From Halobacteriovorax sp. HLS (GTDB lineage: Bacteria; Bdellovibrionota; Bacteriovoracia; Bacteriovoracales; Bacteriovoracaceae), in contig NZ_QOCL01000016.1 in the NCBI RefSeq assembly GCF_004006665.1, forward strand, positions 1 to 64,000: a DNA stretch of 64,000 nucleotides. The letters are read 5' to 3'. Of the stretch, positions 1 to 64,000 are shown in pieces; position 1 is the first letter of the stretch; every line of letters starts with the position of its first letter. The notes under the pieces were generated by a model. That model saw nothing but the letters and a program-made list of their open reading frames with translations, searched no databases and was not told the origin of the DNA. Position numbers and translations under genes: made by a program.

Positions 1-11
1 GTAAAAAGTTT

Positions 12-43
12 GTGGCCGTTCTAGAAATGGCCACTATTTTTCT
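12..43 (+). terminator. Rho-independent terminator upstream of the S10 operon
   Basis: GTGGCC at 12-17 pairs with GGCCAC at 29-34 and is followed by a T-rich run at 35-43. It probably ends a gene lying left of the window and insulates the ribosomal operon. The stem is only six base pairs, so strength is uncertain. Confidence 0.5.
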
Positions 44-166
44 GGTTTGTAGTCGCCACAAGTTAAAACAAACCACTAATATAAAAGAAGAGTTATTTAG
101 TTTTATTAAGTTATTGAATATTGGGCCGAAATTTTTATAAAAAAAGAAATTTAATTATAAAAATGT

Positions 167-195
167 TTGACAAAGGGCCCAATAACTCATAAAAC
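167..195 (+). promoter_or_regulatory. Probable sigma-70 promoter of the S10 operon
   Basis: A perfect -35 TTGACA lies at 167-172. A weaker -10, CATAAA at 189-194, follows after 16 bases. It sits about 40 bases before rpsJ and after the upstream terminator. The spacer holds GGCCCAAT (176-183), the reverse complement of ATTGGGCC at 120-127, so the promoter overlaps one arm of an inverted repeat. Confidence 0.5.
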
Positions 196-233
196 CCTGA
201 CTCTATATGTAAATAAATGAGGATTTTATAGTC

Positions 234-542
234 ATGAAAGAACCAAGACTAAGAATTAAGCTTAGAGCTTACGATCACAAATTATTAGATAATTCAGTGA
301 ACGAAATCGTAAACACAGCAAAAGAAACTGGTGCAAGAGTAGCTGGTCCAATTCCTTTACCGACAGAAATTAATAAATTTACTGTTCTTAGAGGACCACA
401 CGTAAACAAGAAGGCTAGAGAGCAGTTCGAAATGAGAACTCACAAAAGACTTATTGATATCGTAGACCCAACTCAGCAAACTGTTGATAGCCTAATGAAG
501 TTAGACTTATCAGCTGGTGTTGACGTAGAGATTAAGTATTAG
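234..542 (+). CDS. rpsJ: 30S ribosomal protein S10
   Basis: S10 is a 30S head protein and also the NusE partner of NusB in antitermination. The 102-residue length is typical. The conserved core from IKLRAYDHK near the N-terminus to [13 protein letters not shown] near residues 65-77 is intact. The start is preceded by GAGGA at about 220-224. This is the first gene of the S10-spc-alpha cluster, immediately downstream of the promoter at 167-195, and it is followed by an 83-base structured gap before rplC, which is unusually long for this operon. Confidence 0.98.
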
Positions 543-547
543 TATAT

Positions 548-579
548 AGACTAGACACAAATTTAGTCTTATTTTTATT
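548..579 (+). promoter_or_regulatory. Possible weak attenuator hairpin after rpsJ
   Basis: AGACTA at 548-553 can pair with TAGTCT at 564-569, and TATTTTTATT follows. The stem is weak, but the T-rich tail makes partial termination or attenuation between rpsJ and rplC conceivable. Confidence 0.25.
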
Positions 580-589
580 AACCATGCAC

Positions 590-620
590 GCATCTCTAAG
601 AATAGAGTGATGCTGTGGAG
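590..620 (+). promoter_or_regulatory. Hairpin and Shine-Dalgarno in the rplC leader
   Basis: GCATC (590-594) pairs with GATGC (609-613), extended inward by two pairs past a mismatch. It ends three bases before the strong GGAGG ribosome binding site (616-620) of rplC. The GGAGG fixes the rplC start at 626 and therefore supports the N-terminal extension of L3. Confidence 0.35.
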
Positions 621-625
621 GATCA

Positions 626-1324
626 ATGACAGAAGAAACAAAAGCTGTTGAGACTCAGGCTGCGGATAACTCTGCAACTGCAAACACAATCGATCTGACT
701 GCATTTTACGGAGTAAAAGCAGGAATGACTCGAATTTTCGACGAAAATGGTAATCACGTTCCAGTAACAGTGGTTAAGTTAATCCCTAACATCGTAACTC
801 AAGTAAAGACGAAAGAAAAAGACGGTTATGAAGCTTACCAAGTAGGTTACGGGATTAAGAGAGAGAAGCTTGTTAAGAAGCCTATTAAAGGTCACTTAAA
901 GAAGTCTGACATCGAAGAAAACTTAACTAAGTTTGCCGAAATCAAAAATGAAACTGTATCAACTGAAGATTTAGGAAAGACTCTTTCTGTAAATAATTTT
1001 TCAGCAGATAGCTATGTAGACGTAACAGGTACTACTAAAGGTAAAGGTTTCCAGGGTGTTATGAAAAAATATAACTTCTCTGGTGGTCCAGCCGCTCACG
1101 GTTCTCACTTCCATAGAACAACAGGTTCAATTGGTAACAGAGCTACACCTGGTCGTGTTTTCAAGTTAAAGAAAATGCCTGGTCACATGGGTGCAGTTAA
1201 ACAAACTACTCAAAACATTAAAGTTGTTGAAGTTAATGTTGAAAAAGGTTACATGCTCCTTAAAGGTTCAGTTCCTGGTTCAAAAAATGGCTTCGTTAAA
1301 ATAGCTAAAGCTTTGAAGAAATAG
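626..1324 (+). CDS. rplC: 50S ribosomal protein L3 with acidic N-terminal extension
   Basis: L3 is an early 23S rRNA-binding assembly protein that reaches toward the peptidyl transferase centre. The core begins near residue 28 (YGVKAGMTRIF) and the long loop GSHFHRTTGSIGNRATPG is conserved around residues 155-172. Residues 1-26, starting MTEETKAVETQ, are an acidic tail absent from usual L3 proteins, which begin almost directly at the core. No alternative ATG, GTG or TTG occurs between the start and the core, and a strong GGAGG precedes the ATG, so the tail is probably translated. S5 (8417-9010) begins with a very similar tail. Confidence 0.97.
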   Translation: MTEETKAVETQAADNSATANTIDLTAFYGVKAGMTRIFDENGNHVPVTVVKLIPNIVTQVKTKEKDGYEAYQVGYGIKREKLVKKPIKGHLKKSDIEENLTKFAEIKNETVSTEDLGKTLSVNNFSADSYVDVTGTTKGKGFQGVMKKYNFSGGPAAHGSHFHRTTGSIGNRATPGRVFKLKKMPGHMGAVKQTTQNIKVVEVNVEKGYMLLKGSVPGSKNGFVKIAKALKK

Positions 1325-1341
1325 ATTAAGGGGTTGTAAAA

Positions 1342-1959
1342 ATGACAGATATAACATTACTTAATGCAAAATTTGAAACTTCAGGAAAGCTAACTACTAA
1401 CGTAAGCTTAACAGCTGAAGATATCAATGTTCCTGTAGTTCACCAAGTAGTTAAAGCAATACTAGCTGGTAAGAGACAAGGAAATGCATGTACAAAAACA
1501 AGAGGTCAAGTAAGCGGTGGTGGTGCTAAGCCATTTAAGCAGAAAGGTACTGGTAGAGCTCGTCAGGGTTCAACAAGATCGTCACTTATGGTTGGCGGTG
1601 GTACTGCTTTTGGTCCAAAACCAAGAAGCTACGATCAGAAAGTTAACAAGAAAGTTGCTAACAAAGCAATTCAATCTGTTCTTGCTGACAAGCTACAGGC
1701 CGGAAAATTAACAGTAGTTGAGTCTTTAGAGTCAACAGGGAAAACAAAAGAAATGTTCTCTACTTTAAATGGTAAAGGACTTCTTCCAGCATTAGTTGTA
1801 ACTCAAGATAAGAATTCTAGCGCTCTTAGAGCAGTAAAGAACTTACAATGGGGAACAGGTATGGCCGTTGAAGGTTTCAGTGTTTACGAAGCTGTTAAAT
1901 ATGAAAACTTAGTAATTGAAAAAGCTGCTTTAGAAGCACTTTTAAATAGATTGGGGTAA
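1342..1959 (+). CDS. rplD: 50S ribosomal protein L4
   Basis: L4 binds 23S rRNA and lines the exit tunnel with its extended loop. The loop is recognisable at about residues 50-92 (KTRGQVSGGGAKPFKQKGTG, then GGGTAFGPKPRSY). At 205 residues it has normal bacterial length. It lies 17 bases after rplC and three bases before rplW, so translational coupling is likely. In E. coli L4 represses its own operon through the S10 leader; no equivalent L4 target could be identified here. Confidence 0.97.
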   Translation: MTDITLLNAKFETSGKLTTNVSLTAEDINVPVVHQVVKAILAGKRQGNACTKTRGQVSGGGAKPFKQKGTGRARQGSTRSSLMVGGGTAFGPKPRSYDQKVNKKVANKAIQSVLADKLQAGKLTVVESLESTGKTKEMFSTLNGKGLLPALVVTQDKNSSALRAVKNLQWGTGMAVEGFSVYEAVKYENLVIEKAALEALLNRLG

Positions 1960-1962
1960 TAA

Positions 1963-2253
1963 ATGGCACACATTGAAAATATTTTAGTAAAACCATTGAT
2001 TACAGAAAAAAGTGCAACTGCTACTGATAAGTATAATAGATACGGGTTTGTTGTTGAGTTAAAAGCTAACAAGTATCAAATCAAAGAAGCAGTCGAAAGA
2101 CTTTATGATGTAAAAGTTTTAAGTGTAAAGACTAGCATAACTGCTGGTAAGTTAAAAAGAGCTGGGAAGGCATTAAAAAAATCTTCTAAAGTTAAGAAAG
2201 CTTATATTCAGTTAGGTGAAGGTCAAAAAATCGAATTCTTTAAAGGAATCTAA
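1963..2253 (+). CDS. rplW: 50S ribosomal protein L23
   Basis: L23 sits at the tunnel exit and docks trigger factor and SRP. The 96-residue protein has the family N-terminus (ILVKPLITEKS, residues 6-16) and the following beta-hairpin with VKVLSVKT. It starts three bases after the rplD stop. No unusual feature was seen. Confidence 0.97.
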   Translation: MAHIENILVKPLITEKSATATDKYNRYGFVVELKANKYQIKEAVERLYDVKVLSVKTSITAGKLKRAGKALKKSSKVKKAYIQLGEGQKIEFFKGI

Positions 2254-2280
2254 GAATAGATAAGTAGAAGAGGAAATATT

Positions 2281-3105
2281 ATGGGTATTAAAAAATTTAA
2301 ACCGACTACTCCATCACTAAGACGCATGCAAGTTGTTAACAGTGATGAGTTGACTAAAGGTGTAGCACCCGAAAAAAAGCTACTAGCTCCAAAAAAGAGC
2401 ACAGCAGGTAGAAATAACTCTGGTCGTATTACGGTAAGACACAGAGGTGGTGGAGTTAAGAGAAGATACAGAGTTATCGACTTTAAACGAAACAAGTTCG
2501 AAATCCCTGCAAAAGTTCAAGCGATTAGTTATGATCCAAACAGAACTTGTAACATTGCACTTCTAGCTTACGCGGATGGTGAGAAAGCTTATATTCTTGC
2601 TCCAGTAGGATTGAATGTTGGTGATACAGTTGTATCTTCTGCTGAAGCAGATATCACTGTTGGAAACTCTAAGCAGCTTAAGGACATCCCTGTTGGTACG
2701 TTAGTTCACAATGTTGAGCTACACCCAGGTGCTGGTGGACAATTTGCAAGATCTGCAGGTGCTTATGTTCAAGTTATGGCGAAAGAGGGAGACTCTGCTC
2801 TTTTAAGAATGCCTTCTGGTGAGCTTAGAAAAGTTAAAGCTGTATGTAGAGCTACTATTGGTCAGGTTGGAAATCTTGATCATGAAAAGAGAAACATTGG
2901 TAAAGCTGGACGTAAGAGAAAGCTTGGATTTAGACCTACAGTTCGTGGTGTTGTTATGAACCCAGTTGATCACCCACATGGTGGTGGTGAAGGTAGAACT
3001 TCAGGTGGTAGACATCCTGTTACTCCTTGGGGTAAACCAACTAAAGGTTTCAAGACAAGAAAGAACAGAAGAACAGATCAATTTATTGTTAAAAGAAGAA
3101 AATAG
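2281..3105 (+). CDS. rplB: 50S ribosomal protein L2
   Basis: L2 is a universally conserved 23S rRNA-binding protein near the peptidyl transferase centre and at the subunit interface. Visible signatures are [17 protein letters not shown] (residues about 43-59) and the C-terminal [15 protein letters not shown] containing the conserved histidine. Its 274 residues match the family. An AGAGGA-type ribosome binding site precedes the ATG. Confidence 0.98.
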
Positions 3106-3117
3106 GTAGGATGACAT

Positions 3118-3399
3118 ATGGCCCGTTCACTAAAAAAAGGACCTTTTGTTGATTATCACCTTCTTGAGAAAGCTCTCAAGATTATGGATGAGGATAACAA
3201 AAGCTCTAAAGTAATTAAAACTTGGTCAAGAAGATCAACAATTGTTCCAGAGTTTATCGGACTAACTTTTGCTGTACATAACGGTAAGAAGTTTATTCCA
3301 GTATACGTTACTGACAATATGATTGGACACAAGTTAGGGGAATTTGCATTAACAAGATCATACTTTGGTCACGGTGCAGATAAAAAGAAAAGAAAATAA
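3118..3399 (+). CDS. rpsS: 30S ribosomal protein S19
   Basis: S19 is a small-subunit head protein contacting S13 and the A-site region. [12 protein letters not shown] at the N-terminus, [15 protein letters not shown] and [19 protein letters not shown] are classic signatures, and 93 residues is standard. It lies 12 bases after rplB, with GTAGGA as ribosome binding site. Confidence 0.98.
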
Positions 3400-3424
3400 T
3401 TGAACTTATAGTAGGAGAGGCTTT

Positions 3425-3760
3425 ATGGCCATTACAGTTAAGAATCGCAAAGTAGGAATTGCTCCTAGAAAAGTAAGACAAGTGTGCGACTTAGTTAGAA
3501 ATAAGAAAGCATCAGAAGCAATTAAAATCCTTCGTTTTTGCGAAAAGAAAGAAATTGCGCTTATGCTTACAAAACTAATCAATAGTGGTTTAGCTATTGC
3601 AGCTGATTCTGATAAGTATGACATTGATAACTTGGTTTTGACTCAAATCTTTACAGATGAAGGTCCAACTCTTAAAAGAATTCAACCACGAGCTCAGGGG
3701 CGTGCGTTTAGAGTTAGAAAGAGATCAAGTCACGTTACTTTAGAATTAAAAGAAGCATAG
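3425..3760 (+). CDS. rplV: 50S ribosomal protein L22
   Basis: L22 lines the exit tunnel and contacts all six 23S domains. The beta-hairpin loop is seen as DEGPTLKRIQPRAQGRAF near residues 78-96, the part that contributes to the tunnel constriction. The N-terminal APRKVRQVCDLVR helix and the 111-residue length are typical. GGAGAGG lies upstream of the ATG. Confidence 0.97.
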   Translation: MAITVKNRKVGIAPRKVRQVCDLVRNKKASEAIKILRFCEKKEIALMLTKLINSGLAIAADSDKYDIDNLVLTQIFTDEGPTLKRIQPRAQGRAFRVRKRSSHVTLELKEA

Positions 3761-3770
3761 GAAGGATATT

Positions 3771-4397
3771 ATGGGACAAAAAGTACATCCATATGGTTTT
3801 AGACTTGGTTACATTAAAGGTTGGCAATCTAACTGGTATGCAAAAGACAATTATGCACAACAGTTAAAAGAAGATCTTGCAATCAGAGCATACGTAGAAA
3901 AAAGCATGAAGAATGCAGCCGTAGCTAAAACTGATATTTCAAGAACGTCAGACCAGGTAAAAGTTACTGTTTATACAGCTAAGCCAGGTGTTGCAATTGG
4001 AAAAAAAGGTGCAGGGATTGAGAAAATAAGAGGAGACCTTAAGAAATTAACTAAGGGAACTTTAATTTTCAACATCGCTGAAGTAAAAAGACCAGACGCA
4101 GACTCTAAGTTAATTGCAGAAAATATTGCTGCACAATTAGAGAAACGTGTTGCTTTTAGAAGAGCTATGAAGAAGGTTATGCAATCTGCATTCAGAGCTG
4201 GAGTTAAAGGTATCAGAGTTAGAACTGCTGGTCGTCTTGGTGGAGCTGAAATGGCAAGATCTGAAGGGTATTCTGAAAGAAAAGTACCACTTCATACACT
4301 AAGAGCAGATATCGATTACGCAACAGCGGAAGCTCATACGACTTACGGTGTTATCGGTGTTAAAGTTTGGGTATATAAAGGTGAAGTTTATATCTAA
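3771..4397 (+). CDS. rpsC: 30S ribosomal protein S3 (short C-terminus)
   Basis: S3 forms part of the mRNA entry channel. The KH-type RNA-binding loop (GVAIGKKGAGIEKIR, about residues 73-87) and the C-terminal domain motif GRLGGAEMARSEGYSE are intact. At 208 residues it lacks roughly 25 residues of the basic C-terminal tail seen in E. coli S3 (233 residues); shorter forms occur in other phyla. The TAA stop falls inside a 23-base inverted repeat (4392-4414). The gap to rplP is 109 bases, much longer than other gaps in the operon. Confidence 0.97.
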   Translation: MGQKVHPYGFRLGYIKGWQSNWYAKDNYAQQLKEDLAIRAYVEKSMKNAAVAKTDISRTSDQVKVTVYTAKPGVAIGKKGAGIEKIRGDLKKLTKGTLIFNIAEVKRPDADSKLIAENIAAQLEKRVAFRRAMKKVMQSAFRAGVKGIRVRTAGRLGGAEMARSEGYSERKVPLHTLRADIDYATAEAHTTYGVIGVKVWVYKGEVYI

Positions 4398-4414
4398 TCA
4401 AATTTTGATTAGAT
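4392..4414. repeat. Perfect inverted repeat over the rpsC stop codon
   Basis: ATCTAATCAAA (4392-4402) and TTTGATTAGAT (4404-4414) are exact reverse complements around one central base. The TAA stop of rpsC lies in the left arm. As RNA this folds into a roughly ten-pair A/U-rich hairpin at the start of the rpsC-rplP gap. Confidence 0.6.
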
Positions 4415-4474
4415 AAATGCTTTTGAATAATGGGAGTACCTCTGGCCTGTAATAATTATCAGGGTATGTGCTAA

Positions 4475-4497
4475 GTGTTTAAAAACACAATATTTTT
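4475..4497 (+). promoter_or_regulatory. Terminator-like hairpin before rplP
   Basis: GTGTTT (4475-4480) pairs with AAACAC (4483-4488) and is followed by AATATTTTT. The stem is short and could be a weak terminator or attenuator between rpsC and rplP. GAGGT at about 4498-4502 then serves as the rplP ribosome binding site. Confidence 0.3.
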
Positions 4498-4506
4498 GAG
4501 GTCAAT

Positions 4507-4917
4507 ATGCTAAGTCCTAAAAGAGTAAAGTGGCGTAAGCAACATAAGGGTAGAATGAAGGGAGCAGCCAACCGTGGAAATAGTATCACGTTTGGGGAAT
4601 TCGCTATACAAGCAACAACATGTGGGTATATAACAAACCGACAAATTGAAGCAGCCCGTATCGCCATGACTAGAAAGATTAAAAGAGGTGGTAATGTTTG
4701 GATTAAGATTTTTCCAGATAAGTCTCTTACAAGAAAGCCTGCGGAAGTTAGAATGGGGAAAGGTAAAGGTTCTCCAGATAAGTGGGTAGCTGTAATTAAG
4801 CCTGGTCGCGTTTTATTTGAAATTTCGCACGAGGATGTGGAGCTAAGTAAAAGTGCACTGAAGCTAGCAATGTATAAGCTTCCAGTTAAAACTAGAATTA
4901 TTAAAAGAGAAGTTTAA
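4507..4917 (+). CDS. rplP: 50S ribosomal protein L16
   Basis: L16 binds near the A site and central protuberance. The start [19 protein letters not shown] and the glycine-rich [17 protein letters not shown] (about residues 80-96) define the family. At 136 residues it is of normal length. In most bacteria rplP starts within or just after rpsC; here it has its own 109-base leader with hairpins, suggesting separate post-transcriptional control. Confidence 0.97.
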
Positions 4918-4943
4918 TTCTATAGAGAATTAGAGAGGCGATT

Positions 4944-5141
4944 ATGCAAAAGTTAAATTATAGCGAATTAAGTGGAATGGACAATAAGCAAATTGACGCC
5001 AAAGTTAAAGAAATCAGAACTGATCTATTTAACATGAGAATGCAAAAAGCTGCAGCAGGACTTGAAAAACCTCATGCAGTAAGAATTGCTAAGGGAAATA
5101 TTGCTCGTTTGTTAACAGTAAAAAATTCTAAAGGTAAGTAG
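4944..5141 (+). CDS. rpmC: 50S ribosomal protein L29
   Basis: L29 is a small helical hairpin protein next to L23 at the tunnel exit. The 65-residue product shows the family pattern: [13 protein letters not shown]-like helix in the middle, then [13 protein letters not shown] at the C-terminus. It starts 26 bases after rplP with GAGAGGCG upstream and is two bases from rpsQ. Confidence 0.95.
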
Positions 5142-5143
5142 AA

Positions 5144-5398
5144 ATGAGTGTTGATCAAAAGAAATTTAAGAGAAAGTTGGAAGGTGTAGTAATTTCTGAT
5201 AAGAACGAGAAGACTATTACTGTAAATGTAGTACGTCGTTTTAAGCACAAGACTTATAACAAGTTCGTATCTTTTAGTAAGAGATATCACGCTCATGACG
5301 AAAGCAATAGTGCAAAAGTTGGAGATAAGGTAATGATTATTGAATCAAGACCTCACTCGAAACTAAAAAAATGGGAACTTTTAAGCGTTCAGAAATAA
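5144..5398 (+). CDS. rpsQ: 30S ribosomal protein S17
   Basis: S17 is a primary 16S rRNA-binding OB-fold protein. [16 protein letters not shown] and YHAHDE are the conserved elements, and 84 residues is standard. It begins two bases after rpmC; its ribosome binding site (AAGGTAAG) lies in the rpmC 3' end, so the two are probably translationally coupled. Confidence 0.96.
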
Positions 5399-5445
5399 TC
5401 TGACTGCGGTAAGTTGTTTAAGCTGATTTAGATGGAGAAAAACCC

Positions 5446-5814
5446 ATGATTCAAATGCAAACAAAGCTTCAGGTAGCAGATAACTCTGGAGCAAAAGAAG
5501 TAAAGTGTATCAAAGTTCTTGGCGGTTCAAAAAGAATGTCTGCTGGACTTGGTGACATAATAGTAGTAGCTGTACAGCAAACTCTTCCTGGTGGGAAGAT
5601 TAAGAAAGGTGACGTTAAAAAAGCGGTTATCGTTCGTACAGCATACCCATTAAGAAGAGAAGATGGATCTTATATCCAATTTGATAATAACAGTGTGGTG
5701 ATCTTGAACGCAAATAATGAACCTGTAGGTACTCGTATCTTTGGTCCTGTTGCGAGAGAGTTAAGAGGAAAGAACTTTACGAAGATCTGTTCTCTTGCAC
5801 CTGAAGTCCTTTAA
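5446..5814 (+). CDS. rplN: 50S ribosomal protein L14
   Basis: L14 lies at the subunit interface, forming an inter-subunit bridge and the RsfS docking site. The N-terminus [19 protein letters not shown] and the 122-residue length match the family almost residue for residue. ATGGAGAAA precedes the start. It opens the spc part of the operon without a visible promoter. Confidence 0.98.
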
Positions 5815-5831
5815 CTTGCAAGGAAATAGAG

Positions 5832-6143
5832 ATGCAGAAGATTAAAGTTAGTGATGAAGTAGTAGTAATTGCAGGAAAAGATAAAGGTAAGACGGGGAAA
5901 GTTCAAAGACTTAACTCGAAAAAGAGTACTGTATTAGTTGAAGGTATTAACCTTGCTAAGAAAGCTCTTAAGCCTTCACAAGAAAATCCTGCTGGCGGTT
6001 TCGCTGAAATGGAAAAACCAATCCACTTGAGTAATATTGCAATAGTTAGCCCAAAAACTAAGAAAGCTACTAGAGTAAAATTTGAAGAAAAAGATGGAAA
6101 AACAGTAAGAGTAGCAGTAGCTTGCGGCTCTGTACTTAAATAG
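5832..6143 (+). CDS. rplX: 50S ribosomal protein L24
   Basis: L24 initiates 50S assembly. The KOW motif is seen at residues 9-23 (VVVIAGKDKGKTGKV), and NLAKKALKPSQENPAGG is the typical mid segment. The protein has 103 residues. AGGAAAT precedes the ATG, 17 bases after rplN. Confidence 0.96.
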   Translation: MQKIKVSDEVVVIAGKDKGKTGKVQRLNSKKSTVLVEGINLAKKALKPSQENPAGGFAEMEKPIHLSNIAIVSPKTKKATRVKFEEKDGKTVRVAVACGSVLK

Positions 6144-6155
6144 GTTGAGGCGAAA

Positions 6156-6695
6156 ATGAGCAGATTACGTGAAACTTACAAAAATGAAATAGTAAAAAAG
6201 CTTACAGAAAAGTTTGATTACAAAAATATTCACCAAGTTCCAAAACTTGAAAAAATAGTTGTTAATTGTTGTACTAAAGACGCAGTTACTAACTCTAAAG
6301 TAGTAGATTCGATTGTTAAAGATCTTACAGCTATCACAGGTCAAAAGCCTGTTGTAACTAAAGCTAGAAAATCTATCGCATCTTTCAAGTTAAGAGAAGA
6401 TATGCCACTAGGAGCATCAGTTACTTTAAGAGGTGAGATGATGTATGAATTCCTTGATAGATTGATTACTATCTCTCTACCAAGAGTTCGTGACTTTAGA
6501 GGTGTTTCTAATAAAGGTTTTGATGGACGTGGAAACTATACACTAGGTCTTAAAGAGCAGATTATGTTCTCTGAGATTTCTTACGATCAGATCGATAAAG
6601 TTAGAGGCCTTGGGCTTTCTATTGTAACAACTGCCAACAATAATGATGAAGGTAGAGAGTTACTTACTTTATTAGGTATGCCTTTTGTAAAATAA
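6156..6695 (+). CDS. rplE: 50S ribosomal protein L5
   Basis: L5 binds 5S rRNA in the central protuberance. Signatures include [20 protein letters not shown] (about residues 65-84), RVRDFRGVS and [11 protein letters not shown]. The 179-residue length is standard. It starts 12 bases after rplX with GAGGCG upstream. Confidence 0.98.
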
Positions 6696-6715
6696 TTAAT
6701 CTTGAGGATAAGATA

Positions 6716-7021
6716 ATGGCAAGAAAAGCAAAAATCGTTAACAACGAAATGAAGAAAAGATTGAGTGCTAAGTATTTACCACTTAGAACTGAACTTAAAA
6801 AAATTATTAATGACACAAACTCATCTGATGAGGCAGTTGCTGAAGCTACAGTTAGACTACAGAAGCTACCAAGAAACTCTAATCCAATTAGAGTAAGAAA
6901 TAGATGTGTTTTAACTGGTAGACCAAGAGGAAACTACAGAGCGTTTGGACTTTCTAGAATTAAATTTAGAGAATTAGCGCTTCAAGGTATGATTCCTGGT
7001 GTAACTAAATCAAGCTGGTAA
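6716..7021 (+). CDS. rpsN: 30S ribosomal protein S14 (long, zinc-free type)
   Basis: S14 belongs to the small-subunit head. The protein is the long form (101 residues) with only one cysteine in [12 protein letters not shown], so it is the zinc-independent C-minus type rather than the short CxxC zinc form. The core [22 protein letters not shown] is conserved. GAGGATAAG lies upstream. Confidence 0.97.
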
Positions 7022-7035
7022 TAAGGGGCTGAACT

Positions 7036-7419
7036 ATGATGACTGATCCTATAGCAGATATGCTTACAAGAATTAGAAATGCTATAAGAGCTGGACACGA
7101 CAGAGTTGAGTTTCCAGCATCTAGAGCAAAAGCAAGTATTTGCAAAGTTTTAAAAGATGAAGGTTATATAAGATCTTTTAAAATTATTGCAAAAGCACAG
7201 AATGATATTAAATTAAAAGTTCTCTTCAAAGAAGACGCTATAACTGGAATTGAAAGAGTTTCAAAGCCGGGTCTAAGAAGATATACAGGTTATACTGAAA
7301 TTCCTAGAGTTATCAGTGGGCTTGGAACTGCAATCGTTTCAACTTCTAAGGGTGTAATCTCTGATAGAGAAGCGAAGAAACTAAAAGTTGGCGGAGAAAT
7401 TCTCTGCAACGTATGGTAG
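7036..7419 (+). CDS. rpsH: 30S ribosomal protein S8
   Basis: S8 binds the central domain of 16S rRNA and in E. coli represses the spc operon. TDPIADMLTRIRNA at the N-terminus and the C-terminal GGEILCNVW are typical, and length is 127 residues. Two consecutive ATG codons (7036 and 7039) both fit the AGGGG at 7024-7028, so the protein may start one residue later. An S8 repressor site before rplE, as in E. coli, was not recognisable. Confidence 0.97.
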   Translation: MMTDPIADMLTRIRNAIRAGHDRVEFPASRAKASICKVLKDEGYIRSFKIIAKAQNDIKLKVLFKEDAITGIERVSKPGLRRYTGYTEIPRVISGLGTAIVSTSKGVISDREAKKLKVGGEILCNVW

Positions 7420-7428
7420 GAGTTTAGG

Positions 7429-7965
7429 ATGTCAAGAATTGGTAAAGTACCAGTAGCTATTCCTGAAAAAGTAGAAGTTAAGATTGATGGTGCATTTGTT
7501 TCTGTTAAAGGACCAAAAGGGCAACTTGAATATACTTTTACAGACAAGGTAATCATAGCTCAAGCAGATAAAGAAGTTACTATTAATCCAGCTGACGAAA
7601 CTAAACTTGCTAGATCTCTTTGGGGAACAACTAGAACTTTAGTTAGTAATATGGTTGTTGGAGTATCTGAAGGGTTTACAAGAACTTTAGAGTTTACTGG
7701 TGTTGGATATAAAGCAGCTGTAAGCGGTAACACTATAACTTTAAACCTTGGTTATTCACATCCAATTGACTATGTGTTGCCAACAGGTGTAGAAGCTAAA
7801 GTAAATAAAAATGTTATCGATTTAACTGGTTGTGATAAAGAACTAGTTGGATTTGTAGCTGCAAAAATCAGATCATTTAGACCACCTGAGCCTTACAAAG
7901 GTAAGGGAGTTAGATACTCTGATGAAACAATTATAAGAAAAGCAGGTAAAGCTGGATCTAAATAA
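7429..7965 (+). CDS. rplF: 50S ribosomal protein L6
   Basis: L6 lies near the factor-binding site. It consists of two related domains; MSRIGKVPVAIPEKVEV starts the first, and the C-terminal FRPPEPYKGKGVRYSDE is the family signature. At 178 residues it has normal length. The stop codon sits within GATCT/AGATC arms (7955-7969), and a TGGC-TTTT-GCCA hairpin with a T-run follows at 7970-7985. Confidence 0.97.
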   Translation: MSRIGKVPVAIPEKVEVKIDGAFVSVKGPKGQLEYTFTDKVIIAQADKEVTINPADETKLARSLWGTTRTLVSNMVVGVSEGFTRTLEFTGVGYKAAVSGNTITLNLGYSHPIDYVLPTGVEAKVNKNVIDLTGCDKELVGFVAAKIRSFRPPEPYKGKGVRYSDETIIRKAGKAGSK

Positions 7966-7987
7966 GATCTGGCTTTTGCCATTTTAT
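7955..7987 (+). promoter_or_regulatory. Possible attenuator hairpins between rplF and rplR
   Basis: GATCT (7955-7959) and AGATC (7965-7969) form a small stem over the rplF stop. TGGC (7970-7973) and GCCA (7978-7981) form a second, followed by TTTTAT. Both are weak; at most partial attenuation is suggested in this 66-base gap. Confidence 0.25.
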
Positions 7988-8031
7988 ATTAACATTTGCC
8001 TCGAAATAGCAAAGCTTAGGGTGGAGTAAAA

Positions 8032-8406
8032 ATGAGAAAGAATACTGGCAAGATTAAAAATGCCGCAGAAGCTCGTCGATACCGTAGAAAATTATCGATT
8101 CGTAAAAAAATTAATGGAACAGCTGATCGTCCTAGATTATGCGTTTACCGTTCAAACAAAAACATAACTATTCAAGTTATTGATGACAATGCTCAACAGA
8201 CATTATTTTCAGTTCAAACATACGGTAAGAATGCTGTAGGAACTGGAAGCAATAAAGATGGTGCTAAGGTTGTTGGTGCTGCAGTAGCTGAGGGACTTAA
8301 AGGAAAGAGTATCTCAACAGCAGTATTTGACAGAAATGGTTATAAGTATCACGGCGTTGTTGCAGCATTTGTTGATGCTGTAAGAGAAAACGGAATTCAG
8401 ATTTAA
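8032..8406 (+). CDS. rplR: 50S ribosomal protein L18
   Basis: L18 binds 5S rRNA together with L5 and L25. [20 protein letters not shown] in the middle and [23 protein letters not shown] at the C-terminus are diagnostic. The 124-residue length is normal. GGTGGAG precedes the start. Confidence 0.97.
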
Positions 8407-8416
8407 GGGGCGTCTC

Positions 8417-9010
8417 ATGACTGAAGAAACTAAAGTAGAAGAAACAAAAGTAGAAGCGAAAGCAGATAATAAAAAAGCTCCAAAGAAGAAGTCACAAGGA
8501 TCAAGAAAGCCTAAGCCGGCTGCTCCAGTGTCTGAATTTGAGGAAAGAGTTGTTGCGGTAAACCGTGTTGCTAAAGTTGTTAAGGGTGGTAGAAGATTCT
8601 CTTTTGCAGCTCTAATGATTGTTGGTGATAAGAAAGGTCGTGTTGGATATGGTTTAGGAAAAGCAAAAGAAGTTCCTGAAGCAATTAGAAAAGCAACACA
8701 AGCAGCTCAAAAGAATATGGTACACGTTCCACTTGATAACGGAACTATACCTCACCAAATTCTAGGTGAATATGATGCAGGAAAGATTTTATTTAAGCCT
8801 GCTGCACATGGTACAGGGGTTAAAGCTGCTGGTGCATGTCGTTCAATAATGGAATTAGCTGGTGTAACAGATGTATTAACTAAATCTCTAAGAGGAAATA
8901 ATCCTCATAATATTGTTAAGGCAACGTTTGACGCTCTTAAGCATTTAAGAAGTGTTGATCAGGTAGCTAAACTTAGAGGAAAAGAAGCTCAAGGGCTTCG
9001 TATTAAATAG
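8417..9010 (+). CDS. rpsE: 30S ribosomal protein S5 with charged N-terminal extension
   Basis: S5 shapes the mRNA entry channel and affects fidelity. The S5 core starts near residue 40 ([21 protein letters not shown]) and continues with [21 protein letters not shown]. The first about 38 residues are extra: an acidic [14 protein letters not shown] stretch, then a Lys/Pro-rich linker. At 197 residues it exceeds the usual 165-170. The start is supported by AAGGGGCG directly upstream. The opening MTEETK is identical to that of L3 (626-1324). Confidence 0.97.
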
Positions 9011-9019
9011 AGGTATAAA

Positions 9020-9205
9020 ATGGCCGGAAAGACTATAACTGTAAAGTTGAAGAAAAGTACGATTGGATCTACAGAAAAGCAAAAAGCTAACGTTCGTGGC
9101 CTTGGTCTTAGAAAGACTGGGACTTCAAGAACATTAGAAAATACTCCAGCTGTTCGTGGAATGATTAAAAAAGTTATTCACCTTTTAGACATAAAAGAGA
9201 ATTAA
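9020..9205 (+). CDS. rpmD: 50S ribosomal protein L30
   Basis: L30 is a small protein of the large subunit. The 61-residue protein shows ITVKLKKSTIGSTEKQKANVRGLGLRK-type sequence, with the conserved VRGLGLRK at about 26-33 and RGMIKKVIHLL near the end. It starts nine bases after rpsE with AGAGGT upstream. Confidence 0.94.
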   Translation: MAGKTITVKLKKSTIGSTEKQKANVRGLGLRKTGTSRTLENTPAVRGMIKKVIHLLDIKEN

Positions 9206-9222
9206 TATAAGTTGAGGATATT

Positions 9223-9678
9223 ATGCTAACGTTAAATAATCTAAGTAGCCCAAAAGGCGCACACAGAAATATAAAGAGACTAGGGCGTGGACAAGGTTCA
9301 GGTCAAGGTAAGCAGGCCGGTAAAGGTCATAAAGGTCAAAAGGCTAGAGCTGGTGGTGGAACTAGAACTGGTTTTGAAGGTGGAGCAATGCCTCTATATA
9401 TGAGACTTCCAAAAAGAGGTTTCACAAATGCACCTTTCAAAACTGAGTACGCTGAAGTAAGCTTATCTGCAGTTGACGCGAAATTTGATAGCGGTGAAGT
9501 TACTCGTGAAGCTCTAATTGCAAACGGTCTTTTAAGTGGTTCTGATAAAAGAAAGCCAATTAAAGTTCTTGCAAATGGTGAGCTTTCAAAAGCGTTAACT
9601 TTTGTTAACATTGATAAGTTTACAAAATCAGCTGCTGAATTAGTTTCTAAAGCTGGTGGAAAAATAGAAAATAAATAA
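9223..9678 (+). CDS. rplO: 50S ribosomal protein L15
   Basis: L15 is a late assembly protein with a long glycine-rich extended N-terminus. RLGRGQGSGQGKQAGKGHKG (about residues 20-39) and MPLYMRLPKRGF (about 58-69) identify it. Length 151 is typical. It directly precedes secY, the conserved order. Confidence 0.97.
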   Translation: MLTLNNLSSPKGAHRNIKRLGRGQGSGQGKQAGKGHKGQKARAGGGTRTGFEGGAMPLYMRLPKRGFTNAPFKTEYAEVSLSAVDAKFDSGEVTREALIANGLLSGSDKRKPIKVLANGELSKALTFVNIDKFTKSAAELVSKAGGKIENK

Positions 9679-9690
9679 GGATTTTATTTA

Positions 9691-11001
9691 ATGTCGACTG
9701 CTCAAGGAAAGCTAGAAGAGCTTAAGAAGAAAGTATTTTTCACCTTTTTACTATTGGCTGTATACAGAATGGCTGCACAGATACCTGTTCCAGGTGTTAA
9801 TGCAGCAGCCATTGCTTCGTACTTTGCCGAGTCTGGAGGAGGAATCTTTGATCTGATCAACACTTTTAGTGGTGGTGCCTTCAAAAGATTCTCTGTTTTA
9901 GCTCTTGGTATTATGCCATATATTACGACTTCAATTATCTTCTCTCTCTTGGGAGAAGTAATTCCTCAGATTCAAGAAATGCAAGAAGATTCGGAAGGTC
10001 ATAAGAAGATCCAAAAATGGACTCGATATGCAACTGTTCTTCTTTGTGCTGTTCAGGGATGGGGTATGGCCGTAATGTTTGAAGGATTTAAGAGTACTGG
10101 CAATATTCCAGTTATTCCTGAGCCAGGTCTATTATTTAGAATTTCTACTGTTATCACTCTTTGTGCAGGAACTATGTTTCTCCTATGGTTAGGTGAGCGT
10201 ATTACTGAATACGGGCTTGAAAACGGTGTTTCTTTAATTATCTTTGCAGGTATTGCTGTTGAGCTACCGGCAGAGATGATGCAAAAGTTAACTCTCTATA
10301 AAAACGGTGAATTAGGAGCAGGAGCTCTACTTATAACAGTTGGTGTTATATTGGTAGGATTCTTTGTTGTTACATTTATTGAAAGATCTCATAGAAGTGT
10401 TCCTGTGCAATATGCAAAGAAAGTTGTTCATAACCGTACTTATGGTGGGACACAAACACTTCCAATTAGAGTAGATACAGGCGGTGTTATGCCACCGATC
10501 TTAGCTTCATCATTATTAGCAGCTCCAGCAACAATGGCTAATTTTGTGTCAGCTACGAGTCCGATGAAGCCTTACCTGGATACAATGATTCAATCACTAT
10601 ATCCGGGACAGCTTTTATTTAACTTATTCTTTGCTCTATTAATTGTTTATATGACATATTTTTATGCTCCTATTCAGTTTAAGACTAAAAAAGTTGCAGA
10701 AATGCTTCAGAAGAATAATGCGTTTGTTCCAGGTGTAAGGCCAGGTGCTAAGACTAAAGAATATTTAGACTTTATTCTTAATAGATTGACGTTCTTTGGA
10801 TCACTTTTCTTGGTAACAATATGTATTTTACCAACTGTAGCTTCTGGGGCAAATACTAGATTTGGTGGAACATCACTACTAATTCTTGTGAGTGTATGTA
10901 TACGTGTAATGATGAATATTCAGGCATTTATGTTTTCTGATAAGTATGAAAGTGCTTATAAGGCTAAAGGAAAATATAACGGTCAAAATAGAAGGTTTTA
11001 A
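9691..11001 (+). CDS. secY: Protein translocase subunit SecY
   Basis: SecY is the inner-membrane channel of the Sec translocon. The 436-residue protein begins with the family element LEELKKKVFFTFLLLAVYR, followed by QIPVPGVN, then the plug region with FSGGAFKRFSVLALGIMPYIT, and about ten hydrophobic segments. IERSHRSVPVQYAKK (about residues 230-244) is the conserved cytosolic loop. It starts 12 bases after rplO. Its TAA stop shares a base with the adk ATG at 11001, implying coupling. Confidence 0.98.
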   Translation: MSTAQGKLEELKKKVFFTFLLLAVYRMAAQIPVPGVNAAAIASYFAESGGGIFDLINTFSGGAFKRFSVLALGIMPYITTSIIFSLLGEVIPQIQEMQEDSEGHKKIQKWTRYATVLLCAVQGWGMAVMFEGFKSTGNIPVIPEPGLLFRISTVITLCAGTMFLLWLGERITEYGLENGVSLIIFAGIAVELPAEMMQKLTLYKNGELGAGALLITVGVILVGFFVVTFIERSHRSVPVQYAKKVVHNRTYGGTQTLPIRVDTGGVMPPILASSLLAAPATMANFVSATSPMKPYLDTMIQSLYPGQLLFNLFFALLIVYMTYFYAPIQFKTKKVAEMLQKNNAFVPGVRPGAKTKEYLDFILNRLTFFGSLFLVTICILPTVASGANTRFGGTSLLILVSVCIRVMMNIQAFMFSDKYESAYKAKGKYNGQNRRF

Positions 11002-11639
11002 TGAAGCCACAGCTAATATTACTAGGTGCTCCTGGAACTGGGAAGGGAACACAGGCTAAGAGAATAGTTGATGAATTTGGCTATAGTCATATTTCAACAG
11101 GTGATCTTCTTAGGGGTGAGATAGCAAAAGGTTCAGATCTTGGTAAAAAAGTTAAGTCAATTATTGATAAGGGTGACTTAGTTAATGATCAGGTCGTTTT
11201 AGAGTTATTAAATGCAAATTGTAGCATTAGTGACTCTGCTTATATCTTTGATGGGTTTCCACGAAATATTGAGCAATCAGAGTTACTAGAAGAGCATGTT
11301 TTAAAAGGTGCTGCTTCAAAAGCAATCTATTTTGATATAGATTTAGATATTTTAGTTGAAAGAATTTCTAATAGAAGAATTGCACCAAAAAGTGGTGAAA
11401 TTTATAATCTACTTTCTAGGCCACCAAAGGTTGAGGGAAAGTGTGATATCTCTGGAGAAGATCTAATTCATCGTAAAGATGATACTGCTGAAACTGTGAG
11501 AAATAGATTAGAAGTGTTCAAAAATACAATTGCTCCGATTCTTGATTATTATGAAGGTCGTGGAGTTTTAGTTAGAATAGATGCTTCTACTTCAGCAGAA
11601 GAAGTCTTTGCCAAGGTTGGCGAAGCAATTAATAGTTAA
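11001..11639 (+). CDS. adk: Adenylate kinase
   Basis: It interconverts ATP + AMP and 2 ADP in the cytoplasm. The P-loop GAPGTGKGTQAKRI is at residues 9-22, the AMP-binding DGFPRN near 83-88, and the long LID type is seen (SGEIYNLLSRPPKVEGKCD). The LID has no set of four zinc cysteines. At 212 residues it is a normal long-form Adk. It overlaps secY by one base. In many genomes map follows adk; here infA follows after a 90-base gap with its own promoter. Confidence 0.97.
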   Translation: MKPQLILLGAPGTGKGTQAKRIVDEFGYSHISTGDLLRGEIAKGSDLGKKVKSIIDKGDLVNDQVVLELLNANCSISDSAYIFDGFPRNIEQSELLEEHVLKGAASKAIYFDIDLDILVERISNRRIAPKSGEIYNLLSRPPKVEGKCDISGEDLIHRKDDTAETVRNRLEVFKNTIAPILDYYEGRGVLVRIDASTSAEEVFAKVGEAINS

Positions 11640-11674
11640 TAATATTAGTTTATAAGTAAATATATCAATATATG

Positions 11675-11703
11675 TTGCATAATGGTTCCTCTTTAGATAT
11701 AAG
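11675..11703 (+). promoter_or_regulatory. Promoter for infA-rpmJ and the alpha genes
   Basis: TTGCAT at 11675-11680 and TATAAG at 11698-11703 are separated by exactly 17 bases. The pair lies in the only sizeable gap between adk and infA. It would allow the translation-initiation and alpha-operon genes to be transcribed apart from the upstream cluster. Confidence 0.55.
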
Positions 11704-11729
11704 GCAGGGACTAGTGGAGTTTTATCTCG

Positions 11730-11954
11730 ATGGCGAGCGCAGAAGTTCTAGAAATAGAAGGAGAAGTAGTTGAACTACTTCCAAATACTAAATTTAAAGT
11801 TAAGCTACCTAATGGTCATAGTGTAATAGCTCACATTAGTGGAAAAATGAGAATGCATTTTATCAAGATCTTACCTGGTGATAAGGTTCTTGTAGAGATT
11901 AGTAAATATGATCTTTCCAAAGGAAGGATCACATATAGAAGTAAGGGCCGGTAG
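11730..11954 (+). CDS. infA: Translation initiation factor IF-1
   Basis: IF-1 is an S1/OB-fold factor that binds the 30S A site during initiation. The sequence contains [21 protein letters not shown] and [19 protein letters not shown], the family signatures, in 74 residues. The start ATG at 11730 follows GTGGAG at about 11714-11719. It is separated from rpmJ by 24 bases. Confidence 0.97.
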
Positions 11955-11978
11955 GCTTTTTTACTGGAAGAGGATGTT

Positions 11979-12095
11979 ATGAAAGTTAGAGCGTCAGTAA
12001 AAGTTATGTGTAAAGACTGTAAAGTTGTAAAAAGAAAAGGTGTATTAAGGGTTGTTTGTAAAGCAAGTCCTAAACATAAACAAAGACAAGGTTAA
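11979..12095 (+). CDS. rpmJ: 50S ribosomal protein L36
   Basis: This 38-residue protein starts [19 protein letters not shown] and ends HKQRQG. Cys11, Cys14, Cys27 and His33 form the zinc ribbon of the C-plus type of L36. GAAGAGGA precedes the ATG. Its place between infA and rpsM is the classic one. Confidence 0.96.
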
Positions 12096-12115
12096 TACCT
12101 TAGGGGAGTGTAGCT

Positions 12116-12499
12116 ATGGCAAGAATACTTGGTGTTGATATTCCTCGTAATAAGGTGATGGGCGTTGCTTTAAGATCAATCTATGGTGTTGGTCCAAAAG
12201 TGGCAAGTGAAGTCCTCACTAAAGCGGGAATAGATTTCAACAAAAGCTCAAATGAGCTGACAGAAGAAGAGGCGAACAATATTCGTCTTTTATTAGAAAG
12301 TGATTATACTGTAGAGGGTGATCTTAGAAGAGAGATCGGTCTTAACATTAAGAGATTGAAAGATCTTGGATGCTACAGAGGGATTCGTCACAGAAAAGGA
12401 TTACCAGTTAGAGGTCAAAGAACTAGTACAAATGCTAGAACTAGAAAAGGACCTGCGAAAGCAATTGCTGGAAAGAAATCTGTCAAGTCAATGAAGTAA
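12116..12499 (+). CDS. rpsM: 30S ribosomal protein S13
   Basis: S13 is a head protein contacting P-site tRNA and the large subunit. [23 protein letters not shown] is the conserved N-terminus, and [19 protein letters not shown] the C-terminal rRNA-binding tail. The length of 127 is slightly above the 118-122 usual, because of a Lys-rich end. GGGGAGTG precedes the start. Confidence 0.97.
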
Positions 12500-12515
12500 A
12501 GGTTGGAGTTGAAAA

Positions 12516-12902
12516 ATGGTTAAGAAAACAGCAAATAAGAAAAAAGCAAAAAAGAATATTCCACATGGTGTATGCCATATTCAATGTTCTTTTAATAATA
12601 CAATTGTTACTTTCACTGATCCAAATGGTGGAGCAATTGCTTGGGCGTCAGCTGGGCAACTTGGTTTCCGTGGTTCTAAGAAATCAACTCCATTCGCAGC
12701 ACAGGTAGCTTCATCTGAAGCAGCTAAGAAAGCTATGGAGCATGGTCTTAGTTCTGTAGACGTAAGAGTTAAGGGTCCTGGAGCAGGAAGAGAAAATGCG
12801 ATTAGAGCTCTAATCGGATGTGGATTAAGAATTACATCTGTTGCAGATAAGTCACCAATTCCTCATAATGGATGTCGTGCACCTAAAAGAAGAAGAGTTT
12901 AA
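12516..12902 (+). CDS. rpsK: 30S ribosomal protein S11
   Basis: S11 forms the platform near the Shine-Dalgarno helix. [37 protein letters not shown] and the C-terminal [15 protein letters not shown] are diagnostic. It has 128 residues. It is followed directly by rpoA; rpsD, the usual next gene, is absent. Confidence 0.97.
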
Positions 12903-12926
12903 TCGTATATATTAAGGAGATTATCC

Positions 12927-13940
12927 GTGGATAATTTTGTAGCAAAAAATTGGACGAACATGATCAGACCTGTTTCTTTAGAATCAGATGCTGAAAGTCT
13001 AAAAGCAAACTATGGAAAGTTTATAGCTAAACCTTTAGAGAGAGGTTACGGGCAAACTCTAGGTAATTCACTTAGAAGAGCTCTTTTATCTTCTCTTCAA
13101 GGGGCTGGTATTGTTGCTATTAGAATCGAAGGTGTTGAGCACGAATTCGGTACTATTAACAATGTTAAAGAAGAAGTATCTGAAATTATCCTTAACTTAA
13201 AAGAAGTTTTCTTTAAGTTAAAAGGTAAGGAAGATGTTGTTCTTAATCTTGATAAAAGTGGTGAAGGTCCTGTTACTGCAGGAGATATTGCTGAGAGTGC
13301 AAGTTTAGAAGTACTAAACCCACAGCACGTTATTTGTAATATTTCTTCAGGTGGTTCAATTAAGGTTGAACTAAAAATTGCTAGAGGTAAAGGTTATGTT
13401 ACTGCTCTTGAAAACAAAGAGTTGTACGATCTTCCACTAGGATGGATCTATGTTGATACTCTTTTCTCTCCAGTTCACAGAGTTAATTACTCAGTAACTA
13501 ACTCACGTGTTGGTAAGAGAACAGATTATGATAAACTTACTTTAGAAGTTTGGACGAACGCAGGTATCGATCCTCAAGAAGCTGTTGCATACTCTGCAAA
13601 GATTCTAAGAGATCAGTTGGCTGTATTCTTAAACTTTGAAGATGAAGAAGAAGTGGTAAGAACAGAGAAGGCTCCTGCTCAGGCATCTAGCCCAGCAAAT
13701 AGCGCTCTTTTAAAGCCAGTTTCTGAATTAGAGTTATCAGTACGTTCTGCTAACTGTCTGCAAAATGCTAATATCAAGTATATCTATGAATTGGTATCTA
13801 AGACAGAAGGTGAGATGTTAAGAACAAAGAACTTTGGTCGTAAATCGTTAAATGAAATTAAAGAAATTCTCAGTAATATGGGACTAGGGCTTGGAATGAA
13901 GGTTGATTCTATAATGAAAGATCTTCAAGACGGCGAGTAA
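12927..13940 (+). CDS. rpoA: DNA-directed RNA polymerase subunit alpha
   Basis: Alpha dimerises to nucleate RNA polymerase and carries the promoter-contacting C-terminal domain. The N-terminal domain includes [21 protein letters not shown] (about residues 40-60). The C-terminal domain (about 255-330) has the helix-hairpin-helix [15 protein letters not shown]. At 337 residues it is full length. The start is GTG at 12927, chosen because TAAGGAGA lies at the right distance upstream and the N-terminus then matches the family. Confidence 0.97.
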
Positions 13941-13974
13941 TTACTAAGCTGAGGGACTCAGTAGGAGTTGAATT

Positions 13975-14328
13975 ATGAGACATCAAAAACATAAATATAG
14001 AATTGGAAATGGTCCTGCTCACAGAGTATCGTTAATGAAAAACCTTGCAATCGAAGTAATCGATCATGGGAAAATCAAAACTACGATTACAAAGTGTAAA
14101 GCAATACAGCCATACGTAGAAAAATTAATCACTATTGCAAAAGTTGATACTGTTGCAAATAGAAGATTAGCTTTCCAAAAACTTAACAATAAAGAAGCAG
14201 TTCAAAAACTGTTTACTGACGTTGCACCTAAGTATTTAGAAAGAAATGGTGGATACACAAGAATTATGAGAATGGCTGATTCGAGAGTTGGTGACAACGC
14301 TCCAATGGCATACATTGCTCTAGTATAA
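13975..14328 (+). CDS. rplQ: 50S ribosomal protein L17
   Basis: L17 lies at the tunnel exit region of the large subunit. MRHQKHKYRIGNGPAHR and the NLAIEVIDHGKIKTTI segment match the family; 117 residues is normal. It is the last gene of the alpha operon and is followed by a strong terminator at 14372. Confidence 0.97.
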   Translation: MRHQKHKYRIGNGPAHRVSLMKNLAIEVIDHGKIKTTITKCKAIQPYVEKLITIAKVDTVANRRLAFQKLNNKEAVQKLFTDVAPKYLERNGGYTRIMRMADSRVGDNAPMAYIALV

Positions 14329-14371
14329 TTCTAGTTGTCTAACTAGCTATAACAAATTAAATGTTATATAA

Positions 14372-14400
14372 AACCTTCGGTCTATGCCGAAGGTTTTTTT
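14372..14400 (+). terminator. Strong terminator of the ribosomal super-operon
   Basis: AACCTTCGG (14372-14380) pairs with CCGAAGGTT (14387-14395) around a six-base loop, followed by an uninterrupted T-run. This ends the 14-kb ribosomal cluster. Confidence 0.9.
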
Positions 14401-14419
14401 GTTTTAACCATGGATTAAA

Positions 14420-14977
14420 ATGTCATTTAGTTCAAAAATTTTAATTATATCTCTTGTTATTGGTCTTACTCTGTCTTATTCAATGTACGAGAAAAAGAAA
14501 TTTTCATCCATGTTAAACGTGGGTGAGTCGTCGCCAATATTACAGACGATGCCTTCTTTTCAAATTGATTTAGTGTTAAGTGAAGGGAAAGTATCTCAGG
14601 AAGATTTCAAGAGCTCTAAAGCTACTTTTGTACACTTTTGGGGTACATGGTGTGCACCATGTGAGCATGAGTTTCCTGACTTTCTAAAATTCGCTAAGAA
14701 GTTTGAATCAGACAATGTTAAATTCCTACTGCTTGCGGTTAACGATGATAATAAGAAGATTAAGAAATTTTTGAAACGATTTAAAGATCTACCTAGTAAT
14801 GTGGTGATTGCACACGATAGTACTGGTGTTTCAATGACGACTTTTGGAACAGTTAAGGTTCCTGAGACATATCTCTTTGATTCATCATTTAGAAACCTTA
14901 AGAAGTTTATCGGGCCTCAGTCCTGGGGTATGGAAGCATTTGCTCCGAGGGTTAGAAGGCTAATTTTTGGTCACTAG
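14420..14977 (+). CDS. Membrane-anchored TlpA-like thioredoxin
   Basis: It is probably a periplasm-facing thiol-disulfide oxidoreductase. Residues 5-22 form one N-terminal hydrophobic segment, likely a signal anchor. A thioredoxin fold follows with WCAPC at about 76-80 as the redox site, and VPETYLFD near 150 carries the cis-proline. The 185-residue length fits the TlpA/ResA family. CAPC differs from the CPHC/CGPC pairs of DsbA and thioredoxin and is common in TlpA-like reductants, for example for cytochrome c maturation. The target is unknown. The gene stands alone after the ribosomal terminator. Confidence 0.85.
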   Translation: MSFSSKILIISLVIGLTLSYSMYEKKKFSSMLNVGESSPILQTMPSFQIDLVLSEGKVSQEDFKSSKATFVHFWGTWCAPCEHEFPDFLKFAKKFESDNVKFLLLAVNDDNKKIKKFLKRFKDLPSNVVIAHDSTGVSMTTFGTVKVPETYLFDSSFRNLKKFIGPQSWGMEAFAPRVRRLIFGH

Positions 14978-15087
14978 TATTTTGACACTTTTTTATTTTC
15001 CTTTCTGTGTTCTTTAGATTTCAGTAGTTTATAACTAATTTTCTTGTATAAAAAATCTACATTCTTCTAAAGAAATAATCCGTACTG

Positions 15088-15152
15088 CCGAAAAGTTAGA
15101 CAGATTAATGCTCAAATATGAGCGGATTTGTCGTCTTACTGACGATTCGGAG
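15088..15152 (+). promoter_or_regulatory. Folded 5' leader overlapping the Shine-Dalgarno of the sigma-54 activator gene
   Basis: CCGAA (15088-15092) can pair with TTCGG (15146-15150), and the latter runs into the GGAG ribosome binding site (15149-15152). Inside lie GCTCA-AATA-TGAGC (15110-15123) and TCGTC-TTACT-GACGA (15131-15145). Three nested or adjacent stems immediately before the ATG look like a translational switch. No known riboswitch consensus was recognised. Confidence 0.45.
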
Positions 15153-15160
15153 ATTTAAAA

Positions 15161-16732
15161 ATGATTAACTGGAAAGAAATTAGCGGACTTCATGTCATTT
15201 CAAAACTAGAAGAAATTCTTGATAAGTGGTTTGGTGTTGAACAAGTCTATTCGGATGTTCATTATAAAATACGTAGTGGCCATATAGATAAAGGACACGA
15301 GTTTAAGAATCACTTCTTTAAGGTTCAGATGCAAATGGGTCATGGGTATAATTACTTAGGCTCTGATGTAGAGAAAATAACTGATAGTCTAGAAGCCTCC
15401 GCTGACCAGTCTGATGCGTTTGATACATTCTTTAAACATGTTAAAGGTGTTGGTGCCAAGGTTGAGGTAGATGGTGAGGTTTTAGGGACAGTATTTGCTT
15501 ACCCGTTCGTATCTAGTTCAATAACAGAAGATGAGTTAGAAGAAATTAAAAAGCATATGGTTTCTGAGGGAGCCAATGAGGCAGATGCGAGTGCAGCTGT
15601 TGATGGACTTAGAAAGCTCTATCCTAGGGAAGTTGAGTATCTGCAAGAACTTGTTGAGCTTGTTGCTGATGAAGTAAAAACATTCCACTCTGAGATATCT
15701 AAAAGAGAGTCGAGGATCAAAGAACTTAACTCAGAGCTTGGTGATAAGTACAGATATCACATGATGATAGGTAAATCGAAAAAGATGCAGACGATATATA
15801 GACTGCTAGAGAAGATATCTTCATCAGAATCTTCAGTTCTTATTCAAGGTAGTAATGGTACTGGTAAAGAGCTTGTAGCAAAGGCCGTACACTTCTATTC
15901 ACCTAGAAAGGATAATCAATTTGTAGCCGTGAACTGTTCGGCATTTAACGATAACTTACTAGACTCAGAATTATTTGGTCATATTAAAGGGTCCTTTACT
16001 GGTGCCGTTAAAGATAAGGCCGGACTCTTTGAGGTTGCAAATGGTGGAACATTATTTCTCGATGAAATTGGTGATACATCTCTAAGTATGCAGGTTAAAT
16101 TATTAAGAGTTCTACAAGAGGGAACATATCTACCTGTTGGGGCACATGCTCCTAAAAAGACAGATGTAAGAATACTTGCAGCCACAAATAAAGACTTAAA
16201 AGCAATGATGGCCAGCGGAGAATTTAGAGAAGATTTATTTTATAGAATAAATGTAATCAACGTAGACCTGCCGGCGCTTAAAGATAGATCTGAGGATATT
16301 CCAATCCTTATGGACTTCTTTCTTAAAAAGAGATGCGATGAAGCTGGAATTCCAATGAAACAATTCTCTAAAAAGACAATGGAGAAGTTTTTAGATTATC
16401 AGTGGCCTGGTAACGTAAGAGAGTTAGAAAATGAAATTGAAAGATTAGTAGTTCTAGCTGGTGACGATAAAATGATCACTCCAGACTTACTAAGTCCAAG
16501 AATTTTAGACTTCGGTGAGAAGCCAATGTCAGCTTCTAGGGGAGTTAATACTAGTGGTTCGTTAAAAGAAGCACTTGAAGAGCTCGAAGCTATGATGATT
16601 AAAGAAGGTTTAAAAAGATGTAACTTTAATAAGTCAAAGCTCTCAAAAGAGCTGGGCGTGTCTAGAGCTTCACTTATCATGAAAGTTGAAAAGTACGGAC
16701 TTGATAAGAGAAAGAAAGCTGCAGGCGAGTAA
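15161..16732 (+). CDS. Sigma-54-dependent transcriptional activator
   Basis: It is a bacterial enhancer-binding protein that would remodel RNA polymerase-sigma-54. Three parts are seen. Residues 1-200 are a non-receiver sensor region that I do not recognise with certainty; a PocR-like ligand-binding fold is possible. An AAA+ domain spans about 205-435, with Walker A GSNGTGKE near 231-238, the sigma-54 contact loop as GSFTGA near 277-282 (consensus GAFTGA), and Walker B LFLDEIGD. A Fis-type helix-turn-helix lies near 485-515 (SKLSKELGVSRASL). Without a receiver domain it is probably controlled by a ligand or protein partner. A structured leader precedes it, a terminator follows, and no kinase gene is adjacent. 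Confidence 0.9.
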   Translation: MINWKEISGLHVISKLEEILDKWFGVEQVYSDVHYKIRSGHIDKGHEFKNHFFKVQMQMGHGYNYLGSDVEKITDSLEASADQSDAFDTFFKHVKGVGAKVEVDGEVLGTVFAYPFVSSSITEDELEEIKKHMVSEGANEADASAAVDGLRKLYPREVEYLQELVELVADEVKTFHSEISKRESRIKELNSELGDKYRYHMMIGKSKKMQTIYRLLEKISSSESSVLIQGSNGTGKELVAKAVHFYSPRKDNQFVAVNCSAFNDNLLDSELFGHIKGSFTGAVKDKAGLFEVANGGTLFLDEIGDTSLSMQVKLLRVLQEGTYLPVGAHAPKKTDVRILAATNKDLKAMMASGEFREDLFYRINVINVDLPALKDRSEDIPILMDFFLKKRCDEAGIPMKQFSKKTMEKFLDYQWPGNVRELENEIERLVVLAGDDKMITPDLLSPRILDFGEKPMSASRGVNTSGSLKEALEELEAMMIKEGLKRCNFNKSKLSKELGVSRASLIMKVEKYGLDKRKKAAGE

Positions 16733-16755
16733 TAATTAAGAAAATTTTTAAAGAC

Positions 16756-16786
16756 AAGGCCTCATTTATTGAGGCCTTTTTTTGTT
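16756..16786 (+). terminator. Terminator of the sigma-54 activator gene
   Basis: AAGGCCTCA (16756-16764) pairs with TGAGGCCTT (16770-16778), followed by a run of T. The AGGCCT-centred stem resembles the dnaJ terminator at 41161. Confidence 0.9.
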
Positions 16787-16883
16787 TCAAACTTATTAAC
16801 TTTCTTTCATTCTAACTAACAAAATCTTGAGAATAATGAAGCTTTATAACGCAGGGAGAAACCTGTTGTTTTTAGTTAAATAA

Positions 16884-16895
16884 TGACGCGAGTCA
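16884..16895. promoter_or_regulatory. Possible operator before the carboxylase operon
   Basis: TGAC-GCGA-GTCA (16884-16895) is an inverted repeat about 55 bases before the carboxylase start. TATGAT at 16920-16925 could be a -10, but no convincing -35 is present at normal spacing. The region may be regulated; the evidence is weak. Confidence 0.25.
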
Positions 16896-16949
16896 ATAGC
16901 CCTTTGATAGCTTAAATTGTATGATAACTCACCATTTTAGGAGGTTATT

Positions 16950-18512
16950 ATGGATACGGTTTTAGAAGAAAAACGTAGTCTTCTAGTTGAGAAAAGAGAG
17001 CAGGCTGCACTTGGTGGCGGAGCTGCAAGAATTGAAAAACAACACTCGCAAGGTAAATACACGGCGAGAGAAAGAATAGAACGAGTTATTGATCCAGGAA
17101 CATTTCTAGAGTTTGATAGATTTGTTACACACAGATGTACGGAATTTGGTTTAGAAAAAACTAAGTTTCTTGGTGACGGAGTTGTAACTGGAATTGCTCA
17201 AATTAACGGTCAAAAAGTGGCCTTGTACTCACAAGACTTTACTTGTTGGGGTGGAGCTCTTGGTGAAAGTCATGCAAAGAAAATTTGTAAGATTATGGAC
17301 TTTGCAATCGCAAATAGAATTCCAATAATAGGTATTAATGATTCAGGTGGTGCACGAATTCAAGAAGGTGTTGATGCTCTAGGTGGATATGCGGAGATCT
17401 TTTATAGAAATGTTAAGGCCTCAGGTGTAGTTCCTCAGATTTCACTTATTATGGGACCATGTGCAGGTGGAGCAGTTTATTCTCCAGCGATAACAGATTT
17501 TATTTTTATGGTCGACAAAACTTCTTATATGTTTGTTACTGGGCCTGATGTAATTAAAACAGTTACTCATGAAGAAGTTACTAAAGAGGAACTTGGCGGG
17601 GCTACAACTCATAATGAAACATCAGGTGTCGCTCAGTTTATGACAAGTGATGAAGATGAGTGCTTCGAAAGAGTTAGGGAACTCTTGGCATATTTACCAT
17701 CAGCGTGTTTCACAAAACCAATCCCTAAATATACTGCAGACCCAGTTAATAGAGATAATAAAAAACTCGCTGAAGTAGTACCTTCAAATCCTAAGAAACC
17801 TTATGATATGAATGAAATCATCTTAGATATTGTCGATGATTCACACTTTTTAGAAGTTCATAAAGGTTGGGCGAAAAATATAATTGTAGGTTTTGCTTCA
17901 ATAGGTGGAATTAAAATTGGTATCGTTGCTAATCAACCACAAATTTTGGCAGGAGTTTTAGATATCGACTCTTCTTGTAAGGCGGCGAGATTTATTAGAT
18001 TCTGTGACTCATTTGATATTCCAATTCTTACTCTAGTTGATGTTCCTGGGTTCTTACCTGGAACTGTTCAGGAGTACGGAGGAATTATTAAGCATGGGTC
18101 TAAACTTCTATATGCTTACTCTGAAGCTACGGTTCCAATGATTACTCTAATTACTCGTAAAGCATATGGTGGGGCTTATGATGTTATGGCATCAAAGCAT
18201 ATTAGATCAGATGTAAATCTCGCTTACCCAACTGGGGAGATTGCGGTGATGGGTGCAGAGGGTGCTGTTAATATAATCTTTAGAAATGAATTAAATGGTC
18301 TTGAAGGTGAGGCATTCGATAAGAAAAAAGCTGAACTTGTAAAGAATTATGAAGATCGTTTTGCTAATCCATATAGGGCAGCAGAAAGAGGATATCTTGA
18401 TGCAGTAATTCTTCCTGAGGAAACTCGTCAGAGACTATATGAGTATCTTGTGGCCCTTAAGAATAAGAATGTTGATAGACCTTCAAGAAAACATGGGAAT
18501 ATTCAGCTATGA
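16950..18512 (+). CDS. pccB: Acyl-CoA (propionyl-CoA type) carboxylase, carboxyltransferase subunit
   Basis: It transfers CO2 from carboxybiotin to an acyl-CoA, most likely propionyl-CoA giving methylmalonyl-CoA. The single chain carries both crotonase-like halves: an N-terminal half with GINDSGGARIQEG and GPCAGGAVYSPA, and a C-terminal half with DVPGFLPGTVQEYGGIIKHG and TRKAYGGAYDVM. At 520 residues it matches PccB/AccD5-type proteins rather than the split AccA/AccD. A strong GGAGG lies before the ATG. The gene overlaps the biotin carboxylase by four bases (ATGA). A methylmalonyl-CoA mutase 9 kb away supports propionyl-CoA as substrate. Confidence 0.93.
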   Translation: MDTVLEEKRSLLVEKREQAALGGGAARIEKQHSQGKYTARERIERVIDPGTFLEFDRFVTHRCTEFGLEKTKFLGDGVVTGIAQINGQKVALYSQDFTCWGGALGESHAKKICKIMDFAIANRIPIIGINDSGGARIQEGVDALGGYAEIFYRNVKASGVVPQISLIMGPCAGGAVYSPAITDFIFMVDKTSYMFVTGPDVIKTVTHEEVTKEELGGATTHNETSGVAQFMTSDEDECFERVRELLAYLPSACFTKPIPKYTADPVNRDNKKLAEVVPSNPKKPYDMNEIILDIVDDSHFLEVHKGWAKNIIVGFASIGGIKIGIVANQPQILAGVLDIDSSCKAARFIRFCDSFDIPILTLVDVPGFLPGTVQEYGGIIKHGSKLLYAYSEATVPMITLITRKAYGGAYDVMASKHIRSDVNLAYPTGEIAVMGAEGAVNIIFRNELNGLEGEAFDKKKAELVKNYEDRFANPYRAAERGYLDAVILPEETRQRLYEYLVALKNKNVDRPSRKHGNIQL

Positions 18513-19957
18513 TAAGACAAAGAGAAAATACTAGTAGAAGAATATTAATTACAAATCGTGGGGAAATTGCCTCTCGTATTGCTAAAGCTTGTCGAGAGCT
18601 TGGGCATGTGGCAATTGGTATTTGGACGGATAATGAAGTTCACGCAACTCATCTTCAATTTTGTGACGAGTGGGTACACCTCAAAGGAAGTACCAATGCT
18701 GAAACTTATCTAAATATTGAAAACCTAGTTTCGGTAATTAAAGAGAATAATGTTGATGCTGTTCATCCTGGATATGGTTTCTTATCTGAAAATGCTGAAT
18801 TTGCTCAAAGAATGAAAGACGAAGGAATTATTTTTATCGGTCCAAATGTGGAATGTATAAAAGTAATGGGTGATAAAGCAACTTCTAAGCAACTTGCAAA
18901 TGAAGTTGGAGTCCCTACTGTTCCTGGAACAGATAAGGCCGTAAAGTCAGTTGATGAAGCTGTCCAAATTTCTGGTGATATTGGATACCCTGTTTTACTT
19001 AAAGCCGTTGCTGGTGGTGGTGGACGTGGAATGAGAGCATGTGCGAATGAGGAAGAAGTTCGTGCAAACTTTGAAGCAGTTGGAAGAGAATCTTTAGCAG
19101 CTTTTAATAATGGTGATCTTCTTGTCGAAAAGCTTATTGTTAATCCAAGACATATTGAAGTCCAAATTCTTGCTGATAAGAAAGGAAATGTTTATCACTT
19201 TTTTGAAAGAGAATGCTCTATTCAAAGAAGACATCAGAAAGTCGTTGAGGAGGCACCTTCTCCTTTTATTGGTGAAGATGAAGAATTGAGACAAAGGGTT
19301 TGTGAGACAGCTGTTAAGTTAGCTAAGGCAGTAAATTACGACTCGGCAGGAACTGTTGAGTTTATTATGGCCGAAGATAAGAGTTTCTACTTTCTAGAAA
19401 TGAATACTCGTATACAAGTTGAGCATCCGATAACTGAAGAAATCACAGGGATTGATCTTCTTGTTTGTATGATTCAGTCAGCTCTTGGTGATGACTTAGG
19501 GTTTCCTAGTCAAGACTTCATTAAGAGATCAGGTCATGCGATAGAGTGTAGAATATGTGCAGAAGACCCAATCACAATGTTGCCAGCTCCTGGGCTTGTA
19601 ACAGGCTTTGAAACGAACTTCCCTCAAGGAACTCGTTTTGATCACTGTCTTTTTAAGGGACTTAACGTAACTCCTGATTTTGATCCAATGGTTGGAAAGC
19701 TTGTGTGTAAAGGGATTATTAGAGATGTTGCAATTAGAAAGATGAGAGCGGCATTGGATGGACTTTTTATTGAAGGACTAAAAACAAATAGACCTCTTTT
19801 AAAAGTTATCATGAATAATGAGAATTTTATTAATGGTAACTATTCGACTGATTTTATCAAAGTAGAGAATCCTCAAGCATTAGTTCAAACAGATCTCAAC
19901 CACATGAGGTTTTATAAGATGCTTGCAGGTGTTGAAGCAAGAAGAATGGGGATGTAG
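18509..19957 (+). CDS. pccA: Biotin carboxylase subunit of the acyl-CoA carboxylase
   Basis: It carboxylates the biotin of the carrier protein using ATP and bicarbonate. The ATP-grasp fold shows LITNRGEIASRIAKACRELG at the N-terminus, VHPGYGFLSENAEFA, the glycine loop AGGGGRGMR near residues 167-175, and EMNTRIQVEHPITEEITG near 300-317. At 482 residues it lacks a fused biotinyl domain, which is instead encoded next door (19960-20472). The start overlaps the pccB stop by four bases. AccC of fatty-acid synthesis is a homologue; context favours a dedicated propionyl-CoA role. Confidence 0.93.
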   Translation: MIRQRENTSRRILITNRGEIASRIAKACRELGHVAIGIWTDNEVHATHLQFCDEWVHLKGSTNAETYLNIENLVSVIKENNVDAVHPGYGFLSENAEFAQRMKDEGIIFIGPNVECIKVMGDKATSKQLANEVGVPTVPGTDKAVKSVDEAVQISGDIGYPVLLKAVAGGGGRGMRACANEEEVRANFEAVGRESLAAFNNGDLLVEKLIVNPRHIEVQILADKKGNVYHFFERECSIQRRHQKVVEEAPSPFIGEDEELRQRVCETAVKLAKAVNYDSAGTVEFIMAEDKSFYFLEMNTRIQVEHPITEEITGIDLLVCMIQSALGDDLGFPSQDFIKRSGHAIECRICAEDPITMLPAPGLVTGFETNFPQGTRFDHCLFKGLNVTPDFDPMVGKLVCKGIIRDVAIRKMRAALDGLFIEGLKTNRPLLKVIMNNENFINGNYSTDFIKVENPQALVQTDLNHMRFYKMLAGVEARRMGM

Positions 19958-19959
19958 TC

Positions 19960-20472
19960 ATGAGAACTTATTTAATAGATGACGACAAGAATGAAGTTAT
20001 CGTTGATTTAACTAGAACAAAAGTACACTCTAGTGAGCTAGTTGAGTTTGACTACTCAACGATCGAAGATAATAAATTGATTGATAAGAAAACTATTTTT
20101 GTACGTCAATTGTGTGGTCAATACTTTGTTTCTGAAAATAATAAGAAGTGGTCGAAGATTTCTAGACAAGATCTTCCGTCTAGAATGCTTAATGTTGACC
20201 GAGTTTTCAAAGTTTACAGAGGGTATAAGCCTTCAGGATTAAGCGGCGGAAATGAAGGTGAGTTACTTACTCAAATGCCTGGTAAGATTGTAAAAATTAA
20301 TACTCAGGTTGGAGATACTGTTGAGCCAGGTCAAACTTTAATTATTCTTGAAGCGATGAAAATGGAAAATGAAATTAAGTGCGGAGTAGCAGGAACTGTG
20401 AAGGCCGTACATGTAAAAGAAGGGGATGCCTTAGATCAAGGTGTTCTAATGATAGAAATTGAATCTAATTAA
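19960..20472 (+). CDS. Biotin carboxyl carrier protein of the acyl-CoA carboxylase
   Basis: It carries the biotin that shuttles CO2 between the two preceding gene products. Residues about 95-170 form a biotinyl/lipoyl domain with EAMKMENEI, where Lys134 is the predicted biotinylation site. Residues 1-90 are of unrecognised fold and may tether the carrier to the carboxylase, in place of the linker seen in fused PccA chains. It lies two bases after the biotin carboxylase gene. The biotin ligase needed to charge it is at 60273-60971. Confidence 0.92.
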   Translation: MRTYLIDDDKNEVIVDLTRTKVHSSELVEFDYSTIEDNKLIDKKTIFVRQLCGQYFVSENNKKWSKISRQDLPSRMLNVDRVFKVYRGYKPSGLSGGNEGELLTQMPGKIVKINTQVGDTVEPGQTLIILEAMKMENEIKCGVAGTVKAVHVKEGDALDQGVLMIEIESN

Positions 20473-20483
20473 GGAGATCAATA

Positions 20484-21494
20484 GTGAGTTTTAATGGAAA
20501 AAATCCAAATGACTTTGTAAATGATATTGATCGAATGAAAAATGATCTAAGAAATGGCCTCAAGTTTTTGGGGCCTTTTTTAATTATTTTTCTTTTGATC
20601 ATAGGTGGCTTCACATCTTTTTACACAGTGGAACCTGATGAAGAAGCAGTAGTGATAAGGTTTGGAAAGTACTTAACTACCAATCCTCCTGGATTACATT
20701 TTAAAATACCTCTAGGTGTTGATAATGTTATTAAGGTTAAGACTAAGAGAGTTCTACAGGCAGAGTTTGGTTTTAGAACTGAAAATACTAGAACTAGAAG
20801 AACTACTTACTCTAGTAATAACTTTAAAAATGAATCACTCATGCTTACAGGGGATTTAAATGTTGCTGATGTTGAGTGGGCCGTTCAATTTCAAATTGCT
20901 GATCCATTCAAGTATTTATTTCAGACTTCTGCTCCAGAAGTGACGATTAGAGATGTCTCTGAGTCTATAATGAGAAGGGTTGTTGGTGATCGCTCTGTTA
21001 CAGATGTGCTGACAACTGGAAAGATGGAGATTGAAACAAGGGCCTATGAACTTATGCAAGAAGTTTTAAATAAGTACGATATGGGTGTTCGTATTGTAAC
21101 TGTAAAACTTCAGGACGTGAATCCACCAGAAGTAGTTAAGCCTTCATTTAATGAGGTTAACGAAGCAAAACAAGAGCAAGAAAAGGCAATTAACGAGGCC
21201 GAGGGCGAATACAATAGAGTAATTCCTGAAGCAAGAGGTAAGGCCGAGAAATTGATTAGTGAAGCAGAAGGTTATGCTACGGCACAACTTAACCAGGCCT
21301 TAGGGGATGCGAATAAGTTTGAAGCAATTCTTGTTGAGTATAAGAGGTCTCCACGTGTGACAAGAAAGAGAATCTATCTTGAAACAATGTCTTCCATCTT
21401 TAAGAAATTTGAAAATATAACAGTTGTTGATCCTGAGGTGAAAGGATTACTTCCTGTATTTAATAAGTCATTAGGAGTAAGTAATGGGAAATAA
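20484..21494 (+). CDS. hflK: HflK-like SPFH-domain membrane protein
   Basis: HflK and HflC form a large cage around the FtsH protease at the inner membrane. Residues 28-50 are the membrane anchor, followed by the SPFH/band-7 domain (YTVEPDEEAVVIRFGKY, then PPGLHFKIPLG) and a coiled coil rich in EAxGxA repeats around 235-275. The start is GTG at 20484 with AAGGAG at 20471-20476. The 336-residue protein lacks the Pro/Gly-rich N-terminus of E. coli HflK. It overlaps hflC by 11 bases. Confidence 0.9.
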   Translation: MSFNGKNPNDFVNDIDRMKNDLRNGLKFLGPFLIIFLLIIGGFTSFYTVEPDEEAVVIRFGKYLTTNPPGLHFKIPLGVDNVIKVKTKRVLQAEFGFRTENTRTRRTTYSSNNFKNESLMLTGDLNVADVEWAVQFQIADPFKYLFQTSAPEVTIRDVSESIMRRVVGDRSVTDVLTTGKMEIETRAYELMQEVLNKYDMGVRIVTVKLQDVNPPEVVKPSFNEVNEAKQEQEKAINEAEGEYNRVIPEARGKAEKLISEAEGYATAQLNQALGDANKFEAILVEYKRSPRVTRKRIYLETMSSIFKKFENITVVDPEVKGLLPVFNKSLGVSNGK

Positions 21495-22458
21495 ATTAGC
21501 TCCTTTAGTAGTTGTTGTAGGACTTCTACTAGTACTAGGAAAAAGTACAATTTTTATTGTCAATGAAGGTAATCAGGCAATTATAACGGAATTTGGTAAA
21601 CCTGTAGGCAAGCCAATCACAAATGCTGGACTACATTTTAAGAAACCTTTTGTTCAAGAAGTTCGTTATGTTGATAAGAGAATTCTTTCATGGGATGGGA
21701 TGCCAAATCAGATTCCAACAAAGGATAAAAAGTTCATCAAGGTAGATACAACGGCTAGATATAGAGTTGTTGATGCACTTAAATTTATTCAAACCGTAAG
21801 AAATACAAGTGGAGCTAAGGCGAGGCTTGATACGATTTTAGACTCTGCTACAAGAAATATAATTTCTGGTCATAACTTAGTTGAAGCAGTAAGAAATTCA
21901 AATGCTATTATAGACAATTCTGCTAAAGAAAAAGCTGATATTGAGAAGAAGAAAGCTGCTGGAGAGAATTACGTTGAAGAAGGTGTGTCAGGGGAAATAG
22001 AAAAAATTTCTACTGGACGTGAGCAATTAAGTCAGTTGATTGTGGAAAAAGCAGACTCTGAATTAGCAGGTTTTGGAATTAAGTTAATTGATGTTCAGTT
22101 AAGAAGAATCTCGTATGAAGAATCTGTTGAAAGAAAAGTTTATGACAGAATGATTTCAGAGAGGCAAAGGATTGCGCAGAAAATTCGCTCTATAGGTTCT
22201 GGAGAAAAAGCAAAAATCGAAGGTCGTCTGACTAGAGATTTAAGAAAGATCCAATCGCAAGCCTATAGAAAAGCACAAGCGCTAAGAGGGGCTGGGGAAG
22301 CTAAAGCTGCTTCAGTTTATGCTAAGGCATTAAACAAGGGCCCTGAGTTTTACGAATTTGTTAAGTCGATGGAAGTTTATCAATCTTCATTAGGGGGAAA
22401 GACAAACTTCATTATTTCATCTGACTCAGAGTTTTTAAAGCATCTTAAAGGAAAGTAA
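21484..22458 (+). CDS. hflC: HflC-like SPFH-domain membrane protein
   Basis: It is the partner of HflK in the FtsH-regulating complex. One N-terminal hydrophobic segment (about residues 6-24) is followed by the band-7 domain (FIVNEGNQAIITEFGKPVG, then GLHFKKPFVQEV) and a helical region with RAGEAKAASVYAKAL-like sequence near 268-285. An insertion with charged KEKADIEKKKAAGENY lies near 150. The 324-residue length is normal. It ends one base into the start of the next gene (22458). Confidence 0.9.
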   Translation: MGNKLAPLVVVVGLLLVLGKSTIFIVNEGNQAIITEFGKPVGKPITNAGLHFKKPFVQEVRYVDKRILSWDGMPNQIPTKDKKFIKVDTTARYRVVDALKFIQTVRNTSGAKARLDTILDSATRNIISGHNLVEAVRNSNAIIDNSAKEKADIEKKKAAGENYVEEGVSGEIEKISTGREQLSQLIVEKADSELAGFGIKLIDVQLRRISYEESVERKVYDRMISERQRIAQKIRSIGSGEKAKIEGRLTRDLRKIQSQAYRKAQALRGAGEAKAASVYAKALNKGPEFYEFVKSMEVYQSSLGGKTNFIISSDSEFLKHLKGK

Positions 22459-23081
22459 TGATTGAGTATGTGATTGCTGAAAGTCCAGATGATCGAGTAT
22501 TAAAAAAGGCCTCTGACATTTTAAAGTCAGGTGGCCTTGTCTGTTATCCTACAGATACAAACTGGTTAATCGTCTGCGACCCTTTTAATAAGAAAGGTCT
22601 TGAAAAGCTTTATAGAGTAAAGAACGAAGGACCTCTTAAGCACTATAGTTTAATTGCGGACACAATTTCTAGGGCGCAAGAAGTTGCACATATTCATGAT
22701 AGTGCTTTTAAAATGATTAGAAAGAAAGTTCCAGGGCACTATACATTCATTTTCGAGGCGAGAAAGAAAATTACAAGAGCAGTTCAGGCCAATAAGTCTG
22801 ATAAAGAAGTTGGGGTAAGGTTTTGTCCGGATCTTATTTCTCAAAATCTGATTGCTGTTCATGAAGACGTTCTTCTTTCTACTCATGTGACGAATGAACT
22901 TGTAAAGGTTAGTGAAGGTGAAGAGATATATAGTTATCAGATTGAAGAGGCACTTAGGGGACAGTTAGATATGATTATAGACCCAGGAGAATATAATTTT
23001 GTTGGTGTCTCTACTATAGTTAACCTTACACAAGAGGGGGTCGTGGAGGTCTTAAGGGAAGGATCTGGAGATTGGCCTTGA
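22458..23081 (+). CDS. YciO/YrdC/Sua5-family protein
   Basis: The fold binds ATP, threonine and bicarbonate in TsaC/Sua5, which make threonylcarbamoyl-AMP for tRNA t6A. Here the sequence is closer to the YciO branch: SGGLVCYPTDTNWLIVCD replaces the PTDTVYGL motif, and VPGHYTFIFEARKKITRAV and VGVRFCPD follow. The canonical KR.KP motif is altered to KNEGPLKHYSLI and the S-T-S-A-N segment to STHVTN. A t6A role is therefore uncertain. It overlaps hflC by one base and the tiny ORF at 23078 by four. Confidence 0.8.
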   Translation: MIEYVIAESPDDRVLKKASDILKSGGLVCYPTDTNWLIVCDPFNKKGLEKLYRVKNEGPLKHYSLIADTISRAQEVAHIHDSAFKMIRKKVPGHYTFIFEARKKITRAVQANKSDKEVGVRFCPDLISQNLIAVHEDVLLSTHVTNELVKVSEGEEIYSYQIEEALRGQLDMIIDPGEYNFVGVSTIVNLTQEGVVEVLREGSGDWP

Positions 23082-23182
23082 AAAAACCTATAAACAAAGT
23101 GAGAGTCGGCTTTAAATTGGTACTTCTCGCTATGGTTCTATACTTTTGGTATGAGCTCTATGTGGCTTTTACGACCAGCTAA
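23078..23182 (+). CDS. Small putative membrane protein (34 residues)
   Basis: A TTG codon overlaps the previous stop (TTGA) and opens a 34-codon frame ending TAA. The product starts LKKPINKVRVGFK, basic, followed by one hydrophobic segment (LVLLAMVLYFWYELYVAF). A positively charged N-terminus before a single helix fits a small inner-membrane protein. The stop-start overlap suggests translational coupling, like that of the neighbouring genes. No homologue is recognised, and a non-ATG start with no separate ribosome binding site leaves doubt. Confidence 0.45.
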   Translation: MKKPINKVRVGFKLVLLAMVLYFWYELYVAFTTS

Positions 23183-23187
23183 TTTTT

Positions 23188-23805
23188 TCACTTCCAAATA
23201 ATAAAGTTCTTTATAAGACATGGGATATACCAAAATCTCTTGGATTTAGCTCCCATAAAACCTTTAAACTGCATCCATGCTTCATCACTAAAGTAGTTTA
23301 AATATTCATGAGAAATTTTCTTTTGTGCAGAACGAATTCCCCAAAATAGTCGAACGGCATGAGGCTCAAGGATAGTGCCAATACTAGGCACTACGACAAC
23401 ATAGTTTTTTGATACTCTATTGATTTCAGATATTACACTGCATAGATTCTCAATAGGCTGAACATGTTCTAGAACTCCAATAGAGACAGTGAGATCAAAG
23501 TAATTATCTTCAAAAGGGAGTGTGACCCCATCAGTTTTATGAAAAGTTACATTTCTACCTTCGTAACTGTAGTCTTCTATATCAACGCCATGAAGGTCAA
23601 AATTCTTCTTATGTTCAAAGTGAATTAAGAAGTCCATTCCATTGTTACAACCCATATCTAAAATTCTTTTAGGTTCATTAGAATCTAAGACACCGTTGGA
23701 ATGCTTAATAATATATTGCATTCTTCTTTGCTTAATTGGTTTGGCAAACTTGGTTTTCCAAATAGGATATACGCTTTGATAAATTTTCGTAATTATTGAA
23801 TTCAT
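23188..23805 (-). CDS. Class I SAM-dependent methyltransferase
   Basis: The motif I RILDMGCNNGMDF (residues about 43-55) is a SAM-binding loop. HGVDIEDY gives the acidic ribose contact, and LPFEDNYFDLTVSIGVLEHV is the typical motif of UbiE/Methyltransf_11 proteins. At 205 residues it has no extra domain. The substrate is unknown. It lies opposite to the preceding operon and six bases from the small ORF, with no obvious terminator between. Confidence 0.85.
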   Translation of the reverse strand: MNSIITKIYQSVYPIWKTKFAKPIKQRRMQYIIKHSNGVLDSNEPKRILDMGCNNGMDFLIHFEHKKNFDLHGVDIEDYSYEGRNVTFHKTDGVTLPFEDNYFDLTVSIGVLEHVQPIENLCSVISEINRVSKNYVVVVPSIGTILEPHAVRLFWGIRSAQKKISHEYLNYFSDEAWMQFKGFMGAKSKRFWYIPCLIKNFIIWK

Positions 23806-23832
23806 GAAAGAATTTTATCATGAAATAGTTAC

Positions 23833-23860
23833 ACTAGGTCATGGGAAATCATGACCTAGT
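23833..23860. terminator. Strong hairpin without T-run between two minus-strand genes
   Basis: ACTAGGTCATG (23833-23843) and CATGACCTAGT (23850-23860) form a perfect 11-pair stem with a GGAAAT loop. It lies just after the lipoprotein gene (minus strand), so termination is plausible, but no T-tract follows on either strand. A protein-binding site or mRNA 3'-end stabiliser is the alternative. Confidence 0.5.
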
Positions 23861-23872
23861 AATCACAAAACT

Positions 23873-24412
23873 CTATAGAGGATTAAGTGTACATTCGGCT
23901 TCAATCTTTAACGATGAGAAGTCTTCGCTGAAGTCTAGAATGACAGTATATCTTCCTTTTGCCTGAATATCGTTATCTATAAATGTTGTACTGTAGAACC
24001 ACCTCGTTTCATTTAAGTCATCATATGATGAGCTTTCAGGTATAAATATGTCAGCGACATCTTGCTCATTCGACGTATTTGTTAATGATAGTTTTCCATT
24101 TTCATAAACAAAGTCGTATTTACCTCTTTCAAGGCCACTTCCACATTCAACTTCTTCATCATTGATTGTTCCAATGATAACTGAGTCATAAAAACTTTCA
24201 TCTACAATGAAATGGTCTTCCTCTAGATTCATCTCAACATTACCGGAACTAATTGATTTTCCAGACATTGAAGTTTTAAGTGTTTCAAGCTTACTGCAAC
24301 TCACTGGTCGATCATTTAAGGTACACGACTGAGTCCTCTTTATATCTTCTTCTGAGCAAGACATTAAAGTTGTGATTCCAAGTAGCATAATAAGTAGTTT
24401 AAAAGTTTTCAT
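23873..24412 (-). CDS. Putative lipoprotein, unknown function
   Basis: The N-terminus MKTFKLLIMLLGITTLMSC is a lipoprotein signal peptide with the lipidated cysteine at residue 19. Two further cysteines (CTLNDRPVSC) follow soon after. The rest is a beta-rich, acidic 160-residue domain I do not recognise. The ATG at 24412 is chosen over an in-frame ATG 12 bases upstream because a GGGGGA Shine-Dalgarno lies between the two. Confidence 0.75.
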   Translation of the reverse strand: MKTFKLLIMLLGITTLMSCSEEDIKRTQSCTLNDRPVSCSKLETLKTSMSGKSISSGNVEMNLEEDHFIVDESFYDSVIIGTINDEEVECGSGLERGKYDFVYENGKLSLTNTSNEQDVADIFIPESSSYDDLNETRWFYSTTFIDNDIQAKGRYTVILDFSEDFSSLKIEAECTLNPL

Positions 24413-24597
24413 AATTTCCCCCATTGTTAGTAACTACTGGGTATAAAGCAATGGGCATGCCAAAAAAGTGTTTCGTTTTTGGAACATGTCACTAAGCTGT
24501 AAATATTGTTAACACCCCCTGAAATAAGTTCTCGACCCATATAATAATTTCCCAAATATACGTAAAATTAGGCATTAATACTTTAAAAGGTGAGTCT

Positions 24598-26268
24598 ATG
24601 TTACTGGAATTATTAAGAAAGGTGTTCTTCTCATTCTTTCTATTTATTAGCTTCTTTTTCTTTATTGTCTCTGGACAAGCTAGTGAGAGCATAAAGCACT
24701 CTGTTGGAGTCTATGTTTCACAAAGTGGATTGAAGTACTTTAAGAACAACTTGATGAGTTTAGTTGAAAACAACGGTTTTCAGATAGATAGGTTTAACTA
24801 CCCAGGTACTCAAATCACAATGGATGAAACAACAATTGAGGACTTAGTAGATGATGAAGAAGTAAAGGCTACAATTACAGATATAAAATCTCAAATCCAA
24901 CGATATTTTTCTGGTTTAGGTCTTGATAAGCATCAGTTTCAGATAGATATCAAAAATGTAGGATTTTCAGCGAAATGGGATAAGCTTTCGCTTCTTTTTT
25001 ATAAGCCTGAATTGGTAGAAGACGAGAAACCTTATGATGTACTGGTTTATGCTTGGGTTGAGGCCTCGAATATAAAGATTGAGGTTGACGAGATTACAGC
25101 AAGAGATCTTATGCACAAGTATATTGGTGATGTCGGAATTGATGGACTTAAAATAGAACAGGTAAATACAAGTGAAAAGCTAAGAATTGGGTTTCCTTTA
25201 AAAATTGGGAAGGCCGAAGACGGAAGTTTTGAGCTTATTGCTAGTAAACCAGTAAGTAATATGAATGATGTAAAGTTCTCCGCTGACTTCGATAGTCCTC
25301 TTCGTCTACCAGAGATCAAGATCTCTATTAATGGACATGAAGTAACGATGAATTTAGATGAAGTAGAAGGGTTAGTAAGAGAAAAAGAGCCTCTTATGTT
25401 AGAGAAAATACAAAGTTCAATTCAGGACTTTCTTGAAAATCAAGCTCCTAAAATGATTACTGAGTCAGCAGGATCTGCTATTAAAAACGGTATTGGAGAA
25501 ATTTCTCAAATGGATCCTCCGGGCGCTCCTGAGGATAGAGTCGTACCAAAGCTTTTCTGGTCACTCAATTTAGAAGAACTTGATTTTGTAGGAGATAATC
25601 TTCACTTAGGTCTTGGAGCTGTCGTTGATGATCCAGCAAGTGTGAGAGAGGTAAATCTTCCTGCTGCATACACATCTTTGAAGCATCCAAATATTGAGTC
25701 TTCGGATATTGAAAACTACGATATTTCCCTGGCAATTAATCAAGGACTTGTTAATAGAATCATTCAGCTCTCTGCTGTCAGAGGATACTTTAAGTCTATG
25801 GAAATAGGTGATGGAGAGTTTATTCAAATTGTAGGACAGCCAGTACTAAATATGAAAGGAAAGGGGAACGGTAAGGCCGCAACTCTTTCTCTAGAGATTG
25901 CATATAAGGTTGAAGGTATTCAGGCCGTAGCGGTAAAGAATCCAATTCATATAAACTTTGACCTTAAGTTAGATTTTCCTATCGATCCTGTAACGAAAAA
26001 GATAAGAATGATTGCAACTGGTGTTGATATGGATAGCGTCTTCGTTGACGATAAATATATTAGATTCTTTAAAAAGAAAGTTAGAAAGGCCGTTAGAGAG
26101 CAACTAAAGGAAATGGAGCCAAGCGTGAAAGGTATGGAAATCGCTGACGAGATTCCTGTTCCGACTGACTTAGGTGGTCTTATCCTTGATAAGCAAAAAA
26201 CGGAAATTAATGAAGCTGGTTACTTAATGATATATACTAATTACTCTAAATTGATGGAGATGAAATAA
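24598..26268 (+). CDS. Large secreted protein, possible TULIP/BPI-like lipid-binding fold
   Basis: A long hydrophobic N-terminus (about residues 8-27, ending SGQA) is a signal peptide or anchor. The mature 530 residues show SQSGLKYFKNNLMSLV near 40-55, then alternating amphipathic beta strands, a central helix-rich stretch (about 255-295), and a second beta-rich half (about 320-480). It ends with DLGGLILDKQKTEINEAG and GYLMIYTNYSKL. The two-halved layout with an N-terminal signature resembling BPI/LBP proteins suggests a TULIP lipid-transfer fold; this is inference. It overlaps the following secreted protein by one base. GGTGAG precedes the ATG. Confidence 0.7.
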   Translation: MLLELLRKVFFSFFLFISFFFFIVSGQASESIKHSVGVYVSQSGLKYFKNNLMSLVENNGFQIDRFNYPGTQITMDETTIEDLVDDEEVKATITDIKSQIQRYFSGLGLDKHQFQIDIKNVGFSAKWDKLSLLFYKPELVEDEKPYDVLVYAWVEASNIKIEVDEITARDLMHKYIGDVGIDGLKIEQVNTSEKLRIGFPLKIGKAEDGSFELIASKPVSNMNDVKFSADFDSPLRLPEIKISINGHEVTMNLDEVEGLVREKEPLMLEKIQSSIQDFLENQAPKMITESAGSAIKNGIGEISQMDPPGAPEDRVVPKLFWSLNLEELDFVGDNLHLGLGAVVDDPASVREVNLPAAYTSLKHPNIESSDIENYDISLAINQGLVNRIIQLSAVRGYFKSMEIGDGEFIQIVGQPVLNMKGKGNGKAATLSLEIAYKVEGIQAVAVKNPIHINFDLKLDFPIDPVTKKIRMIATGVDMDSVFVDDKYIRFFKKKVRKAVREQLKEMEPSVKGMEIADEIPVPTDLGGLILDKQKTEINEAGYLMIYTNYSKLMEMK

Positions 26269-26714
26269 TGAAAAAAATTATTCTACTACTAACACTACTA
26301 TTTAACCTTAATTCTTTTGCTGATGAAGTTGGAGCTTTTACTATAGTAAATGCGAGAGGAACAAATGCTTCAGTCTTCTTAGTTGCAGGTGGACAAGGCA
26401 TTTCTAGCTATGAAGTTCAGCGTGTTTACAGAAAGATTGGAACATTTGCGATAAATGATGGTGAGGCCGAAGTTCCTGCGTCTAGCTTTGAGAGATACGG
26501 ATGGAGAGGACCTAGTCATGTAATTGTAGTAACTCACAATCAAGATGATCTTGCTTTAAGTAAATTTAGAAGTGACGAACTAGCAAGATTTGAAGATCCG
26601 ACATACTCAATTCAGTCTGATAGAGTTGCACCAACTGCCGAAAACTTAAAGTATGTTGATAGAAAAGCAATTCTTTTAAAAAGAGTCAGAAGTAGTTCTA
26701 AATTTCAATTCTAA
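26268..26714 (+). CDS. Small secreted protein, unknown function
   Basis: The 148-residue product has a clear signal peptide (MKKIILLLTLLFNLNSFA). The mature part carries no cysteines and shows short beta-type stretches such as GAFTIVNARGTNASVFLVAGG. No family is recognised. Its ATG overlaps the last base of the upstream large secreted protein, so the two probably work together in the envelope. A terminator follows directly. Confidence 0.7.
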   Translation: MKKIILLLTLLFNLNSFADEVGAFTIVNARGTNASVFLVAGGQGISSYEVQRVYRKIGTFAINDGEAEVPASSFERYGWRGPSHVIVVTHNQDDLALSKFRSDELARFEDPTYSIQSDRVAPTAENLKYVDRKAILLKRVRSSSKFQF

Positions 26715-26721
26715 AGTTATT

Positions 26722-26741
26722 GGGCACGAAAGTGCCCTTTT
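26722..26741 (+). terminator. GNRA-tetraloop terminator between convergent genes
   Basis: GGGCAC (26722-26727), GAAA loop, GTGCCC (26732-26737), then TTTT. It ends the secreted-protein operon before the convergent meaB. Confidence 0.8.
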
Positions 26742-26753
26742 CAATTCATACGA

Positions 26754-27719
26754 TTATTTCAGATCTTTTTTAAAAGTTTCGATTATTAATTTAGATGCGT
26801 TATAGGCAGTCGTTTTTCCATTGGTAAGATCAGCTTCTAATGTCTGAATTAATTTATTTGTCTTTGGTGACAGTTTTAACATTAACTTTAGCTCTTCCAT
26901 TACTAACTTTTCTAACCAATCTTTATTCTGAGAAGCTCTCTTAGACTTTAGTTCATTGTTTTCAATAGATTGTTCCTTGTATCTCGTTACCATCTCCCAC
27001 ACGCCATCAATATTCTTATTTTCTAGAGCAGATATCAATTGAACCTCTGGCTTCCAAAACGAGGTTGGATGAATAATTCCTAATGCGCTTTGATAATGTG
27101 ATTTGGTTTGAGTTGCCAGGTTTATAGAGTCTCCATCGACTTTGTTTATGACAATAGCGTCTGCTAGTTCGAGAATACCTTTTTTAATTCCTTGAAGTTC
27201 ATCTCCTGCATTAGGAAGCATTAGGACCATAAAGAAATCAACCATAGAAGCGACTTCAAATTCAGACTGACCAACACCTACTGTTTCAATTAATATGATA
27301 TCAAAACCAGCTGCTTCACAAAGAAGAATACTCTCTCTTGTTTTTTGTGCTACACCGCCAAGTGAACCTGAAGTTGGAGAAGGACGTATAAATGCCCCTT
27401 CATTATTTGAAAGTTTCTCCATGCGTGTCTTATCACCCATGATACTTCCACCATTAATAGGCGAGCTAGGATCAACTGCTAAAACAGCAACTTTATGACC
27501 TTTTGAAATTAAGTAAGTTCCAAAAGTTTCAATGAAAGTAGATTTACCTACACCAGGTGTTCCCGAAATACCTAGACGAATACTATTTCCAGTATGCGCA
27601 AGAAGTTCTTCAAGAAGTTTACCTGCTTCAAGTCTATGGCCATCTAGCTTACTTTCAATAAGCGTAATCGCCTTAGCTAGTGCTCTTCTATTTCCTTGTA
27701 ATATCTCTTTTGCGTTCAT
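26754..27719 (-). CDS. meaB: MeaB-type GTPase chaperone of methylmalonyl-CoA mutase
   Basis: MeaB/ArgK GTPases load and protect the B12 cofactor of methylmalonyl-CoA mutase. The 321-residue protein has the P-loop [12 protein letters not shown] near residues 56-67, [20 protein letters not shown], the [17 protein letters not shown] switch region, and VINKVD as the guanine-specificity motif. It overlaps the mutase gene by four bases, as expected for a functional pair. E. coli ArgK/YgfD is the same family. Confidence 0.95.
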
Positions 27720-29848
27720 GCTTTCTTAGCTTCAGTTATTAGATCAACAACATCTTTCGCTGCTGCTGGAATTGCTGTTCCCGGCCCATAGATTCCTTTT
27801 ACGCCTGCTTTATAGAGAAAATCGTAGTCTTGCTTTGGAATAACTCCTCCAGCTACAACAACAATATCTTCAGCACCAAGTTTTTTAAGTTCTTCTATTA
27901 GCTCTGGGATTAGAGTTTTATGTCCTGCTGCAAGGGAAGAAACTCCGATTACATGAACATCGTTTTCTACGGCCTGTTTTGCAACTTCTTTTGGAGTAGA
28001 AAATAATGGTGCTAAATCGATATCAAAACCAACATCTGCATAAGCAGTAGCAATTACTTTTGCTCCTCTGTCATGACCATCTTGACCCATTTTGGCGACA
28101 AGCATTCTTGGGCGTCTACCATGAGTTTTTTCAAATTCTTCGATTTGTTTTGTAATCATATTCCAACTCTCATCTGTTTCGTAAAGGCTACCATATACAC
28201 CTGATACTGTTTTAGAATTCGCGGAGTATCTTCCCCAATGAACTTCTAAAGCATCTGATATTTCTCCAACTGTACATCTCAATCTTGCTGCATTAACGGC
28301 AAGTTCTAAACCATTTCCTTGACCAGTTCTTGCATACTCTGTAAGTGCTTCTAGAGCTTGCTTTACTTTATCATTATCTCTTTGTTCTTTAAGTTGTTTT
28401 AGCCTTTTAATTTGAGAATCTCTAACAGATGTATTATCAATTTCAAGAATTTCAATTTCTTCTTCTTTATCTAGCTTGTATTTGTTAACACCAACTATTG
28501 TATATTCACCCTTATCGATTTGTGCTTGCTTTAGGGCCGCAGCTTCTTCAATCTTTAGTTTAGGAATACCGGCTTCAATTGCTTTTGCCATTCCGCCAAG
28601 TTCTTCAACTTCTTTCATTAACTCTCTTGCTCTATCAGCAATCTGATTTGTGAGAGTTTCCATCATGTAAGAACCTCCCCAAGGATCAACGACATTAGTT
28701 ATACCTGTTTCTTCTTGCAGAATGATTTGAGTATTTCTAGCGATTCTAGCAGAGAATTCTGTTGGAAGAGCTACGGCCTCGTCGAGTGCATTAGTGTGAA
28801 GAGATTGAGTTCCTCCAAATACTGCGGCCATGGCCTCTACTGTTGTTCTGATGACATTGTTATAAGGATCTTGCTCTGTTAGAGACCAGCCAGAAGTCTG
28901 GCAATGGGTTCTTAACATTGTAGATTTAACATCTTTGGGTTCATATTCACTAACAATTTCTGACCATAACAATCTTGCTGCTCTAAGCTTTGCTATCTCC
29001 ATATAGAAATTCATTCCAATTCCAAAAAAGAAAGAAAGTCTTGGCGCAAACTCATCAATATTCATTCCACTAGCAATTGCTGTCTCAATATACTCTCTTC
29101 CATCTGCTAGTGTATATGCAAGTTCAAGTGCATTGTCCGCACCTGCTTCTTGAATATGATAGCCTGAGATAGAAATAGAATTAAATTTCGGCATTTTCTG
29201 TGCGGTATATTCGAATATATCTGCAATAGCTTTCATGGAAGGAGCTGGGGGATAGATATAAGTATTTCTAACCATAAACTCTTTTAGAATATCATTTTGA
29301 ATCGTTCCTGAAAGTTTTTCTTGAGGGACGCCTTGCTCTTCAGCAGCGATAATATAATTTGCTAGAATTGGAAGAACGGCTCCATTCATTGTCATCGAAA
29401 CTGAAACCTTATCAAGTGGAATTGAATCAAAGAGAATTTTCATATCTTCAACACTATCAATAGCAACTCCAGCTTTTCCAACATCTCCAGATACTCTTGG
29501 ATGATCAGAGTCATATCCTCTATGAGTTGCAAGATCGAACGCTACCGACACACCTTGTCCTCCGGCAGCTAGAGCTTTTTTGTAAAAAGCATTAGACTCT
29601 TGTGCCGTTGAGAAGCCCGCGTATTGTCTAATTGTCCACGGACGTCCAGTATACATTGTTGCCCTTGGACCTCTTATAAATGGAGCAAAGCCCGGCATTG
29701 TATTAGTATTTTCTAAATGATCTGTATCTTCTTTAGTGTATAGCGGTTTAATATCTATACCTTCAGCAGATTTTTTAATTAGAGCTTCTGGTCCTTTGCC
29801 TCTTGTCTCTTTTGTGGCCAATTCATTCCAATCATTGATTGTTTTCAT
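27716..29848 (-). CDS. scpA: Methylmalonyl-CoA mutase (single-chain, B12-dependent)
   Basis: It converts (R)-methylmalonyl-CoA to succinyl-CoA. The N-terminal barrel (about residues 60-540) includes [20 protein letters not shown] and [15 protein letters not shown], and the C-terminal cobalamin domain (about 575-705) has [21 protein letters not shown], in which the histidine is the lower cobalt ligand. At 710 residues it is the catalytic MutB/ScpA type; no small MutA partner is present, so a homodimer is likely. It forms an operon with meaB. TTGGAGATAT precedes the start. Confidence 0.96.
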
Positions 29849-29861
29849 ATATCTCCAAATT

Positions 29862-29890
29862 CATTTAGTTAATTAGTCAGAAACTATCAA
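29862..29890 (-). promoter_or_regulatory. Possible promoter of the mutase-meaB operon
   Basis: On the minus strand TTGATA (complement of 29885-29890) and TAAATG (complement of 29862-29867) lie 17 bases apart and just before the mutase start. The -10 is weak. Confidence 0.3.
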
Positions 29891-29935
29891 AAAATGGGCA
29901 GATTTGCACACATCTTGGCCTGCTAAGTTAAGGAA

Positions 29936-29951
29936 AAAATTACGTAATTTT
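29936..29951. promoter_or_regulatory. 16-base perfect palindrome in the divergent mutase region
   Basis: AAAATTACGTAATTTT is a perfect palindrome centred on ACGT, lying between the divergent methylmalonyl-CoA mutase gene and the gene at 30046. Its symmetry and place suggest a dimeric repressor site, for example for a TetR- or FadR-type regulator of short-chain acyl-CoA metabolism; the protein is unknown. Confidence 0.4.
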
Positions 29952-30045
29952 CCACAAGGGAGCGTTGTGTTAAAATAAGGGTATGTTTTTAGGTGATAAT
30001 CCAAAAGGATTGCTAACCTATTGAAACCTCACATCTGGAGAGGCC

Positions 30046-30570
30046 ATGTCAGCTAATGAAGCTAAAGACCTAATACTAGAAACAAGCCTTCAGTGCTATT
30101 TCTTTGATTTGTTACACGAATTAAACCAGAAAAATTCACGCCCATTACCTAGAGAGGCGATCTTTTACTCTAGTCTTGTAATGGATAAATTTGGTAGTGC
30201 TGGGGAGTTCTTCGAAAAAAGAGAAGGAAGGGTTAGTGAAAAAATCTTAGGAATAAAGCTGATGGAGTCAACCCATATGCCAAAGAACTTAAGAAAGCGT
30301 GAGCTTAAAGATATTGGTGATACTGCTCTTTTTATATGTGGTTTTTTTTCGGACTCATTAAATAAAAAACTAGTAGATGTGAAATATTATCAAGAAATAG
30401 GCCAAGCAGCTTACTCGAAACTGAATAACCTGGTTCCTTCTTTTTACGACGTAGACTCATTTTATTATGATTTCTCTAAGAAGTTCTCTAATGTAACCCT
30501 TTTGATGGACCTGCTTGCAAAAGATATATCTGCAAATAGAAAAGATGAAAGAATTCTCTGGATAGCCTAG
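30046..30570 (+). CDS. Conserved protein of unknown function
   Basis: The 174-residue soluble protein has no signal peptide and looks mostly helical. The stretch DTALFICGFFSDSLNKKLVDVKYYQEIG (middle part) resembles a motif I remember from uncharacterised proteins in delta- and gamma-proteobacteria; this is memory, not a search. No catalytic motif is seen. GGAGAGG precedes the ATG. It is separated from the HD-GYP-like gene by a promoter. Confidence 0.7.
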   Translation: MSANEAKDLILETSLQCYFFDLLHELNQKNSRPLPREAIFYSSLVMDKFGSAGEFFEKREGRVSEKILGIKLMESTHMPKNLRKRELKDIGDTALFICGFFSDSLNKKLVDVKYYQEIGQAAYSKLNNLVPSFYDVDSFYYDFSKKFSNVTLLMDLLAKDISANRKDERILWIA

Positions 30571-30590
30571 TTTTCCTCTTTTTATGGAAC

Positions 30591-30618
30591 TTGTAATTCG
30601 TAGATAACCTATTAAAAT
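30591..30618 (+). promoter_or_regulatory. Promoter of the HD-GYP-like gene
   Basis: TTGTAA (30591-30596) and TAAAAT (30613-30618) are 16 bases apart and about 30 bases before the ATG at 30649. Confidence 0.45.
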
Positions 30619-30648
30619 AATAGTATTAAGTAATTACATAAAGGCTTT

Positions 30649-32088
30649 ATGAATAAATCAAAAATCATTCTCATTGGTAATAATAAGAATCTGCTAGATC
30701 TGATTTGTTTTTCATTGCAAACTAATTTTAGATTCGAAGTCATTAAGTTTACAAATATTGTCGACCTAATTGAGTATATGGGAGAAAATGATGACTTTTG
30801 TTTGATCATTTCTGACTACGCTCTCGGTGAAAAACAATTTTCTAATACTTTAAAAACCTTTGTAGATAAGAAAGCTAAGGTTCCTTTCTTTGCCTTGGGC
30901 GTACCAAAAAAGTTTAAAGAAAAAAATGAAAATAGAGATAGTATTTCTGAATTCATTGGAAAGACTAACTTGTTAGAAGACTTAAATATAGCAGTCAAAA
31001 AATATTTTCAAGTAGATGAAAATGAAACACCTAAGGATTTTTGTGAAGTTTCCTTCAGCGTTTTGACAGCGTTTGACGGATTAGAAACAGATCTATTTAT
31101 AGAACTACCGACCGGAAGATATTTGAAAATATATCGGACAGAAGATGAGATTACAGAGGAAGATGTTACAAAGTATCAAAACAAAGGTGTTGAAGACTTA
31201 TTTCTACATAAGAAAGTAAGCTCATGGCTTTTAAAAACAATTAATAAAGATATCGAGAATATTGTAACTAAGATTGAATCTAACCAAGAAGTAAAGCTTG
31301 AGGTTGAACCTCCTATGCCTAATATTAAGGATCTCAAAAATGTAGATGAGGCAAAGAGTGAAGAAGAGGTTATAGAAAAAATAGAAGAAGCTAAAGAAGA
31401 AGAAAAGAAATTTGAAGAAATAAATCAAAAAGTTGATCAGTTATTTAAGTTTGATAAAAAAATGGAAAAAGAGGTTTCAGATAAAGTTTCTAAGACACTA
31501 AAAGCAGTAAAGAAAGTACCATCTCTGGCCAAGCTACTAAAGAAGCTTAATGTAAGTAGAAACCCTGATGACTATTGTAAGCAACACGTGAACTTACTAT
31601 GTAAGATTTGTACGGCGATTTGTCATGTCATGGAATGGAGACAGGAAGCGACAATTGAAAAACTAGTATTTGTTTCGTACTTGCATGATATAACTCTTTC
31701 TGATCATCCGCACCTAGCTCGCTTACAAACAAAAGAAGATTTTGAAAAAGTGAAGGATTCTCTTTCTGCTAAGGAGCAGGCTTTGTTTTTAAATCATCCT
31801 GAGCAAATAAAAGAGTTGGTTGATAAGATGCAGGAAACTCCCGCTGATGCTAGTACAATAATTCTACAGCATCATGAAAATTGTGCAGGTACTGGTTTTC
31901 CTTACGGACATAGTTCGAATAGATTATTGCCACTAACTGCAGTATTTATTATTGCTCACGATTTGGTTAATTATATTATCAATGAACCAAATTGGAATAT
32001 TAAAGACTTTACTCTCATTGCATCTGAACGATATTCAGGATCTAATTTTAATAAGGTGATTAGAAAGTTAAAAGACTTAAAAATATAG
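30649..32088 (+). CDS. Receiver-like/HD-GYP-like signalling protein with altered active site
   Basis: Residues 1-120 look like a degenerate receiver domain (SKIILIGNNKNLLDL start, then LIISDYALG). A middle part (about 125-215) has FIELPTGRYLKIYR and is followed by a highly charged coiled region (about 220-275). The C-terminal part (about 300-479) resembles HD-GYP c-di-GMP phosphodiesterases: FVSYLHDITL near 338-347 in place of HDIGK, HP near 383, and HHENCAGTGFP near 408-418 in place of HHE..dGsGYP. The glycine-lysine after HD and the GYP tyrosine are both changed, so activity may be altered or lost. Bdellovibrio Bd1817 is a known HD-GYP protein lacking that tyrosine. Confidence 0.8.
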   Translation: MNKSKIILIGNNKNLLDLICFSLQTNFRFEVIKFTNIVDLIEYMGENDDFCLIISDYALGEKQFSNTLKTFVDKKAKVPFFALGVPKKFKEKNENRDSISEFIGKTNLLEDLNIAVKKYFQVDENETPKDFCEVSFSVLTAFDGLETDLFIELPTGRYLKIYRTEDEITEEDVTKYQNKGVEDLFLHKKVSSWLLKTINKDIENIVTKIESNQEVKLEVEPPMPNIKDLKNVDEAKSEEEVIEKIEEAKEEEKKFEEINQKVDQLFKFDKKMEKEVSDKVSKTLKAVKKVPSLAKLLKKLNVSRNPDDYCKQHVNLLCKICTAICHVMEWRQEATIEKLVFVSYLHDITLSDHPHLARLQTKEDFEKVKDSLSAKEQALFLNHPEQIKELVDKMQETPADASTIILQHHENCAGTGFPYGHSSNRLLPLTAVFIIAHDLVNYIINEPNWNIKDFTLIASERYSGSNFNKVIRKLKDLKI

Positions 32089-32107
32089 GTCCCTTAGGAC
32101 CTATTTT
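32084..32107. terminator. Bidirectional terminator between convergent genes
   Basis: TAGGTCC (32086-32092), CTTA loop, GGACCTA (32097-32103), with A-rich and T-rich flanks on both sides. The left arm contains the TAG stop of the HD-GYP-like gene. It serves the M16 protease gene on the other strand too. Confidence 0.85.
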
Positions 32108-34670
32108 ACATATCAGTTCTTCCTACTATTATTGTATTCCATTTTTTTGAAAAAGCTTTCTTAACTTCTTTTTGAAATTCTTCATAGGTAATATCATTTA
32201 TTTGTGCATTACCTTTGTAGTACCAATCTAAACCTAATCCTTGCAATGTTGGAACACTATAGATATTAGCGTAATCCTCATTTGTTTGAACATTTAATAG
32301 AGATTGACCATCAATCATTTTCTTTATTCTGTTAAAGTCCTTTTTGCTTAAGCCTTTGGTCTTTAGTCTTTCAATTATATCTTTAATGGCCTTCACTGCA
32401 GGTGTAACTTTGTCGTGTCCTGAAGCCATGTAGATACCCCAGTACCCTGCCTCAAGTGCCGTAAAGTGAATTGGTTGTGCGGAATAACAAAGACCTTGTC
32501 TATCTCTAACTTCAACAAAGAGCTCACTAGATTGACCCGAAAGGTGAGTTGCAATCATCTTAAGAACAATATTTTCTTTCGACCCAAGTTTGGCACTTGG
32601 AATAAAGTGAAAAATTTGTGTTTGCTCTCTATCAAATTCGATAAAGTGATTCTTTCCGACAATTGGTTTGACAGGTTTTTTAATAAGTTTACTTTTCTTT
32701 CTTGGTCCAAGATCTTGAGTATTCTGTTGAACTAAAGAAATAACCTCTTCATGTGAGAGGTCTCCACAATAACTGATCAGAATTTCTTTTTGTTCAAGAT
32801 TACTTCTATGTAAATCAAGAACATTCTTTCTCTTGATCTGGGAAAGATTTTTTTCATTACCTAAAATATTAAAACTATATGGATGATTGTTAAAGGCCAT
32901 CTCATTTACTTTTCCGAAACAGTGACGAACAGGGTCTTCTTTTTGATTTTCTAAATGCCTAAGAGTTAGCTCTTTTTCGTGATCTAGAAATCGTTCTTCA
33001 AATGAAGGGTTTGTTAAAGTTTTAAAGAAGTCTGAAAATAGCTCACTACAATGCTCGGTTTGTCCGTGTAGTGTAATTCCATAGGCATTCTTACCTGTGA
33101 AACCTGAAATATGGGCAGATTTATTTTCAAGGTCATTTTTCAAGTCTTCATAGCTCTTGCTTTCATGACCTTTGGATATGGTCGCACTTAAAAGGTGATA
33201 GATCCCATTATTCTTTGTCGTTTCCTCAGTTAGTCCTCCTTTTATATATGTATGAAGAACAAAAGTAGGATTAAGTGGATTATGTCTATATAATAGAGAA
33301 ATACCTTTTTTAATTTCAATTACTTTTACTTGTGGATCGAACTTAGAGAGAGTTTCTTTAAATTTTGATTTCTGTTTGTTCGCAATATTTTTTAATTTTG
33401 AAATCTTTTCATGAAACTTCTCTAACTCTAGTTTTGAGCTGTCTTCTTTAGCATCTCTTGGTAGTTGAAGAGATATGTGAATAGGTCTTGAAAATATTTC
33501 TTTAAAAGTTGCATTTACTTCAGCAACGGAAGTTTTTCTTATTTTATTTATAAATTCATCTTCACAATTTATATCACCAGTCTGTGCGTAACCATGGCCT
33601 AATGAAAATGCGTATGATTCTAGAGATTCTTTTTCATATACTTTTGAAGCCACATATTGATTCTTTATTCGATTAATTTCATCTTTATTTAAACCTTCTT
33701 TCACGAGGTCTTTAAAAATAGTTTCAAGTCTTTTTAGAACTTTTTTGAGATTCTTTTGCGGAAAACTTACTCTTAAAAAATGAACTCCGCCCTTTGCCAT
33801 AAACATCGTTGAACTAGATGCGCCATTAGATAAAGTTCCATCAAGTACAAGACTTTTGTGAAGCCTCGAAGTTTCTCCGTGACCTAAAGTACTCAGTGCA
33901 AGATCCTCAGCAGCAGCATTCTTATCAGAGTGGGATGGGCCTTGAATTGTTAAAGTTAACTGGCTCATTCTTACATCTTTAGTATGTAAATCTATATTAG
34001 AAGTCGACTTAAGTTTAAAGTTAGGGAAGTTTGAACTCTCTCCTTTAGGGAGTTTATACTTTTCTACTGTCTTTAGTATCTTATCTTTGTTCTTAAGGTC
34101 TCCCGAAATTACTAACATAGCATTTTCTAGATTATAGTACTTCTTTCTAAAGCTCTGAAGCTGGGACTTATTGAATTTTAATATTGTTTTCTCAGTCCCT
34201 AGAATTGGATGTGCATATCCACCTGTGAAGCTACCTTTTTGTATTTTTTGAAATGAGTATTGATTAGAGTTGTCTTGTGATCTTCTATACTCTTCAAAGA
34301 CAACTCCAATTTCAGGTTTGAAATCATCTTCTTTAAACATTGGGTTTGCAACCATATCCATAAGGATATCAGCGGTTTGATTTATTTTAGAACTTGGGGA
34401 GTTAATGTAATAGCAAGTGTAGTCAAATGATGTGAAAGCATTTACTTCTCCTCCAAATGATTCTACTTCATGAGCGATGGCAGCTCCTGGCCTAGTCGGT
34501 GTTCCTTTGAAAAACATATGTTCTAAAAAGTGAGCAATACCTTCATCCTTTTTAGTTTCAAGGGCAGAGCCGGCTTTAAACCATATTTGTACACTCGATG
34601 ATGTAGAGCCTGGAAAGTCTACGAGAAGTGTTTTAAGTCCATTTTTCAAAGTTACTTGTTCATGTTGCAT
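32106..34670 (-). CDS. Tandem M16 (insulinase-type) zinc metallopeptidase
   Basis: Two M16 repeats are fused in 854 residues. The first has the inverted zinc motif HFLEH (His47, Glu50, His51) followed by MFFKGT and the EEYRR region supplying the distal glutamate. The second half (from about residue 450) keeps the fold (GGLTEETTKNNGIYHLLSATISKG) but lacks HxxEH, as usual for the inactive partner domain. No signal peptide is seen, so it is probably cytoplasmic, cleaving peptides. Fused M16 proteins are common; processing of mitochondrial-type presequences is the eukaryotic counterpart. No operon partner. Confidence 0.9.
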   Translation of the reverse strand: MQHEQVTLKNGLKTLLVDFPGSTSSSVQIWFKAGSALETKKDEGIAHFLEHMFFKGTPTRPGAAIAHEVESFGGEVNAFTSFDYTCYYINSPSSKINQTADILMDMVANPMFKEDDFKPEIGVVFEEYRRSQDNSNQYSFQKIQKGSFTGGYAHPILGTEKTILKFNKSQLQSFRKKYYNLENAMLVISGDLKNKDKILKTVEKYKLPKGESSNFPNFKLKSTSNIDLHTKDVRMSQLTLTIQGPSHSDKNAAAEDLALSTLGHGETSRLHKSLVLDGTLSNGASSSTMFMAKGGVHFLRVSFPQKNLKKVLKRLETIFKDLVKEGLNKDEINRIKNQYVASKVYEKESLESYAFSLGHGYAQTGDINCEDEFINKIRKTSVAEVNATFKEIFSRPIHISLQLPRDAKEDSSKLELEKFHEKISKLKNIANKQKSKFKETLSKFDPQVKVIEIKKGISLLYRHNPLNPTFVLHTYIKGGLTEETTKNNGIYHLLSATISKGHESKSYEDLKNDLENKSAHISGFTGKNAYGITLHGQTEHCSELFSDFFKTLTNPSFEERFLDHEKELTLRHLENQKEDPVRHCFGKVNEMAFNNHPYSFNILGNEKNLSQIKRKNVLDLHRSNLEQKEILISYCGDLSHEEVISLVQQNTQDLGPRKKSKLIKKPVKPIVGKNHFIEFDREQTQIFHFIPSAKLGSKENIVLKMIATHLSGQSSELFVEVRDRQGLCYSAQPIHFTALEAGYWGIYMASGHDKVTPAVKAIKDIIERLKTKGLSKKDFNRIKKMIDGQSLLNVQTNEDYANIYSVPTLQGLGLDWYYKGNAQINDITYEEFQKEVKKAFSKKWNTIIVGRTDM

Positions 34671-34690
34671 ATATATCCTAAATCAATTAA

Positions 34691-34719
34691 TTTATACTCA
34701 TTCTATTATAGGATATGAA
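34691..34719 (-). promoter_or_regulatory. Promoter of the M16 protease gene
   Basis: Read on the minus strand, TTCATA (complement of 34714-34719) and TATAAA (complement of 34691-34696) are 17 bases apart and about 20 bases before the start codon. Confidence 0.45.
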
Positions 34720-34741
34720 CACGAATAATTAAGGCCTTTAT

Positions 34742-35866
34742 TTGAATATTCGAGATATTAGATCACTTTATATTCATTTCCCTTTTTGCCGTCATCTTTG
34801 TAATTACTGCGATTTCTACAAAAATATACCTAAAGACAAGATGAAAGAGTATTCCAGCTTTGAAGCCTCTCTAATAAAGGGGTACGACCATTTCTTTAAA
34901 ACCTTTAAAGACTCTAATTATCAAGTAAGAAGTTTAAATACTCTATATTTAGGAGGTGGAACACCTTCACTTTGGGATAAGCGAGGAGCTGAGTTCTTGC
35001 AGAATTTTCTTCTTGATAGAAACATAGAATTGAGTACTGATTGTGAGTTTACCCTCGAAGTTAATCCTGGTGGATGGACAGAAGAAGGTATCGAAAAATT
35101 TAGAGAAATTGGAGCGAATCGGTTTTCATTAGGCATACAGTCCTTAAATCCTAACTTTATTAAAATAATAGATAGGATTCACAATATTGACGACGTTTAC
35201 AATACTTTGAAGTTCTTTAATGAAAAAGAACTTTCATTTTCTGTGGATTTTATGATTGGACTTCCTTTTTCAAAAGATTATGGAAGAGATATCGTAGCTG
35301 AACTTGAAGAGATCTTGTCGTTTAACCCTGAACATATAAGCTTATACATTCTGACAACCAAGGCCGGCTATATTCATCGCAACCACCTTCCTGATGAAGA
35401 CTTTATTGAAAGAGAATATCTTAAAGTCAGTGAATTTCTAAGATCAAGAGGTTTTGATCATTATGAAGTTTCAAATTTCTCAAAACCGACTAAAGAGTCT
35501 CGTCACAACCTTAAGTACTGGAGAAGTGAGTCTGTTATGGCGCTTGGAGCGTCTGCAACAGGTTTTTTAAAAGAGATTGGAACAAGATACAAATGGAAAG
35601 TCTCTGATAGTGCTTTCTCTGTTGAGAAATTAACTCATTCAGAACAAGCTTTAGAGCAGATTTATATGGCCTTAAGAATTAATAAGCCATTTTGTCTAAG
35701 AGATCATGTTAATAATGAGAGCAAGCTTCTTGAAGTTATCGATTTGTGGAAAAGTCGCAAATATATAGATTTCTATGATGGAGAAAGGATCTCTCTAAAC
35801 TCAAGAGGCTTTCTTATGTTAGACAGCTTATTAGATGATCTTTTTAAGTATAACCTTCTTGATTAA
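34742..35866 (+). CDS. hemW: HemW-like radical SAM heme chaperone
   Basis: HemW is related to coproporphyrinogen III dehydrogenase HemN but acts as a heme-binding chaperone. The radical SAM cluster motif CRHLCNYC lies at about residues 17-24 (CxxxCxxC), preceded by LYIHFPF. LYLGGGTPSLW and LEVNPGGWTEEGIEKFREIG follow, and the HemN C-terminal domain is present. The 374-residue length fits HemW, not the about 455 of HemN. The start is TTG at 34742 with AAGG upstream; no ATG fits the conserved N-terminus. Confidence 0.9.
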   Translation: MNIRDIRSLYIHFPFCRHLCNYCDFYKNIPKDKMKEYSSFEASLIKGYDHFFKTFKDSNYQVRSLNTLYLGGGTPSLWDKRGAEFLQNFLLDRNIELSTDCEFTLEVNPGGWTEEGIEKFREIGANRFSLGIQSLNPNFIKIIDRIHNIDDVYNTLKFFNEKELSFSVDFMIGLPFSKDYGRDIVAELEEILSFNPEHISLYILTTKAGYIHRNHLPDEDFIEREYLKVSEFLRSRGFDHYEVSNFSKPTKESRHNLKYWRSESVMALGASATGFLKEIGTRYKWKVSDSAFSVEKLTHSEQALEQIYMALRINKPFCLRDHVNNESKLLEVIDLWKSRKYIDFYDGERISLNSRGFLMLDSLLDDLFKYNLLD

Positions 35867-35880
35867 ATTTTCTTAAATCA

Positions 35881-35909
35881 TTGACAACTATTTTTATTTT
35901 TCGTACTCA
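35881..35909 (+). promoter_or_regulatory. Possible promoter of the small cysteine-rich gene
   Basis: A perfect -35 TTGACA (35881-35886) is followed after 17 bases by a poor -10, TACTCA. AAGGAG lies before the ATG at 35938. Confidence 0.35.
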
Positions 35910-35937
35910 AGCTAATAAATAATTAAGGAGTCTTTTT

Positions 35938-36249
35938 ATGAAACAACTTGTTTTAGCTTTAAGCTTTGTTCTAGTTTCTTTTTCTACATTCGCTGAACTT
36001 CCAGCTTATTCTATAACTCAAGAGATTGATCACTCTGTTGAAACGCTTTCTGTAAGTCAAATGGATGCTTTAAAGTCTCAGAAAAACGCAGGCTGCTATG
36101 CTTATACTAGATGTTGGAATGGAAGAATGATTCAATGTCAGACTTATGGAAATGGATGTACTTTCTATTCTCAACCAGGTCAATATGTTCAGTGTACAGG
36201 TTATAATTCTTGGGGACAGTGGGTTAATACATACGCGACTTGTTACTAG
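35938..36249 (+). CDS. Small secreted six-cysteine protein
   Basis: The 103-residue protein has a signal peptide ending near SFSTFA (residue 19). The last about 55 residues hold six cysteines (NAGCYAYTRCWNG, IQCQTYGNGCTF, QCTGYN, ATCY) among many Tyr, Trp, Asn and Gly, a composition of disulfide-rich extracellular peptides. The propeptide-like part (20-50) is acidic. No family is recognised. It is monocistronic. Its stop shares CTAG with the stop of the convergent lipase gene. Confidence 0.75.
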   Translation: MKQLVLALSFVLVSFSTFAELPAYSITQEIDHSVETLSVSQMDALKSQKNAGCYAYTRCWNGRMIQCQTYGNGCTFYSQPGQYVQCTGYNSWGQWVNTYATCY

Positions 36250-37220
36250 TACGAAACTTTTCTAAGGCTCTCTAGTAGGGCCTTAAAATGTGCAACTCTG
36301 TCATAGCTCCATCTTTCAGAATATCTTAAAGTTGGAGCAAAGCTAATTTTTTTAACTCCTCTGCAATCAGTGACACTTAATAAGTGATCGACACCAGCTT
36401 CGGTTATTTTGTAAGCATCTTCTAGAAATGCACTTGTAAGTGGAACAACTCCATCATTCTTTCCTATTTTCTTCTCAGAGATATCTCTAAAAAGTTCTAA
36501 AGGAGTATCCCATCCAAAGGTGTCTTCCTTAAATGATCCAAAGTTTATAACAGGAACCGTTGAAGTAATGAATTTATAAGATTGTTCATTAGCATTCATT
36601 CTTTCTTTAGATTGCTTCATTGTAAGGCTTTTAATACCTTCTTCAGAGCCTCCTAATAGGTTAAAAAGCCACTTTCCTAGTGTGTTAAATAGGCGATTAG
36701 AGCTTAAGTTTTCAGCTATGACAGATCCATAGAAAGGTGTTTGAACTGTAATAATTCCTGTGACTTTTTTTAATAACTCAGGCTTTTTGTTAAGAGCAGC
36801 GAAAGTATCAATGCCACCTTTACTATGAGTGAAGAGAATGACATCTCCTTGTATTTCTTCAATAACTTCATTTAGAAAGTCGGCATTTTCATTCGGAGAG
36901 GCTTCAGACTCTAGAAGAACTACTTCGTAATTGAGACCATTTTCTATTAGCCAATTTTCATGATCTCCAAAAATTTCACCCATCAGAAGATTTACTTTTA
37001 TTTTTTGATTCGAGTCCTCTCTAAAAGATTCCGACAGTACTCCAGGTACTAATATTATTGTTTGAGACTTTAGAAAACTAAGTAATAAAGATTCGTCTAG
37101 AGCTTGATTTTGGGCCTTTGCCTTGGCCAAGAGATATTCTTTAGAGATATCTAGACGAGCTCCATAAGTTTGAAACGAGATGGAGAGCATAATTAATAAA
37201 ATTGTCAAAATTTTCGACAT
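36246..37220 (-). CDS. Secreted lipase-like alpha/beta hydrolase
   Basis: The signal peptide is MSKILTILLIMLSISFQTYG. The mature protein has the oxyanion-type strand TIILVPGVL near residues 53-61 and the nucleophile elbow THSKGG (GxSxG-like, with Thr in place of the first Gly) near 134-139. DGVVPLTSAFL near 263-273 may hold the acid and VDHLLS near 282-287 the catalytic histidine. This arrangement fits triacylglycerol-lipase or PGAP1-like esterases. It probably acts in the periplasm or outside the cell. The 324-residue protein is monocistronic, with a hairpin in its upstream region. Confidence 0.8.
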   Translation of the reverse strand: MSKILTILLIMLSISFQTYGARLDISKEYLLAKAKAQNQALDESLLLSFLKSQTIILVPGVLSESFREDSNQKIKVNLLMGEIFGDHENWLIENGLNYEVVLLESEASPNENADFLNEVIEEIQGDVILFTHSKGGIDTFAALNKKPELLKKVTGIITVQTPFYGSVIAENLSSNRLFNTLGKWLFNLLGGSEEGIKSLTMKQSKERMNANEQSYKFITSTVPVINFGSFKEDTFGWDTPLELFRDISEKKIGKNDGVVPLTSAFLEDAYKITEAGVDHLLSVTDCRGVKKISFAPTLRYSERWSYDRVAHFKALLESLRKVSY

Positions 37221-37243
37221 GAGTCATATTCCTTACATTAAAA

Positions 37244-37286
37244 ATATGTAATATTAATAACTTATAAAGTTAGTTATTATACATAT
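37244..37286. repeat. Long interrupted inverted repeat between lipase and grpE
   Basis: ATATGTA (37244-37250) and TAATAACT (37255-37262) pair with AGTTATTA (37272-37279) and TACATAT (37280-37286), giving 15 pairs with a four-base bulge. It lies between divergent genes and is purely A/T-rich in its arms, so it may be a regulator site or cruciform-prone element. Confidence 0.45.
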
Positions 37287-37324
37287 TCTTTATTATACAA
37301 ATGCGATGCCAGTTGCTATAACAC

Positions 37325-37338
37325 CCTATAATTATAGG
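37325..37338. promoter_or_regulatory. 14-base perfect palindrome upstream of grpE
   Basis: CCTATAATTATAGG is perfectly symmetric and lies about 40 bases before the -35 of the grpE promoter. No CIRCE element is present, so this is a candidate operator for the heat-shock operon. It also contains TATAAT and might instead be part of a second promoter. Confidence 0.35.
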
Positions 37339-37377
37339 ATTATGATAAAGCGTAAAAGTTTTTTTCCCCCTTTAACA

Positions 37378-37405
37378 TTGACACTTTTGTAAATGCTCAC
37401 ATCTT
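37378..37405 (+). promoter_or_regulatory. Probable promoter of grpE-dnaK-dnaJ
   Basis: TTGACA (37378-37383) and CATCTT (37400-37405), 16 bases apart, precede grpE. The run TTTTTCCCCC just before recalls part of a sigma-32 -10, but no matching -35 is seen. The predicted transcription start (about 37412) excludes a start codon at 37393. Confidence 0.45.
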
Positions 37406-37443
37406 GGGTGGGACGAAAAATTAAGTTTGGGAGTTATTTAAAA

Positions 37444-38007
37444 ATGAGTACAGAGAATACAGATAACAATGAAGTAGAAACTGAAAATGTTAGAGCACAT
37501 GCTGAAGAGTCGGTAGATCAAGAACAAGATAATGTTGAAGTTCTTGAGGCAGCTAAAGAGGAAAAGGAAGAAAAAGAAGAAGAGGACTTTAAAGCTAAGT
37601 TCTATTACCTTGCCGCAGAAATGGAAAACTTAAGAAAGCGTAATGAGAGAGAAACTCAAAACCTTTTAAAGTATGGTAATGAAAAAATTCTATCTTCACT
37701 GTTAGACGTAGTCGATAACTTAGATCGAACTTTACAAGCAATTGTAAATGATGAGGATGAAAAAATTAAAAATATTGCGGTTGGGATAAATATGGTTTCA
37801 ACGCAGATGACTGACGTTTTAAAGAATAATGGACTTGAAGAAATTGAGTCGGTTGGAAAGACGTTTGATCCAAAGTTTCACGAAGCTTTGGCACAACAGC
37901 CAGCTGAGGGCGTTAAGGATGATGAGATCATTTCTGAATATCAAAAAGGTTATATTTTAAACGGTCGTTTGTTAAGGGCCGCAAAAGTAGTAATAGCAAA
38001 GAACTAA
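37444..38007 (+). CDS. grpE: Nucleotide exchange factor GrpE
   Basis: GrpE releases ADP from DnaK. An acidic N-terminal stretch is followed by a long coiled coil (about residues 40-85) with AEMENLRKRNERE, then LLDVVDNLDRTL and the C-terminal beta domain ending GYILNGRLLRAAKVVIAK. The ATG at 37444 (MSTENTDN) is preferred because GGGAG lies nine bases upstream; an in-frame ATG at 37393 lacks a ribosome binding site and lies within the promoter. Length 187 residues is normal. dnaK follows after 24 bases. Confidence 0.93.
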   Translation: MSTENTDNNEVETENVRAHAEESVDQEQDNVEVLEAAKEEKEEKEEEDFKAKFYYLAAEMENLRKRNERETQNLLKYGNEKILSSLLDVVDNLDRTLQAIVNDEDEKIKNIAVGINMVSTQMTDVLKNNGLEEIESVGKTFDPKFHEALAQQPAEGVKDDEIISEYQKGYILNGRLLRAAKVVIAKN

Positions 38008-38031
38008 GAAAAATATTTTAAGGAGTATATC

Positions 38032-39954
38032 ATGGGTAAAATTATTGGAATCGATTTAGGAACAACGAACTCTTGTGTGTCTGTTCTTGAGAATGGAAAG
38101 TATAAAATTATTGCAAACGAAGAGGGACACAACACAACTCCTTCAGTGATTGGTTTTGCAAATAATGGTGAAACTTTAGTAGGGCAAGTTGCAAAAAGAC
38201 AAGCAGTTACTAACCCTGGGAAAACACTTTACGGTATTAAAAGACTAATTGGTCGTAAAGCAAGTACTCCTGAAGCTGAAAAATTCCAAAAGGTTGCTCC
38301 TTTTGAAATCTTCGCAAATAAAAACGGAGATGCTTGGGTAAAAGTTGACGGTAAGGAAATGTCACCACAAGAGATTTCTGCAATCGTTTTACAAAAACTA
38401 AAAAAAGCAGCTGAGTCTTATCTTGGTGAAACTGTATCTGAAGCAGTTATTACTGTACCAGCTTACTTCAATGATGCTCAAAGACATGCGACTAAAGACG
38501 CGGGTAAGATTGCAGGTCTTGATGTAAAAAGAATTATTAACGAGCCAACAGCCGCAGCACTTGCTTATGGTTTAGATACTAAAGTAGATAAGAATATCGC
38601 AGTATTTGATCTTGGTGGTGGTACATTTGATATCTCTATTCTTGAAATTACTACTGATGGTGTTTTTGAAGTTAAAGCAACTAACGGTGATACTTTCTTA
38701 GGTGGTGAAAATTTTGATGAAGATATCATTAACTATCTTGCTGAAGAATTCCAAAAAACTGAAGGAATTGACCTAAGAAAAGATCAAATGGCACTTCAGA
38801 GATTAAAAGAAGCTGCTGAAAAAGCTAAGCATGAATTATCAAATGTTAACTCTACAGACGTTAACCTGCCATTCATTACAGCTGATCAGTCTGGACCAAA
38901 GCACTTAAATATTAACCTATCTCGTGCTAAGTTTGAGTCATTAATTGCAGCCGACTTAGAAGCTCTTGCAAAGCCATGTTTAACTTGTCTTGACGATTCA
39001 GGACTTGATAAAAATGAAATTCATGAAGTAATCCTAGTTGGTGGTTCAACAAGAATTCCTGCTGTTCAAGAAAGAGTAAAGGCCATCTTTGGTAAAGAGG
39101 CTTCAAAAGGTGTTAATCCTGACGAAGTAGTTGCTGCAGGTGCTGCGATTCAAGGTGGTGTTCTTGCTGGTGACGTTAAAGACGTTTTACTTCTTGACGT
39201 AACTCCTCTATCTCTAGGAATTGAAACTCTTGGTGGTGTTACAACTAAGATCATTGAGAAAAATACTACGATTCCTGTAAAGAAGTCACAGGTATTCTCA
39301 ACAGCTCAAGATAATCAGCCAGCTGTTTCTATTCACGTACTACAAGGTGAAAGAGAATTCTCTAATGATAATAAGACTCTAGGTAAATTTGATCTATCTG
39401 GAATTGCTCCGGCTCCAAGAGGTGTTCCTCAGATTGAAGTTATCTTTGATATCGATGCAAACGGAATTGTTAATGTGTCGGCCGTTGATAAAGCAACAGG
39501 TAATAAGCAAGAAGTGAAGATCACTGCAGGTTCTGGACTTTCTGAAGAAGAAATCGAAAGAATGGTTAACGAAGCAGAAGCTAACAAAGAATCAGATACT
39601 AAGAGAAGAGAAGTTGTAGACACTAGAAATAACTTAGATGCACTAATTCTTTCTTCTGAAAAAATGATTAAAGATGGTGGAGATAAAATTCAAGAAGCTG
39701 ACAAGAAAGAACTTGAAGCAGCAATTGAAGCAGCTAAAGGAAAACTACAATCAGAAGTTCTTGATGAACTTAAAGGTGAAGTTGAAAGATTACAAAACGC
39801 ATCTCACAAGATTGCAACTCAAATGTACCAACAACCAGGAGCTGAAGGAGCGCCAGGTGCAGGTCCAGATATGGGGCAAGAGCAAGCAGGAGCTCAGGCA
39901 AATGCAAAGAAAGAAGATGACGATGTAGTAGACGCTGACTTTAAAGAAGTTTAA
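38032..39954 (+). CDS. dnaK: Chaperone DnaK (Hsp70)
   Basis: DnaK binds exposed hydrophobic peptides under ATP control. The 640-residue protein starts [20 protein letters not shown], the phosphate-binding loop, with [22 protein letters not shown] and [12 protein letters not shown] and the substrate domain around residues 390-510. The C-terminal tail is Gly/Ala/Gln-rich and ends [13 protein letters not shown], like the EEVKDK-type tail. AAGGAG precedes the ATG. A hairpin with T-run follows before dnaJ. Confidence 0.98.
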
Positions 39955-39975
39955 TACAGATTAAAATTACTAGAG

Positions 39976-40009
39976 CGGGAGAGATTCATATTTGAGTTTC
40001 TCCCGTTTT
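39976..40009 (+). terminator. Partial terminator between dnaK and dnaJ
   Basis: CGGGAGA (39976-39982) pairs with TCTCCCG (39999-40005), extendable by two more pairs including a G-T, and is followed by TTTT. It probably lowers dnaJ expression relative to dnaK; no separate dnaJ promoter was found. Confidence 0.6.
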
Positions 40010-40026
40010 CTAATAAAGAGAGAAAA

Positions 40027-41157
40027 ATGAGCAAAAGAGACTATTACGAAGTTTTAGGCGTTGATAAGGGCGCTGGAAAGGATGAAATTAAGAAAGCATA
40101 TCGTAAAATGGCGATGAAGTTTCACCCTGATAGAAACCCTGATAATGCTGAAGCCGAAGCTAAATTTAAAGAAGCGTCTGAAGCAGCCGAAGTACTATTG
40201 GACGAGAACAAAAAGTCTCGTTACGACCAATTTGGCCATGCCGGAGTTGATGGACAGGCCGGCGGTTTCGGTGGTGGGTTCGGCGGCGGATTCGGCGGTG
40301 GAGATTTCGGTGATCTTGGCGATATCTTTGGAGAAATTTTTGGTGGAGGTAGAAGAGGTGGTGGACGTAGACGTTCTTCAGCTCGTGCCGGAAATGATTT
40401 ACAGATGGCACTGGAAGTTGACTTCTCTGAGGCCGCTTTTGGTTGCGAAAAAACAATCTCAATTAATAGACTAGCAGAGTGTGGAACTTGTCATGGTTCA
40501 GGTGGTAAGGATGGTTCTAAGCCAGTTGATTGCGACATGTGTGGTGGTATGGGTGAAGTGAGAAGGCAACAAGGCTTCTTCACTGTTTCTCAAACTTGTC
40601 CGAAGTGTCAGGGCTCAGGACAGAAAATAGATAATCCATGTGGAAAATGTAATGGAGATGGACGATCTAGAAAGAAGACGGAGCTCTCTGTTAAAGTTCC
40701 TGCTGGAATTGATCATGGTCAAAGACTAAAGCTTTCAGGTGAAGGCGATGCTGGATCTAAAGGTGGACCTGCCGGAGATCTATACGTTGTAATTGATTTA
40801 AAAGAACATGACTTATTTGAAAGAGATGGGTTTGATGTTCACTGTACTATCCCTGTATCTTTCTCTCAGGCCGCACTTGGGGCGGATATTGAAGTGCCTA
40901 CTCTAGATGGAAAGGTTTCTGTTAAAGTTCCTAGTGGTACTCAGTCTGGAAAGAAGATGAGACTTAAAGGGAAAGGAATTCAGAGATTAGGTGGTTATGG
41001 TCAGGGTGATCAAATAATGCATATTCATGTAGAAACTCCTCAGACTCTTACTAAGGAACAGGAAGAATTGTTCATGAAGCTTGCTGAAATGGATAGTGAT
41101 AATTCTCATCCAATGAGTAGGGGATTCTTTGATAAAGTAAAAGACTTATTTCAATAA
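40027..41157 (+). CDS. dnaJ: Chaperone DnaJ (Hsp40, type A)
   Basis: DnaJ delivers clients to DnaK and stimulates its ATPase. The J domain (residues 1-70) has FHPDRN; a Gly/Phe-rich linker (about 75-118) is unusually repetitive ([10 protein letters not shown]); four CxxCxGxG zinc modules follow ([32 protein letters not shown], about 152-220). The C-terminal substrate domains are complete. At 376 residues it is standard. The Gly linker is locally GC-rich at DNA level. Confidence 0.97.
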
Positions 41158-41160
41158 CTT

Positions 41161-41186
41161 AAGGCCTCTGTTAGAGGCCTTTTTTG
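41161..41186 (+). terminator. Terminator of the grpE-dnaK-dnaJ operon
   Basis: AAGGCCTCT (41161-41169), GTT loop, AGAGGCCTT (41173-41181), then a T-run. Confidence 0.9.
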
Positions 41187-41259
41187 TATACTCTTTTTAC
41201 AAGAATATAGTTTTTTCACCTAGCGAAAATATATTCTTAAAAGTAGGTATTATTCTAGA

Positions 41260-41865
41260 ATGAGATGCTTACTTTTATTAATTCTTTTTACTTATTCGTC
41301 ACTATCTTTTGCCATCGATGCTGACAATGTAGATATTCCTGAAGTCTATCAAAGAGAGTATATTCATACTGACTATAAGAAGCATAAGTTCGTTCAAACA
41401 TATGGTGTGTTTACTTGTGTCGCTGTCATTATTTATTCTGATAGTAAAAGAGCTGTTCTTGCTCACTTTGATGCATCAACAAAAATTGATAGATCGATAG
41501 ACCAGCTTCTAAGCAATTTTTCAGCACAAGAGTCTTTAACCATTACTCTTGCAGGTGGGCAAACACCATTTAAATTGGAAGAACAACTTAGAGCTAATCT
41601 AAGAGAAAAAGGATATAAAGTTAGTAAGACTATTCGTAATAAAAAGAATGATGCTTTATCAATAATGCTAAATCTAGATAATGGTGAAGTATTTGAATAT
41701 AGCGAGAGGGTTTCTTCTACTGATTGGAAGGTTTCACGTGCCAAGATAGATCGATTAAAGTTTGAGAAAAGACTTTATCGTCATGAGTTATCAATTGGAG
41801 GTGGAGATTATATAGAAATTTTAGAGCAACCTAATGAAGGACAATTTAATTTTCTAAATTTCTAG
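41260..41865 (+). CDS. Secreted protein resembling N-terminal asparagine amidohydrolase (NTAN1/CheD-like)
   Basis: A signal peptide (residues 1-18, ending SLSFA) exports the protein. The mature part resembles NTAN1: TYGVFTCVAVIIY with Cys53, LAHFDASTK with His69 and Asp71, then ITLAGGQTPF and a long helix (EEQLRANLREKG), then MLNLDNGEVFEY. Human NTAN1 has the same order: Cys, THCD.T about 17 residues later, then HLVGG. The Cys-x15-His pairing is also that of CheD and CNF1-type deamidases. A cysteine-dependent amidase or deamidase acting outside the cytoplasm is therefore proposed. Function is inferred from remembered sequences, not a search. The 3' end overlaps the convergent metallopeptidase gene by 20 bases. 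Confidence 0.6.
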   Translation: MRCLLLLILFTYSSLSFAIDADNVDIPEVYQREYIHTDYKKHKFVQTYGVFTCVAVIIYSDSKRAVLAHFDASTKIDRSIDQLLSNFSAQESLTITLAGGQTPFKLEEQLRANLREKGYKVSKTIRNKKNDALSIMLNLDNGEVFEYSERVSSTDWKVSRAKIDRLKFEKRLYRHELSIGGGDYIEILEQPNEGQFNFLNF

Positions 41866-42547
41866 GGTACCAGCATATAGGCCTAGGTCTCTGAAATAAA
41901 CCATCAACCATAGTATCTAGCCTACATTGAGCATCTGGATAAAAGGTATCAGATTCATCTAAATAAGGAGCTATAACTTGGCTTCTTTGATCGAAAGAAA
42001 CATTATCTCCTAAGTAATTAAAAAAATGAATTGAGCTTTCTAAGGCATCGAGAGTTCTATTACAAAACTGTTGATTCTCATTGGTCATACAAGAGGGATA
42101 GTTTTGTGAAGGAGTAGACTGTTTTAGGTATTTTGAAAGAATAGGAAAGCAATACTTTGTAGCATAATAGTCAGACTGACCTTCTTGACTACTTCCATTG
42201 CTCTTTAGAGGTTCTCCGCCGATGCCGTGTCCAATCTCGTGGCATGCCGTAATTGCTAAACCATCAAGGGTCATACCTTCTAATCGTGCATAACCGCCAA
42301 AAATAAAAATATGATGAAGAATCTCATCTTCTACAGTTGATTGTGAATATGAAGCTCTAACAACTTCAAGATTCCACCAATAGTTTTCAAAATTTCCAAC
42401 TTTTAAATTAATAACAAGCTGATCTTTAGAAGAAGGTCTAAGTTCTGGCCAGGCTTGATTTAAAGCGACCTTTAGTTGTTGAAATTCATCAAAAGTTACC
42501 GTAGCAGTACTAATTGAAATTAATAGGTGGAAAATTAATAATATCAT
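41846..42547 (-). CDS. Secreted HExxH zinc metallopeptidase
   Basis: A short signal peptide (residues 1-15) precedes a domain with HEIGHGIGG (residues 103-111), the HExxHxxG zinc motif of metzincin-like peptidases. EGQSDYYATKYCF (122-134) follows and may supply a third ligand. Six or so cysteines lie in the C-terminal half (for example SCMTNENQQFC), suggesting disulfides outside the cytoplasm. At 233 residues it has no propeptide of note. It is convergent with the NTAN1-like gene. The substrate is unknown; extracellular proteases of this size are common in predatory bacteria. Confidence 0.8.
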   Translation of the reverse strand: MILLIFHLLISISTATVTFDEFQQLKVALNQAWPELRPSSKDQLVINLKVGNFENYWWNLEVVRASYSQSTVEDEILHHIFIFGGYARLEGMTLDGLAITACHEIGHGIGGEPLKSNGSSQEGQSDYYATKYCFPILSKYLKQSTPSQNYPSCMTNENQQFCNRTLDALESSIHFFNYLGDNVSFDQRSQVIAPYLDESDTFYPDAQCRLDTMVDGLFQRPRPICWYPRNLEN

Positions 42548-42697
42548 TATAGTACTTCTATAAAATTTATTATTATAAAGATATAGTTGTGAAATTTATC
42601 TAGTATGACTTGGGGAGTTACCATAAAGAAAGTAGCACTTTTTCATGCTCTCTAGTACAATTAAACTCAAAATTAACCAAGAAAGAGAAGATAAGTA

Positions 42698-44677
42698 ATG
42701 AGAAATATTTTAAATATACTAATTTTAGTTAGCTTTGTTTCATGTTCAGGAATATCAATGCTCTCAGGTGTTGATCCAAAAGATTTATATACTGAGAAAT
42801 TTATGACTTTTATTACTTCTGTAAAAGAAGAATATAAAAAAGGTCAGTCCGAAAGTGCACTAAAGAAGTTACAAGCTTACAACACTGAAAACCTTCTACC
42901 TTCAGAACAAGCTCTTAGACGTAATTTGATTGGTGTTATTAATTTTTCTGAGAAGAATTACGAACAGGCCATTTATAATTTTGAATTGGCCGTAGGGAAG
43001 TCTCGACTAGATAAGGCCCTGACAGCTCAGATACAGCTAAACCTTTCTAGCTCATTTTATAAGTTAGGTTACCTTGATAAAGCCTATGCCACTTTAGCGA
43101 TTTGTGAATTTAAGAATTTACAGAAAGCTGAGGCGAAGAAGTTTCATAAACTTTATTATTCAATAGCAACTGAGCTTGATAAGCCATCACAGGCAATGAA
43201 ATCAATAATATGGTACTTGTCTGATATTGATAACCTCAGTGGACTAAAATCGCAGCCAATGTATCAAAAACTAATGAATTCATTCTTTCAACTGACTTCT
43301 AATGAGAAAAGAAGAATCTTGCAAGAGTTTGAAGATGAACCATTCTTAGTTGTTGGATATCTCGGTTATCTTGAGTCTGAAAAATTATACTACGGTGGTT
43401 CAAGGGATGATGCAAAGGACCTCTTAAGCTGGGTCGATTCGAAGTATGCAAACTTTGCGGAAATTGAACTTTTGATTGCTAACTTTAAATTTAGATTGGA
43501 AAGCTTTACAAAAATGAATCCGTTTTCCATTGGTGTAATCTTACCTAGCTCAGGTGAGAAGCTTGAGTTTGGTAAGCGAGCTCTTGTTGGAATTGACAAT
43601 GGTATTAGAGAGCTTAATAAAAATATTGAAAATGGCCCTAAGTACGAAGTTTTTCTTAAAGATAGTGAAGGTAGTGGTGTCGTAGGAGCTTATAGGGTTA
43701 AGGAGCTTGTTGAAAAACATTACGTTTCAGTAATCATAGGTGGGCTTTTCTCATCTGAAGCAACGAAAGAATATCTAGAAGCAAAGAGACATGGAGTTCT
43801 ATTTATTAGTCTTTCTCAAATCTATCTTCCTAAAGAAGAGAAGAACCATTTATTACTCGAAATCCCGGGTTCGGTTGAGTCACTTGTAAACAACTTGTTT
43901 TCTGAAGATATGTTAAACCATTTTGGTAAAAGAGCTGCAGTTATTTATCCTGATTCAGAAAGAGGTCAAGCTTATGTCGATGAATTTTGGAGAAAAGCTA
44001 AAATTCACGATGTAAAAGTAACAGAAGTTAAGTCTTACGATAAGAATAAAACTGACCACAGGGAAACGATTCAAAAGCTTTTGGGTCTTAAGTATAAAAG
44101 AGAGAGACAAGAAGAGCTTGATATAATGGAAGATATTCATTCTCTCGAAAAAAGTAGCTCGACAAGAAGAATTCAGACATTGAAGCCAATCGTTGATTTT
44201 GATTGGGCCTTCGTTCCGGCATTTCCAAATGAGGCTTTACAGATAATTCCATCATTTACATACTTTGATGCTTTTAACTTAAACCTCATAGGTGGGCCTT
44301 CGTGGAGATCGAAAGCATTAAGTAGAGAGAGTCACAAATTAGGCTCGCTTTACTTCATAGGTGATGACTTTAAAATTGATAATTCAACTTTTGTTAATAA
44401 CTTTATTGATAGATATAAAGTACAGCCACGGCTAATTGAAATGCGTGCTTACGATGCATTCAATGTTCTAAATACTATCTTGGCAGAGAGTTCTATTACT
44501 ACTAGAGACGAGCTAGAAATGCTTGTGAGAAGTAGAGAAGAAATTGTAGGTCTTACCGGGACTTGGACTCTTCAGGATAATGTTTGGCTTAAGCAAATGG
44601 TACCTCTGAAATTGAGAAGAGGAAAAATAGAGCCAGTACAATTTGTTAAAAAAGAAGACGAAAAAAAATCTCTTTAA
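42698..44677 (+). CDS. LpoA-like lipoprotein (TPR plus periplasmic-binding domain)
   Basis: The signal peptide ends at a lipobox with the lipidated cysteine at residue 16 (SFVSCSG). Residues about 30-260 are helical TPR-like repeats (NYEQAIYNFELAVGKS, LGYLDKAYATLAICE). Residues about 270-640 form a type I periplasmic-binding fold (FSIGVILPSSGEKLEFGKRA, VIIGGLFSSEA, RAAVIYPDSERGQAYVDEFW). This architecture is that of LpoA, the outer-membrane activator of penicillin-binding proteins, and of LppC/YraM. A role in murein synthesis is inferred. It ends at a bidirectional terminator. Confidence 0.8.
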   Translation: MRNILNILILVSFVSCSGISMLSGVDPKDLYTEKFMTFITSVKEEYKKGQSESALKKLQAYNTENLLPSEQALRRNLIGVINFSEKNYEQAIYNFELAVGKSRLDKALTAQIQLNLSSSFYKLGYLDKAYATLAICEFKNLQKAEAKKFHKLYYSIATELDKPSQAMKSIIWYLSDIDNLSGLKSQPMYQKLMNSFFQLTSNEKRRILQEFEDEPFLVVGYLGYLESEKLYYGGSRDDAKDLLSWVDSKYANFAEIELLIANFKFRLESFTKMNPFSIGVILPSSGEKLEFGKRALVGIDNGIRELNKNIENGPKYEVFLKDSEGSGVVGAYRVKELVEKHYVSVIIGGLFSSEATKEYLEAKRHGVLFISLSQIYLPKEEKNHLLLEIPGSVESLVNNLFSEDMLNHFGKRAAVIYPDSERGQAYVDEFWRKAKIHDVKVTEVKSYDKNKTDHRETIQKLLGLKYKRERQEELDIMEDIHSLEKSSSTRRIQTLKPIVDFDWAFVPAFPNEALQIIPSFTYFDAFNLNLIGGPSWRSKALSRESHKLGSLYFIGDDFKIDNSTFVNNFIDRYKVQPRLIEMRAYDAFNVLNTILAESSITTRDELEMLVRSREEIVGLTGTWTLQDNVWLKQMVPLKLRRGKIEPVQFVKKEDEKKSL

Positions 44678-44700
44678 TAAGAGATCAATTTTAAGCAAAA

Positions 44701-44727
44701 AAAAAGTAAGGTTAAACCTTACTTTTT
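44701..44727. terminator. Bidirectional terminator overlapping a small gene
   Basis: AAAAAGTAAGGTT (44701-44713) and AACCTTACTTTTT (44715-44727) are exact reverse complements around one base. It terminates the LpoA-like gene and, on the minus strand, lies over the last codons and stop of the small basic protein gene. Confidence 0.85.
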
Positions 44728-44823
44728 AGCTGCTTGAATTTTCTTAAGAATTCTAGCTTTTTTCTTAGCTTGACCTTTTCTTCTTTTCATTTTGATTTCA
44801 GTCTTCTTTCTACCTGCACCCAT
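44719..44823 (-). CDS. Small, very basic 34-residue protein
   Basis: The product starts MGAGRKKTEIKMKRRKG and ends KKIQAAKK; about half of its residues are Lys or Arg. It resembles tiny ribosome- or nucleic-acid-associated proteins, but I cannot assign it to THX or another family. AAGGAT lies upstream, with two successive ATG codons; the second (44823) has better spacing. A promoter-like pair lies upstream (44866-44894). The terminator hairpin encodes its last residues. Confidence 0.65.
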   Translation of the reverse strand: MGAGRKKTEIKMKRRKGQAKKKARILKKIQAAKK

Positions 44824-44865
44824 CATATATCCTTTTGCTACGTGTTATGATCAATTAATCTCATC

Positions 44866-44894
44866 ATACTAAGAAAAATGGCCCATTATGACAA
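44866..44894 (-). promoter_or_regulatory. Promoter of the small basic protein gene
   Basis: On the minus strand TTGTCA (complement of 44889-44894) and TAGTAT (complement of 44866-44871) are 17 bases apart, about 45 bases before the start. Confidence 0.45.
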
Positions 44895-44982
44895 GGAAAA
44901 TCTAGTATATTCATGTAAAAACTATTGCAGAGCGTGAAAATGGTAAACAATCGTTTTTATCAGCATTTAGGTAACATAAGGG

Positions 44983-45012
44983 TTGTCAATAAAAAGAGCT
45001 AAGTGGTACATT
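44983..45012 (+). promoter_or_regulatory. Promoter of the AMP nucleosidase gene
   Basis: TTGTCA (44983-44988) and TACATT (45007-45012) are 18 bases apart, 40 bases before the ATG at 45052. AAAGGAAT is the ribosome binding site. Confidence 0.45.
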
Positions 45013-45051
45013 TTACAGAGTGTTTTTTTAACATAAAAGGAATTATCGACT

Positions 45052-46161
45052 ATGGCCGTCAAAGGAAAGACTGCGAAAAAGAAGGTATCTTCTTCAAAGA
45101 AGAAAGCTACCAAAAAAGCAGCAAAAAAAACTACAACTAAGAAAGCTCCAGCAGCTAAAAAGGTTGCTAAGAAAAAAGTGACTAAAAAAGCTCCTGTAAC
45201 TAAAAAAGTTGCACGTAAAAAAGTTACAAAAAAAGCAAAGTCGACCTTGAAGGTTCTTGCATCTCCAAGTAGTGCGATAGCACCAAGTGCTGATCCTTAT
45301 TCTCTTGTTAGAATGACAACAAAGAAAAGTGTAAACTCTGTAGAAGAGAAGAAGGCAAGTCTTCGCGCGAGAAGAATTCATTGGAATGAAGATAAAAAGA
45401 AAATCGCTGTAGATATGCTTGAGCGATACACTGGTCATAATATTGAAGACTTTCAACAGCAAATTATTTTAACTAATTTTCATTATTACGTAGAGAGATT
45501 TAACTCATTACTAGATGATGCAAACTACACTAAAGGTTCTGCCTTTAAAGCTTCTTCTTCAAAAAAAGCAAAAGTAACAATTGTAGAATTTGGTGTTGGC
45601 TCAGCTATGGCCGCTCTTATTGGTGAGCTTGTTTCTGTAGTATCGCCTAAGGCAGTTCTCTTTTTAGGACTTGCTGGTTCTGTGCATCCATCTTTGAAAG
45701 TTGGAGACTTTGTTCTACCTATAGCATCTGTTAGAGCAGAAGGTGTTTCTGATCACTTTCTACCTCCACAAGTTCCGGCCCTGCCAACGTTTAAAGTTCA
45801 AAAATTTGTATCACAAATTTTAGTTGAGCATGGACATGACTATAGAACTGGAACAATTCATAGTACTGATTTCCGTTTCTGGGAATTTGATGATCGTTTC
45901 AAGCAAAACCTAATTGAAGAAAGAGTTCTAGCTGTTGAAATGGAAACTGCTGCATTATTTACAGCGTGCTTTGTTTCTAAGGTTAATATTGGAGCATTAC
46001 TTCTAATATCTGACTGTCCTTTGAAGAAGGGTGGAATTAAGACGAAGAGTTCTGCAAAAGAAGTATTTAGAAAATATACAGATATTCATATCGAACTAGG
46101 GATTGAGGCAATGGCCGATATCGCAGAACGTGGTGAAAAAGTTAGACATTATAATTGGTAA
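45052..46161 (+). CDS. AMP nucleosidase with histone-H1-like N-terminal tail
   Basis: The C-terminal about 255 residues match AMP nucleosidases of the Bacteroidetes type, which split AMP to adenine and ribose 5-phosphate. Seen are ERYTGHNIEDFQQQIILTNF, then VEFGVGSAMAAL, FLGLAGSV, FLPPQVPALPTF and the catalytic-site VEMETAALF near 296-304. Residues 1-65 are a Lys/Ala/Thr tail with a near-exact 15-residue repeat (KKVAKKKVTKKAPVT at 36-50 and KKVARKKVTKKAKST at 51-65), typical of bacterial histone-H1-like and AlgP-like DNA-binding tails. A linker (66-110) separates the parts. The gene leads into mreB after 27 bases. Confidence 0.88.
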   Translation: MAVKGKTAKKKVSSSKKKATKKAAKKTTTKKAPAAKKVAKKKVTKKAPVTKKVARKKVTKKAKSTLKVLASPSSAIAPSADPYSLVRMTTKKSVNSVEEKKASLRARRIHWNEDKKKIAVDMLERYTGHNIEDFQQQIILTNFHYYVERFNSLLDDANYTKGSAFKASSSKKAKVTIVEFGVGSAMAALIGELVSVVSPKAVLFLGLAGSVHPSLKVGDFVLPIASVRAEGVSDHFLPPQVPALPTFKVQKFVSQILVEHGHDYRTGTIHSTDFRFWEFDDRFKQNLIEERVLAVEMETAALFTACFVSKVNIGALLLISDCPLKKGGIKTKSSAKEVFRKYTDIHIELGIEAMADIAERGEKVRHYNW

Positions 46162-47226
<1,065 letters not shown>

Positions 47227-47250
47227 CCTTTTAACAAAGGGGTGGCTTTC

Positions 47251-48090
47251 ATGGTAGAAAGCTCAAAAGAAAAGTTCACAGGATTGAACTTAGATGAAAT
47301 ATCTTCAAAAATATCTAGTTTCACTAATAGTGAAAAGACTATTCGAATATGGAGCAGGGATGAAGAACCTTCCCTTGCTTTTGTTCGTGGTTATAGTAGG
47401 CCATCGTTAACTCTTGATGCATCCAGATCACTTAACGAAATTGAAGTTTCTAAGAAGATCTTTATAAATTTTTCTTTCAATGGAGTTGATTATTTTGCTA
47501 AAGGTGTTGTCGAGAGCTCTAATAATGGAATTGTTGAATTAAAACTAGATGAAACAGTTTTTAAAAGTGAGAAAAGGTTAAGTGAAAGACTGCTGACATT
47601 TCCACATCACCAAGTATACTCATATTTCAAGGTGTTCTCTGAAAAAGAGCAAAGTAATATAATCTCGCTTAATAAAGTTAAAAATGAAAAAGAAGAAGTT
47701 TTAGAGAGTTTTGCAACTCAGAGAATGAAAGAAATTCTTAATGACGATGCAGTGTCTGATCTAATGGGCTTTAGGATCATGGATCTATCTAGCACTGGAT
47801 TATCTTTTTTAGCAAACAACAGAGAAACTAGTTACTTTGCTAGCTTTAGCGAAAATAGCTCTATCGAATTTACTTTAATGTTTAATGGTGTTGCCTACAC
47901 TTTAAATTGTGCAGAGATTATCTATATTGTCGATTTTGTAAATTCAAGAGCGTCACGAGTTCCTATGAAGAAAATAGGAATTCAGTTCAATGAAAATGAA
48001 AATCTTAAAGAACAAATAATGGGCCTTATCAACGAGAAAGGCGCTTTAAGAGAAGTTGATAAGAGTTTTGAAACATTTTTAGCGGAGTAA
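47251..48090 (+). CDS. PilZ-like protein (YcgR-type architecture suspected)
   Basis: The protein (279 residues) has an N-terminal beta domain (about 30-110) ending KSEKRLSERLLTFP, and a C-terminal domain with MDLSSTGLSFLAN near 175-187, matching the D/NxSxxG signature of c-di-GMP-binding PilZ domains. The RxxxR part is not certain (KRLSER is a candidate). The ATG at 47251 is chosen because AAAGGGG lies eight bases upstream; an in-frame GTG at 47242 is inside that site. Its place after mreB suggests envelope- or motility-related signalling. Confidence 0.6.
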   Translation: MVESSKEKFTGLNLDEISSKISSFTNSEKTIRIWSRDEEPSLAFVRGYSRPSLTLDASRSLNEIEVSKKIFINFSFNGVDYFAKGVVESSNNGIVELKLDETVFKSEKRLSERLLTFPHHQVYSYFKVFSEKEQSNIISLNKVKNEKEEVLESFATQRMKEILNDDAVSDLMGFRIMDLSSTGLSFLANNRETSYFASFSENSSIEFTLMFNGVAYTLNCAEIIYIVDFVNSRASRVPMKKIGIQFNENENLKEQIMGLINEKGALREVDKSFETFLAE

Positions 48091-48092
48091 GC

Positions 48093-48878
48093 ATGTCAAA
48101 CCTCCTCTTTTTTTCTTTTTTTATTCTATTGAGCTCATGTGCATATATCAAACAGATGAGCGGTGGTTCAGTATTTTCTAATACTCCTCAAGGATCTAAT
48201 ACAGCTAAAGTTGTGAAGAAGTTTCAATTAAATGATAAAGCGGGGAAGTTCTTTGTCGTTCGAGAAAAAGGTTTCAATAAGAGCAAAAATCAGTTCATTG
48301 TAAAAAAATCTGTTCAAAATCCAGATTCAGGAAAAGAGTTAGAGAAACTCATTGTTATTTCTAAACTTGGAAATATAAAGAAAAAGCTGTCTATTTTAAA
48401 GCCTGATATCTCAGAGTATAGTGTTTGGTTTGATGGCAAAAGATATACTTCGACGATGAAGGTGAATTCAAAGACAAGATCTATGGAAGTAAGTTTGAAT
48501 TCTCCTGAAAAACAATGGCAAGGAAAGAGAAATATTCCGTTCCCGTCAGGTAAAGGCGTTTATTGTTACTTTTCTCAAATCACTGAGTGCGCAAGGGCAA
48601 CAGGGTTCATCGAAAAGGCCATTAATAATGATGGTGGCTCTATGAAAGTTGTTATTATTTGGGAAGGTTATCCGTATTTTCAAGAGCAGTACTTAAATGT
48701 TCCAAATAGTGTTTTTTCTCTTGGTACTTTTGAATACGATGGAAGAAATGCAAATGGAGAAAGAAGATTTACTTTAAGAACTAATAATCAATCGATTTTT
48801 TATTTCATAGATAATAATTTTGAATTAGAAAAGAAATTCTGGGTCTCGCAAGGCTTCTCAATGGTGGAATCAAAATAA
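48093..48878 (+). CDS. Putative lipoprotein, unknown function
   Basis: MSNLLFFSFFILLSSCAYIK is a lipoprotein signal peptide with Cys16. The mature 245 residues are basic, beta-rich and hold a few aromatic motifs (YSVWFDGKRYTSTMKV, PFPSGKGVYCYFSQI). No family is recognised. It starts two bases after the PilZ-like gene and stops exactly where the permease gene begins, so it belongs to the mreB-to-permease operon. Confidence 0.75.
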   Translation: MSNLLFFSFFILLSSCAYIKQMSGGSVFSNTPQGSNTAKVVKKFQLNDKAGKFFVVREKGFNKSKNQFIVKKSVQNPDSGKELEKLIVISKLGNIKKKLSILKPDISEYSVWFDGKRYTSTMKVNSKTRSMEVSLNSPEKQWQGKRNIPFPSGKGVYCYFSQITECARATGFIEKAINNDGGSMKVVIIWEGYPYFQEQYLNVPNSVFSLGTFEYDGRNANGERRFTLRTNNQSIFYFIDNNFELEKKFWVSQGFSMVESK

Positions 48879-49790
48879 ATGAACGAATCAATAAGAAAAT
48901 TTAGTTATTCACTCTTTACTATGTTCCTAGCTGTCACTGCAATTTTTATAGTTCTACGAGCGACACCAGGTGATCCAGTTGAAAAGATTTTAGGTCCAGA
49001 AGCTAAGGTAGAAGAAATTGCCAAGATGAGATCTGACCTAGGTCTTGATAAGCCTCTAGTTATTCAATTTAAATCCTACCTTGTAGGAATTGTTAATGGT
49101 GATATTGGATCATCACTATTTAAAAATGTTCCTGTTACAACACTAATTAAAAAGCACATGCAACCTACTGCTGTTTTGGCATTTGTCTCTGTAACTTTGG
49201 CAATGATTATAGGGACAATGTTGGGGATATGGGCAGGGTTCAAGAAATCCGGATATTTTGATAATGTGTCACGTATTATTTCTTTAATTTTTTTATCGTT
49301 TCCTATATTTTCACTAGCTCCAATTTTAGTTTATATATTTGCAATAAAATTAAGAGTTCTTCCTGTAAGTGAGTGGGGAACAATTTCTCAAAGTATTTTA
49401 CCACTAGTAACCTTAGTCATTCCTTTGAGTGCTGTTCTTATGCGTGTTTCGAGAAACAAACTATTGGAAGAGTCCAGTTCACCTTGGGTGCAAGTTTTAA
49501 AATCAAAAGGAATGGCAGATAAGGATATTTTAATAAGACTTACTAAGGTTTGTATGCCGACGATATTAAATGTCGTGGCCATTCAATTGTCCGTTGTTCT
49601 TGCCGGAACGATGATTACTGAAACGATATTTGATATTCCAGGGATGGGGCTTTTACTATTTGAAGGTATTCAAAATAGAGATTATCCGGTCGTTCAAGGA
49701 GTTATTCTATATTCAACAGTAATATATATGGGGATTTATTTTATTGTAGATTTTATAAATGCGAAAATTGATCCAAGGATTGTTTCTTAA
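48879..49790 (+). CDS. Peptide ABC transporter permease, DppB/OppB type
   Basis: The 303-residue inner-membrane protein has about six hydrophobic segments, the family start RATPGDPVEKILGPEA (about 27-42) and the coupling-helix region, ending FDIPGMGLLLFEGIQNRDYPVVQG. It pairs with the next gene (DppC type), overlapping it by one base. No substrate-binding protein or ATPase gene is adjacent, so these must be elsewhere. The murein hydrolase gene nagZ downstream hints at murein peptides as substrate. Confidence 0.9.
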   Translation: MNESIRKFSYSLFTMFLAVTAIFIVLRATPGDPVEKILGPEAKVEEIAKMRSDLGLDKPLVIQFKSYLVGIVNGDIGSSLFKNVPVTTLIKKHMQPTAVLAFVSVTLAMIIGTMLGIWAGFKKSGYFDNVSRIISLIFLSFPIFSLAPILVYIFAIKLRVLPVSEWGTISQSILPLVTLVIPLSAVLMRVSRNKLLEESSSPWVQVLKSKGMADKDILIRLTKVCMPTILNVVAIQLSVVLAGTMITETIFDIPGMGLLLFEGIQNRDYPVVQGVILYSTVIYMGIYFIVDFINAKIDPRIVS

Positions 49791-50635
49791 TGAAGAAGAA
49801 TAATATAAATAAAGAAATGAAAATAGGTTCTATACTTATAGCTGCATATCTCTTTTGGGCCTTAGGTTGGATTATTTATAGTAATTTCATTATGGGCTCG
49901 ATCTCATCGCCTTATTTTCCTAAAGCAGATATGACTTTAGAGCTGCTAAATCCAGGAACAAAAGGTTTTTTCCTTGGTACAGATATTTACGGTAGATCAA
50001 TTATTGAAATTTTATCTGCTGGACTTAGTTACAGCTTAGGAATTTCATTACTTGTGAGTATTACTTCAGCAACGATAGGGATTTGTATCGGATACCTATC
50101 CATTACTGGTAATAAGACAATAAAGGTATTAAGTGACCTCGTTATCAATTTAATTTTTATTTTTCCAAGTATTCTTATTGCAATAATGGTTATGTCAGTT
50201 ATTGGTCAATCATTTTGGGGACTCGTTTTTGCTTTGATCATTACTGGATGGCCAGGTTATGCGAGGATCGCTCGCGGTGAGACAATGAGGGTAATGGGAT
50301 TAACATATGTGGAAAGTGCCCGTGCTATCGGTATTACAGAATTGAGATTATTTTTAAAGGTTATAGTTCCGTCAATACTACCTTTGATGATGGTTCACAT
50401 TGTATTAGGTGTTAGTGGCGTTATCATAAGTGAAGCAGCATTAGGCTTTTTAGGTTTAGGTGGATCTGAATACTCATGGGGAGCAATGTTATCAATTGCT
50501 AAAACAGTACTTCTCGAAGCACCATATATTGTAATTATATTATCAATTGTTATGGCCGGTTTAATAATTGGATTAAACTTACTTGGTGATGGATTAAGAG
50601 ATTATCTTGATCCGAGGAAATCATTTTCGAGTTAA
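49790..50635 (+). CDS. Peptide ABC transporter permease, DppC/OppC type
   Basis: It is the second permease of a dipeptide/oligopeptide importer. One N-terminal segment, the GTDIYGRSIIEIL motif (about 63-75) and EAALGFLGLGGSEYSWGAML (about 213-232) are typical. 281 residues is normal. It overlaps the preceding permease by one base. A 60-base gap with TATAAT at 50653 separates it from nagZ. Confidence 0.9.
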   Translation: MKKNNINKEMKIGSILIAAYLFWALGWIIYSNFIMGSISSPYFPKADMTLELLNPGTKGFFLGTDIYGRSIIEILSAGLSYSLGISLLVSITSATIGICIGYLSITGNKTIKVLSDLVINLIFIFPSILIAIMVMSVIGQSFWGLVFALIITGWPGYARIARGETMRVMGLTYVESARAIGITELRLFLKVIVPSILPLMMVHIVLGVSGVIISEAALGFLGLGGSEYSWGAMLSIAKTVLLEAPYIVIILSIVMAGLIIGLNLLGDGLRDYLDPRKSFSS

Positions 50636-50695
50636 GTAATTTATAACCAGTATATAATATAGAGATTTTAGATTATTATGTACTGAGGAGAGAAT

Positions 50696-51766
50696 ATGAG
50701 TAATTTAGGACAATTAATTATTACAGGTATTTCAGGTACATCTTTAACTGACGAAGAAAGAGATTTTCTTGAAAAAGAAAATATTGGTGGTGTAATACTG
50801 TTTTCCAATAATTATGAATCGCCTGCTCAGCTTGCAGAGCTAGTAAATCAAATTCAAACAACAAGAAGAGAATATCCATTATTCGTATGTGTTGATAACG
50901 AAGGTGGGAGAGTTTTTAGATTTAAGACTGGATTTACGACTTTTCCTCCAATGCTAGATATTGGTCTTCTAGATTCTCCTAAGACCGTTTTTGAGTGTGC
51001 TCAAATTATGGCAAAAGAACTAAAAAGTTGTGGAGTTAATGTAAACCTAGCTCCAGTTTGTGATATTTATAATAACGAATTAAATAAAGTTATTGGAGAT
51101 CGTGCTTTTGGAAAAGATGCAGAAACGGTATCAAAGTATATATCTTCAATAATTCGAGGATTGCAAACGAGCGATATATTATCTTGCGCCAAGCATTTTC
51201 CAGGTCATGGAAATACAACTAAAGACTCTCACTTTGATCTGCCAATTGTAAAAAAAACGATTGAAGATCTACGTGCAGAAGAATTTATCCCTTTCGTTAA
51301 GGCCGTAAAAGCTAGAGTAGAGTTTGTTATGATGGCACACTTAATAGTTGATTCAATTGATGAGGAACTTCCAACATCCCTTAGCCCAAAGGCCTACCAA
51401 TTGTTAAGAGAAGAACTCAGGTACAATAAGCTTATTATTACCGACGATATGCAGATGAAAGCTATTGATGATCGATATTCTGTAGAAGATGCCGCAGTTA
51501 TGGCAATAAATGCAGGAGCTGACATCGTTGAATATAAAGATATGTCTTACGCTAGACGTGCATTAGATGGACTTAAAAAGGCGCAATTAAATCAAACGTT
51601 AAAAGTTGAAGTTATAACAGATAGATATAGTAGAGTAATGGACTGTAAAGAGAGACTTTTAAAAGACTACACCCCTGTCTATATTCCAGATATCGGAAAG
51701 AACATCGCAACGATAAATAGTCAGAACTATATGGATGAAGTAAGAAAGAAGATAGAAGAATTGTAG
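50696..51766 (+). CDS. nagZ: Beta-N-acetylhexosaminidase, GH3 (NagZ)
   Basis: NagZ removes N-acetylglucosamine from muropeptides in cell-wall recycling. The GH3 barrel is visible: CVDNEGGRVFRFKTGFT near 65-81, KHFPGHGNTTKDSHFDLP near 166-183 with the catalytic Asp-His pair, and the nucleophile region ITDDMQMKAI near 248-257. There is no signal peptide, so it acts in the cytoplasm. At 356 residues it is a normal single-domain NagZ. GAGGAGAG precedes the ATG. The neighbouring peptide permeases may import murein fragments. Confidence 0.93.
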   Translation: MSNLGQLIITGISGTSLTDEERDFLEKENIGGVILFSNNYESPAQLAELVNQIQTTRREYPLFVCVDNEGGRVFRFKTGFTTFPPMLDIGLLDSPKTVFECAQIMAKELKSCGVNVNLAPVCDIYNNELNKVIGDRAFGKDAETVSKYISSIIRGLQTSDILSCAKHFPGHGNTTKDSHFDLPIVKKTIEDLRAEEFIPFVKAVKARVEFVMMAHLIVDSIDEELPTSLSPKAYQLLREELRYNKLIITDDMQMKAIDDRYSVEDAAVMAINAGADIVEYKDMSYARRALDGLKKAQLNQTLKVEVITDRYSRVMDCKERLLKDYTPVYIPDIGKNIATINSQNYMDEVRKKIEEL

Positions 51767-51850
51767 ACCATATTTATCTAGTAATTTTTAAGCCAAGATA
51801 TTTTTGCCCTTTCTAAGTGAAGTCAATTCCTTTTGATATTCTATACTTAG

Positions 51851-53065
51851 ATGAAAAAATCAACATACTCTATTATTTATAATTTGTTTCTACTTTTCTT
51901 TATGGCGTTTTCTTTTGATGTTGGCGCACAAGGTAAAAGGTATGAAGACTTAAGCACAAGAGAGCTTACGGCCTTTTTAAATGAGGCATGTGATAAAGGT
52001 CAGATGGCAAACTGTTATGAAGTTGGTCAAATGTATCTTTCATCTTCTCAAGAAGTAAATAAAGTAAAAGGTAGAAAGAAGATCATCATGGCATGTAAAG
52101 GTGGTCATCAAAATGCATGTGACTATTTAGATGGTGGATTATCTAAGGATACTGGTTCTCCAATTCTATACTACTCTTCAATTATTCTTATAGGACTTGC
52201 GATCTTTCTTGTAACTATAATGATGTTTCAAGATGAAGAGGAGTTCAAGGCCGCAGAAAAGCTTGATGATGGTGCTAAGAAAGATGCACCAACTGAAAAC
52301 TACGGAATAGTTCTTCGCTACTCTAAACCATTTTTTAAGAGATATGTGACGCCGATTGTTTCTTCGATGAAGTCCAAGAAACATATTAAAGAGAAATATA
52401 GACGTAAATTGGCATCAGCTGGTTTAACAAATGTGCTTTCACCTGAAGACTTCTTTTCTTTTAAAATATTTCTAATCGTTGGATTTCCAATAGTATTTAT
52501 AGCTGTCCGTGTTTTTCTAGAAGAGACATGGCCATTGTCGATCATTCCAGTGATTGGAGCCGTTGGATTTGTTTATCCAGATATATGGATAAAGGGACGG
52601 ATTCAAATGAGACAAAAAGAGGTCATCATGGCGATGCCTTTTTGTGTTGATATGCTTGCCTTATCAGTAGAAGCGGGTTTGGACTTTGTTGCTGCAATGA
52701 CAAAGGTTGTAGAAAAGGCGAAAAGAACACCTTTGTCTGAAGAGTTTGAAACCATGATTAAAGAGATACGAATTGGAGCAAGTAGAGCAGAAGCTTTAAG
52801 AAACTTGGCATGGAGAATTGACCTTATTCAAATTTCTTCATTCTGTGCAACTCTAATTGCTGCAGATTCTGTAGGGGCATCGATTGGTCCTATATTAAAA
52901 GCACTATCGGTAGAAATTAGGCAAAAGAAATCATCTGAGGTTGAAAAAGCAGGAGCCACTGCTGCAACGAAAATTCTATTTCCTATGCTTTTTCTAATAG
53001 TTCCTGCGGTTTTTATAGTCGTTGCGGCTCCAATAGTACTTGAATTAGTAGTGCAGAAAAAATAA
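51851..53065 (+). CDS. TadC-like type II secretion F-domain protein with N-terminal Sel1-like repeats
   Basis: The C-terminal half (about 205-404) is a TadC-type platform domain: MPFCVDMLALSVEAGLDFVAAM, IRIGASRAEALRNLAWR, two or three hydrophobic segments and a hydrophobic end. Residues 1-26 are a signal peptide or anchor. Residues 36-98 contain two cysteine-paired Sel1-like repeats (EACDKGQMANCYEVGQMYL and ACKGGHQNACDYLDGG), expected outside the cytoplasm. A transmembrane segment (about 108-128) links both parts. Usual TadC has no such N-terminus. No tadA or tadB lies nearby. No Shine-Dalgarno precedes the ATG. It overlaps the next gene by one base. Confidence 0.85.
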   Translation: MKKSTYSIIYNLFLLFFMAFSFDVGAQGKRYEDLSTRELTAFLNEACDKGQMANCYEVGQMYLSSSQEVNKVKGRKKIIMACKGGHQNACDYLDGGLSKDTGSPILYYSSIILIGLAIFLVTIMMFQDEEEFKAAEKLDDGAKKDAPTENYGIVLRYSKPFFKRYVTPIVSSMKSKKHIKEKYRRKLASAGLTNVLSPEDFFSFKIFLIVGFPIVFIAVRVFLEETWPLSIIPVIGAVGFVYPDIWIKGRIQMRQKEVIMAMPFCVDMLALSVEAGLDFVAAMTKVVEKAKRTPLSEEFETMIKEIRIGASRAEALRNLAWRIDLIQISSFCATLIAADSVGASIGPILKALSVEIRQKKSSEVEKAGATAATKILFPMLFLIVPAVFIVVAAPIVLELVVQKK

Positions 53066-53415
53066 TGAAGAGATATTTAATAGAATGTAATGATTTAAAA
53101 ATTTGTAATAACGCTAAAGTAGCAAAAAGCTTTAGCTCAAGACTGATTGGTCTAATGTTTAAAGAAAGTATGAAGGACTTTGATGGATTATTAATAACAC
53201 AGTGTAATTCGATCCATACTTTTTTTATGAAATATGATTTAGATCTAATTTTCTTAAATAAGGATTATGAAGTAATTAAAGTAATTGAAAACATGAAACC
53301 TTGGAGAATGTCATTGATGTATTTTTCGGCGACTCAAGTTTTAGAAGTCGTCGCAGGAACATTACAGGGGCGGATTGTTAAAGGTAATAAACTGGATATT
53401 AAATGTATAAACTAG
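53065..53415 (+). CDS. DUF192-family protein
   Basis: The family signature is visible as SSRLIGLMFKESMKDFDGLL, SIHTFFMKYDLDLIFL and VLEVVAGT (116 residues). The family's function is unknown; members are often exported, but no signal peptide is seen here. It is translationally coupled on both sides: one-base overlap with the TadC-like gene and 13-base overlap with the first FHA gene. DUF192 genes are found near Tad and FHA genes in related bacteria (from memory). Confidence 0.85.
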   Translation: MKRYLIECNDLKICNNAKVAKSFSSRLIGLMFKESMKDFDGLLITQCNSIHTFFMKYDLDLIFLNKDYEVIKVIENMKPWRMSLMYFSATQVLEVVAGTLQGRIVKGNKLDIKCIN

Positions 53416-54968
53416 TCGTTGTTGGCGGAAAATTAAGAGGTGAGGAATTCGTTTTAGAAAACGGAGAAAATACACTCGGTCGAAGTGAAGAATGTAGTAT
53501 TCCGTTTGCTGTTAATGGTGTATCTAAAAAACATATGGCCGTCACAGTAACAGGGGATGCTGCTTATTTGCAAGATCTTGGAAGTTCTAATGGTACTTTT
53601 TTAAATGGTAAAATAGTTAAAAGAGCGACTATTAAGAATGGCGATAAAATAGCATTACCAGATTCAATTTTACAGGTTGTGTATGTCGCAGAGAAAAAGG
53701 TCGTAATCAAAAAAAGAGCTACCAGTGAAGAAGATGAAGATGATGTAGATTTCATTACAGATATCCCTCCTGTGCCGGAGTCATTACCTGCTAAGATTAT
53801 TTGGGCATTTAAGTATAAAGTGATGCCTGTCTTTCATGGAATAAATGAAGAATATGAATGGAGAGTTCTGTTTGGAATTCTTTTGGCACTTTTAAGTGTC
53901 GTAACTATTACTTTAACTATTTTTCCGGTAATTCAAACAAGTCGTAGAACTCTTTTACTTGAAACAGCTGAGCGTGGTGCGCACTATGCAGAAGAGATTG
54001 CAAGAACTAACGCAAAAGCTCTTGAAACAAAGAATTTAGATCAGTTGAATACTGCATTCATGAATAATATTAAAGACGTAAAAAGTTACGATCTGTTTGA
54101 CCTTGAAGGTCGAATTGTAAGACCGCTTGTGCGTATGAATAGTTATATTGATGATACTCACTCTATTAAAGTGAAGGAATGGGCTGAAAAGACTAAGAAT
54201 GATGAACTGTCCGTTTATAAGAAAAGGCTACCTGATGATGAAATCGGAATCGGTAGAAAAATTGTTTCATACAATTTTAAGACAGGAGTTATGGAACCGG
54301 TAGGTGTTATCGCCATTAGGTTTAGCCCAAAGTCACTCGCTGTAGAGGCACAAGAAAGTACAAAGTCTTATCTAGAAGCACTTATGACTTCTTTCTTAGT
54401 GGCCATCATATTCTTTGCAATTGTTTATTACTTAACAATACGTCCACTTGAAGAGATGAAATATCAAATTGAAGAGTCCCTTCGTGGAAAGAGAAGAAAT
54501 GTGGAGAGTCGATTTCTATTCAGTGAAATGAATGGCCTTAGATCATCGGTAAATTCAATTTTACAACGAATTCGTGAACTTCAAAGTGAAGAAGCAGATA
54601 GCGAATTTGCTGAAATGGAGTCTGATGAAGGTTATGTAAATAGCTTGAAAGAATTTATGAGAGGCGCGGGCGTAGGTGTTATAGTTCTTAATTCCGAAAA
54701 ATCCGTTGAAGCTGTAAATAATGAAGCTGAAGATATAACAGGAATAAGAGAATCAAGTTCTCAAGGAATGAATATATCTGATGTATCTAGAGAGAAAGGG
54801 TTTGCTGGCACAGTTATTGAGCTATGTGATAACTCTGCTAATAATGGTGGTACTAATCAAGAGGGAGAATATGAGTTACAAGGGAATCCGTATGCGATCC
54901 ACGTAACAGCACTTTTAGGCAGAGATAACTTTGCTAAAGCTTTTTATATAACATTTGTTAAAGCATGA
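53403..54968 (+). CDS. Membrane sensor: FHA - TM - sensor - TM - HAMP - PAS-like
   Basis: The FHA domain occupies residues 1-95, with NTLGRSEECSI, SKKHMAV and DLGSSNGTFLNG as phosphothreonine-binding loops. A first transmembrane segment lies near 156-178, an extracytoplasmic region of about 145 residues follows, then a second segment near 330-350, a HAMP-like helix pair (RPLEEMKYQIEESLRGKRR), and a PAS-like domain near 435-521 (GVGVIVLNSEKSVEAVNNEAEDITG). The FHA precedes the membrane parts, unlike usual receptors. No kinase or phosphatase domain is present. It overlaps the next gene by ATGA. Confidence 0.85.
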   Translation: MYKLVVVGGKLRGEEFVLENGENTLGRSEECSIPFAVNGVSKKHMAVTVTGDAAYLQDLGSSNGTFLNGKIVKRATIKNGDKIALPDSILQVVYVAEKKVVIKKRATSEEDEDDVDFITDIPPVPESLPAKIIWAFKYKVMPVFHGINEEYEWRVLFGILLALLSVVTITLTIFPVIQTSRRTLLLETAERGAHYAEEIARTNAKALETKNLDQLNTAFMNNIKDVKSYDLFDLEGRIVRPLVRMNSYIDDTHSIKVKEWAEKTKNDELSVYKKRLPDDEIGIGRKIVSYNFKTGVMEPVGVIAIRFSPKSLAVEAQESTKSYLEALMTSFLVAIIFFAIVYYLTIRPLEEMKYQIEESLRGKRRNVESRFLFSEMNGLRSSVNSILQRIRELQSEEADSEFAEMESDEGYVNSLKEFMRGAGVGVIVLNSEKSVEAVNNEAEDITGIRESSSQGMNISDVSREKGFAGTVIELCDNSANNGGTNQEGEYELQGNPYAIHVTALLGRDNFAKAFYITFVKA

Positions 54969-55951
54969 AGTCACAGAACGTAAGAATAACAAGAGATTTA
55001 ACTAGACCAGAAGCTGAAGGCGTTCACTTTCGTCTTTTGTGTATGACTGGGAAAAATAAAGGTCTTGTATATTACCTTAAAGGTAAGCGGGTTGTTCTAG
55101 GACGTTCTGATAAAATTGATGTTCAAGTGTTAGACACTAAGAGCTCGAGAGAGCATGCCGAGTTAACAAGATTTGGGAATACATATATCGCAACAGATCT
55201 TGGTTCTCAAAATGGTATTATCATTAATGATCTTAAAGTTAGTCAACACCAATTGACTGATGGAGATAAGATCATCATAGGTCAAACTGTGTTTAAGTTT
55301 AATATCATAGTTGTGAAAAATGAACTCATCGAAGTAGATGAAGAAGATGAAGACGAAGAAGATGATGACGAGGAATACGAAGAAGAGGTAACAAAAAAAT
55401 CAAAGAAGAAGGCCGCTTCTCCTGCTGATAAGAAAAAAAAGTTAATATACGCCGCTGTCGCTGTTCTTCTTGTCGTTATGTTCTTGCCAAGTGAACCGCC
55501 GAAAAAAACAACAAAAAAACCTGTCGTTGCGAAAGAGGATAAATCATTGGCGGAAGTTTTACGCAATCGCAATAAAGACTATGATCAAGAAACTGAAGAA
55601 AAGATAGATGTTATACTACATAGAGGTTATAGGGAATTGAGAGAAAATAACTATATGCGAGCAATTGAAGAATTTAATATGGCCTTAATCTTAAGTCCAA
55701 ATCATGGGAGGGCAAGTGCTTCTCTTGAAAAGTCTAAAATGTTGCTAGATGAACAAGTTAAAAGTCAGTTTAATAAAGCAAAAAGAGAGATTGACTCTCT
55801 GAAATATCAGAAAGCCGTAAGGATTTATTGTTCAATCCTTAGGTATTTGCAAGAAAAGCCTGAAGATGAAAGATATAAAAGGGCAGATAAAGAAATTAAA
55901 GCAATAATCGATGAACAAGGTTTGAGGGCGGATGAAGTTAAGTGTTTCTAA
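54965..55951 (+). CDS. FHA - TM - TPR-like protein
   Basis: An FHA domain (about residues 20-115) shows RVVLGRSDKIDVQV, SSREHAELT and DLGSQNGIIIND. A strongly acidic stretch (EVDEEDEDEEDDDEEYEEE) follows, then Lys-rich residues and one transmembrane segment (KKKLIYAAVAVLLVVMFLPS, about 158-177). The C-terminal 130 residues resemble TPR repeats (YMRAIEEFNMALILSPNHGRA, KYQKAVRIYCSIL). It is the shorter paralogue of the next gene, sharing the order FHA, acidic linker, KKLIY..LL...FL membrane segment and TPR. It overlaps its successor by 20 bases. Confidence 0.85.
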   Translation: MKSQNVRITRDLTRPEAEGVHFRLLCMTGKNKGLVYYLKGKRVVLGRSDKIDVQVLDTKSSREHAELTRFGNTYIATDLGSQNGIIINDLKVSQHQLTDGDKIIIGQTVFKFNIIVVKNELIEVDEEDEDEEDDDEEYEEEVTKKSKKKAASPADKKKKLIYAAVAVLLVVMFLPSEPPKKTTKKPVVAKEDKSLAEVLRNRNKDYDQETEEKIDVILHRGYRELRENNYMRAIEEFNMALILSPNHGRASASLEKSKMLLDEQVKSQFNKAKREIDSLKYQKAVRIYCSILRYLQEKPEDERYKRADKEIKAIIDEQGLRADEVKCF

Positions 55952-58211
55952 AAATAATATTCCGTATGAAGACTTTGACTTAACTAGCGAATTAACAATT
56001 GCTGGTCAGGGACTAAGCTTCTTGATTGGACGCTCTTCTGAGTGTCATGTTCACCTTGATGATAAAATGGTCTCTAGAGAACATGCTGTTCTTGAGTTTA
56101 ATCAGAATAAGTGGAAAATTAGACAGGTATCAGAGTATAGTCCACTTAATATAAATGGAAAAACTGTTACAGAATCAGAGATTAATTCTGGTGATATGAT
56201 AATGATAGGACCTTTTGCTCTAACCTGTTTTGTTACGAATTTATCCATACCAGCGAAAGAAGAAGCTAACGAAGAAATAGTAGAAGAAAATATAGCAGAA
56301 GAAGCTGTGGAGGGAGAAGATGTCTTCACTGAAACTATTGCTGTTTCATCTGAAGAAGCGATACAGGAAGATCCTCTAGATCTAGATAACGAAAATGAGG
56401 ATGTAGATGATTTAGATCCTGTTACTAATGCTGGAGGAAGCTCTCAAATTGGTGAAGCAACATCGTTTTTTTCAGGTCAAAATGATGAAGTCGAGTTTCC
56501 TGAAGACAATGATGGAACTGAAAGCTTCGGAGAACAAATTGATGGTGAAGCAGATCAATATTCTGATGAGTATGCTGATGATGGTTATGAAGATGACTAT
56601 GGACTAGATGATGATTATGAGGAAGATGATAAGACCCAAGTCTTGCAGTCTTTTGCATCATTTGCGTTAGAGCTTTTTGGAGAGTTTGCACCTTATGACA
56701 AATATAATATTGAAGAGACTGAAGTCATCATAGGACGTGACCCTGCAAAATGTCACATTGTTCTTAACGACCCCGAAGTTTCTTCGACGCATGCAAAATT
56801 AAAGAAGAATAATATAACTTGTATATTGGAAGATCTTCAATCAGGGAATGGAACCATTCTCAATGGTGAGAGAATTAATCAAACAGTATTAACCAATTCG
56901 GATGAATTTATCATCGGTTCAACTACTTTTACTTTCCATGTTGGCTCAGACTTCTTAGATAAAGAAAAAGATCGTTTGATGCCCGTAGAGGAAAATCAGA
57001 GTGTTGAAGTTGAAGAAGTAGTAGAAGTCTCTGAAGATTATGAAGGAGACGTGGAAGACTTCGAATTTACGGAAGGTGGAACTTTTGGAGAAACTGAGTC
57101 CGTTGGACCTGTTCCTCTATTTTCTAAAGCCGCACTAAAAGATCCTGTTCAAAGAAAGAAATTAATTTATGGTGTCGTAGGAATATTATTAGCGATTGTC
57201 TTTCTTGCTCCTGATCCTGCAACTGAAGTAAGTAAAAAAAATAAAGAAAAGAACGCAAAGATTGAAGCTGGTCCAAAAAAGGCCCTTTCAACTCCGGAAA
57301 TCAAGCTTAAACCTGAGCAATTAGAATTTGTAGATGCTCAGTATCAACTTGCAAAAGAATTAATTGAAACTGGAAAGTATGAACAGGCAATTTTTGAAAT
57401 TGATAAGCTTAAGCAAGTCATTCCTGAATATAAGAACTCTAATCAGTTATATAATGTCGCTAAGACTAATTTGGCCCGAATTGAAGAACTAGAAAGAAAG
57501 CGAAGAGAAGAAATTAGAAAGAAAGTTCTACTCGCAAAGGTTGCTAAGTTAGTTGTCAAAGCTAAAGAAGCAACTAAGGAGAGACAAGAAGCTCTAGCAA
57601 GATCTCTATTTCAAGAGATCTTAAGCCTTGACCCTGAAAACTTTGATGTTCCACAGCTAAAACTAGAGTTGGATGAGTGGAAAAAAGAAATAGATCGTAT
57701 TGCTGTTGAAAAAGCTGCAAGGGAAGCGGAAAGAAAGCGACAAATTAAAGAACTCGAGCCTGGGAAAACTTATTACACAAAAGGTGATTGGCATAGAGCG
57801 ACGCTCAAACTGGAAACTTTTTTGAGACTTCAGGGCATGGATGCTGATCTAGTAAAAGAAGCAACAAAAATGCTTAAAGAATCAAAAGAGAATTTGAATA
57901 ATGTTATTCAGCCTCTTCTTGGAAAGGCACGCTCTTTAAGTGAAGGCCAAGATCTCAAGGGCTCGTATGAGACGTATAATAAAATATTGAGTTTTGACCC
58001 AACTCATAGAGAGGCATTAAATGAAATGGATGCAATTAGAACAACTCTATATACCAGATCACGTAAGGTTTTCAGAGAGGCCATTATTGCAGAATCGTTA
58101 AGTCTTTTTAATGAAGCAAAAGAGAAATTTCAAGAAGTTCAACAAATATCTCCATCTGATAGTGAATATTATCAAAAAGCTACAGATAAACTCAAAAACT
58201 ATTTGGAGTGA
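55932..58211 (+). CDS. Double-FHA - TM - TPR/coiled-coil protein
   Basis: FHA1 (about residues 10-100) has FLIGRSSECHVHLDDKMVSREHAVLEF. A 140-residue acidic linker follows. FHA2 (about 245-345) has VIIGRDPAKCHIVLNDPEVSSTHAKL and DLQSGNGTILNG. A transmembrane segment (RKKLIYGVVGILLAIVFLAP, about 405-424) leads to TPR-like repeats and a charged coiled region (ELERKRREEIRKK) to residue 759. FHA1 lacks the SxNGT loop (YSPLNINGK instead). The large C-terminal part probably lies across the membrane from the FHA domains. It overlaps the neighbouring genes on both sides. Confidence 0.85.
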   Translation: MKLSVSKNNIPYEDFDLTSELTIAGQGLSFLIGRSSECHVHLDDKMVSREHAVLEFNQNKWKIRQVSEYSPLNINGKTVTESEINSGDMIMIGPFALTCFVTNLSIPAKEEANEEIVEENIAEEAVEGEDVFTETIAVSSEEAIQEDPLDLDNENEDVDDLDPVTNAGGSSQIGEATSFFSGQNDEVEFPEDNDGTESFGEQIDGEADQYSDEYADDGYEDDYGLDDDYEEDDKTQVLQSFASFALELFGEFAPYDKYNIEETEVIIGRDPAKCHIVLNDPEVSSTHAKLKKNNITCILEDLQSGNGTILNGERINQTVLTNSDEFIIGSTTFTFHVGSDFLDKEKDRLMPVEENQSVEVEEVVEVSEDYEGDVEDFEFTEGGTFGETESVGPVPLFSKAALKDPVQRKKLIYGVVGILLAIVFLAPDPATEVSKKNKEKNAKIEAGPKKALSTPEIKLKPEQLEFVDAQYQLAKELIETGKYEQAIFEIDKLKQVIPEYKNSNQLYNVAKTNLARIEELERKRREEIRKKVLLAKVAKLVVKAKEATKERQEALARSLFQEILSLDPENFDVPQLKLELDEWKKEIDRIAVEKAAREAERKRQIKELEPGKTYYTKGDWHRATLKLETFLRLQGMDADLVKEATKMLKESKENLNNVIQPLLGKARSLSEGQDLKGSYETYNKILSFDPTHREALNEMDAIRTTLYTRSRKVFREAIIAESLSLFNEAKEKFQEVQQISPSDSEYYQKATDKLKNYLE

Positions 58212-58954
58212 AAGTGGTAAAATTAAAAAGTTACAGTGTTCATACTAATCAGGGTCCGTATTTACAAATTAATGAAGATGACGCAGTTGTTGATTTAAAA
58301 AATAAGCTCTATTTAATTTTTGATGGCTTCGGTGGTTCAAATATTGGTGACAAGGCCGTAGCTCAATTAAAGGAATCAATTTTAAAGTTTTATACTAAAA
58401 TTGGAGGGGACCCTGATTCAACATTTCCTTTCTACTATAGTCATAAATATTTAATTGAGGGAAATGCTCTAGTAAATTCGATGCATCTAGCGCATGCAAA
58501 TCTAAAAAAAGAAAATCAACAAAAAGACCTTTCTTCAAGAGGAGGAGCATCGTGTATAGCTGCTAGTCTAGCAGACTCTATTCTAACCTTTGCTTCTACT
58601 GGTAATTGTTGCGGCTATATCTTTCGTAGGGGTGTTTTAAAGAGAATTGTTCACCCAGACTCTTTAGAAGCCCTTAGTGAAGACTCTTACGAAATACAAT
58701 TTAGAACAACTCCTATGAGCGGGTTTGGTCTATTTGACGATCTTCATCTTAATGTTTTAGAGCACAAAGTAATTCCTGGTGATCTATTTGTTCTCATGAC
58801 TGATGGTGCATATTCAAGACTAAGCAATGATGAGATTAAACATATAATTGAAGTAGCAGACACAAATGATGGAACAAAAATTGATAAAATTAACGAACTG
58901 GCCAATCAGCGAGGAAACTTAGATAATCAGTCGACTATTTTTCTCCAGTTTTAA
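58208..58954 (+). CDS. PP2C-family protein phosphatase
   Basis: It is a Ser/Thr phosphatase presumed to remove the phosphothreonines read by the neighbouring FHA domains. PP2C metal motifs are seen: QINEDDAVV near 22-30, IFDGFGG near 38-44, SRGGASCIAA near 110-119, LMTDGAYSRLSNDEI near 197-211 and DNQSTIFLQF at the C-terminus. At 248 residues it is a minimal soluble phosphatase. The GTG start overlaps the preceding stop (GTGA). No kinase gene is in the window. Confidence 0.9.
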   Translation: MKVVKLKSYSVHTNQGPYLQINEDDAVVDLKNKLYLIFDGFGGSNIGDKAVAQLKESILKFYTKIGGDPDSTFPFYYSHKYLIEGNALVNSMHLAHANLKKENQQKDLSSRGGASCIAASLADSILTFASTGNCCGYIFRRGVLKRIVHPDSLEALSEDSYEIQFRTTPMSGFGLFDDLHLNVLEHKVIPGDLFVLMTDGAYSRLSNDEIKHIIEVADTNDGTKIDKINELANQRGNLDNQSTIFLQF

Positions 58955-58966
58955 TAGAATAATCAG

Positions 58967-58995
58967 TTGCTTACCGGCCCATTATAGGTGACAAT
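58967..58995 (+). promoter_or_regulatory. Promoter of the response regulator gene (leaderless transcript likely)
   Basis: TTGCTT (58967-58972) and GACAAT (58990-58995) are 17 bases apart. The -10 ends only six bases before the ATG at 59002, and no Shine-Dalgarno is present, so the transcript probably begins at or next to the start codon. Confidence 0.45.
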
Positions 58996-59001
58996 ATTTT
59001 T

Positions 59002-60276
59002 ATGGCAGAAAAAATATTAGTCGCAGATGACAGTCTTACAATTCAAAAAGTTATAGCAATCACTTTAGCAAATACTGACTATGAATTAGTCGAGTGTTTG
59101 TCACATAAAGAGCTTGTTTCTCAATTAGAATCAGATACATTTAAATTAGTTCTATTAGATTTTAATTTATCTGACTCAAAATCAGGTTACGAACTTGGAC
59201 AAGAAATTAAAAAATTAAGTTCAGATGTTTCTGTACTAGCAATGCTCGGTACATTTGATACTGTTGATGATCAACAACTTTCAGATTCGGGTATTGAAGA
59301 TAAAATTGTAAAACCTTTTGAAAGTGAAAAATTCATTCAAAAGTGTAGAGCTCTTATTGAAAATAGTGATGCTACTTTAGAAGATGATTTCGCTGAAGTG
59401 GAAATCCAACAAGACTTTGGTAATGATGAGATCGAAGAAGAGCAAGAAATTGGTTCTGATTGGGTTGTAGACTCACCAAAGCCTGATGATATTTCTAGCT
59501 CAAGTCTTGAAGAAGTTGATCAAAAACCGACAAGTGCTGAATTTGATACTGATACTGCCAAAAATGCCCTATCTGAAGAAATGAATAGTTGGGGAATCGA
59601 AGTTCCAGATGTAATTGGTGAAGAAAAGAAATTTGGAATTTTTCCTCCTAAGATTGAATCTGATAATGTCGAACAATCTCTTGAGGAGAATCTTCCTGAT
59701 GAGAGTGATTTAGTTTATCCAGAGTTTGGAACTAGCGAGTTTGAAGAACTTGACCTTGATGATGATGAAGATCTAGATGCTACAGATCCTTCTTTTCAAA
59801 TGCCAACTGACTTTAATGAAAGTACTGAAAATGTGCTATCAATTGAAGAAGAGATTGATGGAGATGAATTCTGGGCCGTAGATGAAGACGGTGAGAGTGA
59901 TTCTTCTAATGTTGTTTCAATCGAAGATGTAACACAACTAAGTCCGAGTGAGAATATTTCTGATATTGATGATTTAGATGATCTAGAAGAAGAGGAAGTA
60001 GATCAAATCTTTTCTGATCTCGAAAATGAAATCGATTCTGAAAAAGAAAGCTATCATGTAGCTGAAACAAAGAATATCCCTATTGAAAAGCTTGATTTTG
60101 ATTCGGATGAAATTGTTGCACAAGTAAAAGAATCACTCACACCAATTTTAGAAGAGCTTGTTAAAAAATTCTGTAAAGATAAGATTGAGCAGGTTGCATG
60201 GGAAGTAATTCCTGATCTTGCTGAGAATTTAATAAAAAAAGAAATTAAAGATATTTCTGATAGCTTAGAAAGCTAG
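59002..60276 (+). CDS. Response regulator with long acidic linker and C-terminal conserved helix
   Basis: A receiver domain (residues 1-120) has VADDS near 6-10, the phospho-acceptor in LLLDFNLSDSKSG near 51-60 and VKPF near 110. A 260-residue, Asp/Glu-rich, probably disordered part follows. The last about 55 residues (ESLTPILEELVKKFCKD, then EQVAWEVIPDLAENLIKKEI) form an amphipathic helix pair of a type I remember at the ends of myxobacterial and delta-proteobacterial response regulators. No DNA-binding domain is seen, so the output is probably protein-protein. Layout recalls RomR-type polarity proteins; this is inference. Its stop shares CTAG with the convergent birA. Confidence 0.8.
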   Translation: MAEKILVADDSLTIQKVIAITLANTDYELVECLSHKELVSQLESDTFKLVLLDFNLSDSKSGYELGQEIKKLSSDVSVLAMLGTFDTVDDQQLSDSGIEDKIVKPFESEKFIQKCRALIENSDATLEDDFAEVEIQQDFGNDEIEEEQEIGSDWVVDSPKPDDISSSSLEEVDQKPTSAEFDTDTAKNALSEEMNSWGIEVPDVIGEEKKFGIFPPKIESDNVEQSLEENLPDESDLVYPEFGTSEFEELDLDDDEDLDATDPSFQMPTDFNESTENVLSIEEEIDGDEFWAVDEDGESDSSNVVSIEDVTQLSPSENISDIDDLDDLEEEEVDQIFSDLENEIDSEKESYHVAETKNIPIEKLDFDSDEIVAQVKESLTPILEELVKKFCKDKIEQVAWEVIPDLAENLIKKEIKDISDSLES

Positions 60277-60971
60277 ATTAGATAAATTGAACCTGAGTAT
60301 GCTTTTTGAATAAGCCCTTTGTCTTCTATAAGGGCTTCTCCACTGCTTCCAATACCTTTAAAAACTCCTTCCAAATGAAATGTATCATCTTTTATAAGCA
60401 CATTTTTATTCATGTGAGCACATTTATCATTCCATTTCTTAATAACTTCAATAGAAGAGATTCTATTACTTAAAATATATTCATATAGTTCTAGAGATAT
60501 GTTTTTAATTTCCTCATTGCTTAGAGATTTATTTGTTATTGAAGAACGTCCAAATTTAAATTCTTCACACTTTTCTATTTTTTCTGATTGACCAAGATTT
60601 AGACCAAGTCCTGCAACAATTTTCTCTGAATATGTTTGACATAGAATACCTCCACATTTGAATAAATCATGAGTGAGGATGTCATTAGGCCACTTGAGTT
60701 GAAGCTTATACAGACTTAAGAAGTCACAAATTAATACGCCTAGTTCTAATGAAGTTAAAGTTAGAACTTCATTAGGCTTAACTGTAAAACTTAGCGCTAG
60801 AGAATTGGAAGCGCTTTGCCATGTATTTCCTTGCCTGCCTCGACCAAGTGTTTGAAAAGAAGAAGAGAAAAGCAGTGGTTTTGTTGTGGAATTTGCTCTT
60901 AGGTACTCTAGTATTTGAGTTTGTGTTGAGTCACATTGAGGGCTATGAAAATGGATAACTTCAAGAGACAT
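60273..60971 (-). CDS. birA: Biotin-protein ligase (monofunctional BirA)
   Basis: It attaches biotin to carboxyl carrier proteins such as the one at 19960-20472. LGRGRQGNTWQSA near 44-56 is the biotinyl-AMP loop, KWPNDIL near 98-104 the ATP-contacting motif, and GLGLNL follows. At 232 residues it lacks the N-terminal helix-turn-helix of the E. coli repressor form, so it does not regulate biotin genes. The first motif DSTQTQILEYL is also typical. Confidence 0.92.
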   Translation of the reverse strand: MSLEVIHFHSPQCDSTQTQILEYLRANSTTKPLLFSSSFQTLGRGRQGNTWQSASNSLALSFTVKPNEVLTLTSLELGVLICDFLSLYKLQLKWPNDILTHDLFKCGGILCQTYSEKIVAGLGLNLGQSEKIEKCEEFKFGRSSITNKSLSNEEIKNISLELYEYILSNRISSIEVIKKWNDKCAHMNKNVLIKDDTFHLEGVFKGIGSSGEALIEDKGLIQKAYSGSIYLI

Positions 60972-61051
60972 TAATATTTTCCATAGCTTTTCAAAGCTTC
61001 GTTAAAAAGTTAAATTATTTTATACAAAATTAATATAAAGGGGCCAACAAC

Positions 61052-61756
61052 ATGTCAATTATTGAAAGAACACAACCTAGAGAGATTAAGTTTACACCAG
61101 GAATTAATCCTTACGCGGCGGGTAGTGTCATTGCTGAATTTGGTAATACAAAAGTACATATCACTGCTTCTGTAGAAGAGAGTGTGCCAAGATTTTTGCT
61201 AAATAAAGGTCAAGGTTGGGTTACTGCTGAATATTCAATGCTTCCGTCTTCAACTCATACTCGTAATAGACGAGAAAGAGATAAGGTGAGCGGTAGAACT
61301 CAGGAGATTCAACGTCTCATTGGGAGAAGTCTTAGAGCTGTCATTGATATGGAAAAACTTGGCGAAAGATCAATACAGATTGATTGTGATGTTCTAGTAG
61401 CTGATGGTGGAACAAGAACGACTTCCATTTCTGGAGCGTACGTAGCACTTGAAATGGCCATAAAGAAATTAATGAAGGATGGGCTTCTGGATACTAATCC
61501 AATTAAAGAACCCCTGGCAGCTTTGAGCGTTGGTATTAACTCGCAAGGAAAAGTTATTGCTGATTTAAATTACGAAGAAGATTCAACTTGCGAAACAGAT
61601 ATGAATATTGTCATGACAAAATCTGGTAAATTTATAGAAGTTCAGGGAACTGCGGAGGGTGAGGCTTTTTCACGTGAACAGTTAAATGCAATTATCGACT
61701 GCGCGACTGAGTCGCTTAAAGTTGTTTTCACTGAGCAAGAAAAAGTTCTAGGTTAA
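61052..61756 (+). CDS. rph: Ribonuclease PH
   Basis: RNase PH is a phosphorolytic 3'-exonuclease that trims tRNA 3' ends. The sequence includes [56 protein letters not shown]-like [14 protein letters not shown], and [20 protein letters not shown]. At 234 residues it is full length. AAAGGGGCC precedes the ATG. It is coupled with rdgB (one base between), a common pairing, and a tRNA gene follows. Confidence 0.97.
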
Positions 61757-61757
61757 T

Positions 61758-62351
61758 ATGAAATTTATTCTAGCATCTGGAAATACTCATAAGGCCCAAG
61801 AATTTTCTGAACTCTTAGATCCTAATATTCTTGAAGTTAGTGCGGCCAGCGAAAAGCTTGAAGTTGAAGAAAATGGTGTTTCTTATAATGAAAATGCATT
61901 TCTTAAGGCCAAAGCCTATTATGATAGATTTCAGCTTCCAGTGCTGTCTGATGATTCAGGTTTAAATGTTGCGGCTATTCCAAATGAGTTAGGTATTCAC
62001 TCTGCGCGTTTTGGAGGAGATGGACTAACTGATAAAGATAGAGCATTGCTTTTACTAGAAAAAATGAAAAATATTGATAATAGAGATGCAAATTTTACAT
62101 GTGTTCTTTGCTTTTACTTGAACCCTCAAGAAATTTTCTTTTTTGAGGGGAGGCTCCAAGGAAAGATTGGGCGAGAGTATCTTGGAGAGCACGGCTTTGG
62201 TTATGACCCTATATTTCACGGATTAGGGCCTTTTGAGGACCAGACAGTGGCCCAGGTGCCTGAATGGAAGCATGAGAACTCTCATCGATCAAAGGCCTGT
62301 AAAAGTGCACTGAAATTTTTCAAAGAAAGAAATTGCCAAATTGATTCATAG
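61758..62351 (+). CDS. rdgB: Inosine/xanthosine triphosphate pyrophosphatase
   Basis: It removes non-canonical purine nucleotides (ITP, dITP, XTP) from the pool. LASGNTHKAQEFSELL near 4-19 is the nucleotide loop, LSDDSGLNVAAI near 64-75 the metal-binding part, and HGFGYDPIF near 148-156 the base pocket. Length 197 is normal. The ATG follows the rph stop by one base, so the two genes form an operon. Confidence 0.96.
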   Translation: MKFILASGNTHKAQEFSELLDPNILEVSAASEKLEVEENGVSYNENAFLKAKAYYDRFQLPVLSDDSGLNVAAIPNELGIHSARFGGDGLTDKDRALLLLEKMKNIDNRDANFTCVLCFYLNPQEIFFFEGRLQGKIGREYLGEHGFGYDPIFHGLGPFEDQTVAQVPEWKHENSHRSKACKSALKFFKERNCQIDS

Positions 62352-62383
62352 GCCTTATAAAATTTGAACCTAATTGTTTATGT

Positions 62384-62458
62384 CGGAGTGTAGCGCAGGG
62401 GTAGCGCACCTGCTTTGGGAGCAGGGGGTCGTAGGTTCAAATCCTATCACTCCGACCA
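62384..62458 (+). tRNA. tRNA-Pro (UGG), CCA encoded
   Basis: Acceptor arms CGGAGTG (62384-62390) and CACTCCG (62448-62454) pair fully. The anticodon stem CCTGC/GCAGG (62409-62413, 62421-62425) encloses a seven-base loop with anticodon TGG (62416-62418). The T arm GTAGG-TTCAAAT-CCTAT is intact, and the discriminator A is followed by genomic CCA. It is a single tRNA downstream of rdgB. Confidence 0.96.
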
Positions 62459-62484
62459 TTTTCTAATACTATCAACAACTTATA

Positions 62485-63480
62485 CTATTTTTTTCTAAAG
62501 TCATTAATTAAAGTCTCTTCGAAGATTTCTTTTTCGAATTCAAGATCACAGCTGGGGTTTACTTCTGACACTGGTGTTGGACCTTTCCAGAGTTTAAAAT
62601 AGATACTCCAAAAGCTTGGATTGGCGTCACTACTTCTAGTAAGTCTTGGTAAGTAAAGCCAAGAGATATTTGGATCACGATGATGGTTGAGATGGTAGTG
62701 GTAGTTGAGCCAGATCATATGAACGGGCAATGAGACTTTTAGATTCCACGCTCCGTTTCGAACATCTCTTTTGCTCCAAGCGTGGTCGGTATACTGCAAG
62801 CTGGACCATATGACAGCAAAGCTCCAGTAGCAAATAATCCAAGTCTTAAATGATAATGAAAGAGTGTAAATGAGAGCCGCCTGGATACTTATAGAAAAGA
62901 GTATTTCTAGACGCATAAGATTTTGTGGAGCACTCTTTCTGTCCAATCCACTTAGCATGTCATCAAAACCAGCTTTCTTCATTAAATCATTTTTTCTAAA
63001 GAAATCATTGTTAAATAACCAAGGACATAGAAGGAAGATAATATTTGCAAGTGGCGAGCTAGGCCAATAGAAGCCTGTCAAAAGTGTATAGATAATAAAT
63101 TTCTTCATGAATTTACTATCTTTAGGGTAGTACTGATCAAATAGCTCAGCATCTGTTCGATTTCTCTTGTGATGCCCTAGATGAAAAATTTGTTGAAGAG
63201 TAAATGACGTTGGAAAGAAAGCAGCACTAACTCTTCCGAAAGTATTATTGATAAATTTATTTTTACAAAATGTTCCATGAACTGATTCATGTAGCAATGA
63301 GAATATTGTATTACCCGTGAGGGCAAAGCATAATGCCCAGGGTAGTATGAGTATAGAATTTTGATTAATATTTGCCATATATAGAAATGTTGTGGCCAAG
63401 CTATAGCTCACTACTGCAATTGCAATATTTCTTTTCATGGGAAATAGATTTCTAAATTCTTTTGCTTTATTGATGCTCAT
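62485..63480 (-). CDS. Membrane fatty-acid desaturase-like protein
   Basis: Three histidine boxes that bind the di-iron centre are visible: HESVHGTF near 64-71, HLGHHKRNRTDAE near 100-112, and HYHLNHHRDP near 261-270. Four or so hydrophobic segments lie between them. At 331 residues it fits acyl-lipid desaturases and related hydroxylases or ketolases; the substrate cannot be told. It may adjust membrane fluidity. Its start lies only 19 bases from the divergent lipoprotein start. It ends opposite to the tRNA gene. Confidence 0.85.
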   Translation of the reverse strand: MSINKAKEFRNLFPMKRNIAIAVVSYSLATTFLYMANINQNSILILPWALCFALTGNTIFSLLHESVHGTFCKNKFINNTFGRVSAAFFPTSFTLQQIFHLGHHKRNRTDAELFDQYYPKDSKFMKKFIIYTLLTGFYWPSSPLANIIFLLCPWLFNNDFFRKNDLMKKAGFDDMLSGLDRKSAPQNLMRLEILFSISIQAALIYTLSLSFKTWIICYWSFAVIWSSLQYTDHAWSKRDVRNGAWNLKVSLPVHMIWLNYHYHLNHHRDPNISWLYLPRLTRSSDANPSFWSIYFKLWKGPTPVSEVNPSCDLEFEKEIFEETLINDFRKK

Positions 63481-63491
63481 AATAATGTAAA

Positions 63492-63500
63492 ATTATAGCA
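63492..63500 (-). promoter_or_regulatory. Extended -10 promoter of the desaturase gene
   Basis: On the minus strand the extended -10 TGCTATAAT (complement of 63492-63500) ends 11 bases before the desaturase ATG. No Shine-Dalgarno is seen, so the leader would be only a few bases long. The element overlaps the start codon of the divergent gene at 63500. Confidence 0.5.
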
Positions 63501-64000
63501 TGACCAAAGCTACATATTTATTTTTTATCCTATTATTTATCATGATTTCTTGTTCAAAAGAAACTGACCCTGCTGCTGAAGAAAAATTCAATACTAGTCA
63601 TGAGAAATTTCTTAATGATATATCGAAGAGATCAAAGAAGGTTCTAAGCGAAGATTTTTCTTTTTCTGGAGTTGAGCTTATTTATGTTCAATCTGGAAGT
63701 ATATATTATCAATGGTTTGGTCATGTTTTTATTCGCTTTGTAGGTTCTGGTAAAACGTCTGATGAAGATTTAGGAGTAAGTTTTATTGCTGATTTTAATG
63801 AGTATGCGCTGGATAATCTCAAGGCCTATTATGGAGGCTATACTGTTTTACCTGTTGTTGATAAATGGGAAAACTATGTCAGAGATTACACTAAAGTCGA
63901 AAAGAGATATATTGATCGCTATATATTCCCAACAACTTTAGAGCAAAGAAATGATTTAAAGAAAGCACTAAAGAGCTGGATAAAGGATCCGAGTATTCCT
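63500..64000 (+). CDS. DUF4105 (Lnb-like) lipoprotein, 3' end cut by the window
   Basis: 167 codons are open to the window edge. The N-terminus MTKATYLFFILLFIMISC is a lipoprotein signal with Cys18. From about residue 53 the sequence VELIYVQSGSIYYQWFGHVFIRFVG, then IADFNEYALDNLKAYYGGYTV and RYIDRYIFP, resembles the DUF4105 domain, of which some members (Lnb) transfer an acyl chain within bacterial lipoproteins. The FGH motif and later Tyr and Arg residues agree. The missing C-terminus prevents a firm call. Confidence 0.65.
   Translation, partial: MTKATYLFFILLFIMISCSKETDPAAEEKFNTSHEKFLNDISKRSKKVLSEDFSFSGVELIYVQSGSIYYQWFGHVFIRFVGSGKTSDEDLGVSFIADFNEYALDNLKAYYGGYTVLPVVDKWENYVRDYTKVEKRYIDRYIFPTTLEQRNDLKKALKSWIKDPSIP

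Follow-up and report, generated by a model that had tools for sequence, protein, structure and literature searches.

A six-gene operon on the forward strand of Halobacteriovorax sp. HLS (positions 51851 to 58954 of the 64,000-nucleotide stretch analyzed here, referred to as the window) can be assigned to the Tad pili on all components that were tested, and we consider it reasonably probable (about 0.6) that it supplies the TadC subunit and a phosphothreonine-signaling module to a Kil-like predation pilus (Tad, or type IVc) at the prey contact site. The association is a strong one, in which the module appears as a real and strongly conserved part of the predatory Tad pilus, partly known already through Bdellovibrio mutants. 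A phosphothreonine switch is most likely the best reading of the module, which would act through phospho-regulation. For the step from prey contact to killing, FHA proteins of the Kil system in M. xanthus have been proposed as signal carriers (PMC8460266). The phenotypes of the Bdellovibrio tadC and Bd0474 mutants and the proposal of an FHA cascade for Kil were already known (PMC6561027, PMC8460266); what sequence comparison appears to add is a phylum-wide operon, its ancestral linkage to tad genes, a single conserved kinase candidate, a kinase-less FHA-Cache-PAS sensor, and an active-to-dead phosphatase history. These provide a phylum-conserved parts list, namely, a candidate kinase, the reader whose phosphate-binding motif is best preserved, and a phosphatase apparently intact in the window's class and dead in another one.

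The six open reading frames (ORFs) overlap, in order, by 1, 13, 4, 20, and 4 bases. The first encodes a TadC/CpaH-type inner-membrane platform protein (51851 to 53065; 404 aa; Pfam T2SSF, 61.6 bits), in which a signal-peptide-like segment and a short extension at the N terminus precede the first platform transmembrane (TM) segment. This extension (window positions 51851 to 52150) is highly variable; it is absent in many genera, where the total length is ~300 aa, and elsewhere the length reaches up to ~570 aa. The next gene encodes a DUF192 protein (53065 to 53415; 116 aa; Pfam DUF192, 66.8 bits), whose position is constant in all 20 class loci mapped, and it is followed by genes for three FHA proteins, namely, FhaPAS (53403 to 54968), FhaTPR (54965 to 55951), and FhaFha (55932 to 58211), and for a PP2C-type Ser/Thr phosphatase (58208 to 58954; 248 aa), all on the forward strand. 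The four FHA domains (1+1+2 over the three proteins) score above the Pfam cut-off, as do T2SSF and DUF192. The ORFs and the Pfam and NCBIfam matches agree with the initial annotation, which had described six overlapping genes with four FHA domains, a PP2C-type protein, and TadC. That annotation had the operon end at the PP2C gene; the six-gene block stands, but a gene for a receiver-domain protein with a long acidic linker and a helical C terminus (59002 to 60276, forward strand; Pfam Response_reg, 52.8 bits) comes next in 20 of 20 loci of the window's class (Bacteriovoracia), to which the mapping of this 3' gene was confined.

FhaPAS consists of a cytoplasmic FHA domain (residues 1 to 98), a TM segment (155 to 173), a periplasmic CitA/Cache-like sensor domain (~182 to 309), a second TM segment (326 to 344), a HAMP-like linker, and a PAS-like domain, and it carries no kinase domain. 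It had been read as an FHA/TM/HAMP/PAS protein, of which the FHA domain (Pfam) and the TM segments were confirmed; Pfam reports neither HAMP nor PAS, but an AlphaFold model places a PAS-like domain C-terminal of the second TM segment, and the NCBIfam WalK and NblS models align to residues 200 to 461, with WalK spanning TM-Cache-TM-HAMP-PAS without the kinase part. Because the full-length model has a low pTM (0.35), structural matches were taken per domain only: the FHA domain matches GarA, OdhI, and DgcB (Z, 18 to 19), and the periplasmic domain matches CitA (Z, 13.8). FhaTPR (Pfam FHA, 56 bits) contains a cytoplasmic FHA domain, an acidic linker, a TM segment (160 to 178), and an extracytoplasmic helical/TPR-like region, and FhaFha contains two cytoplasmic FHA domains, a TM segment (411 to 429), and an extracytoplasmic TPR region, with Pfam matches to both FHA domains and to TPR. 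All of these TM segments, two in FhaPAS and one in each of the other proteins, were assigned from hydropathy. Membership of the FHA proteins in other envelope machines was rejected for the type III secretion protein SctD (TIGR02500, 24.8 and 18.3 versus a cut-off of 86 bits) and for the gliding protein GltG (NF033760, at most 55 versus 650 bits).

The window PP2C falls just under the cut-off of Pfam PP2C_2 (21.5 versus 24 bits) and matches NCBIfam Stp1 with an E value of 6e-16 (58.6 bits versus that model's own cut-off of 230). Its only sequence match in the PDB is PppA (6jkv), which makes the Fha/PppA-like logic suggested at the outset a reasonable one. A motif alignment revealed that the metal-ligand motifs NED, DGxGG, TDG, and DN are all present in the window protein; most class members retain the full set, other families have lost part of it, and the Bdellovibrio-type genomes (f6) have none of it. 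The usual PP2C has a phosphate-contacting Arg ahead of NED; this position is substituted even in the window's class, mostly by Leu. An AlphaFold model of the f6 orthologue (L237 sequence), for which orthologues without the metal motifs supplied the alignment, has a confident PP2C fold (pLDDT, 86) matching tPphA, PstP, and PppA. These sequences and the model suggest that the PP2C is probably active in the window's class and probably a pseudophosphatase in the f6 genomes. As the metal ligands are missing in many relatives, erasure is not a conserved function. All the metal-ligand motifs are lost at outgroup loci L237-L244, L209, L211, and L212, an apparent pseudophosphatase family.

The initial annotation reported that the Ser/Thr kinase and the other Tad genes were missing. 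This is true of the window, but searches of the genome, on which all genome-wide statements here rest, located a Tad locus on contig C2 and a kinase on contig C1. The C2 locus (L028) encodes, according to Pfam, a prepilin peptidase, a Flp pilin, two TadE-like proteins, CpaB/RcpC, a secretin, a TadZ-TadA fusion (751 aa; a ParA/CbiA-type domain plus T2SSE, without FHA), and TadB. The Flp pilin carries GQSAVEY, in agreement with the GxxxxEY motif. No TadC is encoded at L028, this being the sole major Tad part missing there. The genome contains six T2SSF domain matches, of which four lie in two double-domain PilC-like proteins (two in each) and the others in the window TadC and the C2 TadB; thus, the window TadC is the only TadC for the C2 machine. 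With it, the genome has the TadC and TadB platform pair, the TadA/CpaF ATPase, the secretin, CpaB/RcpC, the prepilin peptidase, and Flp, by which a Tad/Flp (type IVc) pilus is recognized. Directly after tadB lies a gene for a secreted RHS/DUF6531 protein of ~550 aa (L028:9576-11204, reverse strand), which is conserved alongside the Tad locus in different families (L220-L225) and may be a secreted factor associated with the pilus or a tip-like one. A second CpaF-like ATPase (378 aa; L037:8180-9316, reverse strand) is encoded on contig C3 with no platform genes beside it, and similar second matches occur in most class genomes.

One clear Hanks-type Ser/Thr kinase is encoded in the genome (L029:9898-11961, reverse strand, contig C1; 687 aa), with HRD, DFG, and APE motifs; the two other Pkinase matches come from short frames (243 and 250 aa) and are weak (E values of ~1e-12 to 1e-13). 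The clear kinase matches one group of long outgroup kinases at E values of 1e-77 to 1e-112, and most other kinases at 1e-26 to 1e-38. A Pkinase match is present in all 73 good class genomes, and two operon-bearing outgroup genomes, one of them only 88% complete, have none at an E value of ≤1e-12. The initial annotation had proposed looking in relatives for linked kinase and tadA/tadB genes; kinase genes lie on other contigs or at other positions in the genomes mapped and are not linked to the operon at any locus mapped, and the other tad genes are contiguous with the operon in several families. A gene for a DgcB-like FHA-GGDEF protein (L029:5370-6281, forward strand) lies on contig C1, ~3.6 kb from the clear kinase gene.

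TadC orthologues are found in 122 of 129 class genomes and in all 73 good ones, and the fused TadZ-TadA is likewise found in 73 of 73. TadC, TadZA, and the kinase are therefore core genes, and their co-occurrence alone does not discriminate in favor of a joint function. Gene order is informative. The genes proved not to be scattered in relatives, as the initial annotation had required: the order and strand of TadC-DUF192-FhaPAS-FhaTPR-FhaFha-PP2C-receiver are unbroken in 20 of 20 Bacteriovoracia loci mapped (19 genera), and a wider set of ~99 loci (some genomes being represented twice) likewise never departs from it; the median gaps there are -1, -13, 2, -20, and 3 bases within the operon and 72 bases before the receiver gene. 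Relatives of FhaPAS occur in 208 of 291 genomes of the phylum. Outside the class, several families (L200, L201, L203-L206, L208, L215, and L216) have the block followed on one strand by tadE, tadE, cpaB, rcpA, and tadZA; in contiguous outgroup loci, tadB and a secreted RHS-type protein gene come after tadZA, and this RHS protein is orthologous to that of C2 (E values of 1e-103 to 1e-128). Given the shared orthologue, C2 and the window locus look like the separated halves of a single ancestral locus, and the adjacency of the block to other tad genes in several related families indicates that the split is secondary. This contiguity supports the earlier proposal of a Tad membrane machine coupled to phosphothreonine readers and a PP2C-type protein. 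In other families, the f6 genomes included, the block persists with no tad genes beside it. In one genome (L088/L226), the operon has moved, with its internal order intact, beside new upstream neighbors that are hydrogenase/NADH-dehydrogenase-like subunit genes, which ruled them out as tad genes. The operon is phylum-wide, and the suggestion of a lineage-specific system must be abandoned, Bdellovibrio having Bd0470-Bd0475.

In B. bacteriovorus, Bd0470 (TadC) and Bd0474 (an FHA protein) share an operon with Bd0471-Bd0473 and Bd0475 (PMC6561027). Like the window operon, this single operon has TadC first, followed by the FHA protein Bd0473 (counterpart of FhaTPR; PMC12034629), the double-FHA/TM/TPR protein Bd0474 (counterpart of FhaFha), and Bd0475 (counterpart of the PP2C), the correspondence being drawn from order, architecture, and the literature rather than from an alignment with the HD100 sequence itself. 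A tadC (Bd0470) transposon mutant neither attaches to nor kills prey, whereas a Bd0474 transposon mutant attaches normally and fails to kill or round prey, and complementation was achieved for both mutants (PMC6561027). The initial annotation had staked its proposal on an effect of FHA mutants, and the predation defect of the Bd0474 mutant is such an effect. Bd0474 has two cytoplasmic FHA domains and an extracytoplasmic TPR domain, and in a two-hybrid assay it binds Bd0075, another predation protein (PMC12034629). The f6 genomes share the order TadC-DUF192-FhaPAS-FhaTPR-FhaFha-(PP2C-fold) with the window but differ in that their last protein retains the fold without the metal motifs and that the FHA motifs of FhaTPR and FhaFha are partly lost.

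The M. xanthus Kil system resembles the window system in being Tad-like, with split gene clusters and several FHA proteins, and forms a predation pilus (PMC8460266, PMC12075869); an FHA signaling cascade has already been suggested for it, and Bdellovibrionales systems have been grouped with Kil (PMC8460266). Unlike the Kil ATPase KilF, which has an N-terminal FHA domain, the ATPase of the window genome is fused to a ParA/TadZ-like domain, and a contig scan of Myxococcota records gave only matches of FHA-domain length to FhaPAS. We describe the system as a Kil-like Tad pilus. The type VI secretion PpkA-Fha-PppA system has the reader and eraser logic in common with the operon, including the PppA match; membership in it was rejected, as the window genome contains no sheath protein gene (VipB/TssC) and TagH scores of the FHA proteins are far under the cut-off (31 to 68 versus 120 bits). 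FhaPAS also resembles Bdellovibrio DgcB, in its FHA domain and in the FHA-gated predation signaling proposed for it; DgcB is gated by an FHA-bound phosphothreonine, with Bd3148 named as a candidate for the kinase that writes it (PMC6733907). The output of DgcB is c-di-GMP, whereas the window FHA proteins have no attached catalytic output domain.

The FHA proteins might instead be structural scaffolds of the pilus base, like SctD/YscD with its FHA domain, TM segment, and periplasmic ring-building domain, phosphorylation being irrelevant. FhaTPR and FhaFha have this SctD-like FHA-TM-periplasmic layout, Pfam Yop-YscD_cpl is above its cut-off in all three FHA proteins, the NG or His residue of the motif is missing from the FHA domains of some relatives, and the PP2C is degenerate in many of them. 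However, the GR/S..H/NG phosphate-binding motif is retained in 48 of 49 FhaPAS orthologues, the best kept of the FHA set, and almost all class members also have it in FhaTPR and in the second FHA domain of FhaFha, where outgroups have lost residues. The closest FHA structures are phosphothreonine binders (GarA, OdhI, FhaA, and DgcB), and a PP2C with intact metal motifs stays in the operon in most class members. We regard a purely structural role as unlikely. It is more improbable still that the operon controls a process other than the Tad pilus (type IVa pili, gliding, or c-di-GMP via DgcB), with tadC a mere cotranscribed neighbor. The gating of B. bacteriovorus DgcB by FHA-bound phosphothreonine (PMC6733907) and the closeness of the DgcB-like gene to the kinase gene would fit such a role, but several families have the block directly beside the remaining tad genes, and tadC and Bd0474 belong to one operon in which both mutants block predation (PMC6561027). 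Chance cotranscription of unrelated genes, to which the DUF192 protein with its lack of a known link to Tad might point, can be given hardly any credence, being contradicted by an order and overlaps kept across the phylum even with different flanking genes.

The phosphothreonine-signaling module of a predation pilus is favored because the operon order is unbroken, outgroup tad genes are contiguous, C2 complements TadC, the FHA and PP2C motifs are kept, and the Bdellovibrio mutants are defective. TadC would join the C2-encoded TadB, TadZ-TadA ATPase, secretin, CpaB, and Flp pilin. FhaPAS, given its architecture, may use its CitA-like domain to sense a cue in the periplasm or membrane and its PAS domain to sense one in the cytoplasm, and its FHA domain would read a phosphothreonine. 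The putative writer is the one clear Hanks-type kinase on C1, which is phylum-conserved and would have its substrates in this system. FhaTPR and FhaFha, with FHA domains inside and TPR-type domains outside, may bind phosphorylated partners in the cytoplasm and pass the signal to the pilus envelope complex. The PP2C would reset the switch in the window's class and serve as a catalytically dead scaffold in Bdellovibrio-type relatives, where its motifs are lost. As a result, prey contact would license a step after attachment, either killing or entry. More tentatively, and with the odds somewhat against so specific a version, the Tad pilus may be gated by a dedicated phosphothreonine circuit consisting of a universal membrane kinase, a kinase-less FHA-Cache-HAMP-PAS sensor, a pair of FHA-TPR transmembrane couplers, and a PP2C with catalytic activity in Bacteriovoracia and the role of a pseudophosphatase scaffold in Bdellovibrio, which would constitute a contact-to-killing checkpoint specific to bacterial predators.

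Two further long FHA proteins are encoded elsewhere in the genome (L030:5576-7450, reverse strand, and L031:8970-10946, forward strand). Their genes adjoin those of TPR-containing lipoprotein-like proteins, and they are possibly parts of another envelope machine.
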